DNA from: Azadirachta indica
Lineage: Eukaryota; Streptophyta; Magnoliopsida; Sapindales; Meliaceae
Direction of reading: 5' to 3'
DNA length: 64,000 bases
Assembly (NCBI GenBank): GCA_022749755.1
Contig: CM040447.1
Location: forward strand, 8,330,545-8,394,544
The notes under the pieces are model-generated. The model did no database searches. It was not told the DNA's origin and saw nothing but the letters and a program-made list of their open reading frames with translations. The position numbers and the translations under genes are program-made. Positions 1-64,000 of the stretch are shown piece after piece (position 1 is the first letter of the stretch; each line of letters begins with the position of its first letter).

Positions 1-1082
1 TATTCACAAAATGAATAATTCTTTTAATTGTAGATAAATGTGAATCCTTAGCATTTGCTCGGTATCCTGCACATACTCCTACACTGAAGCTAATATCTAT
101 CTACTAGCTATCAAATACAACAAAATTCTTTAATTTATCATACTCCTGTACAAACTAGGATCAACACTCTTACCACTTTCATCTTTTAACAATTTCGCAT
201 TGCTCCCCATAGGTGTTCTTATGTATTAGGCGGTTTCCAAGCCAAACCATTTTACTAGGTTTTTGGCATACTTACTTTGAGAGATAAAAGTTCCATCCGC
301 AAGCTGCTTAACCCGTAAACCTAGAAAATAAGTTAGTTCACCCACCAGGCTCATCTCAAACACGTTCTTCATTTAGTTAATGAGTTCCTGCACTTTAGTC
401 TTAGAAATGGAACCAAAAACAATGTCATCCACATAAATTTAGGTAATCGTAATACTAAAAGCAAATAAATAATGTTTTATCTACTCCCCTTTTCTTATAT
501 CCCTTTTTACCCAAAAAATTAGCTAAACGCTTACACCATGCTCTAGAAGGCCTTTTTAATCCATACAACACCTTTTTTAGTTTAAAAACATGGTCAAGAT
601 ATGTTAGATCTTTAAAACCTTTAGGTTGTTCTAGATAGACTTCTTCATTCAAAAAAGCACTCTTTACATCCATTTGGAATAATTTGAATCCTGATAAGCA
701 TGCAATAACAAAAGTAATTTCACTAATTCTAACCTAACCACAAGAGCAAAAGTTTCATCAAAGTCAATGCCCTTAATTTGTGTGTAACCTTGTGCAACTA
801 ACCTACCTTTGTTTCTAATTATGTTACCAAATTTATCAATTTTGTTCTTAAAAATCCATTTGTTTCTAATAACATTAGTATGAGTTACTCTAGGTACTAA
901 AATCCACACATCATTTCTCATAAATTATTCTAATTCTTCTTGCATTGCAGGTACCCAAGATTCCTCTAACAAGGCTTCTTTTAAAATTCTCAGTTCAATC
1001 AAGGAAGTGTAACAAACATATTTTGCCATGTGTACATACCTCTTTCTTATAACTATAACATCATTGAGATCACCTATGATAA
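1..1082 (-). pseudogene. Ty1/copia reverse transcriptase / RNase H part (Sirevirus-like), 3' half of split element
   Basis: Reading the minus strand from 1082 to 1 gives the copia pol reverse transcriptase. It starts with the linker (EALLEESWVPAMQEELE), then NDVWILVPR, GRLVAQGYTQ and MDVKSAFLNEEVYLEQPKGF, then the palm motif YVDDIVFGS near position 430, then SLVGELTYFLGLRVKQ and further into the RT/RNase H connection. The catalytic YVDD is intact, but several in-frame stops and frame changes break the reading, so no complete protein can be made. The element continues off the left edge of the window, where its 3' LTR should lie. Its upstream half resumes at 12215 on the other side of the inserted gypsy element. 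Family identity is clear. The Sirevirus assignment rests on the gag and PBS at 12.2-15.5 kb and is an inference. Confidence 0.9.
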
Positions 1083-1087
1083 GGTCT
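1083..1087. repeat. Target-site duplication (GGTCT), left copy
   Basis: GGTCT directly precedes the 5' LTR of the gypsy element and recurs at 12210-12214 directly after its 3' LTR. Five bases is the usual duplication length for Ty3/gypsy integration. The same copia reading resumes on both sides. Confidence 0.85.
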
Positions 1088-2482
1088 TCATGAATGTTTA
1101 AAAGTATAGGTTTATCAAGAGAAATATTATAATTTACACTTAATAATGTTCGTTTGTTCCCCAAAAATGAATCATATTGCTTTATATTGAATTTTAAAAC
1201 ATGAATTAGACTAAATAGTTGATTTTATGCAGGTTTCATATAATGAGCATATCATTCAATCCAAAATATCAATTGAACGATTCTTGGGCTAGACAAACAT
1301 AAACTAATTATTTCACAACTTTGTAAGCCAAAGGTTGGACCAGTTCTAGCACTCAATGGGATAAAATTGGGCTTCAACAGAACTCTCAAGTGCATCTTTG
1401 GACCAGCCCAACATGCTTCTGTATTTTGGCCGTATCTCCCAAAGTACATACTCAAAAATTAAACAGTTGGGTGTTCCAAAAGGCTAATAAAGAGATTTAA
1501 ATTGTTTATGTTTACACATTCTCAAATTTCAACTGGTTGGTTATCAAAAAGAGCCATCATTATAGAAAGGTGGCGGAGAAATGCAGCTTAAACATTTCTG
1601 TCTATTTTCAACATAGCTTACGTTCTACAAAATCAATAAGGGTGAGATATAAACCATTAGAAAGTTGAGTCATCCACCTACAACTTTGAAGAAGACCATT
1701 TCACAAATTTCGGTGGTTTTTATAGTAAAAAACATGTTGCAAGTTGGTAGAGTGTGATTAATTGAAAATTGGCAAATTATGTTCACCCATAGGAGATATC
1801 TTTTATTTTACCTATAAAAAGCAAGATGTGGAAGTGAGGAGGGCTGATCTTAATTATCATTTTTTTCTCTTTTTGTAATTTGAACTTCAATTAAATAATG
1901 ACTTTCTAAATTAGTAATTAGAGCTAAGGGTGAAGTTTTGTTGATTTTATACCATTGTTCTTTTATCATTCTAAGTTGTGCTTCAATGCAAAATCTTTTC
2001 AATTGAGTGAATTCTATTTCTTAAAAGTGTTTTGGTTTGTTGGGAGGTTTGATTCATTATTAACAAAAGGTATACTAAATGCTTGCACATTTTCTACAAA
2101 CCAAAAATAAGGTATATTATAGTTTTCACAAACAAATTGAATGATTAATATTTTATTTTGTTACCTTTTCTTCAAAGAGGTATTATAATGTATTTCAATA
2201 TATTTTATTTAAAACCATCTATTAAGTGATTCTTAATTGAGTTAAAAAAATGAGTAAAAAATGATTTCTATAATTATCAACAAAATAAATCCTTAATGGC
2301 CTAAAAATTAATAATATTAAATTTACATTCAATAAGTAACAAATTCATTTTATTTCATCATATTTGGACATTGGATTTGTGGACCTTGTATAACGTATTC
2401 CTTGTAGACCGACATTCAAACTTCCAAACTTTATTACTTGAGATAACCTATACTTGAGAGTTACAACCTTTAAGTTGTAACA
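1088..2482 (+). repeat. 5' LTR of the Athila-type element
   Basis: Matches 10849-12209 along its whole length in direct orientation. The start should be TG (TGATGAATG in the 3' copy) but reads TCATGAATG here, and the end is ...GTAACA. A TATA-like CTATAAAAA lies at 1812-1820; the 3' LTR has CTATATCAA at the matching place, so only this copy keeps a good TATA box. Confidence 0.88.
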
Positions 2483-2488
2483 AATTTT

Positions 2489-2505
2489 TGGCGCCGTTGG
2501 CAGGG
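2489..2505 (+). other. Primer-binding site, tRNA-Asp type
   Basis: TGGCGCCGTTGGCAGGG begins six bases after the LTR end. Plant tRNA-Asp(GTC) would give TGGCGCCGTTGCCGGGG, so 15 of 17 bases match. This primer type is usual in Athila elements. Confidence 0.85.
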
Positions 2506-2995
2506 AGTACGGTTTATATAAAGTTTACTACTTGTTATTTAATTTTCTTTCACTAACTTTAACCCCTAACTCTAACTCTAACTCTAACTCTAATATTTTT
2601 TTTATTTACTTGTAATTTATTTTCTTTTTATTGGGAGGCTCAGTTGCCCATTTACATTTTCATTTATGGTTGGTTCTACATATACCACCTAAATTTTGTT
2701 GTTTATTTTATTCATGATAAGCTTTACCACCTTTCTTAATTTTCTCTTTTAAGGATTGTATTGTTATTTTCATTTACATTAATTTTCTTAAGAGGAAGGT
2801 TGTACCACCTCTTTTCTTTTTATTTGTTTTATATTGTGCTAACATTTAATTTAATTTTATTATTATTTTATTTTCATTTTATTTATGCTTAATTCGTATG
2901 GTGACCCTCTGTCTCGTCGCTTGGTGAAAGGTAATTTTGAAACTTTTTTTTGAAATTTGTTTGATTCAACTTCACAATCACATACATCTAGCATA
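2506..2995 (+). other. Leader of the gypsy element, with short (CTAACT)n tandem tract
   Basis: Non-coding T-rich leader between PBS and gag. A tandem hexamer (CTAACT)n lies at about 2560-2592; it is not the plant telomere repeat (CCCTAAA). Confidence 0.6.
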
Positions 2996-3890
2996 ATGGC
3001 TGAAGAGGAAAGTGTGCATAATGAACATGAAAATCAACCTGCACGAACCATGCGTGAACATCTACAACCACCTCGTAGTTCTGCTCCTTCACGTTTTATT
3101 TTTCCTCATAATGCTAATAATTTAGATTTAAGCCAGGAATGATTCCATTACTTCTTAGTTTCCATAGTTTAGAATCTAAAAGTCCTTACTTGCATCTTAA
3201 AGAATTTAAGGAAGTTTGTGCCACGTTTAATGATCAAGCTTGTACCCATGAAATTGTTAGGCTAAAATTATTTCTTTTTTCATTAAAAGATAAAGCAAAA
3301 ATTTGGCTTAACTCTTTAAAACCTAGATCAATTGGCACTTGGCATGAAATACAAGGTGAATTTTTGAAGAAATTTTTTCCAACACATAAGACCAATGCTT
3401 TGAAAAGACAAATCCAAAATTTTTCTCAAAATCCAAATGAAGCATATTTCCAATGTTGGGAAAGATTTAAGAATTTGTTAAATTCTTGTCCACATCGTGG
3501 TTTTGAAAAATGATGCACTATACGTTTCTTTTATGAGGGACTAATACCTGAAATAAAACAATTTATGGAAACAATGTGTAATGATGAATTTCTTGACAAA
3601 GGACCTAAAAAAGCCTTAGAATACTTAGACCACTTGGATGAAAATTCACAATCATGGTATAACACTAATTCATCTGAAAATTTAATTAGATCTAATCTTG
3701 TAAATGTTAAAGGTAAATATCACCTTAATCAAGAAGATGATCTAAATGTTAGGACTCCTAGTTTGGCTAGAAAGGTTGAAGTCATGGAAATGAGGAGAGT
3801 TAGGGAAGCTAAGTCTTTGTAAAATGAAGAAATTTGTGGTATTGGTGAAAATATTGGGCACTCAACAAATGAATGTCCATATATTCCTAT
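2996..3890 (+). pseudogene. gag: gag of the Athila-type element
   Basis: Starting at ATG 2996 (MAEEESVHNEHENQP), the reading gives a plant Retrotrans_gag capsid region. Motifs are SPYLHLKEFKEVC, LKLFLFSLKDKAKIWLNSL, FLKKFFPTHKTN, QCWERFKNLLNSCPH and the FYEGL segment. It is broken by a one-base frameshift near 3140, by TGA at 3511-3513 where the family has Trp (TGG to TGA), and by TAA at 3820-3822 where Gln is expected. A zinc knuckle follows at 3835-3876, but its second cysteine codon is GGT (Gly), so the CX2CX4HX4C motif is incomplete. The capsid would package the element RNA. A clear pseudogene. Confidence 0.88.
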
Positions 3891-4668
3891 TTTCAAAGAA
3901 GCGTTTCATAACAAGCAAATGTAATGAATAATTATAGAAAGCCTTTTCCATCTTCTTTTTCAAAAACTTATAATTTTGGATGGAAGAATCATCCCAATTT
4001 TAGCTAGAGGCATGACAACAATGTACACATAATGCCTCCTCAAGGTACATCAAATTTCCATTCTTATGCACCACCACGTTCGAAGAATCTTGAGGAGACA
4101 TTACATGCATTCTTGCAAAGGTAAACAAACATTAATAATCAAACTTCACAAGCCATCAATGAAATCAAAAATACATTATGTACTCTGACTACATCTTTGC
4201 GCACTTGGGAGAAAGGTAAGTTTCCTACTGAAACTCAACCTAATCCTTCTAGTCAATGTCAGGTTTCTATCATAAATGGAGCTCAACTTGAAAATGCCAA
4301 TTCCATTACAACTTTACAAAGTGGTAAGGTTATTGACAAAACCATTTCTCTTAAGGATAAAATGCATGATGTTCCATTAGAGCCAAAAGGTAATGGTAAG
4401 GATGATGATAAGTGCGATGAAATTTAACCATTTGTTGCTAACTGCTTCTTTTCCTCAAAGATTGCAACCAATCCAAAAGTTGAACCAAAATTATGAAATC
4501 TTTGAATTCTTTAAGCAAGTTAAAATTAACATTCCTTTATTAGATGTAATTAAGCAAGTTCCTTCTTATGCTAAATTTTTGAAAGATTTATACACTGTTA
4601 AAAGGAAGCTTAATGTTCAAAAGAAAGCATTTTTAACTGAGGATAAACCATGCTTTACTTGATCTTGA

Positions 4669-5020
4669 TGCAAGTGTTAATCTTTTGCCATATTTAGTGT
4701 ATAAGCAGTTAGATTTAGGTGAGCTTAAACCTACCTCTACAACACTTCAACTTACTGATCGTTCTGTGAAAATACCACGAGGAATACTTGAGAATGTGTT
4801 AGTCTAAGTAGATAAATTATACTTTCCCGTTGATTTTATTGTCTTAGACACATAACCTGTTCCTAATTGAAGTACCCAAATTCTGATCATATTAGGGTAT
4901 CCATTTCTTGCTACATCTAATGCAATAATCAACTGTAGAAATGGAGTTCTAAAACTATCCTTTGGAAACATGACATTGGAAATGAATGTGTTCAATATTT
5001 GTAAATAACCTAGTGAAAAT
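4669..5020 (+). pseudogene. Retroviral-type aspartic protease domain of the Athila-type element
   Basis: The plus strand reads DLDASVNLLPYLVYKQL, LQLTDRSVKIPRGILENVL, VDKLYFPVDFIVLD and ILGYPFLATSNAII, the order seen in plant gypsy proteases. The active-site DLGAS is changed to DLDAS (Gly to Asp). Stops fall at VLV*VDK (4804-4806) and twice after VLDT. About 300 bases of degenerate spacer (3890-4390) with an Asp/Lys-rich gag-pol linker precede it. It would have cut the Gag-Pol polyprotein; it cannot now. Confidence 0.8.
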
Positions 5021-5248
5021 GATGACATGTATGAAGTTAGTTATATTAAGGAACTTGTTCATGACTGTTTTAATGTTTCATCCTTTTCTAATTCTTTGGA
5101 TGCTTGTTTAAATGATTGCAATGATTTCAATTTTAATGAAAATTCTGAAGTGTCTCATATTTATTCCCTTTTAAAATCTTCTCAGGTTTTGGAAGTTAAT
5201 GGATGAAGACCAAAATTTAAAGACTTACCTCAACGTGTTGATAAACCG

Positions 5249-6830
5249 ATGCCATCAAGTGTTCAACCGCCAAAACTCAAATTGAAATCATTACCATCTG
5301 ACCTCAAGTATGCTTTCTTTGGCGCTACTAAAAATTTTCCGGTGATAATTCCTTCTAAACTCAATGCTCTTCAAGAATGTAAGTTGCTTGAAATTCTGAG
5401 ATTGTATAAACATGCCTTCGGATGGACCATAGTTGACATACAAAAAATTAGTCTTTTGATTTACACACATAAGATATATTTGGAAGATAATGCCAAATCA
5501 TCTAGACAAATGCAACATAGGCTAAATCCTAATATGAAAGAGGTAGTGAGAAATGAAGTTCTCAAGCTTTTAGATGTCGAGATCATTTACCCTATTTCTG
5601 TAGCACATGGGTAAATCCTACTCAAGTTGTACCTAAGAAATCTAAAGTTACTATAATCAAAAATGAAAATAATGAATTAATTCCAACTAGAACAATTATT
5701 GGCTGGAAAAAGTGCATTGACTATAGGAAACTCAATTCAATGATTAGGAAAGACTATTTCTTGTTACCATTCATAGATCAAATGTTAAAAAGGGTAGCTA
5801 TATATGCTTTTTATTGTTTTCTAGATGGGTATTATGGGTGTAACTAAATTGAAATTGCACCTGAAAACTAAGAAAAAACCACTTTCACTTGCCTATTTGG
5901 AACTTTTGCATATAGAAGGATGCCGTTTGGATTGTGTAATGCACCAGCTACATTTCAAAGATCCATGCTTAGTATTTTTAGTGATATGGTTGAACGATTT
6001 CTTGAAGTTTGCATGGATGATTTTTCTATTTTTGGTGACTCATTTGATGATTGTTTATCTAACTTGGAAAAAGTTTTGATTAGATGTAAAGAAAAGAATC
6101 TCGTGCTTAATTGGGAAAAATATTATTTCATGGTCATAAATGGTAATGTGCTTGGTCACATTGTCTCATCAAAAGGAATTGAAGTAGATAAATTTAAAAT
6201 TGAATTGATTGCCAACTTGCATATTCCTAAGTCTGTCAAAGATGTTAGATCATTTTTAGGACATGTTGGTTTTTATAGGAGATTTATCAAAGACTTTAGT
6301 GTTATATCAAGACCATTATGTAATCTCTTATCAAAAGATACTCTCTTTGAGTGGTCTGAGTCATGTCAAGAAGCTTTTGTTAAAGTTAAAAGCATGCTAA
6401 CATCTGCTCCTATCATGCAGCCTTCACATTGGACTTTACCTTTTGAAATTATATGTGATGCTAGCGATTATACTGTTGGAGCTGTTTTAAAACAACAAAA
6501 GGACAAGAAACCTTATGTGATTTACTATACTAGTAAAACCTTAAATAGTGTTCAAATGAATTATTCTACCACTGAAAAGGAATTACTTGCAGTAGTATTT
6601 GCATTGGATAAATTTTGATCTTATCTTATTGGTTCACCTATTGTTATTTTTAGTGATCATGCAGTATTGAAATATCTTCTCTCAAAAAAGGATGCTAAAC
6701 TTGGATCAATTAGGTGGATCGTACTACTTCAAGAATTTGATCTCACAATTCAAGACAAAAAAGGAGTATAAAATGTGGTTGCTGATCACTTATCAAGACT
6801 TATGTTTGAAGAACCAATTAAAACAACAGC
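5249..6830 (+). pseudogene. pol: Reverse transcriptase and RNase H of the Athila-type element
   Basis: The N-terminal part (5249-5614) contains LPSDLKYAFFG and HRLNPNMKEVVRNEVLKLLD. A damaged stretch with WVNPTQVVPKK, CIDYRKLNSMIRKDYF and FLDGYYG follows. An open stretch at 5920-6618 then carries RMPFGLCNAPATFQRSM, the catalytic MDDFSIFG (FMDD-type box), LGHIVSSKGIEVDK and SFLGHVGFYRRFIKDFS. The RNase H start is FEIICDASDYTVGAVL and TEKELLAVVFALDKF. A TGA at 6616-6618 replaces Arg or Trp, after which the reading goes on through SDHAVLKYLLSKKDAK to NVVADHLSRL. The DD pair of the RT active site is kept. Frameshifts near 5615 and 5870 rule out a whole protein. Confidence 0.92.
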
Positions 6831-6921
6831 AATTAATGACAATTTTCCTAATGAGCAACTTTGAAGTGTTTCAGCTTTATCTTGGTTTGTTGATGTTGTC
6901 AATTTTCTTGTTATAGGTCAA

Positions 6922-8108
6922 ATGTCAAATCATTGGAATACTCAAGACAAGAAGAAATTTTTAATGGAGGTACACAATTTCTTTTGGGATGATCCATATT
7001 TTTTCAAATATTGCCCTGACCAAATTATAAGGAGATGTGTACATGGCAATGAAATTCAAAATATCATTTCCTTTTGTAGTTCTGAAACATGTGGTGGTCA
7101 TTTTTCTTCAAAGAAAATTGTTGTGAAAATCTTGCAATGTGGAATTTATTGGCCTACCTTATTTAAAGACACACATATATTTTGTAAAACATATGACCGT
7201 TGTCAAAAATTAGGTGGAATAACTCGTTAAAACATGATGCCATTAATCTTATTTTAGTCATAGAAATCTTTGATTATTGGGGTATTGATTTTATGAATCC
7301 TTTTCCACCTTCTTTTGGGTATCAATATATTTTGGTTAAAGTTGACTATGTTTCCAAATAGGTAGAGGCATTTTTTTGTAAAAATAATGATCATAAAATT
7401 GTTTTAAAATTTTTGGAAAAAAATATTTTTTCAAGATTTGGAGTGCCTTGAGCCATAATAAGTGATGGAGGTTTACACTTTTGTAATAAGTCTTTTGAGA
7501 ATTTAATGAAAAAATATGGAATCACATATAAAGTGTCTACTCCTTATCACCCACAAACAAGTGGACAAGGTGAACTTGCCAATGGAGAAATAAAACACAT
7601 TTTGGAGAAAACGGTAAACCCGAATCGTAAGGATTGGTCTTTAAGACTAACCGATGCACTTTGACCTTATCGAGCTGCTTTTAAATCATCACTTGGCATG
7701 TCCCATTATAGACTTATTTTTGGAAAGGCTTCTCACCTGTCTGTAGAATTGGAACATAAAGATTTCTAGGCCATTAAAATGCTTAATTTTGATTTAGGCA
7801 AAGCAAGATCATTGAGAAAATTCCAATTAGATGAGCTCGAAGAAATTAAGAATGAAGTTTACAAGAATTCTAGAATTTACAATGACAAAATGAAGGTGTT
7901 TCATGAAAAACATATCATTAGAAAATCATTTGAACCTTCACAAAAAGTTCTTTCGTATGATTCAAGATTTCATCTATTTCCTGGAAAACTTCGTTCAAAA
8001 TGGACAGGTTCTTTCATTATCAAGATGGTTTACCTACATGGCGCTATTGAGATCGAAAACCCAAAAAATGGTAATGTTTTTAAAGTACCATTTAAAACCA
8101 TTCTTTGA
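6922..8108 (+). pseudogene. Integrase of the Athila-type element
   Basis: The zinc-binding N-terminal region (SETCGGHFSSKKIVVKIL, YWPTLFKDTH, CQKLG) is followed by the core. The core has [13 protein letters not shown] (first Asp), AIISDGG (second Asp, TSD-type) and 35 residues later GQGE (Glu), so the DD35E triad is kept. The C-terminal part is LHLFPGKLRSKWTG and GAIEIENPKNG. Four in-frame stops sit at 7359 (Trp to TAG), 7449 (Arg CGA to TGA), 7662 (Trp to TGA) and 7767 (Trp to TAG). All are single C-to-T or G-to-A changes. One frameshift lies near 7235. It would insert the cDNA into the host genome. No chromodomain follows, in keeping with Athila. Confidence 0.92.
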
Positions 8109-8159
8109 GAATTTTTCTAGCGAGGTAGAGTTTATTACTTTGAAAGAAACCTGTTTATA

Positions 8160-9065
8160 ACACTTGATAATTTTTCTTTGTTTGATTTTAGTTGTTTTCT
8201 CCGTCAAATGACAGATAACGGTATTCTGTGACTCTTCAAGTCGGTTCTTTCACTCCTTTTTTTTTGTTTTTTTTTCTCTTCTTTTCATTGTAGATGTCAT
8301 TTTTTCTATATTGAAAACATATTTTCCTTCCTTTCTTATAGATGTTTTATGAAAAATATACCAAGTTAGGTGTGCAAGATTGATAATGCTTATGCATAAA
8401 AGTATTCCTGAAGATGTGCATTGGATAATTGAAGTGAAGGTACGTTTACCAGGTGAGTTTTCTAATTCATTTGTTTCACGCATGCCTGGTTTAGGTAAGA
8501 GCTCTTTTGCAAAGAAACAAAGAGCGAAAAGGACAAGTGTGTCATAAATGTGCATGTTTAACCTGTAACAAGCAATGTCGTTCTTTAGGGATGGTATCTA
8601 CTAATAGAGAAGATAAAATTCAATTCATTAAGGATGGCCTGAGTAAGGAGTCTTCAAATAATATTCTACTAACTCTTGAGAAGCATCATAGTGGATAGTA
8701 CAACGTGAAATTCTCAATTTGTACACACAATTTCAAAAAGAACGTGATCGTTATAGTTTTGGAAATTTAACTCTAAAAGACCATGTATACCAATTTATAA
8801 GAAAATTGAATCGAAAGCCAATTCTCGACCCATAAAGGGCATTTAAGCCGTTCTTAGACGTAAAATCAGAGGAAGATGTGAGCCACAATCATAAATATCT
8901 GTAAATATTAATTTTTAGCTGTCATTGTTGAAATTTTGATGTTTTAGATTCTAATATTAACTGTTATTTTTGACATTTTTGAATTTTTTTTAATTTAATC
9001 TTTTGTGACAATAGCTGGCTTGCGTCTATTGGTTTAATTAATGCATTTTATTTTTTTCAAGTTTT
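8160..9065 (+). other. Post-pol spacer of the gypsy element with a Cys-rich small frame and an intron-like stretch
   Basis: Athila elements carry an envelope-like region here; I see no convincing env. A 63-codon frame (8507-8698) reads VCHKCACLTCNKQC, a tight cysteine cluster I cannot assign. An intron-like stretch runs from GTAAATATT at 8901 to a T-rich ...TTTTTTTCAAG ending at 9061, just before the LOG start codon. It could allow a spliced subgenomic RNA for LOG. This is inference from splice-site look only. Confidence 0.4.
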
Positions 9066-9758
9066 ATGAATGCAGCACCTCAGCTTCTGTATTTTTATGC
9101 AAAATTTGAATCACTGACGAGAGTAAAAGACTACAAAACTATTTGTATTTTTTGTGGGTCAAGCCCTGAGAAAGGTGAAGAGTTTGTAAAAGCAGCAAAT
9201 AACCTTGGTCGAATTTTAGCTGAGCGAAAACTTAACCTAATATATAAGAGAGAAAGCCTTGGGTTAATGGGGTATGTGTCAACTGCCGCACATGTAAGAG
9301 GAAGTGAAGTTGTAAGTATCATACCAAAGACTTTATCTGCAGGCAACATCATTGGCAAAATGGTTGGAGAAGAACTGATGGTCTCAACAGTGCATAAAAG
9401 AATTGCTAAAATGCTTGATTTTGCAAATGCTTTTATTGTCTTACCAAGTGGTTTTAGGACCTTAAAGGAAATTTTTCAAGTTGCATCCTGAGTACAACTC
9501 ACTGTTCACCAAAAACCCATAAGATTGTTAAATGTTAATGGTTTCTTTAACAAGTTGTTGTCTTTTCTTGATCATGCTGTAGAACAGAACTTTATTTCAT
9601 ACACAGCTCGCAAACTCCTTATTTCTACTCCAATTACTAATAATTTTATCCAACAATTGCAGAACTTTGTTGATGAACCAAATCCAACAATGGCATAATT
9701 AGAATAGTCAAGTGAAAGCAGTAAAAAGCGAAAGTTGGATTTGTCATTTTCTTTGTAA
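9066..9758 (+). pseudogene. LOG-like: LONELY GUY (LOG) cytokinin riboside 5'-monophosphate phosphoribohydrolase copy, intronless, inside a retrotransposon
   Basis: One frame from ATG 9066 to TAA 9756-9758 gives 230 codons, the normal LOG size (about 210-230 aa), interrupted only by three stops. Recognisable LOG segments are TICIFCGSSPEKG, NLGRILAERKLNLIY, SLGLMGYVSTAAH, IIPKTL, VGEELMVSTVHKRIAKM, ANAFIVLPSGFRTLKEIFQV, then QKPIRLLNVNGFFNKLLSFLDHAV and FISYTARKLLISTP. LOG enzymes release free cytokinin from the nucleotide form. Here the signature PGGxGTxxE reads PSGFRTLKE and GGGSxGLMG reads KRESLGLMG, so the active site is altered. Stops at 9489 (Trp TGG to TGA), and near 9697 (Gln to TAA) and 9703 (Trp to TAG), all look like deamination. 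Host LOG genes have several introns; none is seen, which points to capture of a spliced mRNA. The tail SSESSKKRKLDLSFSL is basic and not part of the LOG fold. Confidence 0.88.
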
Positions 9759-10834
9759 GTTTTCTTATCTTTTTACTCATTGCATTTTGTTATTCTTTTT
9801 TTAGTTATTTTTGCTTAAGTTTGTTTCAGATCTTACTTATGTTTCAATAACTACTATCTCAGGTAATATCCTCTATACTGTACCTCTTTGCATTCAAATA
9901 TTGAGGACAATACTACAATCTAGTTGGGGGGAGTGTAGTTGACATAAGTAGCCATTTTTATATGTGTCAAAAAAAATTGTTCATAATTTGTAAGGATAGT
10001 AAAGTAAGGAGTAATCTTACTCCTGAGGCACATTTTAATAGATATGCATTATCATTTGTTTTGATTTTTGAATTTCATAATAAAGAATTTATCATTCACT
10101 TTCTTTTGAATTGATCAAATCTATAGACTCTCACAATTTCAAAACAAATTTTGTTCAGATACTCAATCAGTAAGTATTTATAAACTATCTTTCACACACA
10201 CACTTTAATACATGATTGTGGATGACATATTGGAGTTTTACAATATTTAAGCTCTTTTGTTTTGTCCAAGGTAGCAACTAAGGGTAAAAAAAAGAAGAAA
10301 AAAATAAATAAATAAATAAGTAAAAATTCTAAACAAAGCTTTTACTTAGTAACTGGGTTTCTTACTTAATTAACAGTGAATGTTTGTGTAAAACGGTAAA
10401 ATTTTGGTATGAATAAGTTCGTAATCTTAACTCAAGTAATTAAGTCCGTATTAGTGTTTTAACACCTCATACCCTAATGCCAATTAGTCTGAGAGTTATT
10501 GGCCAAAAGCTCGCTATATGGGTTAAGGTTAGGTTAAAAAAAAAAAGGATAGAAATAATATTTGCCCAAAGAAGTTTACCTTGACAAAATTTAGAACCAA
10601 TGTTGTTGGACTCCGATTAAGTCCCATAATGTGTATTAGTTACAAAAGGCATAAAAAGAAGGTTTGTTAATAACTTGACTGATAAGTATTTGATACATAT
10701 ATAATAAATCTTTAAGTGAGAGTTTGTTTATTTTGAAAAGATAAAAAGAAAAGGAATGGTTATTACTTTGAATGTAAATTCTATAAATCAATTCTAAAAT
10801 GATATTGCTTAGATTACTAGAAACTAGTAATAAG
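9759..10834 (+). other. Non-coding 3' region of the gypsy element with an internal G-rich purine tract
   Basis: No reading frame is supported. TATTGAGGACAATACTAC followed by TTGGGGGGAGTG at about 9898-9936 resembles the conserved GAGGACAAT...TTTGGGGG block that follows the last gene in many Tat/Athila elements and may be an internal polypurine tract. A purine-rich AAATAAATAAATAAG run lies at about 10300-10324. Confidence 0.5.
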
Positions 10835-10835
10835 T

Positions 10836-10848
10836 TGGTTGGGGGGTA
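10836..10848 (+). other. Polypurine tract of the gypsy element
   Basis: GGTTGGGGGGTA lies immediately upstream of the 3' LTR start TGATGAATG at 10849, where second-strand priming occurs in LTR elements. Confidence 0.7.
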
Positions 10849-12209
10849 TGATGAATGTTTAAAAGTATAGGTTTATCAAGAGAAATATTATGACTTACAC
10901 TTAATAATGTCTGTTTGTTTCCCAAAAATGAAACATATCCCTTTATATTGAGTTCTAAAATATGAATTAGACTAAATAGTCGGTTTTGTGCAAGTTCCGT
11001 ATAATGAACGTATCTTTCAATCCAAAACATCAATTGATATGATTATTGGGCTGAAAAAATATAGACTCATTATTTCACAACTTTGTAAGGCAAAGGTTGA
11101 ATAAGTTCTAGCAATTAATGGGATAAAATTGGGCTTCAACAGAACTTTCAAGTGCATCTTTAGACCAGCCCAACATGCTTCTGTATTTTGACTGTATCTC
11201 CCCAAATACATACCCAAAAATTAAACAATTTGGTGTTCCAAAAGCCTCACAAAGAAATCTAAATTTTTTATGTTTCAACTGGTTAGATATCAAAAAGAGC
11301 CATCATTCTAGAAAGGCGGTGGAGAAATGCAATTTGAACATTTCTGTCTATTTTCAACACAACTTACATTCTACAAAATCAATAAGGGTGAGATATAGAC
11401 TATTACAAAGCTGAGTCATCCACCTACATATTTGAAGAAGACAATTTCACAAATTTCGATGGTTTTTATAGTTAAAAATGTGTAGCAAGTTGGTAGAGTG
11501 TAATTAATTAAAAATTGACAAATTATGTTCAAACATGGAAGATATCTTTTGTTTTACCTATATCAAGTAAGATGTGGAAGTGAGGAGGGCTGATTTTAGT
11601 TATCATTTTCTTCCCCTTTTATAATTTGAACTTCAATTAAATAATGTCTTTCTAAATAAGTAATTAGGGCTAAGGATGAAGTTTTGTTAATTTTATAGCA
11701 TTGTTCTTTTATCATTCTAAGTTGTGCTTTAATACAAAATCTTTTTAATTGAGTAAATTCTATTTCTTAAAAGTGTTTTGATTTGTTGGGAGGCTTGATT
11801 CATTGTTAACAAAAGATACACTGAATGCTTGCATATTTTCTATAAACCAAGAACAAGGTATGTTATAACTTTCACAAATAAATTGAATGATTAATCTTTT
11901 ATTTTGTTACCTTTTTTCCAAGAGGTATTGTGATGTATTTCAATATATTTATCTTCTGATTAAGACCATCTATTAAGTAATTCTTAATTGAGTTAAAAAA
12001 TGAGTAAAGAATGATTTCTATAATTATTAACAAAATGAATCCCTAATGCCCTAATAATTAATAATATTAAATTTACATTTAACAAGTAACAAATTTATTT
12101 TATTTCATCATATTTGGACATTGGATTTGTAGACCTTCTATAACGTATTCCCTGTGGACCGACTTTCAAACTTCCGATACTTGAGAGTTACAACCTTTAA
12201 GTTGTAGCA
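10849..12209 (+). repeat. 3' LTR of the Athila-type element
   Basis: Matches 1088-2482 in direct orientation, starts TG and ends CA (GTAGCA). It is about 35 bp shorter than the 5' copy through small indels, for example missing a stretch near its end that the 5' copy has at 2428-2450. Confidence 0.88.
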
Positions 12210-12214
12210 GGTCT
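12210..12214. repeat. Target-site duplication (GGTCT), right copy
   Basis: Second copy of GGTCT flanking the gypsy element; see 1083-1087. Copia coding sequence resumes immediately after it. Confidence 0.85.
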
Positions 12215-12640
12215 AAGGGGTGAATTTTCTTTACTCTTGAATATTGTTCTCTTCTGATCCAATCCAAAGCAATAAATCTAAATATGTTCTGTTTTGTCCT
12301 ATGCTTTCTATTACAATTGAATCTCGAGTTTCTGTTGTAACAAATTAGGAATCGTCTGAATTTCTAGGTGTTTCAATATTGACTTGGTCAATTTCAATTT
12401 GATTTTGATTTTGTTCAGTGATGTTTGTGACTTTTTCGTCATGAGAAAAATCATTATAATCATCAACAACTACATTAGCAGATTCTATAATAATATGGGT
12501 TCTCATGTTGAACACACGATATGCTCAACTATTATTTGAATATCCAAGAAATACACCCTCATCACTTTTTGAATCAAATTTTCCTCGTTGATCTTTTCAT
12601 TCAAAATGTAGCGCTTACTTCCAAATATATGAAAGTAACT
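12215..12640 (-). pseudogene. Copia integrase C-terminal / RT linker segment
   Basis: The minus strand reads VNLSYFHIFGSKRYIL, then FDSKSDEGVFLGYSNNS*AYRVFNMRTHII, ESANVVVDDYNDFSHDEK, and a Gln/Asn/Ile-rich spacer (about 12220-12430). This is the conserved block between integrase and RT in copia pol. The stop in S*AYRVFN is an internal nonsense change. The gypsy insertion interrupts the spacer just before the RT block now at 1082-925. Confidence 0.8.
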
Positions 12641-13150
12641 CAAGTTAACCTTTCCGAATTTCATAAGGAGTCTTGCCTATGTCAGGGCATAAATACACAG
12701 GATTAATCGTATAGCATGCTATGTGAACAACTTCTGCCCACAATCCTTTTGCCAACTTCTTTGAGTTCAACATAACTCGTGCCATTTCTTGCAAAGTTTG
12801 ATTTCTCCTTTCAACAACCTCATCTTGTTCCAATGTTTTAGGAGGCAAAAATTCATGTGCAATGTCATATTTATTACAAAAATCAGCATAAATAGTGTTT
12901 TCAAATTCTTTTCCATGATCACTTCTAATTCTAACTATTTTGTCAGCATTACAGTCCTTTTCATTACCTAATTTCACATATTTCTCTAAATGCATATCAG
13001 ATTTTTCTCTAACAAAATCTGCCCATGTATATTGAGAGAAGTCATCTACACATATAAAGATGTATTTTTACCTCTTATACTTTCTACCTGAACAGGACCC
13101 ATGAGATCTATATGGACTAATTGCAGAACCTTGGAAGTGGATGTATGGCT
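12641..13150 (-). pseudogene. Copia integrase core
   Basis: Reading the minus strand: VLQLVHIDLMGPVQVES (first catalytic Asp), FICVDDFSQYTW, then an open stretch at 12645-12995 with IVRIRSDHGKEFEN (second Asp), FCNKYDIAHEFLPPKT, QDEVVERRNQTLQEMARVM (Glu) and AEVVHIACYTINPVYL. The D-D-E triad of the rve core is therefore all present. A stop after KYI.. near 13060 and frame changes separate it from the GAG-pre-integrase block. It inserts copia cDNA into the host genome when intact. Confidence 0.9.
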
Positions 13151-13182
13151 TATAGCTTTATGTTGAGACTTGAGTTGTTTTC

Positions 13183-13720
13183 CTAGCTGACATGATCCGT
13201 ATACACCTTATTGCTTCTTCTTGAGTTTTGGAATATCACAAAGTGCACCTGTGTTACAATTTTAGTTAGATTTTTATAATTCAAGTGTCCAAGCTTTTGA
13301 TACCACAATTCTATGTCATCATGATCTGTCTTACGACATATGAGTGGATGTGTCAAAATATAATAGTTATCGAGGATCTTGTCCCATCCAAAACACAATT
13401 ATCAAACTTGTCAAAGACTTCATATTTTCTTTGCATAATTTTACACTGAGATTTTGATCACAAATTTGACTAATTTTAATCAAGTTTGCCTTCAAATTTT
13501 CCATATATAACACATTCTTTAGTTTTGGAAACCTTCCAACATTAAGCGCTCCTTGCCCAAATACTCATCCTTTTGCTCTATCTCCAATAGTCACATTACA
13601 TTCTAGGTAATCTTGATAATTTATCAAGCTTTCTTGTGATCTTGTCATGTGTGTAGAACATCTGTTGTCAAAATACCACGCATTGGTTACACATTATTTC
13701 AATGATATATGAATAATAAA
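13183..13720 (-). pseudogene. Copia protease remnant and GAG-pre-integrase domain
   Basis: From about 13700 down the minus strand reads AWYFDNRCSTHMT, the copia protease motif, where DSGCS has become DNRCS (two G-to-A type changes that remove the active-site DSG). LSRL..., DYLECNVTIGD and GKG.. blocks follow, then the GAG-pre-integrase domain at 13183-13398 with DDIELWYQKLGHLNYKNLTKIV. Stops break the reading between the two. Confidence 0.85.
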
Positions 13721-13732
13721 ACTTCTAATTTC

Positions 13733-15437
13733 TTATTTCTTTACCCACATTTGTTTAATTCTTGGACAAGTTTTAAACCTTGATTTCTTTTTACATTTAA
13801 GGAAATTCAGAAATTTAAAGCATTTAGGACGAATATGACTCTTATCACAAAAATGACAAGTAGGAACAAACCTATATGTCGTACCTTTTGAACTATAGGA
13901 ACATCTGTCTGAAATATTACTTTGTGATAGATTTGTTGTATGTGATGCTTTTACAAAGACATTCTTGGCATTCAAGGATTTTTCGTTTTGGAAGCCAATT
14001 CCTTCACGATTACAGACATGTTTATCCATTGTCAAAATATGGTCTAATTTAGACGTACCTGAGTTAAGCATCTTCAAAGATTTCTAAGTGTACTCCAATT
14101 CACATTATACTCCAGCTCACATTATAGGTCATTTATTTTTTATCCTTCCCAACAATATTCAATTCAAAGTTGTTGAGAACTCTCATTGATTCAGATCTTT
14201 CACTCATGAGACAATTCATTTGTTTTTGCAAGGCTTTGTTTAAATTACACACTTCTAACCATTTGTTAAGCATTAATTCATAAGAAGAATGTATTGTTTC
14301 CAAATACAACTTACTTCCATTAGAACTTGCTTCTGAGTTTGTCTCAAAATCACCTGGAGTAATACTAGTCATTTTTCCAAATTTGTGGCAACAAATATTG
14401 GTGGCTTCTATTGTAACAAAGCTGAATTCCTGCAAGTTTTCAAAATTTGTCGTAGTATTAAATGCAATGAAATTACTTACAGTGTTAGATGTTTCTCTTC
14501 TAATTCATCATCACTCTAGGTTGTTCTCATTACTTTTGACTTCTTTTTGAGTGTGTTGGCACTTTCGGCTTATATGTGTCTAAATCCTTAACTTTCCCTA
14601 CATTGAATTCTCTTATTCTTGTTAGCTTCAAGTCTTTTTAACAATAACTTACCTCTTCTAGGTACTTTCTGATTTGTCTTTAATTTATGGCCCATTCTTT
14701 TGAGAATCTTATTAAAATTCTTACTCATAACTGCAAGAGCCTCAGATTCTTCAAAATCTAAAGTTTCTTCATCTTCATTGCTTTGAGTTTCAGTGATTTA
14801 AATGCAAGACTTTTGACCTTTTTACGATCTTTTAGATTCATCTCAAAAGTCCTTAGTGATCCCACTAGCTCTTTCATTTTTAGTTTGTCAATATCCTTAC
14901 TTTCCTCAATTACGGTAACTTTTGCTTGAAACTTCTAAAGAAGTCACCGTAGAATCTTTCACAAAAGCTTCATCTTTGAATATTCTTCACCTAAGGCATA
15001 AGATTCATTAGCAATATCATTCAACTGAGAGGAAAAATCAGCAAGTGTTTCATCATCATGCATTCTCAAATTTTCAAATCTAGTAGTAAGCGTTTGACTC
15101 TTAGATCGCTTCACTACCGATGTTCCTTCGTGAGTTACTTTCAAAATGTCCTATGCCTTTTCGTGAATTCACATGTAGAGATCAATTTAAATTGATTTAC
15201 ATCAATTGCGTTAAAAATAGCGTTTAGAGCCTTTGAATTAGAGTTAGCCATGCAATCTTCCAAATAGGTCGATGTCTCTTCTGGTTTTGGCACAACGTTG
15301 CCCATATCATCAATCATGTTCAGAGGCATCCAATCAATTAGTACTACCCTGCAAGCCTTTTCATCTATTAACTTGATAAACGCTCTCATCCTACTTTCCA
15401 ATATAAGTAATTTGTTCCATCCAATAAGGGTGATCAT
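13733..15437 (-). pseudogene. gag: Copia gag (Sirevirus-like), with degenerate zinc knuckle
   Basis: In reading order on the minus strand: 15437-15141 (RMRAFIKLIDEKACRVVL, SNSKALNAIFNAIDVNQF), 15144-14959 (VTHEGTSVVKRSKSQTLTTRF, MHDDETLADFSSQLNDIANES, the UBN2-type capsid), a damaged stretch at 14436-14958, a Glu/Leu-rich likely coiled-coil piece at 14435-14133, and 14077-13733 with a cysteine motif. That motif, at 13820-13858, is CX2CX3HX4C, one residue short of the standard CX2CX4HX4C knuckle. At least four frame breaks occur. It would form the particle shell and bind RNA. Confidence 0.85.
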
Positions 15438-15519
15438 GAAATCGATCCTCCTTATCCATACCTAGACAAATACAAATCAAAACACCAATATCTCACCAAC
15501 AAAAAAAAGTTAGAGGCAT

Positions 15520-15531
15520 GCTTTAATACCA
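15520..15531 (-). other. Copia primer-binding site (initiator tRNA-Met type), mutated
   Basis: The minus strand reads TGGTATTAAAGC; the standard plant site is TGGTATCAGAGC. The two differences are a C-to-T and a G-to-A. It lies three bases inside the LTR end. Confidence 0.8.
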
Positions 15532-15533
15532 AT

Positions 15534-16212
15534 TGATACATAGAATAAAATCCAAATTTTAAATCACCAACCAATTAATATACCAATTTAATTAAAATTT
15601 GCACAAACAATAATAAATAAGTAATGAGAGTAAAGAAAGAAGACACGTAAATTTTTAACATGGTTTGGATCTTCCTAATCCTACATCCATAGGGCCACGC
15701 CTAAAAAAAAAACAATCCACTAAGAAATAATTGATTACAGACACCGATAAACTTATACAAACCACAGACTCCCTCTATGCTGTTGCTACCATGTTGAACC
15801 TTCTTAGGTGGCCTTATTTTATGAGATCCCCTCGCTTTAAATATTGATGAACTCCCTTCAACAAACTAAATTTTAAGTTCTTCTCTTTAGGAACACACAC
15901 ATATTGCCTCAATATCTACAAGAAAAACTCTCAAACTCTTTTCTAACAAACACTGCATTGACTTCAATGAAAAAATCACACAATATAATTTTCTGCCATA
16001 TCATAGTCCCTGAATCAATTGGCTTTTATATCTCCTCACACAAAAGACCTAATCCCTCGAGGAATATTACATGTTCCTAATACACTTAGGTAAACATAAT
16101 TCTCTATCGAAAAGAATCCTTACTTTACAAAGATTCCTTGTTTCCATAAATTCCCATTTTTGCAGGACTTCTTCACCAAGTTGCCATATAATGCCAATCA
16201 AAAGTCCTAACA
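15534..16212 (-). repeat. 5' LTR of the copia element
   Basis: On the minus strand it begins TGTTAGGACTTTTGATT (ending at plus 16212) and ends ...TATCA next to the PBS. A TATA-like GATATAAAAGCC on the minus strand lies at about 16021-16033. Only one LTR is in the window, so the boundaries rest on TG...CA ends and the PBS position. If correct, the flanking TAATG at 16213-16217 is the target duplication. Confidence 0.78.
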
Positions 16213-16337
16213 TAATGACTAAAGAATTAGAGCTTTTAAAATTATAACATGAAAAAGTTTTAATTTGCTCACATTTTATTAATAATGTTGGTTTTATTGA
16301 ATATAAGCTTGCTATATTGTGTTATTATTTTTCACAG

Positions 16338-16590
16338 GATTAGAGAACTTAAGAAATTGGTGGAGGGCATGTGAAGTGTTTAAGGGTACATTTATAATGG
16401 AAGGCTTTGTAAAATTTGTACACTAGTAGTTCTTACTTGTTAATTGTAATTTTATGAATTTATAATTTGTTTTGCATTCTTGCAATTTTTTAAGAGTTAA
16501 AAGTCAACACTTCATTGTTTCATAAACTCTACTTAGAGAATTGTTGTACAAATTGTAACCTTCATTGTGTTAATAAAAACATTTCACCTT
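16338..16590 (+). pseudogene. Possible last exon and 3' UTR of an interrupted host gene
   Basis: A good splice acceptor (TTATTATTTTTCACAG) ends at 16337. It is followed by a short open stretch in which one G completes a codon and then IRELKKLVEGM and TGA (16372-16374) follow. A 3' UTR-like stretch comes next with an AATAAA signal at about 16572-16577. The upstream exons would lie beyond the copia LTR, i.e. outside the window, so the copia element would sit in the last intron. I cannot name the gene. The call rests on the acceptor, the short charged peptide and the polyadenylation signal. Confidence 0.4.
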
Positions 16591-16599
16591 TTATATAAT

Positions 16600-18253
16600 T
16601 GGTTTGCCACACTTTGAAAAAGTTTTATAAGAGATCTATGTTTGTTGCCTTTTACATGTCATATTGAAGCTGAATTACTTAACGAGGTCAAAAATAGGAC
16701 AAAAGTTAATTAGGTTGAAATCTTGATAAAATTATATAAAAAATATGTGATAAATCTCATTCGAGAATTTGTGATATTTTTATGTTAAAGATACATGATA
16801 TAATTATTTCAAGATATCGTAGTACATTTATCTCAAAAATATATGATGTATTTATTTCAAGATATCATGATATATGTACATCAAAACACTTGACAGACAA
16901 TCCATAAAAAGACATTTCTGAGAAAAATAATTGTTGATTCATAAATGAGACTTTAAAGACAGTTTATAATATGTCAAGTAAAGTGCTTTTTGACTAATTG
17001 TAGCTGTTAACGAAGCCTAATTTTCTGGGTATGATAATTCAATTAATTTTTCTACTTTAAAATTAAATAGATAAGTTTTTTTTCAAGAAACCGCTAAAAG
17101 AAAAAATACTGCATAACATATGGACTTAGAAACATAAAATTAAAAATTTACTTCCAAAAATGCATTCCGAAAACTCTATTACCTCTGATAAAATGTTCAA
17201 CAGACGCATCTCAACATCCCTAATAATTATTTTATGATTCTTAAATTTCATGTTTTGGGAACACCAACCGGGGAGAAGATGAAATGCATGAATCCAAACT
17301 ATTCAGAATTTAAATAAGCATATAACTGCCTTTCATTTGACACTCTTAAATTGGATTATTAATTGAAAAATTGAAGCATGCTGAACAATTGTTATCTTAG
17401 GTGCTAGCATTATATTATCTTTTTTTCATATTTTTATTGAGTTCTTAAAGAAAGAAATTTCTTTTAGGCCTAATGCTCGTATAGACAACTGATGAGGGAT
17501 TGATTAAAATATAAACCAACAAATTGGCTTACATATAAGGGAAAAGGACATCCAAGTTCTAAATTGATTTGTTAGACTGATTACTTCTAATAATTTTAAA
17601 AGTACCATAAAGTCCCTATTTATTTTAATTATAACTATTTTTTCTTAAATATTATTTTAGATTTATTTTAAAATTACAAAACAATAAATAAAACAAAATA
17701 TAAATAATACCCTAGAGTTTAAGATGAATGACAATTTTTTTTTCCAAACACTTACTTCTTGACTATTTTTTGGTTAATTTCTTTTCTAATATTTGGTTGA
17801 TTGAATTTTGCTATATTAGATAATTCAGCATATTTATTTTTTAAATACTTTTTTCTAATAAAAAAGTAACTTTCTTTTACTTTTTGTGCTTCGTCTAATT
17901 TTAAATGTTAAATAAATAAGAGAACATCTTAAAAAATAAAAAGAAAATATGTTGAGTCAGACGTGCAAAAAAAAAAAAAAAAACCTTTGTGAAGGTGAAT
18001 TTTATTATAAGTTACAATGTTAAACCAAAATTATATTTATTTTAATTATTAAGTGAAAGCAAGTTATCACAAAAATTTAATAACATCTTAACTGAAATTT
18101 TCGGTGAATGAATGTGAGGGAGAACGCACCACAAGAAATAGAAAAACCAAATGTATATCTTTGAAAGGAAGAAAAAGTCATAAGTTTTATATGGGTAACG
18201 ATACAATAAATTAATTAGAAAAAGATATTTTTCAGAAGATATTTAATGAACTA
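16600..18253. other. AT-rich intergenic stretch, no gene seen
   Basis: No supported coding sequence. It contains repeated GATAT(C/A)..TGATAT motifs at 16740-16880, and an A15-17 run near 17968. Confidence 0.6.
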
Positions 18254-18881
18254 TTTAAACTTTAAATTGAGAAATTAACACATATCTCTCTTAAAATTTG
18301 AAAAATCTACACATAGAGGGAAGGTTCAAAAAAATGCACACATACCTCTCATAGATCATTAGTTGACTAATACTATTAATTAAAAATAACTAGAATGCCC
18401 TTAATCAAAACTTTAAATCTGGATTAAAAAATTAGAAATTTAATTTAAATTTATTTAATATCTAAAAATATCAAATAGTTAATTATAAACGGTTTAATTG
18501 TTTATCGAAATCTAGTTTTTGATTATAATTATCTCTTATGAGAACAATTTATAAGAGTTCACTACTCTTGCTTAGTTTAGATTTCTTCAATGATTAAAAT
18601 GTACAACTCCATTAATTTTTTAGTTTTCAATTTATTTTTATGTTATTTTTATTTTTTATGCTCTTTTCATTTTCATTTATCTATTTTCTTTATTTTTGTT
18701 TTTCAAATTAAAATATGTGTTTTACCCAATTGCCCCTAAAATTAACAATCAACTGACTATTAATATTGGTCAATTGATAGTGCAACAGAGATATGTGTGC
18801 ATTTTCTCAAACTTCTTATCTATATATAGGTTACTCAAGCCTCAGAGGAGATATGTGTTAATTCTCCCATTCAGGTTTTAG
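18254..18881. mobile_element. Fold-back / MITE-like element with long imperfect inverted repeats
   Basis: The left end TTAAACTTTAAATTGAGAAA..TTAACACATATCTC (18254-18290) pairs with the reverse complement of GAGATATGTGTTAATTCTCCC..AGGTTTTAG (18848-18881). A second inner pair lies at 18337-18383 and 18758-18799 (CACACATACCTCTCAT / GAGATATGTGTGC). No coding sequence lies inside. A target duplication is not obvious. Confidence 0.65.
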
Positions 18882-20816
18882 AAAAATATATCATAGTATA
18901 TATATATTGGAATTAAATACAATTAAAATTTTAAATTAATTAAAAAGTTCCATCTAAACTTAATTTTTAAATCAAACACATTTTTTGAAAAAGGTTGATA
19001 TTACATTTTTGTATCTGCATTAATTTTAATAAATTAATTACATATATTATGTTTTAATCTAAATGTACTTATTCGAAGCCATTCATAACACTCACTTTTG
19101 GATTCAACTGACTTCAATTATATTTACAAAAATATAATAGATTGTAGGATTTTTGCATACATCTCACCATTTTTAGCTCTTCAAAATATAAGAAGGGTTT
19201 TTAATGTGCTTGTTTCGTGAATTTTGAATTTTGGTGTGATTTTTCAAATTAAATGCATTTAAAATAAAATTATAAATCACAATGACAACTAAAAGTAAAT
19301 AACAATAACCAACAAACATCCACCAAGGAAAAACTATGTAGCCGGAAAGGAAAAAATCATAGCAAAGTAGTCTAATATATCAACTTTTACTATATATAAA
19401 TAAAATTATAAAATAATAGAATCACAACCAAATTGTTTCAACGTTAATTATTCTATAAACTCACTACGTCGTAAAGATAACACTTTTTTTTGGCTCTTTG
19501 ATACATAAACTAAGCATATGAAAAAAAAAACCCCAAATGGATTTAAGAAAAAAGTAATAAAAAGATGATAAAATAAATAATCAAGAGCAATAGATGTGAC
19601 GAGTAACCCTGAAATGAGCAAATAAAAGTAGTGATAAGATAAATTCTGAAGAGTCTGGAAAGAATTTGAAATAAAATTAGGCCTCTAGTCTTTGGCTATC
19701 AAGTTTCGCTCTTGGAATTCGAATTTGCTTCTCTTTTTGTCATTGAGGTTCTATAATTAGCTTTGGTTTTCTTTGTTTCAGAGTTTTCTCAAGATCGTCT
19801 TCAAGTGTGTCTCGAAAGAGAGTAATTTAGTTTACACAGGACCTTTGAAGGAAGGAATGATGTGGTTTACTTTCAGTACTGTTGTACACTTTTTGTTACC
19901 CACTTACTAGCTACATACATTGATATAGAATCCAGCAAACACAGAAAATGATCAAAGGACAACGACCATGTTCAATGTGCCCCTGTTTATTATTATTATT
20001 TGAAAACAAAGAAAATAATGGGCAATTAATAGCGTGTAGGTTGCTGACGTTATTTAACAAAAATAGAAAGATAAAAATTAGTTTGATATTTACATCTTTA
20101 TACGTGAAAAAACAAAGACTTCAACAGTCAAGTGCCAAGGTAATATTCTACCGCCAAACCACTAGCGCCTTGATGTTCATAATATTGTTATAGAAAATTT
20201 GAAATTTCCAAATCTTGGTTTAGTTATAGAAAATTCCAATTCACATTTTGGTAGATTATGCGTTGAAAATAGCTTTGTTTGTCTGCATTTTAATCTTTGC
20301 ATAATATTTTCTATAACAACATAGCAAGGTTAACATCAATTAAAAGACGCAGATGGCAACGTCCTGGGAGAAGGAGATTACAAAGTTGTGTAATTAGGAT
20401 CGAGCAATCTTTGCACCTAAAGAAAATAAGCTATAAGTTTTTCATGTGCACCGGGGCTTGAGATAGATAACAAACCGATCAAGAGGTCATGATTAATAAT
20501 TCTTGTGATATCAACTTGTATTTGTATACTACATGATGGGAAAAAAGCCACGAAGTTCTTTCACTGAAAACTACAACTTAAAAGAGATCCATTATAGAAT
20601 TTCATTTTCAAAAAGTACACATAAAAAAGCTTGCATTCATTCATAAAATATTCCAGCATATATTGCAGTTGGTACATTCATTCATCAATTGGCAGCGTTT
20701 CCTACTTAATATAAAAGTTTATTTGAAAACAGAAAAAATATAAAAGCTGGTACATGTTCTTTTGTGCATAACATATTTCATAACAACATCAAATCTAATA
20801 GTGTACATAAATACTT
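18882..20816. other. Intergenic stretch, no gene seen
   Basis: AT-rich with no supported exon. A somewhat more GC-balanced part at 19680-19870 has C/T-rich stretches but no frame I can defend. Confidence 0.5.
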
Positions 20817-21001
20817 TTAAGTTGAGGCCTTGATGGATTTGAGTGGTGTGTTTGTTATCAACTTCCATGAGATGTTGCTCGCAGCATTGTATTCTTTTGG
20901 GCCTGCCGCCTCTTTTACGTGTACAGCATTTGTAATTTCCTCGACATCCTCTTTTGTAAGTTTCACAGTTAGAGGGCCAATATTACCCAGAGTTTTGAGA
21001 C
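20817..21001 (-). pseudogene. Last exon of an aldo/keto reductase gene (isolated fragment)
   Basis: The minus strand reads, after an acceptor-like GTTAATTTTAG, LKTLGNIGPLTVKLTKEDVEEITNAV, then VKEAAGPKEYNAASNISWKL and a stop at 20817-20819. This matches the C-terminus of plant IN2-2 / auxin-induced PCNT115 / perakine-reductase-like aldo/keto reductases (NIGSLxVKLTxEDLxEI, VAGDR.., SWKxANTP). The exon is open and not visibly damaged. The upstream exons, which should be at higher coordinates, are absent: 21002-21420 reads as unrelated DNA. The catalytic Tyr/Lys/His part of the barrel is therefore missing. Confidence 0.78.
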
Positions 21002-21464
21002 CTAAAATTAACGGGAAACAACCACAAATGCCCTGATTTTGACCCGAATTTTCGAAAATGCCCCTTTGACAAATTTTCATTTGAAAATGCCCAAATTACA
21101 CATACTTGAAAGGAAATGCCGTTACACCCAATTTCTTTCAAACAAAACCGAAACACATTCATATTGAAACCTTGGAGACCTTTGAGCAAACAATTTTGTT
21201 GAGCATCTTTTGCGTTTGCATTTGGAAGACGAAACCAGCGAGGAGGAGCGGCGACAGGAAACCCCCTGTTCATGGTGACGAAGGCCAGCAAAAGGCGTAG
21301 AACGGTGACAAAAACAGTGAGCTACGAACTGGGGTTAGGTTTCAAATGAAAATTTCATAAATTCTTGTCAATATATACATAAAATTTGGGTTTTTATCAT
21401 GATTAGGTGTTAGAACTAATTAGATTTCATTATGGATTGAACTGTTTGTATGAATTTGGGCAAA
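21002..21464. other. Spacer between gene fragments
   Basis: Contains short repeats of the type AAATGCCC (21027-21095). The stretch 21220-21300 is GC-richer than its surroundings. No supported gene. Confidence 0.4.
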
Positions 21465-21735
21465 AACTTGTCGAGCGAGAACTTGCAATGAGGCGCTTGC
21501 GAATGTCGAAAGTATTCTTGCTCAAACGTGAGATTCCAATTCTTGCTTGACAGTGCAACACTGTCGAGTAAGAATGGGAAAGACACCTTGGAGCACTGTC
21601 GAGCAAGAGTTGGAAACCCACCTTCGAGTAAGGTGTCTTTCTCGTACTAGAAACCCACCTTCGAGCAAGGTGTGTTTCCCGCGCTCGCTCGATAATGGAA
21701 ACGCACCTTCGAGCATTCATGATGTTGAGCAAGAA
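21465..21735. repeat. Cluster of degenerate TCGAGCAAG repeats
   Basis: The motif TCGAGC/TAAG recurs about eight times (TCGAGCGAG, GTCGAGTAAG, GTCGAGCAAG, TTCGAGTAAG, TTCGAGCAAG, TTCGAGCATT, TTGAGCAAG and others). CACCTTCGAG and GGAAACxCACCTT form a longer unit, and inverted pieces (CTTGCTCAAAC, CTTGCTTGACAG) also occur. It is GC-richer than its surroundings. Several overlapping short frames on both strands here are by-products of the repeat. Confidence 0.6.
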
Positions 21736-22234
21736 GACAATTTATCTGAACGAGTTTTTTTTATATATATATTCACGCATAATTTTTGTTGTTGGATTTG
21801 AATTGAAGTTAATGGATTTAATATGTTTTTTTATCAAGGAGAGATGGTTACAGTTACTCGTACATTGAAGGCGAGGACCCAAGACCCTTTGAGGACTCTT
21901 AAGCAGTTCTGTCCAATTATTTTTCGTTCCATATTGTACAGTCCGATCATATAGAATTGTTTTGAACGCAGCCTCTGGCAATATATTAAGTACACAGAAG
22001 ATCAAAAACAAGAAGAAGCAGAGGTACTGTGCTCTTCCTTTGTATTCTAATTTTTATTTTTTCATTTTCTAGGAATTAATTAAACCAGAATATGTTAGTT
22101 TAGTTTTGTTAAAATTATGATTCTTCAAGGTTTTTTTTTTTTCTTTTCATTTTTCTGTTCTATAGCTTGTAATATAGTTAATAGATTTTGTTTGAAAGAA
22201 ATCTCTTGATAATTTAATTGCTTTATGTTCATAG

Positions 22235-23240
22235 ATTTATAGAGCTCCTCTGTCAAAGTGGAAGTCTTTGACAAATAGGAGATTGCAAAACTGGGATATG
22301 TTTTTATTTTTATTTTAAATGCTTCAAATTGATATTCTGTATCTTTTTCCTGATTGTCTCTTTTATATCACTGATAGTGATGATTCTGGTAATAATAACA
22401 TGTGGTATTGTTCACGAAAAGGGGCTTTTGCCACAAGATTGTAAGTATTGTGCTGAAACTTTAGATGAGCTTGGCTATTTCTTGTCTTAATGCTAGTGAA
22501 ACTTGTACCTATCTGGCATTACTCTTTATGGAGTAATGATGGGTGACGTTTCTCACGTTATGTTGAGTAACACCCCATATTGCTGTCAGTATAATTTATT
22601 TGCTTAACATAAGCAGTTTTTAAAGAGATGGTAAGGTTTATGATTAATATTTTTTGAATAACCTGTCAAGTAATAGTGCAATTAAATGTAAGATGCTGTG
22701 AATTACTACCCATCGATTAACTAGTCATTACATTATACGTAATTGATTTTGGATTATTTTTGTAGATTATTATATGTAACGTAGTCAGAAGGAACATGTA
22801 CCTTTGTCTTTGTTTGATTATTTATTTATTTTTCACTTGACGGTACTATTTTTGTGGCAACATATTACTGTTAAAATCCATTATCCGCTATTTGAGACAA
22901 AAAGCAAAAATAACTCATCCTTCGGTCTCTCTTGTAGCAGCTCCTTGGCTTCCAAAGATTACGCAAAGAATAAATGAAAAATCATGGCTGTTCCCTCGGC
23001 AATTAATCAAATTCTCATCAATGAATACCTACGTAATCAAGGCATAATGGTTTCATTGTAAACTCTCCCACTCTTTGTTCTGTAAAGCTTTTGATCCTCG
23101 TTATAAAAAATAGTTGGTATAAATATTGCACTCTTGGTTATGAATCTGATCACCGTTATTGTTTCTGCAGCCACATCAAGATGGGCCTGCATATTTCCTT
23201 ATTTTAGCAATCTTATCCCTTGAACCACCAGTTGTTATTG
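22235..23240 (+). pseudogene. ALKBH6-like: ALKBH6-like Fe(II)/2-oxoglutarate dioxygenase, truncated, introns retained
   Basis: Four exon-like pieces on the plus strand follow the order of plant AlkB homologue 6. 22235-22295 reads IYRAPLSKWKSLTNRRLQNWG; 22404-22440 GIVHEKGLLPQD; 22941-23049 PWLPKITQRINEK, then after a one-base loss PSAINQILINEYLRNQGIM; from 23171 PHQDGPAYFLILAILSLEPPVV. The iron-binding HxD is present as HQD. The family protein is about 240-260 aa; the start exon and everything after the first strand of the core (second His, Arg) are missing. The first donor reads GGG|AT instead of GT, and the second acceptor lacks AG. Introns retained means a DNA-level copy, not a retrocopy. 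AlkB proteins demethylate nucleic acids. Confidence 0.8.
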
Positions 23241-24240
23241 GCTGGCTTGGAAATATATATGCAGGCATGCACCAATAACAGAGTAAATGAAGATTTCCAA
23301 GCAAGGTACAAATTATCCAATTTTCTAATAAATTTTTACTGTGTGATTGGAATAATAGAATAGAATCCACTTAATGGATCCATCGATAATAGAATCTTAA
23401 TTGCCACTTATGCTGAATAGAATGTATTCATCAATAAAGACAGTGTGGATAGAGTTAATTCTTTTGCTTTAATTATTGGCCTAAACTCATCTACAAACTG
23501 TGTATTCCATCATTTCATGCAACTTTTCTTTTTTTACTAGTGGGTTGAACACGAGAGTCGTATATTGACATATTTTCTTGGAGCCATTATGCATTTTCCT
23601 GGAAAAGGGACCAAAGAAGAAACCGATAAAAGCAAATAAAGTCAAGGGTGCATATATGTATATAAGTGCACATAACACAATAATGAAATTGGATCAAGGG
23701 ACACATCATCGACAGCATGACTATGGCACCCACCTTCTTAAAGTTTTTCTTGTATGGTTGAATTAAACAAGCTAAAAAGCTGGGAAAAGTAGATGCAATA
23801 ATCAATTCAACCCTTCAGTATATCTTTCTCTAGGAAAATTATTATGCGTTTCGCATGGTATTCGTATTATGTATATCCTGATATGCAAAAGGAGTCCCCA
23901 CTTTCTTTTAAATTGATTGAACTTCAGCCCCGACAAAAAATAAAAGATTGGTGATAAAAAGAGGATAATTGCAAACAACAAAACTACACGTTTCTTATTT
24001 CGTCTTTTCTTCTGAAGTTTTATGTATAGGTAATCACACCACAGATGGCTAACTCAAGTCTCTACAGATTTTTCAAGATTAATTACCCTATATACAATGG
24101 GGCAAGAAAAAGTCAGCTGCTTAGAAATCTTGTTTTCATTCTACTCCTGTTGCAACACTGTCTTTAGATTTCCTTAACATTGGTTGATGCAAAAACTACT
24201 GTAACTCTGTACATAGAAATGCAACTTCAACTACTTCAGG
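23241..24240. other. Spacer between gene fragments
   Basis: No recognised exon. Short frames on both strands around 23487-23805 overlap each other and show no family motif. Confidence 0.45.
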
Positions 24241-24760
24241 ATGCTGACCTTTTCAGTTTTCTTCTTAATTTTTCAATTTTTTTCTTCCCATATGAAAGTG
24301 AAAACTCAGCTGAAAATGTTATAGGTGCACATTGTGTATATAGGAGAGAAATTTTATGAAGATCCACACACCATAACAAAGTCTCACCACAAAATACTAT
24401 CAACTCTGCTCGGAAGGCATGGCTTTAAATCAACGTGCAACATCATGTTGTAATTTTCAGTTAAATTTCAAATAGATAATTGATGAGAACCTTCCATTAT
24501 TTGTTACACAGCAAAGAAGCAGCAAAGCGTTCAGTTATATACAGCTATAAACATGGTTTTTCTGGATTTGCTGCCAGGCTGACAGAAACTCAGGCAAAAA
24601 GATTGCAGGTATTATAACTTGGTTAAAAGCTAGCACATGTGTTGACTCAACTATTTCTGTACATTACAGTATTTCCACCTTTAAAATTGCAGAGCATCCT
24701 GAAGTTCTCCAAGTAATTCCAAATGGCATTCCCCCTTCCTGTGAACCTCCAAAAAAGGTA
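24241..24760 (+). pseudogene. Subtilase (SBT3-type) signal peptide plus I9 propeptide fragment, no protease domain
   Basis: Exon 1 (24241 to about 24412) starts with a signal-peptide-like MLTFSVFFLIFQFFSSHM. It has TAG at 24322-24324, then VHIVYIGEKFYEDPHTITK and SHHKILSTLLG. Exon 2 (24512-24608) reads [32 protein letters not shown], with good acceptor and donor. Exon 3 from 24695 reads HPEVLQVIPNGI and then diverges. This is the Inhibitor I9 prodomain of plant subtilisin-like proteases, which folds and inhibits the catalytic domain. The donor of exon 1 is not GT (CTCGGAAGG). The peptidase S8 domain that should follow (TTRSWDFLGL...) is not found in the next 2 kb. Truncated fragment, likely non-functional. 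Confidence 0.82.
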
Positions 24761-25019
24761 ACAAAAAGGATAGTTTTTGAGATACTTTACTCTAACAAAA
24801 AGGTACTGAGCATAACATGTCTCTATCAGGGGGTCAGAAGTGGTTTTTTTTTTTTTTCCTTCAATAAATCAATGCAGCTTCCAATGAGGTAGCAAATTTG
24901 GGCCTCGACTTAAAGCTTGATGAGTTATATTGGTGGGAACATGCACATACTAGAGTTGGTTCTTTTCTAACTAAGCATGGTCAAGGCTCCCCTAGTTATT
25001 ATTTCAATTATTTTCTTCT

Positions 25020-26290
25020 AGTTTTCTTCTAATTAGTTCAGTTGAATAAAAATGTCTCTTCAAAAGAGTAACTTAAATGTATAATATCTCATGCGACTGT
25101 TACATTGATAGATGTGATGTAGCTTGAATTATGTTGACCATTATATTTAAAGTTAAGGATTTAAACTAATTTTTTTAAAATTTGATTGAAATCATCACGA
25201 ACCTCCCTTTCTTCTTTTCTATTTTAATTTCTAGGATATTTTATGGTGAGTTTTTTAACTTTTGATTATTTTTTAACTTGCCATATAGAAATAGAAATAG
25301 GTAGCCTAGAAATTACTTATATCAATTTAGTATAGTTTGTTTGTTTGTTCAACTAAATGAAATATCTCTTAAAGATAGTAATTTAAATGTAAAAAAGTGA
25401 TGTGATTGTTACATTGACAGTTATGAGACAGTTGAACTATGTTGACCATTACACTGAGAGATGTGAGGTCGCAAAATTATGTTGACCATGATATTTAAAA
25501 TAAACGAATAAAATTGACTTTTGGCTGAAAGATAATTCTTAGGATTATATATACATAATTAGTTGATTTAGTTGAATAAATTGTCTCCAACAGACACAAA
25601 CTTAAATGTATAAATGTGATGTGATTGTTTCATTGAGAGTTGTCAAGTAGTTTAATTATAATTATGTTGACCATTATATTTAAAGTTAAGGATTTAAACT
25701 AATTTCTTTAAAATTTGATTGAAATCATTACAAACCTTCCTTTCTTCTTTTCTATTTCAATTTCTAGAATATCATATGGTGATTTTTTTAAACTTTTGAT
25801 GATTTTTTAACTTAACATATAAAAATAAAAACAGATAGACTACAAAGTGCATATCTTATGTCAAATTAATATAGTTTGTTTGTTTGTTTGTTTGTTTGTT
25901 TGTTCAATTGAATGAAATGGCTCTTAAAGACCGTAAGTTAAATATAAAAAAAGTGTTGTGATTATTACATTAAGAGATGTGAGACCGTCAAATTACATAG
26001 ACCATTGCATTGTGAGATTCGAGTCAGCAAATTTACGTTTACCATTACATTGAGAGGTTTGAGGCAGCAAAATTATATTGACCATTATATTTAAAACAGA
26101 TGAATAAAGTTGACCTTTTAACTAGAAGATGAATTCTTATAATTATATATATATATATATATAATTAATTGATTCAGCTTAATAAGGAGTCTCTAAACGA
26201 TAGTTAAATGTATAAATGCGATGTTATTGTTACATTGAGAGATGCCAGGCAATTGAATTATGTTTACCATTATATTTAAATTAATGAGGG
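25020..26290. repeat. Long tandem duplication, about 2.2 diverged copies of a 525-600 bp unit
   Basis: The unit begins near AATTAGTTCAGTTGAATAAA (25033), again at 25558 and at 26162. Shared blocks include ATTATGTTGACCATTATATT.., AAAGTTAAGGATTTAAACTAA and CTTTCTTCTTTTCTATTT. The (GTTT)n run grew from about 3 copies at 25337 to about 7 near 25879, and an (AT)n run sits at 26146-26161. Non-coding. Confidence 0.75.
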
Positions 26291-27084
26291 GAATGATAAA
26301 TACTATTGTTTAGATATACAAAAATAATGCCTTCGTTTGCATATCTTTTTCACTAATTACAATTTCAATGTTGTCTTACAAAATCAATTTCAATTATCAA
26401 CCAAATATTAACTAAGTATGATCCTTACTTTAATCTTATAGTAAAAATGTTTATTAGTTTTTAATTTATTCACTAAATGATAAATTTACTTTCCCATAAG
26501 TTTAAAATAAATACATATTTGTCCAACAATTATATATGGTCAACAAATTCTCCAATAGTTTGAAGAAACAATAGATAATTTAGACCTTAACAATCATCTT
26601 GAATTAGATAATGTTATATTAATTACCATGTGCCATGCATTACTCTTATAGGGAGAACATAAGAGTTTTCTCTAAATCCCGATGTAGAAACTTAATAAAG
26701 CTCATGACATGCTTCGATGAGTTCTTCGGCCATATCTCTTCTCATACTCTAACATATTTCTTACATCCTCACCACTTTTTCAACGAATTAAAAATTTTGA
26801 AAGCTTGAATTGGGTGATAAAGATTTTTTTGTTCTTAAATTGAGTATAGATTTTTTGGCGATATTTTAAACTAAATTCAATCAAAACTGTCTATTTTTGC
26901 TAAATTTTTTATGTAATATTGATAAATTATAAATATAATTTGTAACTGAGAAAAACCTTTAAAGACCCAAGGTCTGAACATCACACTTTACTTTTGTTAA
27001 CCGCCCTTTTTACCCAACCAAAAGACAGATTGCAAGCCACACTCTATGCTTTAGTGTTCTAAGAATGATAGCAAAGATGTTGTA
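26291..27084. other. AT-rich stretch, no gene seen
   Basis: No supported frame or clear repeat structure. Confidence 0.5.
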
Positions 27085-27840
27085 TAATGGTGTCCCTTTT
27101 AGAGGACGAATATGATGTACTAATCATGGGAAACATTGGAGAGGATGCAAAAATATAGTTCGTGAAACAAAGCTAGAGAAATGCTTAGTGGGAAAGGTTT
27201 TGATTCAAGCTGCCATTAAACACATCTAGCAATTAAACAATTCATGGTGTGAAAGTTCAGAATCTGGGACACAACAAATTTGTTTCTAAAGTCATGTTTG
27301 TTGCTGATAGATTGAGGATCTTTACCTAAGGTCCGTGGAGTCCCTAAATGGACTTTATAATAGTACCTTTTAGGTCCATACGCACAATATTCCGGTAATG
27401 CATACGCCTAATGAAATGGGGCTTTTCGGCGTAACTCATTGGCAAAGGTAGCAAAGAAATGCGTTACAAGAAAAGAAATGTATAGAGAATAATGGTGAGC
27501 GGAGAATTGTTGATGAAGATTCGGTGATAATGATGTTAAAATGTCTAAATCTTGGGGCAATCTCAAATCATAGTGCAAAGAGATGGGATTTAGTTGTAAT
27601 GCCCTCTCAAATGATACCAAAATTGGGGCTTCAAAGCCAATGGGCTCTCTTCATCTCAGGCTCAAGACCAGTGACTAGCTGAATTAGATGATGGCAGTTT
27701 TAGGCTAAGAAAAAAGAATCCAAAGGAAAGGATTTGAACCAATTCAACATTGGGCCGAAAAGGAACCAAATGGACAGTAAAGAGATGGAGATTGGGCCAG
27801 AAGCCGAAAGACCATCTGATGCATATTCTCGACTTGAAAT
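27085..27840 (+). pseudogene. LINE (L1-type) ORF1 / DUF4283 remnant
   Basis: Across several frames the plus strand reads LEDEYDVLIMGNIGEDAKI, EKCLVGKVLIQAAIKH, HGVKVQNLGHNKFV..., MFVADRLRIFT*GPWS and, at about 27690-27830, DDGSFRLRKK, KGKDLNQFNIGPKRNQ. This is the plant L1 ORF1 layout (DUF4283 with GPWSF-type motif, then a charged linker). Stops and frame changes are frequent and no endonuclease/RT part follows. Confidence 0.6.
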
Positions 27841-28253
27841 ACTAGACCAAATTAATAACCGACTTCATGTTTTTTTCTTGAATTAAAATAGAGTAAATTC
27901 CAACTTGAAATAGTAAGCCCGTCCTCGTCTTTCCTTTGTTTCATGGTTGCGTGGAGATTATTCAACCAAATTCTCAAACTCAGATAAGAAAATGGGGGAC
28001 AATTACGTACTATAAAATTTAGGATGTTACTCCAGACAGTGCCTTTTCTTATATGGGTTTCTATGGTTAGACCTGTATGTAGTCAAACAGACAAGAAGGT
28101 GGTGATCAATTTAGCAGAAGAAAGATTGGATGGTCTCCTTAATTTGTTCTTTTTAGTGGAGAGATATCTTCAGCCGTGTAGCAGCGATTACTCGTATTGA
28201 AGTTTAGGGTTTTGATTACATTCCAATCTTGTTTGAGTTTTAGAAAAAGGAGA
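27841..28253. other. Short spacer, no gene seen
   Basis: Possibly further decayed LINE linker; no readable frame. Confidence 0.35.
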
Positions 28254-28655
28254 AATTACTGTTACACTATTTGATTCAACCCCGACGTAATTTTCCCATT
28301 ATTAGAAAAAAAATCTCAATCACCCCCTACTGTCATTAATTTTTGATAAATTTTTTCTTGTTTTATTATTTAACCTTTATTAATAATTTGGATCCGATTT
28401 TTTATCCAAATCTAAGTAATCTGGGTCGGGTTTCCATCTAAATTGGATCGATACTAAGAACACGAAGAAAATGAAAAGGGCCAATAAAAAACTTATTTAT
28501 TAGAAAAATAAAAAAAAAAATTACCATTACCCCTGTTAATTGGATTCAGTCCTAACACATTTCCTTGTTACGAGAATCGGTACTCAACCATCCCCTACAG
28601 TTGTTAATTTGACAAATTTTATCTTTTTTTACTCTTTTGCCTTATTAACAATTTA
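28254..28655. repeat. Direct repeat pair of about 130 bp
   Basis: 28254-28390 and 28521-28655 align (TTAC..TTAC, GATTCA, CAATCACCCCCTAC / CAACCATCCCCTAC, then ..TTATTAAxAATTT). The intervening part includes GGGTCGGGTTTCC. They look like two ends or two partial copies of the same small element. Confidence 0.55.
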
Positions 28656-28660
28656 AATTT

Positions 28661-29885
28661 AAGAAAATTGTCGTATGCCCATGATATTTGAGAAAATAAA
28701 TACTTACTCCATATTGTTTTATTGGAAAACAAATGTCCCTCAAGATTACCAGTTAGATAAATATCATTTGTATACTTAAATTTTATATATTAATAATTTA
28801 AATATAATTATTTTTATTTTATCAATTTACTCTTTATTTAATATTTTTTATCATAAACCTTTTTAAATATTACAATTTAGTTCCTATTTTAATATTTTTT
28901 TATAATATAATTAAGGATTAAATAATTTTTAATTTATTATTTCCATAAAAAATAAAAAATATTATTATTAAAAAATTCAATGAGTTAAATTGAATCCCTA
29001 TGTTAAAATACTTTTAAATTTTTTCTTTTATTTTCTTAATAATAATTTAATATTCAATTATCAAAAAAATTTAGATAAAATATTATTGTAACATTTTATT
29101 TTTATATATAATACATATCTATTTAAAAAATTACGTTATTTTTATTATATTTTCTTTAAAAAATTATGAAAATATAAATAAAAAATAAATACATATTCTA
29201 TATATGTCTGTGTATTCTCTTTTTTATATTTTTATTAAAATTAAAGTAAATTAGTTAATAATAACGTAAAATATATTTAATTACTAATTATATTAATAAA
29301 TGATATCAAATTCTCTTCTTCTTTTATATGTTTTATTTATATTTTTATAATAAACATTATGAACTTAATATAATCTTTTAAATGAATATAATGTACATAA
29401 AAATAAAACAGTAAAAAAATATTTTAAAATTTTTTTGATAAATAAATATTAAATTATTATAAAAAAAGTAAAAGAAGAGAGTTAAAAATATTTTAATATA
29501 TAGGTCTGATCTACCTTATTGTTAGATTTTTTTAATAATAATTTTTTAAAATTTTTATTAAAATAATAAATTAGAAACTTATTTAATTTTTAGTATCTTA
29601 TTAAAAATATTAAAAATAGAGATTAAATTGTTATAATTAAAAATATCTATTATAAAAAATATTAGAATAGAGACTAAATTATTATAATTAAGATAATTAA
29701 TTTTTAATTTATAATTATTTAAAAATTTAGAGATATAAATGATATTTATTTAACTAGTCAACTAATAGAAGTAAAAGTTAAGAAAGTATATGTATATTTA
29801 TCCAAATTTGAGAGATATTTATTTTTTTTTCAAATATCAAAGAATAAATGTCTATTTCTTCAAATAGTGTATGTTAATTTTCCTT
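28661..29885. mobile_element. AT-rich fold-back element with about 110-bp imperfect terminal inverted repeats
   Basis: The left end AAGAAAATTGTCGTATGCCC, with GATATTTGAGAAAATAAATA and GATAAATATCATTT following, pairs with the reverse complement of the right end (..GTGTATGTTAATTTTCCTT). Short AAATTT flanks both ends (28655-28660 and 29886-29891). The interior is extremely AT-rich and itself partly self-complementary. No coding sequence. Confidence 0.7.
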
Positions 29886-31139
29886 AAATTTATATATGAT
29901 TTTTTTAACCAAAACCACGAATGTGGGCCAAATTCACATCCAAGTAATATATATAATTGATAACTTTGATGTGCCATTTTCATATATGTTAGTATGCGTG
30001 GAAACGATCAGTTAATATGATTGGTGGATATCACTTTTTTCAATATACGTTGTATTTTTTGTTTTTAACTTTTAGAAATGTATAGAATGGGTTTAACACA
30101 TTTTTCATATTATTTGTTAGAGATGAATGAGCCACTAAATGGCTCATGATTAGTGGTGTGTAGTGCCATAGTTTACAATATATATGTCACTTTGTATTTA
30201 ATCCAAACTCCATTCTAAATACATGCTTTATACATTTTGATATTCTAATCCATACTTATCAAATATCATTTAAATTTAAGTAATGAGAGTGATTGTTTCA
30301 TGTAATTTTTTTTTTTTTTTGGGATGTAAAATTTGAGATATACAGTACAAAATTTAAAACTTGTAAATTAATTAAAATTTAATGTAAATTTAAGAATTAA
30401 CAATCTAATATAAAATTGAAACATTTAATTACTTTTTTTATCTAAATATATATGTCAATGTCAATAGTTAGGATTCTACCGGAAGTTTATGACCTAAAAT
30501 TTATAATGCATATATTTATACTAGATAATGCAATATTTATTCTTCAATTGAAAGAATATTTGTTTGTACACTTTTATTTTTAATATTATATATTATATTT
30601 ACCGTATATCAATATTACATAAAAAATTTAGTGAAAATACAAGTTTAGATAGATTTTATTATGATATAATTTAGAAGTTTTGTCATATAATTGATGGGAT
30701 TATTTTATTTTTAAATTAGAAAAAAAGAGTTCTATTCACATAAAATGAAAGAGTTCACATTTTTATAAAGTATAAAATTGAAATTTATATATTCAAATTA
30801 CAGGATAAGAGTCTTTTGCGATACAGATTGTGGTTTGGGTGACCAATATTTGCCTATACACTTAGAAACTCTAAAATAAAGGCAGAGATCATCCATATGT
30901 AATTTAAAAGTAAAATAATTATATGTGACAATAAATATATGTATTAGGAATGGTAGTATAAAAAGCGCTCTAAATGTAGGCCTCTTTGTATTGTAAATGG
31001 GTAAAGCTTTTTGGCATTCCAATCCAAGTTCTAGGCTGCGTATTAATTTCACCTGCTCCTTGGGACTGACTCGTGTCACGCTCCACATGGGTAGGGTCCG
31101 CCCCTCTGCAAATGAAAAAGGTGCTTGGACCAAATAATA
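29886..31139. other. Intergenic stretch with one unassigned frame
   Basis: AT-rich except 31000-31120, which is noticeably GC-richer. A minus-strand frame (31133-30798, 111 codons, MVQAPFSFAEGRTLPMWSV..., ending in a hydrophobic segment ILPFLIHIFIVTYNYF) shows no family motif I know. Most likely chance or decayed DNA. Confidence 0.35.
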
Positions 31140-32066
31140 AGGAAAAATATCAACTTCATTTCTAATGTATTTGATGTTACTACTTACATTCTTATTGTTT
31201 TAAAATTATACCTTTAGTCCCTCTTATTTTAAGATGGCTGTTAAATATTAGTATATTTTTTTATTTGACACATTTGCCCTTAACTAAATTAAATTTTTTA
31301 TTGAGTTTAAACTAATGAAAAAAATATAAAAAATAAACTTTTTTTTATTAAGATTAAAATTGCTTTCATTTTTAATTTTTTATTTTAACAAATAATTATT
31401 GAATTTTTTTTTTTAGATTATAAAAATTTACAAAAGCAAATTCATAATTATAAATGTCTTATTCATAAACGGTTTTTTTTTACAAGAAATTTAGATTTTA
31501 TTATTTTATTTTTAATTAATTTTATTGTAAAATTTAAAAAAACCTAAAAGAAATCAACTTATTTAGAATTTATTATTTCTATTTAATTTTATTTAAAAAA
31601 ATAAAAAAAATAAACTTATTTAGATTTTATTAGTTTTATTTTTGTAACATGTTATTATTTTTATTTGATCTTATTGTAAAAATTTTAAAAATGAAAAGGA
31701 ATAAACTTATTTGTATTTCATTATCTATATTTATATTTGATTTTTTTGTAAAAACTTAAAAAATAAAAATAAATAAATTTATTACATTATGAATTTAATT
31801 TTTCATTATTATTAATTTTTTATTAAATAATTTTATTTTTAATATTTGTTTGAGTTTTTTAGAATTGATATTTATTTAATTTTATTTTTTCAAAATTCGG
31901 TGACATTATCATTATCACTATAGGGACAATAAGGTCATTTACTCTCTAAAATTGAATTTTTAAGGTCAGTGTTATAACGATAGGGATTAAAAATGTAATT
32001 TTGAAACAGTAGGAATGGAAGTGATAATATCAAAATACATTTAGAATGAAATTGATATTTTTTCCT
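31140..32066. mobile_element. Fold-back element with about 80-bp terminal inverted repeats and AATAATA flanks
   Basis: The left end AGGAAAAATATCAACTTC, then ATTTCTAATGTATTTGATG and AAAATTATACCTTTAGTCCCT, pairs with the reverse complement of the right end ending ..GAAATTGATATTTTTTCCT. AATAATA occurs directly outside both ends (31133-31139, 32067-32073). The interior is AT-rich with several repeated ATTAGATTTTATT..AAACTTATTT blocks. No coding capacity, so non-autonomous. Confidence 0.78.
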
Positions 32067-33245
32067 AATAATAATCTAAGTTGTAAGCTAGCTTAGCTAG
32101 CTGGCTACAATTTTCCCTTCCTTGTTCTAGGTGCATGCGATATAGGATTGATTGCTGCACACTAAATTTAAATATGCTAATCATTTTTCTTAAACTTTAG
32201 ATTAGGTATTTCAATTTTTGTTTTAGATATTTCAAATTTTATATTTAACAATATGCTAATCATCGTGTAGTTAAAATGGTTGGCAGCGTTAACTTCTATC
32301 CTCTCAAGTACAAAATGGATATTATTTTTTTCTCAAAAAATTTTTATGCTTGTTATAATACTTTGAGTAAGATTCTGAAAAAAGAAAAAGATTTTACTTA
32401 AATTAGGGATTTAGTACATATTTTTACAAAAGGTATCAAATTATATCTGATCAAAACTTTTAAAAAATAGAGATAATTTATTTGAAATAGTTTTATTAAT
32501 AATGTTGTAATAGATCCAATTAAGACGTATACATATAATTTGAAATATTATAGAAAGCAAAATCTAACTACATCCCTCGTACTTTTCTTTTTTAAACGAA
32601 ATTTATTTAATATATTTTGAGTTTAGAAAAATAATGAAACAGAATACATGCATCTTGTGTTGTTAGCCGAGACTTAATATATACATTTAGGTAGGAATTT
32701 TGGAGAAAGAATAAGCTTTTGAATAACGGATTGATGCATATATGATGGCTATTATTCGTACAATTAAATTTTTTTAGTCTAAAAGAATTTGAATGGATTT
32801 TTTTTAAAATATATTTTAAACAGTAATTATTTAATAAAATTCGTCAACAATTGGTTACTGTTAAAATTTTTCCTAAATAAAAAGAGAGCCAGTTTTTCAA
32901 ATACTACAGAGACAGACAGAGGTACAGTAAAAATCAGTCACTCATCAATTCATGCTCTCTCATTTTCTTTCTCTGGGTGTATATGTTGCGTGTAGGTAGC
33001 CTACCTGTTGAAACTAACAACAAAATCCTAGTTCTTCCACTGTTCAGATGCAAATACAACAAGAAAGAAAGAACATTGCAGAGACCATTACTGCCTCGGA
33101 AAAGAGCAACATACCACTCAATAATTCTTTCTTCGCTTTTCAATCCCAACAAATCGTAAAGAACTAAAAGTTAGATTGAAAATTAAAGAAATTGAAAAAT
33201 AAAAATTATTATTTTAATTATAAAATAATGAAAAAAAAATAGGTA
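32067..33245. other. Upstream flank of the LAX2-like gene, no gene seen
   Basis: No supported frame until 33416. 32900-33160 has overlapping short frames on both strands, none recognised; it may include promoter or 5' transcribed sequence of the downstream gene. Confidence 0.4.
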
Positions 33246-33246
33246 G

Positions 33247-33279
33247 GTTTTGTTTTGTTTTGTTTTGTTTTGTTTTGTT
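33247..33279. repeat. (TTTTG)n microsatellite in the proximal upstream region
   Basis: Six consecutive TTTTG units about 140-170 bp upstream of the start codon. Confidence 0.85.
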
Positions 33280-33407
33280 GATGTATGGGGTCGTGGTTTC
33301 TTGGGTGAGAACAGTAGAAAAGATTGCCCTTCCATAAAGGGCTAAACCAAACCCTTATCTCTTGAAACATTTTGCCAAACCGATCCTCAGAAAGCAGCGT
33401 AGCTAGA

Positions 33408-33461
33408 ATGCAGCTATGGCCTCTTCTTCTCAAAAAACGCAGAAAATACAGAACCCATTAG
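33408..33461 (+). promoter_or_regulatory. Upstream ORF overlapping the LAX2-like start codon
   Basis: ATG at 33408 opens a 17-codon frame (MQLWPLLLKKRRKYRTH) that overlaps the main ATG at 33416 in another frame and ends at TAG 33459-33461. If the transcript starts upstream of 33408, such an overlapping uORF would reduce translation of the main protein. Whether it is transcribed is unknown. Confidence 0.45.
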
Positions 33462-35823
33462 AGGAAGTAACAAGCGACCTGGGAAAAGAAGAAAGAGGTA
33501 TAGATTGGCTTGAGCTAGGGTTAGGATTAGGGTTAGGGTTTGGGTTTAGCAATAATGGGTATAAGAACCGCCAAAAGGATGAAAAATCACACCCAGTTTC
33601 AGTTTCTAGCACTCCATTAGCATCCCAACCTTCAACATTCTTTATCCACCACCAGAGTCACCTTCATCAGCAAATAGAGGTGGGTTTAGGGTCAGGGTTT
33701 GATTATAAAGGTGTCAGGCCATCTAGTAATAATAACAACAGGCTGTTGCAAGATCTTCATCATCATCAAGATTACGATCGTGATTTGCCATTATTTCAAT
33801 GGCAAATGCATATGTTCAATGATTCAAATGATTACTCAACAAGCAGAAGACCCCACCCTGGTTTTTGGTTTACACTTATCTCCTCTACCAACCGGTAAGC
33901 AAATGTTATAAATTAACACACTATTTGGGTTAATCCTCATTTATCCCATTAATTATATCAGTAATTTCTCTCCTTTTCTTTTCAAATTTTTTGGGTTGAT
34001 TTTCTTTCCCTTTTTCTCTAGATCTCTTTGTTTCTTGGGTCTTTCCCCTCTTTCTTTGCCCTTATCTAGATAATTATATTTTTGTTGGTTACTAAAATAG
34101 CCATCATTGTATTAGTGTTAATCACATAATTAAGCTGCAGGGATGGAGAAGCAGCACTGCCTCAAATACCGAAGGCGTATATTAGAGTGAAGTAAGTGGT
34201 GCACGTTAGATGATCATCAATATTACTAAGGATTACATGATTGTATCATTTCAGTCTTTTTCGTATACTTTCTACAAGCTAATGATGTTGTTCAGTGAGA
34301 AAAAAAAAAGCTGACGTTGCTGTTTTTTTTGGGTTTTGGTGTTATCCTTTTATTATTTGTTTTGTTAATAGAGACGAGAACATGACTGTTTTCACTGTTA
34401 AAAAGTACCTGGTTGCAAAGCTTGGTCTCTCCAACGAAGCTGAGGTAATTAATTACTCTCTGTCTCTCTCTCTCTCTCTCTGTCTCTCCTTGCATGAAAG
34501 TGATCATTTGTAATTGTTTTGTAATTAGTCAGATGACAAATCACGTTCCATTTAACAGCACTCTTATTATAAATCAAATCAACTGGCAATTGCAATTTGC
34601 AAATCTAGTTCTGTTTGAAATTCTAGGGTTTTGAATAATCTCATGAAATTCTTCTAATGAAGTTAATTATTTAGTTTGGACCAAACTTAGATGAAAATTT
34701 TATCTGCATAAATGATTTCTTGGTACATAAAATGTAATTTTTTTTTTTTTTTGCCTTTCAATGATAATAAAAAATCCCCAACTACACAAAATGTCCTATG
34801 TGAATTATTAATGACAAAATACATTGTATTATTATCGTTGGAAGACTATCCAGTAACAAATAACATGACATAAACAAACATCACTACATGCTTATAATAA
34901 TTACTGAGCTCTTACTCTATAAATTAGTGATAGTCATAAACACGTCACATAAATAAGAATTTATTTTCGATTATTGAGTATATTTAAGGATTAAAATATA
35001 TTTATAAAAAAATACGACAATATGTGACCTTTTTTCAAGAAAAATATTTCAAAATCTTTCATCATACCGAAACAACTCTATCACTTACATTACTTTTATC
35101 CAGGGTGTGAATTTAAGGTGCTAGTGCTAATAACAATTCTAGTGGTCATAATTACTTTGCACAATCATGTCTCTTCATAATTGTTTTATATATTATTGTT
35201 CTCTTGAGAAGACATAATTAATCCTTGCTATATTATAGACTGCTAAGGGCTAATCGGTCCTGCTAATTCTACTTTTTTTTTCTTGAAAAAGAAGAAATGA
35301 AAGGTTAGTGGGTACCCAATTGTCTCATTAGTTTCATTGGTATCATAATTGCTGCATTAATTTGGCAGTAACACTGCTTCTATTAGGTTCTGCTAGATTC
35401 TATCAGTCTCCCAGTAGCTATTATCATTATGTATAATCACATAAAATATCCCTCCTCCTATAAGCAATAAAATATGTGTTACACTTGACCAAATAGCATT
35501 TACAGTTATTGTATAGCACAATAAACTATCTACAGTTATAATCCTTCACTTCTACATGGTCGTTAGATTAAATTTCAATGTTTGTAATATAACTTGTTAT
35601 ATGTAAATGTCATACATAATCGATAATATTTGTTGTGTGATATTGACAACAGATTGATATATCATGCATGGGGCAGAAGCTGTTGCAAACACAAACATTG
35701 AAGCAAGTGAGAGATGCTGTTTGGTTTCCCAGATTGATACATTCTGTAAATTCATCAAGTCTTTTGTTCAGAAACTCACAGCAAATGTCTATGCCATTGC
35801 ATTATGGAAGAAGATGCCTCTAG
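33416..35823 (+). CDS. LAX2-like: LAX PANICLE 2-like protein with C-terminal RAWUL/ubiquitin-like domain (four exons)
   Basis: Exons 33416-33894, 34141-34191, 34372-34444 and 35653-35823 join with GT-AG introns into one 257-aa frame (774 nt) with no stop. The N-terminal 150 residues are low complexity: Leu/Gly repeat WLELGLGLGLGFGF, His/Gln-rich stretch, Asn run. The C-terminal 100 residues carry the conserved part: FWFTLISSTNR, LPQIPKAYIRVKDENMTVF, VKKYLVAKLGLSNEAEIDIS, CMGQKLLQTQTLKQVRDAVW, ending MPLHYGRRCL. This matches plant LAX2-type proteins with a RAWUL-like fold, nuclear factors linked to axillary meristem formation in rice. The third intron (1.2 kb) is the longest. It is the only intact host gene in the window. 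Family assignment is from memory of the motif; an alternative is another RAWUL (PcG RING finger-like) protein without RING. Confidence 0.75.
34457..34491. repeat. (CT)n microsatellite in intron 3
   Basis: CTCTCTGTCTCTCTCTCTC.. starts about 13 bases after the exon 3 donor. Confidence 0.85.
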
Positions 35824-36860
35824 ATTCTACTAAACTTCGCTAATTGTGAAGTATTAGTTAATTATAATTTGTAGAATATGTTAGAATTGAATGTGCTTCA
35901 TCAAGCAATGTCTAAATGTATATACACATTGCTACCTTTTAACTTTTGCTCATCTGTATAATGTTTGATGTAGAACATATCCCAGTACTGTATGCAACAT
36001 GTGTGAATTTGGCTATTATATAGGGAAAATTTCATTTTGGTCCCTATTATGTGAGGAAATATACACTTTTGTCACTTCTCTTAGTTTATTTTAAAAACTT
36101 CCTAATGTTTTAGGAAATATTTCACTTTGGTCTTTAATTATAATATAATATATGATTAAATGAACTGATACATTTAACGGAATTGATAGAGAGAGTAATG
36201 AGATTTTGTTGAAAGAATAGATTCAAGTTGATTAAAAATTGCAGGGACTTGATTGAGATAAATTATAAATTATTATCTCAAGTTTCCAAATCTAGTGTGG
36301 TGGGTAACAATTGTCCAAATCCAATATCGATACACAAGTAAAGATGTAATAACGTCTATGTAAATTTGATATAAACTCTATAGAGATCTGATTGTACATA
36401 ATGATGCCCAAAATAAAAAAATAACATTCTTTCAATTTTTCTCTCGCATTTCCGGCAAACAAAATCTGACTTGAGCAAGAAAACTTTTGGAAGCTCCATT
36501 GTAGCAAATCTTGGAACTTGCAGTAAACATAAAAGATAATTAACATCTATTATTAAGTGATGTGATATTTTAGTTATAATATATTATTTATTTATATTAG
36601 TTTTTTTTATTTTAGTGGACCAAGAAGAAGGTGTATTGTGGGCCAAAATTATGGCCTAAAATATGTATGATTAAAAGGTCCAAATAATGCTTAATTTATT
36701 TTCGGAATCAGAACGAAGGTGAAATAAGAAATTCTCCGAGGGTTTTGATTAGAATACAACTCTTTGAGCCACAAGAAAAATTCTATTTATAAGTAGTTAA
36801 ATGGGAATTACGAAAACAACTCATGAAAGATGATGATTAAAAAATTATGGAATATATGAT
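35824..36860. other. 3' flank of the LAX2-like gene and MITE-like fragments
   Basis: Probable 3' UTR to about 36000. 36018-36130 has two tandem copies of a block GGAAAxTATTTCACTTTGGTC-type, like one end of the fold-back elements elsewhere in the window. No gene. Confidence 0.45.
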
Positions 36861-37169
36861 TTGAAGCACTTTATGATTTCTACTTATAATGGTTTGAGAT
36901 TGATGATTATATTCAAAGAACGGAAGGAAGAACAGTTTTTACGGACTTTTGAGATTATTGATCATCCTTTATATGAGCTTAATCTTGATAAACTCCAGCA
37001 AATCCAACACTGGCGTAGTTTTGAGCTCATTCAGAAATTCATTCCAGTTCTCGGTCAAGTTGCTCGTAATGTGATTTTTCTTGACAAAAACAGTCGAAAT
37101 TGTTACAAGTCCATGCTTTATGAACATTATCAAACACTTGTGGCATTGATTTCATTTACTGCACTATGA
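36861..37169 (+). CDS. Unassigned 102-codon frame
   Basis: The frame reads MKHFMISTYNGLRLM..., with EIIDHPLYELNLDKLQQIQHW and FIPVLGQVARNVIFLDKN. Composition is protein-like for plant DNA (balanced charged residues) but I recognise no family. It is next to a MULE transposase fragment on the other strand, so it may be part of a decayed transposon. Low confidence that it is a gene. Confidence 0.2.
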   Translation: MKHFMISTYNGLRLMIIFKERKEEQFLRTFEIIDHPLYELNLDKLQQIQHWRSFELIQKFIPVLGQVARNVIFLDKNSRNCYKSMLYEHYQTLVALISFTAL

Positions 37170-37211
37170 AAATCATGCTTATTATATCCATACGTTCTTT
37201 AAATTACTCTA

Positions 37212-37362
37212 AAAGTAGATCTGTCTGTCTTTTTCATCATCCAAATAGATGCACGCTGGTAATAGAAAGATGCCACCCAAAATAACAGTTGAAAGCAGCA
37301 CACCTCCAAACAATGTCTTCAAATAGGCTCCATCCAACCCAACAAACCTTCTGGACCCTTAA
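37212..37362 (-). pseudogene. Mutator-like transposase fragment (DDE core start)
   Basis: The minus strand reads RRFVGLDGAYLKTLFGGVLLSTV, followed by LPACIYLDDEKD. This matches the MULE transposase core (GLDGCxLKGxxGGxLLxAV), containing its first catalytic Asp. Only about 45 residues are readable. It is not closely related in sequence to the MURA gene at 53-55 kb. Confidence 0.65.
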
Positions 37363-39740
37363 AAATGTACGTAAAATTAAAAATTGTACTTTATGACGTA
37401 TTTAAATCCATTACTTAGCTAGTAAACATCTACATATTTACTATGTACATGGGGTATTTTGATCTGTAACCTTACTTTACAAATTAGTATATATGATAAG
37501 TTATAATAAATAAGTTATAAAAGAAATTTTGAAACTGATTATAAGGCAGGTAACTTTTGTAATTGACTTCAATTTTGGTCGGACCTCTTCAAATATTAAG
37601 ATAAAGTCAATCTTTGTAAAATTAAAATTAATCCAATATAAGTAAAAAAAATTAAAATGAATAACATATTCATACTAATAACTCCGCGCATCATTTTAAA
37701 TCTAAAATTTAAAATTATATGCATAATAGTAATTTTCAATCCAATTCAATATTTTACATACAAAACTATTAACTATAAAAATTGATCCCACTATTATTAC
37801 TCAAGCTCGAAATAATTATGAAAGCATTAAACATGCCTCAAATTATCCTAACTATGCCAAGAGCAATTAGAATAAATTGTAAACATAATAAATACTTAAT
37901 AAAAAAATATCAAAAAAAATATATTTTAGTTATAAAGTAATCAAACTATATATTTTATACTGGTAAAAAATGAATATCTAAACAACACAATTATAGACAA
38001 AATTAACATACAGCAATTAAATTTCAATCATTATTTAAATATTTAATCAATTTCCTTTTGAGTGAATTGAATTACATTAATGGTTAAAAGTATTTAAGCA
38101 AACAATTTTTTTATTTAATTTTTTAATCATTTTATAGTAAAGTTATATATACAAGCTACTCCAATACAGTGTTATACACACCCACTTATATTCAGCGCAC
38201 TAAACTAACCCGTATAGGCAGTATATTTTTTGGTATAAATATTATGCTTATTATTTATTTCTAATATTTGAATATAAGGTCCATTTCATATAATTTTTTA
38301 AATAAATTTTTTTATCAATAAAACTTTAAAACTTTTGACAAAAATTTATTAATTATTTAATTGTTTTGAATAACATTTAAAAAAAATTAAATAATTATTT
38401 TAATAAACAAATTTTTAATAATTTAATTTTAAAAAAAAGTGAAATCTTAAAATAAAATAACAATATTTTAGACAATTTTAAAAAATTTTAAAAATTTTAC
38501 AATTACATTTTAATTTTCTTCTAATAAAAAAAAATTATTTTTTTTAATTCTCAACAGTCTATCAAGCAAACTACATCCAAAAATTAAAAAAAATTTTAGC
38601 CTTAACAAAATCCTTTTAAATAATATAAAAAGCCAAACCAAATCCATACCTATACGTTTGATTTCCCGTATCAAATCCTTATTTGGTCCTCTTTATCGTG
38701 GCAATAGATATAATTCACAAGAATAACTTTCAATTACTACTTAAAATTTATTTTTAACGTTAAATTGGAAAACACAAACACTTAATAAATTATCATTTTC
38801 AATGCTTATTTTAAAAATAATAATAATAATAATAAGTGGACTGTCTTTTAATAAATTATCAGTGGACATTATTCAAATCTAAAGACATTATAACAACGTG
38901 TCCTTTTATATGATTGATGGAACATTTTATTAAAGCTTATTTAAACAGAGTAAGTATTTCAAAAAAATTATAAGAGTAAAAAATTAATAAATATGATTTG
39001 CTAAAGTTTAAATAACACGTAATGATTTCATTTTAATACAAAGCTAATTTTAAAATTTTCAATAAAAAGTACTTTTAGTAATTTCAGTAATATACTTTGG
39101 GTGGTTTCTAGGAATCAATACAAAATCATATTCTTTATAAAGTTATTATTTAACAATCGCTTTTAAGAAAAAAAGAATTCCTAGACATAATTTGAGGACT
39201 AGATTGTCCAATAATTGATTATTTGACACCTAACTTTTTAGAAAAAATTACTCGTGTTTTTACCTGTATTTAACATCTAATGATCTCATTTTAGAGTAAT
39301 GGTTGCCCAAAATCGAAGCACTTCAATTCTAAACATATTCTTCTATAACTGTCAAGGATTCAAAACTAAGAAGCAACAGCCCCCAACATAAGCTTAATCA
39401 CAAACATATACATAAGCTGCATTGTAAGTTTATGTGTATAAAACAGAACGAAAGGCACCAAGTAGCTTCAAAATGGCACCCAGGGAGAATTTGTAGAACC
39501 AAAAACAGCCATAGACCAAGAGACGTCAGCAATAAGAGCAGTTCAGAATGTCAAGCTTCACAAAATCTTGACCACAACTGTAACTCCTTAATCCCGAGCC
39601 ACATGTATCTTCGCCAAAGAGATCTACTTCATCAGAAATACATATTTCCCAGAAAAAAAATTGGTCCAGCTAAAATTGGTTGCTTGTGAATCTACTTATC
39701 ATAAGTGCGGACATACTATCAACCCAAGCAACCAATGAAC
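37363..39740. other. AT-rich intergenic stretch, no gene seen
   Basis: No supported frame at 37400-39290. 39290-39700 has more balanced composition and on the minus strand could be the 3' UTR of an unrecognised transcript; I cannot support coding there. Confidence 0.4.
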
Positions 39741-39748
39741 AATAATTA

Positions 39749-39796
39749 CATCCATCCATCCATCCATCCATCCAAAGCTGAGGCTTATAGGCTTGA

Positions 39797-39841
<45 letters not shown>

Positions 39842-39842
39842 A
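39749..39842. repeat. Microsatellite cluster (CATC)n, (AT)n, (GTAT)n
   Basis: CATCCATCCATCCATC.. at 39749-39773, an (AT) run at 39800-39828 and (GTAT)n to about 39842. Confidence 0.9.
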
Positions 39843-42800
39843 TCCACACACATATATCGGTGTGTTCGTGCATATGTTGATTAATTTCAAGTCTAAAATT
39901 CTATTATAATTAATTCAGCTGGAATCTCAGTTTGCTTACATAATCAATAAACAAGAAATCAATCCTATCTGAACCCATCTAATCAAATCTGTGTGCTACC
40001 AAAGAAAGGTTTTAACAGCATCAACCAGATATATACAAATAGTCTAGCATTCTAATAATTAATGCACCAGGAATGTTAATCTGCATATATGACTTATAAA
40101 CAAGAACTCCATCCAACCTGTGTGAACCGATCTAACGGAATCCCTGTGCCTATCTAATCAAATCCCTGTGCTATTAACAAAATGTAAAGTAATTGCGTAA
40201 ATTAAGGTGTTAATAGTATCATCTTTCAATTTTGCACTCGTCTCAACATGTCCCCCATGCTGAGGAGCCAGTACTCAATCAAATCTCATTTTTTGCCTTG
40301 CCATACAGCTAAAGGTCCAACTATTTTTTATCTGTCAGACAAAGCCAGAAACTAAGGCTCTAGAAATGAACCCAACAGAATTGCAGTTACACCTTGATGT
40401 TGAGACATACTTCCTTGTAAATTTTAAAACATTTAAATTCTGATATTCATCCTATCCATGAATATATCTATCACACCAATGCATCTTCTAGATGCCATTG
40501 GAGCTTTTGATCTTCAACTTGTAAATCTACTCGACACAGTGCATCTCTGGTATTATTGGCTTTCACTTAACTTTGAAAGCAAAGTTGGAAAGGTATTTGG
40601 TAACACCAATTTTTTGTGGAACCCACCCACTTTTCTCATCTAAAGCTTCTATCTCACAATAATTGTGGATTTAAAGTCATGACACGTTAATCCCAAACAT
40701 GTGACACCTCAACCCAAACATGTCCTAGGACTGTTACAAGAAATTTTATAAAAAGAATATTCTTTTTAGATCTTCTAACTCTTTACCAGAATACTCTGCT
40801 ATATGCGTTTCCTCGATGCAGCAACTTCATGAGTTTTTCCTCAAGGAAGCTAATGAAATATAGTAAGTTCCACACACAAGAGAAACAGAAGAGCTAGAAA
40901 GTGTAAAGCTCCAAAAGTGATTTAGAAACAATAACCGAGTAATTCAAAAACAAGAATAACAACATAAATGATAGACAATAATAGGATGCCAAAAGGTTTA
41001 TATCATCTGTTTATTCTGATTAACAATTAAAAATATTTTGCAAATGGCTGAAACAAAAGTCAGCAGTATTGCCATTGATTATTCATAATCTGGAAAGCAT
41101 GATCGCTCAATTATTGCACTTTATAGCGTTTCGTTGTAGCCCTTTGTTTTACAACTGCATCAAACCATCAATTCTGTAGAATTCATATATAGCAAAGTGA
41201 CTTGTCCAAAGAACCAATCGTGTTTCTTCCCTTATCCATACAAGAATCTTCACTTAAATCCCATAATTCATGCAATACCATGCATGTACCATGCCTAACC
41301 TAAAATTTGTAACAAAGAACTGCAAAGTTGTAACATGTTGCTAGTTACATCATAGGAAAAAAAGAGCAACATAATAGAAAGAATTACAAAATTATGACTA
41401 TATCTTGATTGAAAATTATCATAATTGCAGCTTTGTGTAGATACCACCTAACATCATTCCACAAACCTATGTGAGTGCTAAATGAGAACTCAAAACCGTG
41501 AAACATCATGGTAATCGAGGCTTCATAAGAATATTATCAAAATTGATAAGGAGAATAAGCAAAAGGCTATAAGGCACCTAAAGCAGATGGTTCTAGTTGG
41601 TGTGATTAAGACCTGTTACGATGGAGCATACATTTGTGTTCATAAAATTCACTGTTCAACTTTGTTTCATGAGGTTCCATAGCTCCTTTAGCAAGAAATC
41701 AAACTCAGTGGCTACATGCAAATTGAATCCACTACAAAGGACCCAAACCTCAAACTTTCAAGGACAACACAAGAAAGGGGATACTATTGGAAATGAATTA
41801 GAAGCACAAGGAAGAATCAACATCTAGAATGTATCTAAAATTACCCATGAGAATGACGTGAAGTCAATTATTTACATATCAATAAGACCCAAATCCATTA
41901 GTTAACGATGTGAGAATAGAAATAATAGAATAGACCAGCACGGACACCATGTGAAGACAAATTTCAATGTTGTGGTCTCAATAGTACAGCGTAGATACAA
42001 CAGGGTGTATACAGAGATAGCGTAATAAAAAAGCAGGAATTATAACGCCAAGGAATCGCTATAACTATGTCTAAAATCTCGGTTCAACACTGTATACAAC
42101 AACCACCCAAATTTGGGAACACCAGAATTAACATAGCATGTCTAAAGGCTAAAGAAAATAAGTCACTTCAAATAAATGTATCCAGGAAACAAATCCTCAA
42201 GCAAGTTTTTATCCGATCCAAATCAAATATAATTTACAATAATTAAAAAGAAAAAGAAAATGATACACCACAACAAAATTTCTACAACATTCATATAAGC
42301 AGAGACAGTTCTATCTATTGAGATTGAATCAAACAAATTCGAATGGTTTAAAATCAGAAAGCAGAATTATCAAAAGGCATATAATAATCAGAATTAAATG
42401 AAATACAACAGCTTGGTAGTTGGTACCTTAAAACTCATAATCTGGGCAGGAAGAAAAGGAAACCCACAATTCGCATCATTTTTGCGCGAATGATCAGGGA
42501 ACAAAGAACCAAACAGCAATAAAACAAAGATTTTGCAAAACATATAGAGAAATTTAATGATGTTACATGGTAAAGCCAAGGTTAAATATTAAATTTAATA
42601 GAAAAATGAATTTATATGGAGAGAAACTGAAATACTGAATAGAATTCGGGATCATTGCACGCAAAAATGATATAAATCTGATGGGTTCAACTATCAATTT
42701 ACCAGACGCCTTCTTTTACATGCCGGCTGGACAACAAATGCTGTTACTTAACTGTTCCCAGATATTTATACTGTTTTCAAAAAGAAAATTAGGTTTTATT

Positions 42801-43635
42801 TGGTAAAAAGAATTTATAAAATTTTTGTCTTTTACTTTTCCTTTCCATAAGTGGTAGAATAACAATTTTGTCCCTATACTTTTTGAACAAAATTATAAGA
42901 GCTTAATTTGAAGTTTTTAATCTTCAGTTGTCAAACTTTGGAAGGTAAGCCGGCAAGGTGGAAAACCAGAGAGACTGAATTGTTAAACATAAGAAGATTA
43001 TGTCATAATTTATTATTTTCAAGTTTAGTAGTGAAAATGTTATTACCTTCTTGGATTATTTTCGGTTTTACTCCTATATTTATTGATAATTTTCATAAAT
43101 AATTTAAAATTTTAATAAATCTTCAGCAATATCTCTACTAACAACAAATCACCGTTAAAGTTAACAAAAAATGATAAAATAATATAATTATCTTTATTGC
43201 ATTTAATTTCGTGTGTGTAAATACTAAAACAACCTATGTGTATAGTTGATTATGTATTAAAAAGACAAAACTACTCCTATCATTAGTAATATATGCATAT
43301 ATTCTTGAAGAAATAAAATAATTATATATTTAAATTCAATTAAATATTCCCCTTTTACTTTTTCTTTATCTATGTCAGCCAAATTTTAGTTTTATGATCC
43401 TATAGATTCAAACCCTATGGATTACAACTTAATTCTTAATATATAATATATTAAAAAATAATATGCAATACAATAAATAATAATTATTATAATTTATATC
43501 AAATTAGAATTTTTTAAAATTAAATTAAGGTTTCTAATCATTTAAAATTAAATTAGAGATAACAATTAACCAAATTCAAATTAACCAAAATCAAATTAAT
43601 CAAAATAATTAGGGTTTCTAATACACCCAAATCAA
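39843..43635. other. Long stretch without a recognised gene
   Basis: Moderate AT content. Both strands were read for family motifs without success. 42430-42600 on the minus strand has a frame (MALPCNIIKFLYMFCK...) ending at a donor-like TTTAAG|GTACC, so an unrecognised transcript on the minus strand with small exons cannot be excluded. 43500-43635 consists of short AAATTAAATTAG / CAAATTAACCAAAATCAAATTA repeats. Confidence 0.35.
41350..41520. repeat. Dispersed repeat copy A
   Basis: Matches 58473-58640 in direct orientation: shared blocks TAGAAAGAATTACA, GCAGCTTTGTGTAGAT, CATCATTCCACAAACCTA, AACTCAAAA..GTGAAACATC. Confidence 0.75.
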
Positions 43636-43644
43636 ATTAGAATT
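43636..43644. repeat. 9-bp target-site duplication (ATTAGAATT), left
   Basis: ATTAGAATT immediately precedes the left TIR and is repeated exactly at 56448-56456. Nine bases is the Mutator superfamily length. Confidence 0.92.
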
Positions 43645-43755
43645 GGGAAATTTACAAAAATACCAACTGTTCACCCCTACTTTTCTCAAATAACCACTAT
43701 TCAAAATCCTTTTAAAAAATAATCGTCTCTAATTTTTGTGGACAATATTACCCTT
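43645..43755 (+). repeat. Left terminal inverted repeat of the MULE
   Basis: GGGAAATTTACAAAAATACC.. through ..GACAATATTACCC; the reverse complement of 56340-56447 aligns over its whole length with scattered mismatches. Confidence 0.92.
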
Positions 43756-44167
43756 AATGACCCAACACAGTCGAATCCCTAATTTTGCCCAAAATCGACA
43801 ATCTTCTCATTCCCAAACGGTGAAGAAAATTGAAACAAGAAATTGAAGCTATAAAAATCTTCATTCAAAATTCGAATCCTTGACAAGCGAACAAAAGCGA
43901 TTGTGTAGACGGTAGCACGGTGGTGTAGGTTGTTATCTTAACTGGTTGACGACGACAACTTGTGGGGAAGAATTCGAAGAAAATTTGATGGTGACGGTAT
44001 GTATTTATTCTGATTTCTCAGTTTTTAAATAAATTGAAAGCTGAATTTCTTATGAGCCTAGAAACCATGAAAGTAAATTCTTTTTCCTCTTTTGTTTCTT
44101 CTTCTTTGCTTACGGTAATTATGTGTAATATTTGCTACATTGGGTTGGTTTTTTTATTTTACTGAAA
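43756..44167 (+). other. MULE subterminal region
   Basis: A GC-richer stretch at 43800-44000 ends GATGGTGACGGTATGT, i.e. an ATG closely followed by a donor-like GT. It could be an exon/promoter region feeding the captured fragment. No family match. Confidence 0.35.
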
Positions 44168-44453
44168 GCTTTAATAAGTATAAAAAGAGCGTCGAATGAT
44201 TCACATGGAGTTTTAAGCAACTGGAATGAAGATTCTACGGATCCTTGCAGTTGGGCTATAATCACTTGTTCATCTGAAAATCTTGTTATAGGCCTGTGAG
44301 TTTCTTTTTTCTTTTTCTTTTTTTTCATTTGTTCGTTTTCAATGTTAAGCTTTACAAAAACTAAAAAAATCAGTGTCATTTGTGGGTTTCTGCAAGGGAG
44401 CTCTAAGCTAGTCTCTGGAACAATAGCAAATCTCACCAATCTTCCTCAAGTGT
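44168..44453 (+). pseudogene. NIK-like: Captured fragment of a NIK/SERK-type LRR receptor kinase (two exons)
   Basis: 44168-44295 reads ALISIKRASNDSHGVLSNW, then NEDSTDPCSWAIITCSSENL and VIG, ending at a GTGAGT donor. About 44400-44453 reads SSKLVSGTIANLTNLPQV, then GTAAGA. This is the LRRNT_2 cap and first leucine-rich repeat of NSP-interacting kinases (NxWDxxxVDPCSWxMITCS, GTIANLTNLRQV), with exon boundaries where NIK/SERK genes have them. LRR, transmembrane and kinase parts are absent. It lies just inside the left TIR, the position typical of Pack-MULE gene capture. Probably transcribed at most as a chimaera. Confidence 0.82.
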
Positions 44454-47400
44454 AAGAAAGCTTGTCATAATTTGCTTCTGTTTGTTGGGCCATTTTTGGT
44501 TTAAATATTTTGAAGAAGGCAAAGTGGGGAAAATAAATAAATTGTAGGTTGATACTAAGTATTTTTGGAAGAATTAGATATTTGATTATACACCTAAGCT
44601 ACATGAAGAAAAAAGTAATAAATTGACTTAATAGTCTAGAGAGGAGCTTTAGCTGTTAAGCTTGATAGTTTAGTTTCCTATGCTTAAGCTATTATTAAAA
44701 ACACAAACCCATAAAATGATGCAAAGTTTTAGTTATTATGGTCTGTTATGACCTATACGATTTGTTTTTAGTCTTCTCAAAATGAGTTTCTTGTTACATC
44801 ATCAAAACTATGATCCGTGACTCTAGTAGAAAAAATATTACTTATAAGATATGCATTTATTCATACAAAGTATTGATGTTTCTAATTTTTTATTTTTGCA
44901 TTTAAAGAATCATTATTGATTATTTTCATTAATGAAATACAAATAACTTTTTGTTAGATTTACAATGCAAGTTATGAAGATCCCAAATATTTTATTGAGA
45001 AATAAAGACAAAGTAGAGACAATAAAGTATTAGGAAACAAAAATATTTATCTATAGTGCATATTTGGCCTACTTTGAACTTTATTATGTAATGATATAAT
45101 TGTTTATATATTGTTTCTTTCATACAATACGTCTAATATATATGTATATAATTTTCATCAATAGAATAATTTGAACGGTAAATTATATGTATTGTTTGAC
45201 ATTTGATATTTACAATTTGATTGATAATATTAAGAAAATTAGAAATTATTGTTTAAATATTGATATATTATATTCATAACCTTTAAAAAACACTACGAAC
45301 GTAATATATGAAATAATTGGCATGTGTTACAAATGATAGCATTAATAAAATGCTATAAAGATGCATTGTTTGGCTTCCCAAGCCTATAATAGTAGCATTT
45401 TCTTCTTGTTATAATTGCATATGTAATGATAAACTCATTTAAAGCAAAATTTATTGGATTTTAATCAAAGTAATATAATTACTTTTTTTTAGCGAGAAAA
45501 ATTTACTGATTAGCCGTATTTCTATTAATGTACTTGCAAGTCTTCTTCAAATCTTTGTCGTATGTTGGCGTTTGGAGTGCTGAACTAATAAAGCTTATGT
45601 AATTTTCGCTTTTTCTTTTTTCTATTACCTTTAAGTAAAATTCATTACAATACTTATTAGTGTTATCCATAAAACATTTTAAGTACTATTCGCACTACTG
45701 ATTAAATTTGATTATGGAATTTAAAACAAATAGCCAAATACATGGATACGTATTTATATTTCGTAATTTTGAGACAAATGGTTAGTGATTGGAGGTACAT
45801 AGTTTGTTGATAGATTATGGAATTTTTCAACATCTCACATAGGATAATAATGATGTTAACTGCAATCATTCTTTGCATTAGTCGTATGATTCTCCAAATC
45901 AAATTAGAGGTTTGCTGCACTAAAACTATATGGGTTTTCTTAATTATAGATTTCATGAGCACCCTTTTTTTTTTCTTCTGTCACGACTATCTCTATTTGG
46001 TTATTTCATGGATTTTGGGATTTTGCGATTTTGCGATTACTGATGTTGGTTGGTGCTGTTAGAAATTAGTGGTTTGTTAGAAGGTGGTTGTTTTCTTGTT
46101 TAACTTCAGTTGCTAGATTTTCCCATTGTTTCTAGTGCAATTAGCTGTTAATTACTGATTTTCTTATGTATTTGCTTTCGATTACTCGATGCCAACTTTG
46201 CTAGTTTTCCTAATTATATATGTATACTTGTTTAATTTTATAATGTAATTATATATATCATGCTAGTGCCATATTTATACTTTATACTTTTAAAATATGT
46301 TTCTATGTATTAGTATTATCAATTTCTTGGGCTTTTCCAATAGTGTGAATTTTCATTACAACTCTTATGGGCTTTAATTTTTATGTATTGCTTTGCTCTC
46401 ATTATAGACTATTAATAGACTATTAATTGAATGTAGAGGCATATATTGTATTGCTTTTATGTCATGCGGTGTTCTTAAATCTCTTGAAGACATAGTGATC
46501 CTTGAAGTCTTCATCTGTTTATGTGGGATTAAACAGTGTATTACTTTGGGTTTATTTACTTTTCAGCTTTATAAGGATGATGCCAGTGCCATATTTATAT
46601 ATTTTGTCAACATATTATTAGTTTACCAAGTTGAATGTGGCTTTTTGGTTGATGACAAGGGAGAAAACGGCGCACTTTTCCATAGATTTTAGACAGTGAT
46701 AAAATCAGCAATAAAATTAGTAGAGTGTTCTTAAATAGCCTTGAAATTTGGTGAACTTATTGACATTTTACATATTCAGGTTTGCATGTGTTATATACTA
46801 TCATTCAAAAATTTTGAAATTGATTGTGGATACAAAAGAACTATTGCAAATTAAGAGATTTGAGAATGTAATGGCAATGTTTGGTCGGAGGAATTTTTGT
46901 ACTAGGGTATGCTTGAACATATGGTGTAAGGGTGTAAAGTTGAACAAATTTTTGCACATATGAAGCTTTCATGTAAAGCTCTTCACATTGTGATTATAAC
47001 TTATTTTTTTAATTGTTCTTTCTTTATTCTTTTTGCCACATTGATGGGTTTAATTTTAGAATTAGTTACCTACCATGTTTTAAAGTATAATAGAGATGGT
47101 CATGACTGTGAATGATAAGGATGAAAAGTGCATACATAGTACACTTTGACATTAGAGTACACTATTCATTTTAAATTGAACATATATTATTAGGTCTGTG
47201 TTTGATTGCCCGGTAGTTAAATGATACTCTGTGGCTAATTATGCTTCCGTTTTTACTAGATGTTCTGGGGGAAGAGTTTCCTTCTCAGTTAGCATTAATC
47301 TAATCTACATATATATGATTTTATATACATCAATCATACGTTAATGTGCCACCTCTTTGTTTATTTGTTAAATCATCAATAAATAATATTAAAAGTTATG

Positions 47401-47580
47401 GAAAATGTGACACAACCTGATGTGGAGGATGAGATGTCTTAGACTACTAGATATACTTAAAGGTTAGGCTGATTAATAGTCCAACTTTAATCCTTTTGAA
47501 CACTTAATAATTAATTAATTTTTTGCAATTCTAAAAGAATTTCCATGGTTGAGAACTCTAAATGAAATTGTGGATATAAA
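44454..47580. other. MULE interior without recognised gene
   Basis: AT-rich. A plus-strand frame at 46459-46692 (MSCGVLKSLEDIVIL...) and others of similar length have no family motif. Confidence 0.4.
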
Positions 47581-47589
47581 AAAATAACA

Positions 47590-47725
47590 TGCTCAAAAGT
47601 GTACTTTCGATCATGTTGCCTTTTTTAAAAATATATTCGAAAGTATAGTTTCGAGCATGTTCATCCTATTTTGCATGTGCGAAACTGCACTTTCAATTTT
47701 TCCAGATTACCCTTCGAACATAAAA
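47590..47725. repeat. Palindromic TTTCGA repeat cluster 1 of the MULE
   Basis: Contains GTACTTTCGATCATG, TTCGAAAGTATAGTTTCGAG and GTGCGAAACTGCACTTTC, related to the array at 51.3-52.7 kb. It lies about 150 bp upstream of the first readable ULP exon. Confidence 0.7.
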
Positions 47726-47866
47726 AAAGTTATGCATGCATTTTACATGCATATGTTCTGTTATGTATGGTTCCTTCACTTGTTCTATGATGTCTTCTTA
47801 TATAACTATCTACCTACATGTATTATAGATCACTAAAATTTTTTGTTTTCTACAGTTATAGATAGG

Positions 47867-50800
47867 ATGATAACTACCGAGTTGAAGATTAAGCCCACCG
47901 ACCATTTTCCCGCCGTAGTGTCATCGCGATATCGGTCACTTGTGTTAAAGCAAGTTTGTCAAAAACTGACTCGAGCCCAGTGTGAGATATTTGGAAGGAC
48001 GTGCTTGGGTCACTTGCTAGAGCTAAAGGATATAAAGTTCTCTGGAAATTTGGTGTACAATATGCTTTTACATGAGGTGGTGAACAAAGGGTGTGGAGGA
48101 TGAGATATGGTTTCTTGTTGGTGGGCACACTCTTCATTTTTCACATATCGAGTTTGGCCTGATTATAGGGTTACGCTTTGGTCCTTATCCGACTGATAAT
48201 ACTGGGAGGACAACGAGGCTCATAGATATGTACTTTATGGTAGAGACAGCTATACCCTTGTGAAAGATAGAGGCAGCATACAACGCATTGAACTTTCGTC
48301 AGATTGATGACTTTCATGCCGTGAAGTTATCGTTGTATGTCATATTGGAGCTTGTTCTACTTAGAAGAGGCTGACTCTATCATGCAGATATGTGGTTACT
48401 ACAGATGGTTGATGATTTGGAGCAGTTCAACCGTTATCCATAGGGATCAACCGTATTCATATATATATTCCGATGTTTGAGTAGAGCAATGTGTACACAG
48501 TTGGCGACGTACAAAGTTAAGTCTATGCAGCAAAAAAGAAAAGGAAGATGCATAAAAATCGATATAATCTCGTGGGATTTCCATTTGCATTTCAGGTATG
48601 ATTTTTTTAGCAATATTATATTTCCACCTGTGAGATAGTTGTTGAAAAACATATATGGATTGATATAATGGTAACATTGCATAGATTTGGATATACAAGG
48701 TGGTTTCTACAGCCGGGACAGAGATAGGGACACGCACCAGTAATCGCCTACCTCGTATGTTGAGGTGGGTTGTGAAGAGGAAGAATGTTTGCGATACTGA
48801 CTTGAAGACCTTTATATTCAATGGCAGACAGGTTTAGATTTACAAATCATACAAGTTTTGTTTGGTCTCTAAATTTGATCAATGTACAATGGTTGATTTT
48901 TTGTCTTTTCTTTTTTTTTTTTTGGGTAGTCCCCTGCAATTTTATGTGTGCTGGAGCCTGACTAAATTGAAAGAGGAGAGCCCTATATAATAAACTTAGG
49001 ATCTAATTAGGCATTACAAGGGGAGTACCGGGGCGATCTTTTCCCTACATTTAGTGGTAATGGTCAAGGGGTTGACCTTGATGACGAGGCCGTGCCTAGC
49101 GACGAGTCTGCTTCATCGAGAAACGCGAGTCCATTTAAGGTATCTTATACTTGCTATATTTGAAATACTTCAAAGTATTAACCTATGCTAACGTGCCCTG
49201 CACGCGACAAGGAGAAAAATAGAATTGATAGTTTATTAACAATTTCATGCTTATATTTTAGACTACAGATCATGATACACATATCCCATCGCCTATGCTA
49301 GTACGGAAGCATAGGAGGAAGGTGAGCAGATTCAAGATCTAGTTTGTACAGTGATTAGAAGAACTTATTTTATAACTTTATACTCTTATTTTTGTATGAT
49401 GATGGTTTTATAGCATAATATGGATCCGATGGCTGAGCCCTCAACTCATTCTCCTACTGCTTCATATTTACACCATGAAACCACTGATTTCGTCGATGAG
49501 CCAGTATTATCTCATTTTGGTCCGATCCTACTTCGCGAGATGCGTTCCCTACGTACTGATTTTAATGCCTACAAAGAGGAGCAAACAGAAAAGTGGCATA
49601 AACACGAAGATATTTTACGTGATTAGGAGGAGTTGTTACGATGGCAAAAGGAGACTCTTACAATATTGGTCAGAGAAGTGAGTAATCGAGTTTGCTCTGA
49701 GTCAGATGAGGACGCGCGGATGCCTGATAAAGATTCGCAGGTATAACCATTTCCTACGTAACTGTGGTTTCTTAAGTTATAAGTACCTCATACTCCAAAG
49801 TATAAGGATTGAATTGTAGTTAATGTTGTTGAATTTGACGTTGTAAGGTTGTTTCGCAGTACCTCAACCCTTATTTGATATGATATTATTAAATGTGATT
49901 GATTTTTATCCGAATTTTTTTTTAAGGTATTCTCACATTTAGGGGAGACTCTGTCCGTTTTATTTTAGTGTAAGTTAATTTAATTGAAAATCTATGCTGA
50001 TAGGATATTTTTTTCATGACTTTACAGTGTTCGTATCATTGAACACCCCCCCCCAAGTAAATGCCAGTTAATACGGCCGAGAATATAAGAGGAGTTAGTC
50101 ACAACGTTCCCTATATATATGAACCCTTTCAAGCAACGAGGGCCCTCGACAAGGAGAAGATGGTCGACGTACGATTTAACATATGAAATAGACCCTATGC
50201 GGCCAATTCCTGAGGAAATATGGATGGATTATTTAGAGTGGATGAGCATGTCAGAGGTTTACATTGAGAGCCATATCATTAGGGTGACATCGAGTTGGGT
50301 AAGCGTTGTTGTTGATGAAGGACGATGGCTGGAGCATACAATATGCAACGTAACTATGTTTTCCTATATTTAGCAAGTTCAAGAACATATCTTCTTTAAT
50401 TTTTTTCATTAATATTAGATTTGATCTAACAATTTTCTTAAATTGCAGCATATTGATGAGTACATGTTACTGCTAGCCCATAGACAGGGAGCATGCTTCG
50501 AACAAGTGCCCCAACGGTGGAGTGTTGTGTCTACACATCTTTACGTATGTTGGGCCTACATCAAATTGAAATATAGGTGTTTATACCTAAAATTGTATCT
50601 ATTGTTGTTAATATTGTGCACTAAGTCTGAGGTTGTTTTTGGCGAATGGTTGCAGACGTATCTACGGTGTGTGTGGAAAGATTATCTTAAGGGGTGTCTG
50701 GCAAAAGGAAGTTTCCCTCCAAGCATCAACATTGAGTCACATGTAGAGGGTAGAAAGAGCACTGTCCGTTGCCCATGGTGGACTGTTAATGAAGTGTTTA

Positions 50801-51182
50801 TACCTATTTGCATTAGCTCTGTCATTGGGTTGCGTGTGCAGTTCGCTTTTGGAGACGACGTATCATGGTCTATGACTCGGCGCCCTCAATGCATTCTGAT
50901 CAGGAGATGACCAACGTTATGAGGCCCATGTGCGAGCTTATGCCATTTCTGCTATATGGTGCAGGTTTTTATGATGTGCGGACTAAGATCGACTATCGCG
51001 TTGATCCGTTTGAGTTGGTAAGCCTAGTGGATGGAGTGCTTCATCAGGAAGTCTCTAGAGATTGCGGGGTTTTCACCTGTATGTATATATATTACTTAGG
51101 ACTAGGCAGACCTCTCGATTTTTTATCATTATATGGGCCTTTTTTTAGAAGGAGGATAGCCGTAGAGTTATGGACGGATTAG
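47867..51182 (+). pseudogene. DUF1985 / ULP1-like (C48) cysteine protease gene of the MULE, multi-exon, damaged
   Basis: From ATG 47867: FPAVVSSRYRSLVLKQV, GRTCLGHLLELKDIKFSGN, LLHEVV, then, shifted, GLRFGPYPTDNTGRTTRLID (DUF1985). Further exon-like pieces run through 48687-48830, 49021-49140, 49420-49740 (Glu-rich) and 50440 onward. The C-terminal C48 domain has YMLLLAHRQ, PWWTVNEVFIPICISS, then CHWVACAVRFWRRR and MVYDSAPSMHSDQEM, and EVSRDCGVFTCMYIYYLGLG. The triad His (50823-50825), Asp (50874-50876) and Cys (51063-51065) is all present, but His and Asp lie across a one-base frameshift near 50815. Stops occur at 48101, 49624 and others. ULP proteases cut SUMO-type modifiers; the role in MULEs is unproven. 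Convergent with the transposase gene. Confidence 0.82.
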
Positions 51183-51299
51183 TTGTTATAGACAGTTGAT
51201 GTAGATATATTACTGGATGGATATTTAGTAACATTTATGCTCGATGTTGAATTTTTTTTAACTATTGATTATTTGAGACTAAACTTGTCTTTCCCTATT

Positions 51300-52725
51300 T
51301 ATTTTCTTTGTCAAAATCAAAACTTCTGTTTCAACCCACGTAAAAAATTTTGTATGACATTGAACCTTCCTATATTTTGTCACCAGTTCAGGAAAAATCA
51401 AACCTGTAGAAATGGCATGTATAAAAATTTAGTTGTGATTGAAAATGCTTAACACTACGTGATAAAAACGTCTTATTTGTTTATCAACGGTTTAGGAAAA
51501 ATCGAAAGTATAATTTCGATCACGTTAAAAAGAAACTGGTTTTAATCGAAACTGCTGAGTACTACATGATCGAAACTTTTTATATATTGAAAATGATTCT
51601 GGGAAAGTCAAAACTATAGTTTCGATCACATTAAAAATTATGGTCGTGATCAAAACTTCTACTATTTTATCACTTATTCTGGAAAAATTGAAATTATAAT
51701 TTCGATCACGTTAAAAAATTTGGCCGCGATCGAAACTTCCAATATTTTATCACCAGTTCTAGAAAAATCGAAATTATGTTTCGATCACGTTAAAAATTTA
51801 AGTCATGATCCAAACTGTCGATCACTACATGATCGAAACTTCTAAAATTTTTTTAAATTTGTTCTAAAAAAAAGCTATAGTTTTGATCACGTTAAAAATA
51901 TTGGCCCTGATCGAAACTTCCGAGCACAACGTTATCAAAAGTACTTATACTTTGTCTCTGATTGAAAAAATTTGAAAAAAAAGTTTTGATCACATTAGAA
52001 ATGTCACTTGTGATCGAAACAATATATTCTGTATTTAGGTCGGGGAATAAATCGAAAGCGAATAATGTAGTAGTGTGCAGATAGGGCATAATAAGAGAAA
52101 CAAAAATGTCTACATGTTGCAATAGCGTGAGCACATGGGAGCTAATACAACTCAAAATTGTCGACAATTGCATATCCGAGTTTGGAGTTAAACTTTAACA
52201 ATCCCATGAAATTTAACCTCAAACTCGAAATGCTACTCCAAATGCACAATCATGGTACAAAACTTCTCAAATTCTAAATCAATGACCTTTTGAGCAGTTC
52301 AGTTAGTCAATTAAGCATTTCTATAGAAATCAAAACTGTAGTTTCAATCATATTACAAATGTTACATGTGATTGAAATTTTTGAGCACAACGTGATAGAA
52401 ACTGTCTCTTCCATAATAATGTCTTGAAAAAAATTAAAACTGTATTTTTCATCATGATTAAAGGTTTACATGTGATCAAAAGTGTAAGAATACTTTGTAA
52501 TTGATTTCACACACTTAGTATCATATAATATCTAGATGGTTTCTATTCATGTCCCTAATTTTTAGCACGTTCAAAATTATAATTTTATGTTTATCCCAGA
52601 GAATTCAAAAAAATTGAAAATTACTACAATTTCGATCACAAGGTAAAAAGTAGTTTCGATCAAGTTTAGATTTAGTTTATGATCGAAACTGCAGTTTCAA
52701 AATCTCGTGAATTTGAAGAAAACTA
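51300..52725. repeat. Degenerate tandem array of palindromic units (about 80-105 bp), cluster 2 of the MULE
   Basis: About ten units share the order (C/T)TGGAAAAATCGAAA, N6, TTTCGATCACGTTAAAAAT, TTGGxCGTGATCGAAACTTC, TATTTTATCACxAGT. Each unit holds two hairpin-forming palindromes: ATCGAAA-N6-TTTCGAT (for example 51501-51520) and TTTCGATCACG paired with CGTGATCGAAA about 25 bases on. It lies between the 3' ends of the convergent ULP and transposase genes and is interrupted at 52070-52325 by a copy of transposase sequence. Confidence 0.85.
52070..52325 (-). pseudogene. Diverged partial duplicate of the transposase SWIM-region sequence
   Basis: Aligns with 53272-53525 in the same orientation: AAATGTCTACATGTTGCAATAGCG / AATATGTCTGCACGCTGTAAGAGC, then TCAAATTCTAAATCAATGACCTTTTGAGC / TCTAATTCTAAATCAATTACCTTTTGAGC, ending GCATTTCT in both. 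It lies inside the palindrome array, so a segment of the transposase gene was duplicated about 1.2 kb downstream. Confidence 0.82.
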
Positions 52726-52994
52726 ATGGTATATTAATTAATTTTGTTTGTTTTAGTGGGGATACCTGAAAATGTAAACATCGTACAATGGATACATACA
52801 AAATGTGTAAAAGTAATATTAACAATAAAACAATTCAAAATAAATAGAAAACATTACATTTGTGAGCACAAATCATAGAATTCAAAAAGAACAACACATA
52901 TTTGAAGTAAACAAAGTGGTACATTTAATGCCTTTATCTACAAGTTATTTTGTTGGTTTGAGTGCGAAACTATAAAAATAAATAAATTTACTTA

Positions 52995-55510
52995 TGCTTA
53001 AATTGAACACATGTAATTGACCATGGTGAAGAGGAATAGGATTTTTGCATGTGGCACGATTATGTCTAACTTGTTGACACCTGAAACAGGTTTGACAAAT
53101 AGCTTCCTCTCCCCTAAAAGGAATTTGTTGTTTCTTATGTCGACCAGAAGGAGGGCGTTGTCTAGGTGGATTGACATTAATTTCTCGTACTTCATTTGGA
53201 ATAACCTAGTCTATATCATTCATAACTGGATGAATAAACTCTACATATGCATTCATTTAAGCGTTAGTTGTGTAGTAGGGTGCGCACAACGAATTATGAG
53301 AAAAGTGAATATGTCTGCACGCTGTAAGAGCATGAACCAACAGGAGTTGCTGCAGGTCAAATTGCCAACAACTACATGTCTTATCGTGTAGGTGTACAAC
53401 CTCAACAACACCACGAAGTTTAACTTCAAATTTGAAATGTGACACCAGATACACGGTCATGATACAGGACTTCTCTAATTCTAAATCAATTACCTTTTGA
53501 GCGGCCTCAGTCAGATAGGCATTTCTTGTTAAAGCCTCTTCCCTATGCTCGTAAAACTATCTTTGCACATATGACCTAACATGCTCAGCTAACACAATAA
53601 TGGGTAGCCTCCGAGCGCTTTTCAATAATACAATTATACTCTCAACAATATTGGTTGTTATTAAGTCATACCGCCAAGATGGAAAATATGCTCTTACCCA
53701 TCTATTAAGTCCAACCTCATTTTCCAAGTAGTAAGCTGCTACCGGATGCATCCTCCTCATATTTTTCAAATATTCGTTACACTCAGTTATCTGATAAGCC
53801 TTTGCAGCATAAAAGTACGCAGCCAAAAAAGTCTCCATTTGTTGCGATCGCATCTTGTACTTTGCCTTCACATTTCCAGATATGTGATAAGAATAAAAAC
53901 CATGGGCTATCTCTGGGAATACCGTGGCTACAGCCTTCTCAATACTATTGTGCCAATCTAATATGAATACCAAATTCTCTGCTGGCTCAATCGCTTCTTT
54001 AAACTTTACTAAAAACCACTTCCATGACACATCATTCTCTGAATCGGCAACACCAAAACCAATAGGATAAATTTTGTCATTTCCATCCAATGCAGCGACC
54101 ACGAACAATGTCCCTCTTATATTCCCTTCAAGAACGTACCATCAATGATGAGAACGGGACATATTGTGCTGCAAAATCCTCGAATGCATGACCCTAATGC
54201 CATAAAGAAATATAGGAAATGGTAATCAACATATTTTTGAATTGCTGTTATAGTCCCAGGATTTTTTCTCCCTCAACACATGACAATACAACGAAAGTCC
54301 CTTGAACGATTCGGATGGATCACCACACACAAACTTTAATGCATGTTCCCTGCTTCGCCATGACGTCATATACCTTAAGCGAACCCCATAATCATTTTGA
54401 ACATCGTCACGAATATTCTTAAGAGTGTAAATTCTACTAGCATCTGTAAACTTATCCTTGATTAGTTCTCCTATTAACCGAGTCGATGCTTGCCGATGGC
54501 CATCCTGTAATTCTTCTTTTTGACATGTATGGATAGAATTCATGCGAGACACTCTTCAATATGTACCATTGTTCTTTTTTGTAGTTCCAACTCGCCATTC
54601 ACATCCTTCAATAATACACTTGGCCTCAAACTGATCCGTTGATGATTTGTAAACCTTGAACTGAAAGTGGTTCTTTAATGCCATTAAAACTAATTTGTCT
54701 CAAAGTTCTTGCTTCGTATTAAAAATCTATCCCACACAAACATTACCTCATCCCATACTTGAGGATGCTGAGGTTGTTGGCATCGTGATGCATGGCGTAA
54801 CAGGAGGTAACCATCGAATAAATTGATTTGAAGTCAATGGAGCTATTGCTGAGCTATTAATATGACCAGGCCCGAAATCACAACCTTCCGTTTCCTTAGT
54901 ATCTTCAACTACGATATTTCTTCTTTCTTCATACTGATTGGTAGTATGATTGCCACCAATATCCAGTTGACAACCATGATAATCATTATCATTATCTTCA
55001 TTGTATTGAGGAGGAGAATTGCCTCCATATATGGGGGTCACATCATCAGAAAATAAATTACAATGTTGTGCAAGTCCTTCATGGGCTTCACTTAATTAGG
55101 AAGTAATTATCTGTTAGGCCTTGACCTGTGTAGTGAAATTCTGTGTTGTAGTGGAAATTCGGTGATGTTGCAGGAAGTGTATCATTCACTTGATTACTTT
55201 CACTCGAAGACCTAAACTGGGTTGGTATTGTAGGAACTCCACCAATTGTACCATGATTAGAAACTTATGGCCTTATTTGTTCTCTACTACCTGCACGATC
55301 CACCGTGATGTATAATGAACAATAACCTCTTTTACTCGTCATGTACGGGCTATTAGCAGTCATAAACACTTGAAAGTCAAATTCATTGGTAATATCTGCG
55401 GCCAACCACCTTCCTTCTTGTTCTGTACACAACGAATATATTGTCCTTATCTTAATGATATATTCGGAAGGAGTAATATCCAATGCCATATACAACATCT
55501 GCATAAATTC
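52995..55510 (-). pseudogene. MURA-like MULE transposase, near complete but frameshifted
   Basis: Read from 55510 down the minus strand. The N-terminal part is ITPSEYIIKIRTIYSL, ITNEFDFQVFM (PB1-like head); then ALKNHFQFKVYKSST, CEWRVGTTKKNNGTY and RQASTRLIGELIKDKF (MuDR N-terminal zinc region). The core follows: CPVLIIDGTFLKG (Asp, 54141-54143), NIRGTLFVVAALDGND, VFILDWHNSIEKAVATVFP (Asp, 53956-53958; RH became WH), HGFYSYHISGNVKAKY and TTNIVESIIVLLK (Glu, 53641-53643). A SWIM-like stretch (KTCSCWQFDLQQL..VHALTAC) has lost its third Cys. A standard CX2CX4HX4C knuckle CFRCQQVRHNRATC lies at 53047-53088. Frameshifts near 54112 and 54226, and stops such as VQR*FYEHREEA (Trp to TAG), inactivate it. 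Transposase cuts and rejoins the TIRs. Confidence 0.9.
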
Positions 55511-55789
55511 ATTATAAGTTAAGTTTCATTCCACATATATGCCTCTTTGCCTTCCCCCAACATATTTTTCACATCCATCCGGTGTTTGCTCTCATAAGCC
55601 CCTGCCCACAGTAACTATCGTTAATGCCTCTACCATACCTATACAAAAAATCAACAATGTTAACAATATTTTATACACAATTCTAACTAAAAACAATTTT
55701 TCATCATTTAATAAGAATTAAAGTTGCTCAAATTTTGCTTAAAAATAAAGAGGAAACGACAAATTTTATGGTACTCCTAAAAAATTTTG

Positions 55790-55990
55790 AAGCACGGTCA
55801 TTTACCTTCAATCAAAAGTAACTTTCGATCACAGGCAATTTTTTCATCATGGTCGAAAGTTAATTTCGATAATATGAAAAACTACTCATAATCGAAAGTT
55901 ATTTTCGATTACAGGTGTTTTTTCTCATAATTGAAACTAACTTTCGATTATGAAAAAAAAATTATCCATGATCGAAACTACGTCACAAAA
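55790..55990. repeat. Palindromic TTTCGAT repeat cluster 3 of the MULE
   Basis: Four near-regular copies of (A/T)TCGAAAGTxAxTTTCGAT separated by CA(C/T)AGG..TTTTTTCATxATxx, for example TCGAAAGTTAATTTCGA at 55853-55869. Between the 5' end of the transposase gene and the right TIR. Confidence 0.8.
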
Positions 55991-56339
55991 TTGTTTGCAA
56001 AATCTCAATTTTCATTCTCTCCATCAATCATCTATACTAAACATAATCAAACAATCTACAAACACCTCAATAATAATTCCTATCACCATAATCTCAAAAC
56101 ACACACAAACAACATTAATTTTTATATTTTTAAGAAACTTTTTCTTTTTTGTTTTTCAAATTAAAATTACTCACCTGCTTATACAAATGGTTGGTTGATT
56201 TCTTTCAATTCAAATGATTAGTTAGTAGATTATGGTAAAAAAAACTAGAGAAGAAATAATTTTATTAAGAGAATATGGAAGAAAGAAGAAAGAGAGCAGA
56301 AAGAAAGAAGAAAGAATGGGGTTTTAAGTTTTGGGTTAA

Positions 56340-56447
56340 GGGCAATTTTGTCCAAGAAAAAGTAAGTTGGTCATTTTTAAAAAGATTTTAAACAGTAGTC
56401 ATTTGAGAAAAGTGAGAGTGAACAGTGGGTATGTTTATAAATTTCCC
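56340..56447 (-). repeat. Right terminal inverted repeat of the MULE
   Basis: Ends ..TATGTTTATAAATTTCCC; reverse complement of the left TIR. Confidence 0.92.
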
Positions 56448-56456
56448 ATTAGAATT
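56448..56456. repeat. 9-bp target-site duplication (ATTAGAATT), right
   Basis: Exact copy of 43636-43644. Confidence 0.92.
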
Positions 56457-58470
56457 TAACTTTTACCAAATCATTGTCTTTATGCAACACAAAGAAAGCA
56501 TTACAAAGTAAAGCAATGGAGGAAAGAATCAAGGTGATGCAAGATCAAAATAAGAATAATCTATAATTGGTAGAACTCATAAAGCATGGGACATAGAAAG
56601 CAAGAGAATCTCATCGATTCTTTGACCATCTGGATATTGGAAAGGAAAAGAACCGATTTAAAACGAAAATAGAGCCAAAACACAAATCACCCAAAATGGA
56701 ATTAGGATTTTTAAAATCAACTTAAGCTTTTTCAAAACAAATTAGGTTTTAATCACCCAAAACCAAGTTTTCCAAAATCAAATTAGATTTTCTAAGATAA
56801 ATTGGGGTTTTTAATTACCCAAAATCAAATCAAGGTTTCAATTTCAATAACACCCAAACACAAATTAAGATTTTTTCTTTCAACAATTTCAGTCATATAA
56901 ATAAACTAATAAATCTAGCCCACAATTAAGGATTCAATCTACATAAATCAATATATAAATTGAGTTCCAAGGCATGGCTGAAATCTAGTCGGTAACAGAA
57001 ATCATGGACAGCTTTCCTAGTAGACAGTAGAGATTGCAAATGGCTTTCTAATCAAATGCAAAAGGAACAAGAGAATATGGAGAGAAGAGATAGACAAAAA
57101 GAAGAAGAGAACATGGAGAGAAGAGATAAAAAGCAAAAAAAGGACAAAACAATCTTGTTAAGTCATGCTCGTTGTCTTGTCGCAGCTCCATTTGCAGCCA
57201 CTGTTACCTTGCCTTGCCACCATTGTAGAAATGAAGGTTTGGAAATTGAAGAACTAAGGAAACGGAAGCACAAATTGAGTAAGCATGAAGAAGAGAAAAA
57301 ACAATGAAAGCAATTTATTTTTTACAAAGACAAGTACAATTACAAATTCAACCTTAAATAAAATTTTCATTACAAATATTTGTTGAATTACTATTTTTCA
57401 CTTTAACGATGATCTACTGTTAATAGGAGTATTACTGAAGCTTTTTAAACTTTTATATTATTTACAAAGATTATCAATAAATATAGAGATAAAATTGAAA
57501 ATAACCCCATCTCCTCTCATGTTATTCTTGCTAACTTGTAAAGGTAAAGTAAAATTGTAAAATATTTGGGTCTTATCGTTTAGAACATTTTTTTATAAAA
57601 TAAATATGAAAGACAACAATGATATTTTAATTTAAAAAATTTTTAATTTTAAGAATGTTGTTGGTAATATTTTTTGAAATTTTTATTATAAAAATAAAGA
57701 ATTATAGAACGTGTTTGTGAAAAATAATTATTAAAATTTTAAAATTTAATAATTATTTGGTAAATATCTACAGTTAATATTAATATATATAATTAATTTA
57801 ATTAATTTTATTATATCCACATGCTGATTCAAACTAACATTTAACAATTGTACTAGTGGAACTAATCATAAAGTTCGATTAACTAGCACAGCAAATTTTT
57901 GCATTAATATTCGAAAAGATGTTATAAAAGACCTTAATATATCTTCTTTGATCTTTGGTAATGAATTAGTATTGCCATCACAATTAACAAGTGTCAACCA
58001 CAATGTCAATGATAACTCTTTGACACTATAAGTTAGTGGAGTTATCTAAGAGAAATTGTAAATTGCTTAGAAAAAACAAAAGGAGAGTTTTTTGCCCTAG
58101 AAAGAGAAAGAACTGTAGAAATAAAGAGTTTTAGGGGTTGAAGATGAAGTTTGTTTAAGCGTATCCTTATGATTTTCTCAATCTATGTATAGACTTACCT
58201 GTTTAGGTTACATGAGATTTTTTCTTATTTGAGGAGCTTTAATCTTAATAAAGTTGAAGATATATTCTATCACCATATTTACTACAATTCATTTTTAAAG
58301 ATGACAACAATGATATGACTACTAAGGTTGCTCCTTAAACTAAAACTCTCTAACACTGAGAACTCTTTGGCATGAAGATGTTATATACTATCATAACCAC
58401 CAAGTTTATTTTTTCAAACTAAAACCCTTTGACAGTTATCTTCTCTGTGTCATATTGCTAGTCTCGTTAT
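56457..58470. other. Flank of the MULE, no supported gene
   Basis: 56690-56870 has repeated AAAxCAAATTAGGxTTT motifs matching those left of the MULE (43500-43635), i.e. the MULE landed in this repeat. A plus-strand frame at 57056-57307 (Glu/Arg/Lys-rich MQKEQENMERRD repeated, then CLVAAPFAATVTLPCHHC) has no family match. The rest is AT-rich. Confidence 0.4.
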
Positions 58471-58472
58471 AA

Positions 58473-58640
58473 GACAAAAAAAGGAACATAGTAGAAAGAA
58501 TTACATTAATTATGCCTAAATCTTAAGTCAAAATTATACATAAATGCAGCTTTGTGTAGATTTCATACTAACATCATTCCACAAACCTAGCTAATGTCAT
58601 AAATGCTAACTCAAAATGGTGAAACATCGCGGTAGGTTTC
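58473..58640. repeat. Dispersed repeat copy B
   Basis: Direct-orientation match to 41350-41520. Confidence 0.75.
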
Positions 58641-58955
58641 ATATGGACTTTTCGTAATGTGACAACTCTGCGCTTGTGTTAAGCAAATTTAGCCAGCAAC
58701 TTAAAACTTCTGTAAGTAAAGGTTACGCTTAATAATTTTTTACACATGAATGAAAAACAATACATTGCACATAACATTATGAAAAAAAAAAAAACTCACT
58801 TTTAACTTTCTTATTTCTCTTCAAGAAAAAGATAAAATTATAAAGGCACGTCTTTACTAAAGATTCACTCAAATCACTTGATAATCTCTAGTATACTACA
58901 CTGTGCTATATATACATGCAAAGGGCAACCAACATCCTGATTGTTAAGGGGCACA

Positions 58956-58982
58956 TGTCACACACACACACACACACACACA
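58956..58982. repeat. (CA)n microsatellite
   Basis: CACACACACA.. run of about 13 units. Confidence 0.9.
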
Positions 58983-59570
58983 GCCACTACATATTTTACC
59001 AAGTTAAACGAACAAGTCTAAAGCCACTTTGTGTACCACTTCCCTTAATCTAAGGGACTCCTTTTTCGAGTCATTGAGACTTGGTCTTTCCTTAAAGCCT
59101 AATCAAGGTTAAGTCACCATTGCATCATTCTCAGTAAGTACACCTCATTTGGGACTTTCCAAGTTCCCCTGCCACTATCTTAAGTTTTCTAACTCATAGC
59201 TCGGGTTTTTTTTCACCTACATTGCTCATTTTCGACACCAATTACATTGCTCGACTTCTGCCTAATATTGTCTATACCATTCCTACTTTCTACCATGTGT
59301 AGGTTTAATGTGTTTATATCGGTGATGTTGGCCATCAACATGGTGTTTCTATTATGCTAATCTATCTCTAGGTGCATAGCGATACCCAATGCACATTTAT
59401 CATGATCTCTTATTTAAGAATTATGAGACAGTTGTGCTACCTTTGTATTTTACCAAAACTCGTTAACTTGGTGCAAGGCAATCAATCAAATTTTTATATT
59501 GCATGTCACATGAAGCAAAGATCTAATAAACCATTCCTACAAGAAGAGGCCCGACATCCTTCAACTATGC
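58983..59570 (-). other. Probable 3' region of the chromovirus remnant
   Basis: Lies directly downstream (on the minus strand) of a chromodomain. C/T-rich blocks such as CCCTTAATCTAAGGGACTCC look like LTR or pre-LTR sequence, but no second LTR copy is in the window to prove it. Confidence 0.35.
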
Positions 59571-59574
59571 TTTA

Positions 59575-62540
59575 ATTTCTTTCTTAAACAACCATAAAGT
59601 GACACTTGGTCCTAGTTAGCATCTACTGCACTACCATCTTTCCATTGAACCAAGTACTCGTGCATCAATTATTTTTGCGTTGTCCCATTATTTAGCAACC
59701 AAGGATTTTCTCCACTTTCTTGTCAAATTACTGTCAAATAACAGAAAGCGTTTTATTGGCTTAGCTCTTGCCATCAATCAAGTTTTCATGGAATGGTTTC
59801 AAGAAACTTATATGGACCATAAGGTGAATTTTCAGTATCTTGCGTAACTTTAACTAGTATACTACTTTCTTTACTCTCTACATAATCTCAAAAAGTCCAT
59901 TATATTTTGGCACCAACTACACTATGATGTCTTGCTATTGATTTTCTTTCAAATATAAGGCATTAACTTAAGCAACACCTTGTTGCTCACATCTTCTCCT
60001 TGCATTATATACTTCTTTATGCGTCAAGACACCTTGGCCAAATTATCATATGCTTGTGCTTATAGCTCTTGTTTTTCCCGCGCGAATTTGTGTGTTGTTG
60101 AACTTTTCACACTTTTAATTGCTTCACCATTTCATGTCGAATAAGTGGTTGTTACACCGTGAATAACTATGTTGGACTCATTCTCATTGTTGAAGAACGA
60201 TGGATATTGTAGCAAAATTAGGCTATATAAAGTAAATCCACCCAATCCATTTGGCTTACTATCATATAGTGCCTTAAGTACTCTTGAGTATTGCATTCAT
60301 TCTCTTTATATACTGATTAGTTTGAGGATGAATGACAATAAAAAACTACAATTTTTTTGTCTCCATCAAATTAAACAGTATCCTTTAAAATCGACCAGTG
60401 AAATGGATATCTCTATCGGTCACAATATCTTCTAGAATTTCAAAATATTTCACCACATGCTTGTAGAACTCATTTGCTATATGCATTATGCAAGTATAAT
60501 GTGCGAGCATAAATATCACATACTTGGTGAAGCAATCTACTGTACAACCAATATTGACTTGAACCTATTTGCCTTTGTCATGCTTAAAATAAAATCCATT
60601 AAGATTGATTGCTAAAGTCTCCCTAGATTCAGTGACAGTTCTAATAGGCCTATTGGTCTCTAATTCTTTGTCTTGCATAGTTGGCATACTAAACATTTCT
60701 TGACTTATAATCTTATGCTTCTTCTATCTTCAAATAGTACTATGAACGCTCTAATAATGTCATCTTTCACTCAATTCCCATATGCCTAGCTTATTGAGGG
60801 TCATGTGTTTCTCATAACAAAGTTTTTCGAAGTTTTCCTCCATTAGAAATGGAGAGTGTTTTGCTGTGTTTATAAATCAGCCCATCCTTAAGCTAAAATC
60901 TTTGCACGAGAACTTTCTTAATCTTTTTAGGATGTTTAGTAGTATATAGCATCCTTGTCGACATGCTGCCTCACCTTATCTACGCAGACTGACAACCTAG
61001 AAGTTAGGGTTGCAACATAGCCCTCAATTGCATTTTTGCTATAAGCATCTGCAACCATGTTCTATCTCCCTAGTTTGTATATTCGTTTGAAGTAAAACAT
61101 AATAAGGAGTTCTTACCGCCTTACTTGCTTTAGAGATAACTTATACAAGTATAAGTTAGCCACATTGTCTGTGACATTGTAAAAAGTGTCCTAAACAAAT
61201 AATGTTGCCATGTTGTCAAGCAATGAACCATCGTTGTCATCTCCTTCTAATAGCAAAGTACTGTTGCTTTGCATCCTTTAATGTTCAACTCTTGAAAGCA
61301 ATAGAGTGCCTTTCCTGTATTAGCACACACCGATGGTCCTATCCAATGCATTCGTATACACTTCGTAAGGCTTGTGAAATCCAATAACTTGAGCATGAGC
61401 TCAAAAGCTACTGCAAATTTGATGTCTTCAATGCTCATTGGCATTCATCAATCTACTCCCATTTTCGATCTTTTCACAATATAATAGTAAGCATACTACT
61501 CTCTTCAAGTAAACTCGGTGAAATATAGTAATTAGATAAATCAATAAAAGATCATAGTTTGTTACCTTTTTAGTAAGGATGGTAAACAGATAGGACAATA
61601 GGAATAGCTTAATATTCATATCTACATCGTACAAAAGATTTCATTGCCAAGTTTTATCCATATCTGTAGTGCATATTATATTTAATATCTGTATTCTTCT
61701 AAAGAGATATTTAGCTAGTATTCATATCCTAACAAATAGCTTGAAAATATATCTATATCCTCATGAAAAAAACAATAAACTTCAAAAAATTTTAAATTCA
61801 TAATATGATTTATGTTTTACAAATTAATATACCATGTTAATAAATTAAATTAAAAAAATTAATGTCGTATTAACATCTTAAAAAAATATAATAACAGTAT
61901 AAAATTTTAATTTTAATAATTCTAACAATTTAAAAAATTATAAAAACTTAATAAAAATAAGAAATTTATAAAAAAAAAAAACCTCTAATGTCCAATCAAA
62001 ATAAATTATTTAAGAGTAAATTCTAATGACAAGGACTAATGCAATAATTAAAAAAATTTATAGCAATTCAAAATCATAAAGCTAAGTGCCCACATTTAAT
62101 ATATAATTTGATAACAAAATTTAGAAAAAAATTTGATAAAACGGATATCCTATATAGATATTTGCAGGATGTTTCAGAATATCTATATGCATACCATATT
62201 CTACACTGATATTGTATACTCTTATAATATCTTATCCATATCTGTTTCTACAATTAACCTATCCTATCCATCAAGAACAGATACAAATGGATATCTATAG
62301 AAACAATATCCATTTTTATCTCTACTTTTTAGGCTTGGTCCAATAAAAAATGGCCTTGACTTTGCTTTAATCCATGTGAATATCTCTAATGCTCACCCAA
62401 TAGCCTAGAAATGGACTTCTCACCAACAAACTAGCACTTCTCCATCTTAAAATATAGCTTGTGTTCTAGTGGCTTCATGAACACATGCCTTAGGCGCTCA
62501 AGATGCTCTTTAAAAGTTTACTAGATACTGTGAAAATTTA
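59575..62540 (-). pseudogene. Ty3/gypsy chromovirus pol remnant (RT, RNase H, integrase, chromodomain)
   Basis: On the minus strand from 62540: HLERLRHVFMKPLEHKLYFK (RT thumb), a MITE insertion (61574-62324), RNase H traces (ERHSIAFKS, HGNIICL) at 61100-61440, NMVADAYSKN, then integrase pieces KKCLVCQLCKTKN, SILMDFILSMTKANRF, ..EYLRHYMIVSQMDWVDLL, FCYNIHRSS at 60130-60750, and a chromodomain-like HEYLVQWKDGSAVDAN near 59580-59665. The order and the chromodomain mark a chromovirus (Tekay/CRM/Reina-like; not resolved). It is full of stops and frameshifts. RT fingers/palm, protease and gag are not present: the sequence at 62550 onward is another element. Confidence 0.8.
61574..62324. mobile_element. 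hAT-like MITE inside the chromovirus, 8-bp target duplication CTTTTTAG
   Basis: Flanked by CTTTTTAG at 61566-61573 and 62325-62332. Ends TAAGGATGGTAAACAGATAG and, reverse-complemented, TAGAGATAAAAATGGATATT, the TAGxGATGGxAAxxGATA-type ends of plant hAT MITEs. Inner parts near both ends repeat CATATCTGT / ACAGATAxGGAT. No coding sequence. Confidence 0.82.
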
Positions 62541-62774
62541 CATCTAATATAATCCTTGATCATTAAGAATGAATAAGTGCTTGTATAATTTAGGTAGGAA
62601 GAATGTTCAAGTCCCTTAAATTATAGGATTGATAACTATAAATAGTATCTATTTTTATTCTAAAGATGCCATTTAGCTTCAACATTATCATCTTTTTCAT
62701 CCATCATTTAGAGTTTTAAACATTATGTTTTCTGCTTTATTTAAAGGATTAGATATTATAGATTTTCATTGTGA
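62541..62774. other. Junction between the chromovirus and the copia fragment
   Basis: No readable frame; AT-rich. Confidence 0.4.
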
Positions 62775-64000
62775 CGTTTGCAGCAGACCTTGAAACAATG
62801 TCTAATAAGAGAGTTTGAGATCAAAGAGCATGGGAGATTGAAGTATTTTATCGGAGTTAAGATTGCATATTTAAGATAGGGCATCTTTATTTCACAACAT
62901 AAGTACGTTAGAGACCTATTGAAAGAAATAAGAAATTTTGCTTGTAAACCAGTAGCTAATCCTACTAAGCCCAATCATAAACTTGGGGAACCAAAAAAAA
63001 GATTCGACTATACATAAAGAGATGTACCAAAAGTTGGTAGGTAAGCTTATCTATCTTGCTTATACTTGATCAGACATGACATACTCTGTAAGTGTAATTA
63101 GAGTTCATTTTGTTTGGCTTTTTAGATAGAACTTTTATAGATAGAGCTTTAACAAATAGAATTTTTCTGAGTAAAGCTGTAGAGAAAAAAATTTTGATCG
63201 TTTGGTTGCCAATAAAAAAAGTCCTTTTTGCAGTATTTGATTATTTGGTTACACAATTTTAAAAGTGCTTTTATATAATTAATTATTAAAAGGGATATAT
63301 CATAAGGTGAAGAATACAAACAGGGAAAAGAAAATGCACAGTGAAGGAAATACACAACAATGAGAAAAAATTTATGTTTATACCTTTAATTGTTTATATT
63401 ACGTATTAACAAAAGTTAAAGCAAAAATATAATTCAATATTTCAAAAAAAAATTATGAATACATAAAACTAATTTATTGTTATAACAAAACTAATTTAAT
63501 GTATTATAAATTTGGTTTCAATAAACAAAAACAATAAAAATAAATTAATTATTTATAAATTTACATATAGAATATGAACTAACCTTATAGAGTTTGTTGC
63601 AGAAATGGTAGTTGATGATGGTTGTAACTACTATGACATAAACAACAGTTAAATAGGATTTTGTTTTCTTATTATGGGTATATGGTGGAACTAAAAAAAT
63701 AATGTCAAGTATTCTTGATATTATACAAGTTTTAAAAAAGCTGAAAAAGCTTTACAGGAAGAAACCTAAATTTTGGGCTTCTCCTTGTAGAGCTTTTTGA
63801 ACTTTTTAATCCATTAGAAGTTTTTTTTTTATGTCAACGAAACAACACCAAAAAAAATGAAAAGAGCTTTTAACATTAAAAAATCCCTTTTTGCTAATTA
63901 AAAAAACAAACCAAATAGGCATTTAGTCAGTTTATTCATGATCTGAGGGACACAAATTTGCAAGTTGCCTAAAGGTACTTCGTTGCTTAAAAGGCAACTA
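62775..64000 (+). pseudogene. Ty1/copia RT/RNase H fragment, split by a MITE
   Basis: 62775-63101 on the plus strand reads LIREFEIKEHGRLKYFIGVK, GIFISQHKYVRDLLKE, CKPVANPTKPNHKLGE and ..KLIYLAYT*SDMTYSVSV. This is the copia RT C-terminus, usual order LGNLKYFLGIE ... CKPxxTPxxPNxKL ... RPDIxxAVSxVSQFM. After the inserted element, 63927-64000 resumes (V)SLFMHDLRDTNLQVA, matching the next block. Several stops. It continues beyond the right edge. It belongs to a different copia family and strand from the element at 1-16 kb. Confidence 0.87.
63102..63918. mobile_element. hAT-like MITE inserted in the copia fragment
   Basis: The coding reading of the copia fragment is interrupted exactly here. Ends carry TTTTGTTTGGCTTTTTAGAT and, reverse-complemented, CTATTTGGTTTGTTTTTTTA; AAAAGTGCTTTTA-type blocks lie inside. 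Flanks GTAATTAG (63094-63101) and GCATTTAG (63919-63926) match at 6 of 8 positions, fitting an old 8-bp duplication. No coding capacity. Confidence 0.75.

Follow-up and report, generated by a model that had tools for sequence, protein, structure and literature searches.

A decayed Athila-like retrotransposon of Azadirachta indica belongs to a family that carries a tailed LOG gene beside a carlavirus-type nucleic-acid-binding protein gene

Results

Structure of the element

We analysed a stretch of 64,000 nucleotides from Azadirachta indica (contig CM040447.1; hereafter "the window") and found that it contains an LTR retrotransposon at 1088-12209, flanked by the 5-bp target-site duplication GGTCT at 1083-1087 on the 5′ side and at 12210-12214 on the 3′ side. 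The element is read on the forward strand, and its 5′ LTR (1088-2482) and 3′ LTR (10849-12209) form a direct repeat that is 89.7% identical over aligned sites and 86.7% identical in a BLAST alignment that includes gaps. A putative primer-binding site (TGGCGCCGTTG..., 2489-2506, forward strand) follows the 5′ LTR after a six-base spacer. The site may be of the tRNA-Asp type: TGGCGCCGTTGGCAGGGA at 2489 is similar, with mismatches, to the tRNA-Asp complement.

Further downstream on the same strand are the remains of gag at 3121-3822 (Pfam Retrotrans_gag, 7.6e-20 on 3121-3510, while 3514-3819 scanned alone against Pfam gave no match), a reverse transcriptase and RNase H piece at 5872-6618 (RT_RNaseH_2, 1.1e-28; RVT_1, 1.6e-12) and an integrase zinc-binding region at 6865-7230 (Integrase_H2C2, 5.9e-5, 23.5 bits, slightly below the cut-off of 25.5). 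The decayed region at 7560-8157 is called the integrase C-terminal region from its position and from homology, being 88.8% identical to an open stretch of another copy; its part 7770-8105 had no match when scanned alone against Pfam. Two additional genes, both decayed and both on the element's strand, come next: a gene for a carlavirus-type nucleic-acid-binding protein (NABP) at 8290-8832, recognized by tblastn with a 182-aa open copy (1.7e-55), and a LOG gene with the remains of a C-terminal basic/LxLxL tail at 9042-9755. The first-pass annotation had put LOG between pol and the 3′ LTR. That position holds, with two corrections: the reading frame at 8290-8832 lies between pol and LOG, and the LTR begins 1.1 kb after LOG. 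At about 9922-9937, 0.9 kb 5′ of the 3′ LTR, a G-rich purine run (ttggggggag) resembles a second polypurine tract, and an altered form of this run was found again in another copy, L003.

The proposal of an intronless LOG reading inside a retrotransposon was borne out by the LTRs and the target duplication described above, by Pfam and by alignment. Positions 9042-9755 align in one frame and over the full length with an open LOG copy of the same genome (tblastn, 70.7% identity, E 5e-105), with no intron interrupting the reading, and Pfam Lysine_decarbox (PF03641) matches both open pieces of the window LOG above its cut-off (6.3e-13 and 2.9e-10). Compared with its open relative, the window LOG lacks a start codon at the matching place and has three in-frame stops and two frameshifting indels, and because of these lesions its sequence is that of a pseudogene. 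The neighbouring NABP is decayed as well (no start, one stop, two frameshifts). Judged by these readings, neither protein can be made whole from the window copy, which is a relic.

On the minus strand, window positions 455-1224 and 12645-16321 hold remnants of another element on either side of the LOG element. The left flank matches the copia-type domain RVT_2 (1.6e-14, above the cut-off) and the right flank the rve integrase core (3e-7, slightly below it). When the two flanks were joined by script, one of the three frames was open through the junction. These flank domains, together with the frame that is open across the joined flanks, make a single insertion of the whole LOG-bearing element into a copia element the most likely history.

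Recurrence of the gene order across the genome

We searched the genome (280.8 Mb in 21 contigs) for further copies. In a DNA search with the window LOG, 40 of the 210 candidates were scored, and each of these aligned across the greater part of the query. A search with the PF03641 profile yielded 285 candidates; the 150 that were scored were all above the cut-off, some of them possibly being host exons or processed copies. The 40 places from the DNA search and 17 more from the best-scoring 30 profile matches make up 57 non-overlapping LOG loci, a sample that is biased toward close and open copies. The main objection that the earlier proposal had foreseen, namely the absence of a second LOG copy in the family, is itself contradicted by these loci. 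Searches with the LTRs returned 861 and 866 candidate places, of which 40 were scored in each.

The surroundings of LOG recur together with the gene. An NABP reading frame lies 5′ of LOG on the same strand at 56 of the 57 loci and the end of the integrase at 52, a 3′ LTR stretch follows at 54, and one further locus has an inverted LTR. The suggestion that LOG is carried by an element family within the same flanks is therefore upheld by these counts, and the order integrase, NABP, LOG, 3′ LTR is seen through the genome sequence. Most copies of LOG are decayed (41/57): open frames were found for 16 of the 57 LOGs, 21 of the 56 NABPs and 8 of the 52 integrase ends, and LOG and NABP are both open in seven. 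Many LOG matches come as two places with equal scores on a single chromosome (C2, C5, C7, C8, C10 and C11; C8:1642044 and C8:2325920 are one such pair). This pattern points to duplicated segments or to duplication in the assembly, and the copy counts are possibly inflated by assembly duplicates.

The PGGxGTxxE and GGGSxGLM motifs are not matched in the window LOG, and the first-pass annotation had supposed that such changes might predate the stops. The other copies tell against an old change: LPGGFGTLEE is present in 36 of the 57 LOG copies and YGGGSLGLMG in 32. Given these canonical forms, the altered motifs of the window LOG are, by this comparison, decay of that one copy.

The family also contains younger insertions than the one in the window. 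The K80 distance between LTRs is 0.113 for the window element and 0.0196 and 0.0307 for two other LOG-bearing copies, whose LTR pairs are 98.1% and 97.0% identical (89.7% in the window). Assuming substitution rates of 1.3e-8 and 6.5e-9 per site and year, the window copy would have inserted 4.4-8.7 My ago, and the two others 0.75-1.5 and 1.2-2.4 My ago.

Could LOG have inserted separately into the window element after the latter had landed? What speaks for this is a brief stretch of 4-15 A that precedes the LOG start in 50 copies, and nothing else. Against it, the same order is found at 57 loci, 56 of which have NABP 5′ of LOG, and apart from the duplication flanking the whole element no target duplication was noticed. 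The recurrence refutes a separate insertion, to which we assign next to no probability, and leaves a gene that travels with the family.

The element-type LOG protein and its C-terminal tail

Open copies were used to characterize the protein. One open LOG copy matches TIGR00730 at 1.6e-53 and the AtLOG3 structure sequence 2a33 at 4e-64. Three open copies score 171-181 bits on TIGR00730, above the cut-off of 96.35, and 116-122 bits on the narrower, bacterial-named equivalog NF058542, below its cut-off of 300. For P0002, a close relative in the database (84% identity over 87% of the query), the AlphaFold model has a pLDDT of 83.9 and superposes on 2a33 with a TM score of 0.95 by target length and 0.77 by query length, the tail residues 202-211 and 214-216 having a pLDDT below 50. 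In an alignment of 41 sequences, no substitution occurs at Arg98 or Glu120, and Glu121, with which the motif ends, is conserved in at least 90%. From these motifs and the modelled fold, the element LOG likely retains the release of free cytokinin. It has the HMM family, the modelled fold and the catalytic motif in common with plant LOG enzymes such as AtLOG3 and AtLOG8, and differs from them in being intronless, multi-copy and equipped with a basic/LxLxL tail.

A homologue search covered 5.8 billion proteins. Of the 8000 candidates scored, 7656 reached E ≤ 1e-30, and we examined the best 120 as listed; all counts on these rest on predicted proteins and favour open frames. For most of the 120, the element-borne status is inferred from clade, tail, many copies per genome and NABP-LOG links. 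Plant names, counted by eye, stand on 54: 31 are from Reevesia, 9 from Diplodiscus, 6 each from Populus and Xanthoceras, and one each from Parasponia and Melia, and these belong to four rosid orders (Malvales, Malpighiales, Sapindales and Rosales). Of the named relatives listed, the one from Melia azedarach ranks first by identity, with 87% over 79% of the query. PGGxGTxxE is present in 99 of the best 120, and in 109 of 120 ordinary plant LOGs (LOG1/LOG3-type) that were retrieved with AtLOG3 as the query.

The tail, about a dozen residues long, distinguishes the two groups. Of the best 120 element-type LOGs, 96 have a basic run among their last 25 residues, 100 end in an LxLxL-type pattern ([LMI]xLxL, among the last 14 residues), and 84 have both. 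One or both parts are missing in the other 36, which include all six named Xanthoceras proteins. In the 120 LOG1/LOG3-type plant proteins, neither the basic run nor the LxLxL pattern was found (0/120 for each). In the available part of PMC9956375, the EAR repression motif is given two consensus sequences, of which LxLxL is one, and EAR-type motifs bind TOPLESS according to the portion available of PMC10942257. The tail of the element LOG is accordingly worth a specific prediction: from its two motifs it would serve nuclear import and TOPLESS binding. A comparable design is known from the TOPLESS-binding effectors HaRxL21 and Jsi1, in which, as far as the available excerpts describe them, the parasite's own protein carries the EAR motif, as the element LOG does. 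These are oomycete and fungal effectors, whereas TOPLESS binding by the element LOG is predicted from the motif.

The main competing view of this protein is that it acts as a cytokinin-releasing enzyme only, the tail being a nuclear signal or a contact for Gag assembly instead of a TOPLESS ligand. The core motifs and the modelled fold are LOG-like, in keeping with this view. Furthermore, of the three basal element-type proteins in the tree described below, two (P0087 and P0118) carry the basic run without LxLxL. The view has to contend with the contrast at the C-terminus, where LxLxL, an EAR form in the available part of PMC9956375, is found in 100 of 120 element-type LOGs and in 0 of 120 host LOGs. 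We consider it rather unlikely, and retain the prediction of a nuclear, TOPLESS-binding tail. The remaining basal protein, the double-LOG model P0001 from Xanthoceras, lacks both tail parts. Because LxLxL is missing in all three basal proteins, the EAR part may have been gained later, or may have been lost in them.

One capture and long retention

In a tree of 65 proteins, a branch with a support of 99/95 sets all 43 element-type LOGs apart, and 21 host LOGs, among them AtLOG8 and an intronless LOG1-like copy of the A. indica genome, form a separate group (100/98), with a host LOG sampling that is narrow and mostly of the LOG1/LOG3 type. The simplest reading of this tree is one ancient capture of a host LOG transcript followed by long retention; transfer between plants may also have occurred.

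The intronless LOG1-like copy, L071 (G000:C7:771200-772050), and a same-scoring place at G000:C7:5951041-5951613 are 68% identical to AtLOG3. L071 lacks the element tail, has altered motifs and groups with the host LOGs; it appears to be a processed host LOG that arose separately.

Repeated, independent capture of host LOGs in different plant lineages is a further way to obtain such elements. L071 lends this some plausibility by indicating that LOG transcripts do get reverse-copied in this genome, as does the narrowness of the host sampling. The 43 element-type LOGs nevertheless fall in one clade (99/95) from which the intronless copy is excluded, and the tail is common to proteins of different orders. 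We therefore judge independent captures very unlikely and keep to a single ancient capture.

The dN/dS comparison suggested in the first-pass annotation was run in three ways on the element-borne genes. None of them showed selection on LOG within the genome, and the pooled measure did not separate in-frame from wrong-frame ratios. Rows with less than 80% coverage were removed, which kept 57 of 57 LOGs, 55 of 56 NABPs and 34 of 52 integrase ends. For LOG, the pooled pN/pS was 0.707 in the coding frame and 0.401 and 0.657 in the two wrong ones; the corresponding values were 0.691 against 0.459 and 0.634 for NABP, and 0.564 against 0.553 and 0.767 for the integrase. The in-frame ratio drops with distance, to 0.555 for LOG, 0.37-0.40 for NABP and 0.30-0.39 for the integrase, and three more copies had ratios of 0.53 to 1.58. 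In the comparison of singleton with widely shared changes, for which near-identical copies were collapsed to 47, 44 and 29, N/S was 2.95 versus 1.88 for LOG (p = 0.12; p = 0.64 when every change found in at least two copies counts as shared), 3.32 versus 2.29 for NABP (p = 0.26) and 3.67 versus 1.47 for the integrase (p = 0.013), the sole significant one of the three. The differences for LOG and NABP lie in the direction that selection predicts. Collectively, post-insertion decay dominates the within-genome codon signal, and the case for selection, as read from the sequences, rests on conservation between orders and not on codon data.

This bears on the possibility that LOG is passive cargo, that is, a cDNA captured by chance and copied without benefit, the conservation reflecting recent amplification only. 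The within-genome dN/dS does not discriminate against it, 41 of the 57 LOG copies are broken, and the preference of databases for open frames weakens the argument from conservation. On the other hand, drift should erode both the core and the tail, yet a single clade spans four rosid orders with PGGxGTxxE kept in 99 of 120 proteins and the new tail in 84. Passive cargo is unlikely on this balance, and we favour a LOG that has been retained.

The upstream NABP gene

The two Pfam profiles for the carlavirus-type NABP are PF05515 and PF01623. For the open copy L018 (182 aa), the E-values are 8.3e-7 with Viral_NABP and 1.1e-4 with Carla_C4, and both matches exceed the Pfam cut-offs. Viral_NABP is passed by three open copies (29.6, 28.3 and 23.9 bits; cut-off 23) and Carla_C4 by two of the three (22.6 and 22.3 bits; cut-off 20.9), L032 passing and L026 failing at 17.3. 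A homologue search gave 467 candidates, of which 410 match at E ≤ 1; Xanthoceras, Populus, Acer and Rhamnella are named among the 120 listed. Of 42 homologues scanned at E ≤ 0.01, 37 match Carla_C4 and 36 match Viral_NABP. The structure model of NABP is poor (pLDDT 61.6), and one pattern scan of viral contigs with NABP returned four matches, none of them a relative.

The Rhamnella gene model P0236 contains Carla_C4 and LOG domains in one model, and in each of the NABP/LOG protein pairs P0128/P0023 and P0124/P0103 the contigs of the two members have the same length (8723 and 4511); these observations suggest that NABP and LOG are linked elsewhere too. Within the A. indica genome, at least 33 of the 42 Viral_NABP matches have a LOG place within 2 kb, as compared with a list of 63 LOG places. 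Nine Viral_NABP places, such as G000:C13:10992373 and G000:C12:7410379, have none within 2 kb in that list and are either LOG-less family members or neighbours of LOG copies outside the list.

According to the available part of PMC12172455, carlavirus proteins of the NABP family are RNA silencing suppressors, and the member from chrysanthemum virus B is a transcription factor that induces hyperplasia. By analogy, the element NABP likely suppresses RNA silencing or is a nuclear zinc-finger regulator. It resembles the carlavirus cysteine-rich, nucleic-acid-binding proteins in that an open copy exceeds both profile cut-offs, and differs from them in being encoded by a retrotransposon and about 182 aa long.

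The AT-rich stretch at 8904-9062 had raised the idea that NABP and LOG are joined through an intron into one protein. Splice sites between the two genes were inspected by eye, and the idea was set aside, because in the five open copies measured NABP ends at a stop codon of its own and LOG begins 289-304 nt further on.

A run of 4-15 A, variable in length, ends in the LOG start codon in 50 of the 57 copies. It has a counterpart in a lysine run in one Xanthoceras protein and is absent from two others with upstream sequence. A relic of polyadenylated RNA between NABP and LOG is a possible origin of this run.

Discussion

Relation to known elements

A LOG domain in Gypsy elements is already known. 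PMC9289625, in its available part, reports the YgdH (LOG) domain in Gypsy consensuses of Citrus sinensis and C. clementina and, without its filter, in Populus trichocarpa Gypsy as well, and states that this agrees with Steinbauerova 2011. In our data, the Populus homologues fall in the element clade. The account in PMC9289625 takes two sentences in the text available, which name no carlavirus-type partner, no tail and no LOG tree, and in the extra-ORF review PMC7264820 the words YgdH, lysine, cytokinin and LOG are absent. In the open-licence literature searched, as far as its texts were available, no report describes a carlavirus-type partner or a LOG tail in such elements.

An env-like ORF after pol is not universal in the Athila lineage, Diaspora being without one. 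The window element has the layout gag, pol, extra ORF, LTR in common with Athila, Calypso and Diaspora, and its putative primer-binding site also lies a few bases after the LTR; it differs in that its pol-LTR interval holds NABP and LOG. The excerpts available of PMC1142308 describe for Calypso and Diaspora a tRNA-Asp primer-binding site a few bases after the LTR, and for the related element Tpb1-1 an apparent retrogene with a 47-base poly-A in the pol-LTR interval. The pieces of the pol-LTR interval that we scanned had no ATHILA or env-like match. A second, archaeal-type RNase H marks the Tat clade (PMC6317226, available part); none was found in the ORF pieces scanned, which cover part of a fragmented pol. 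We file the element as Athila-like only, since no ATHILA or env match was obtained and NABP and LOG occupy the interval, and regard membership of the Athila lineage as likely.

A proposed role for the cassette

Our main reading, to which we give a probability of roughly 60%, is that the window contains a decayed element, likely of the Athila lineage, whose NABP and tailed LOG likely act jointly on host silencing, hormone and transcription. Under this reading, a host LOG transcript would have been captured once, long ago, and the cassette would be expressed together with the element. The NABP protein would blunt silencing or regulate transcription, while LOG would release free cytokinin and its tail would direct it to the nucleus and recruit TOPLESS-type corepressors. 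Cells that transcribe the element would then divide or stay permissive, and more copies would reach the germ line.

A bolder version, which we offer tentatively and would not wager on, is that the element lineage built a host-manipulation cassette of its own from a carlavirus-type zinc-finger protein, possibly derived from viral RNA, and a LOG acting as a nuclear TOPLESS ligand, and that this cassette was kept across rosids in place of the envelope gene.

Should the cassette work as predicted, an endogenous retrotransposon would be using pathogen-type tools, namely a protein of the silencing suppressor type, a hormone enzyme and a corepressor-binding tail. It would then become testable whether transposons raise their germ-line copy number via host cell division and transcription.

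Consequences for annotation

The Populus proteins P0057, P0068 and P0094, with 'LOGL10' in public records, are element-type by sequence and tail, and P0057 ('LOGL10') was placed in the element clade of the tree. Some annotated LOG genes are thus likely, from their sequence, to be transposon copies, and element-type proteins entered as ordinary LOG genes, as with 'LOGL10' in Populus, would inflate the counts of the LOG family.
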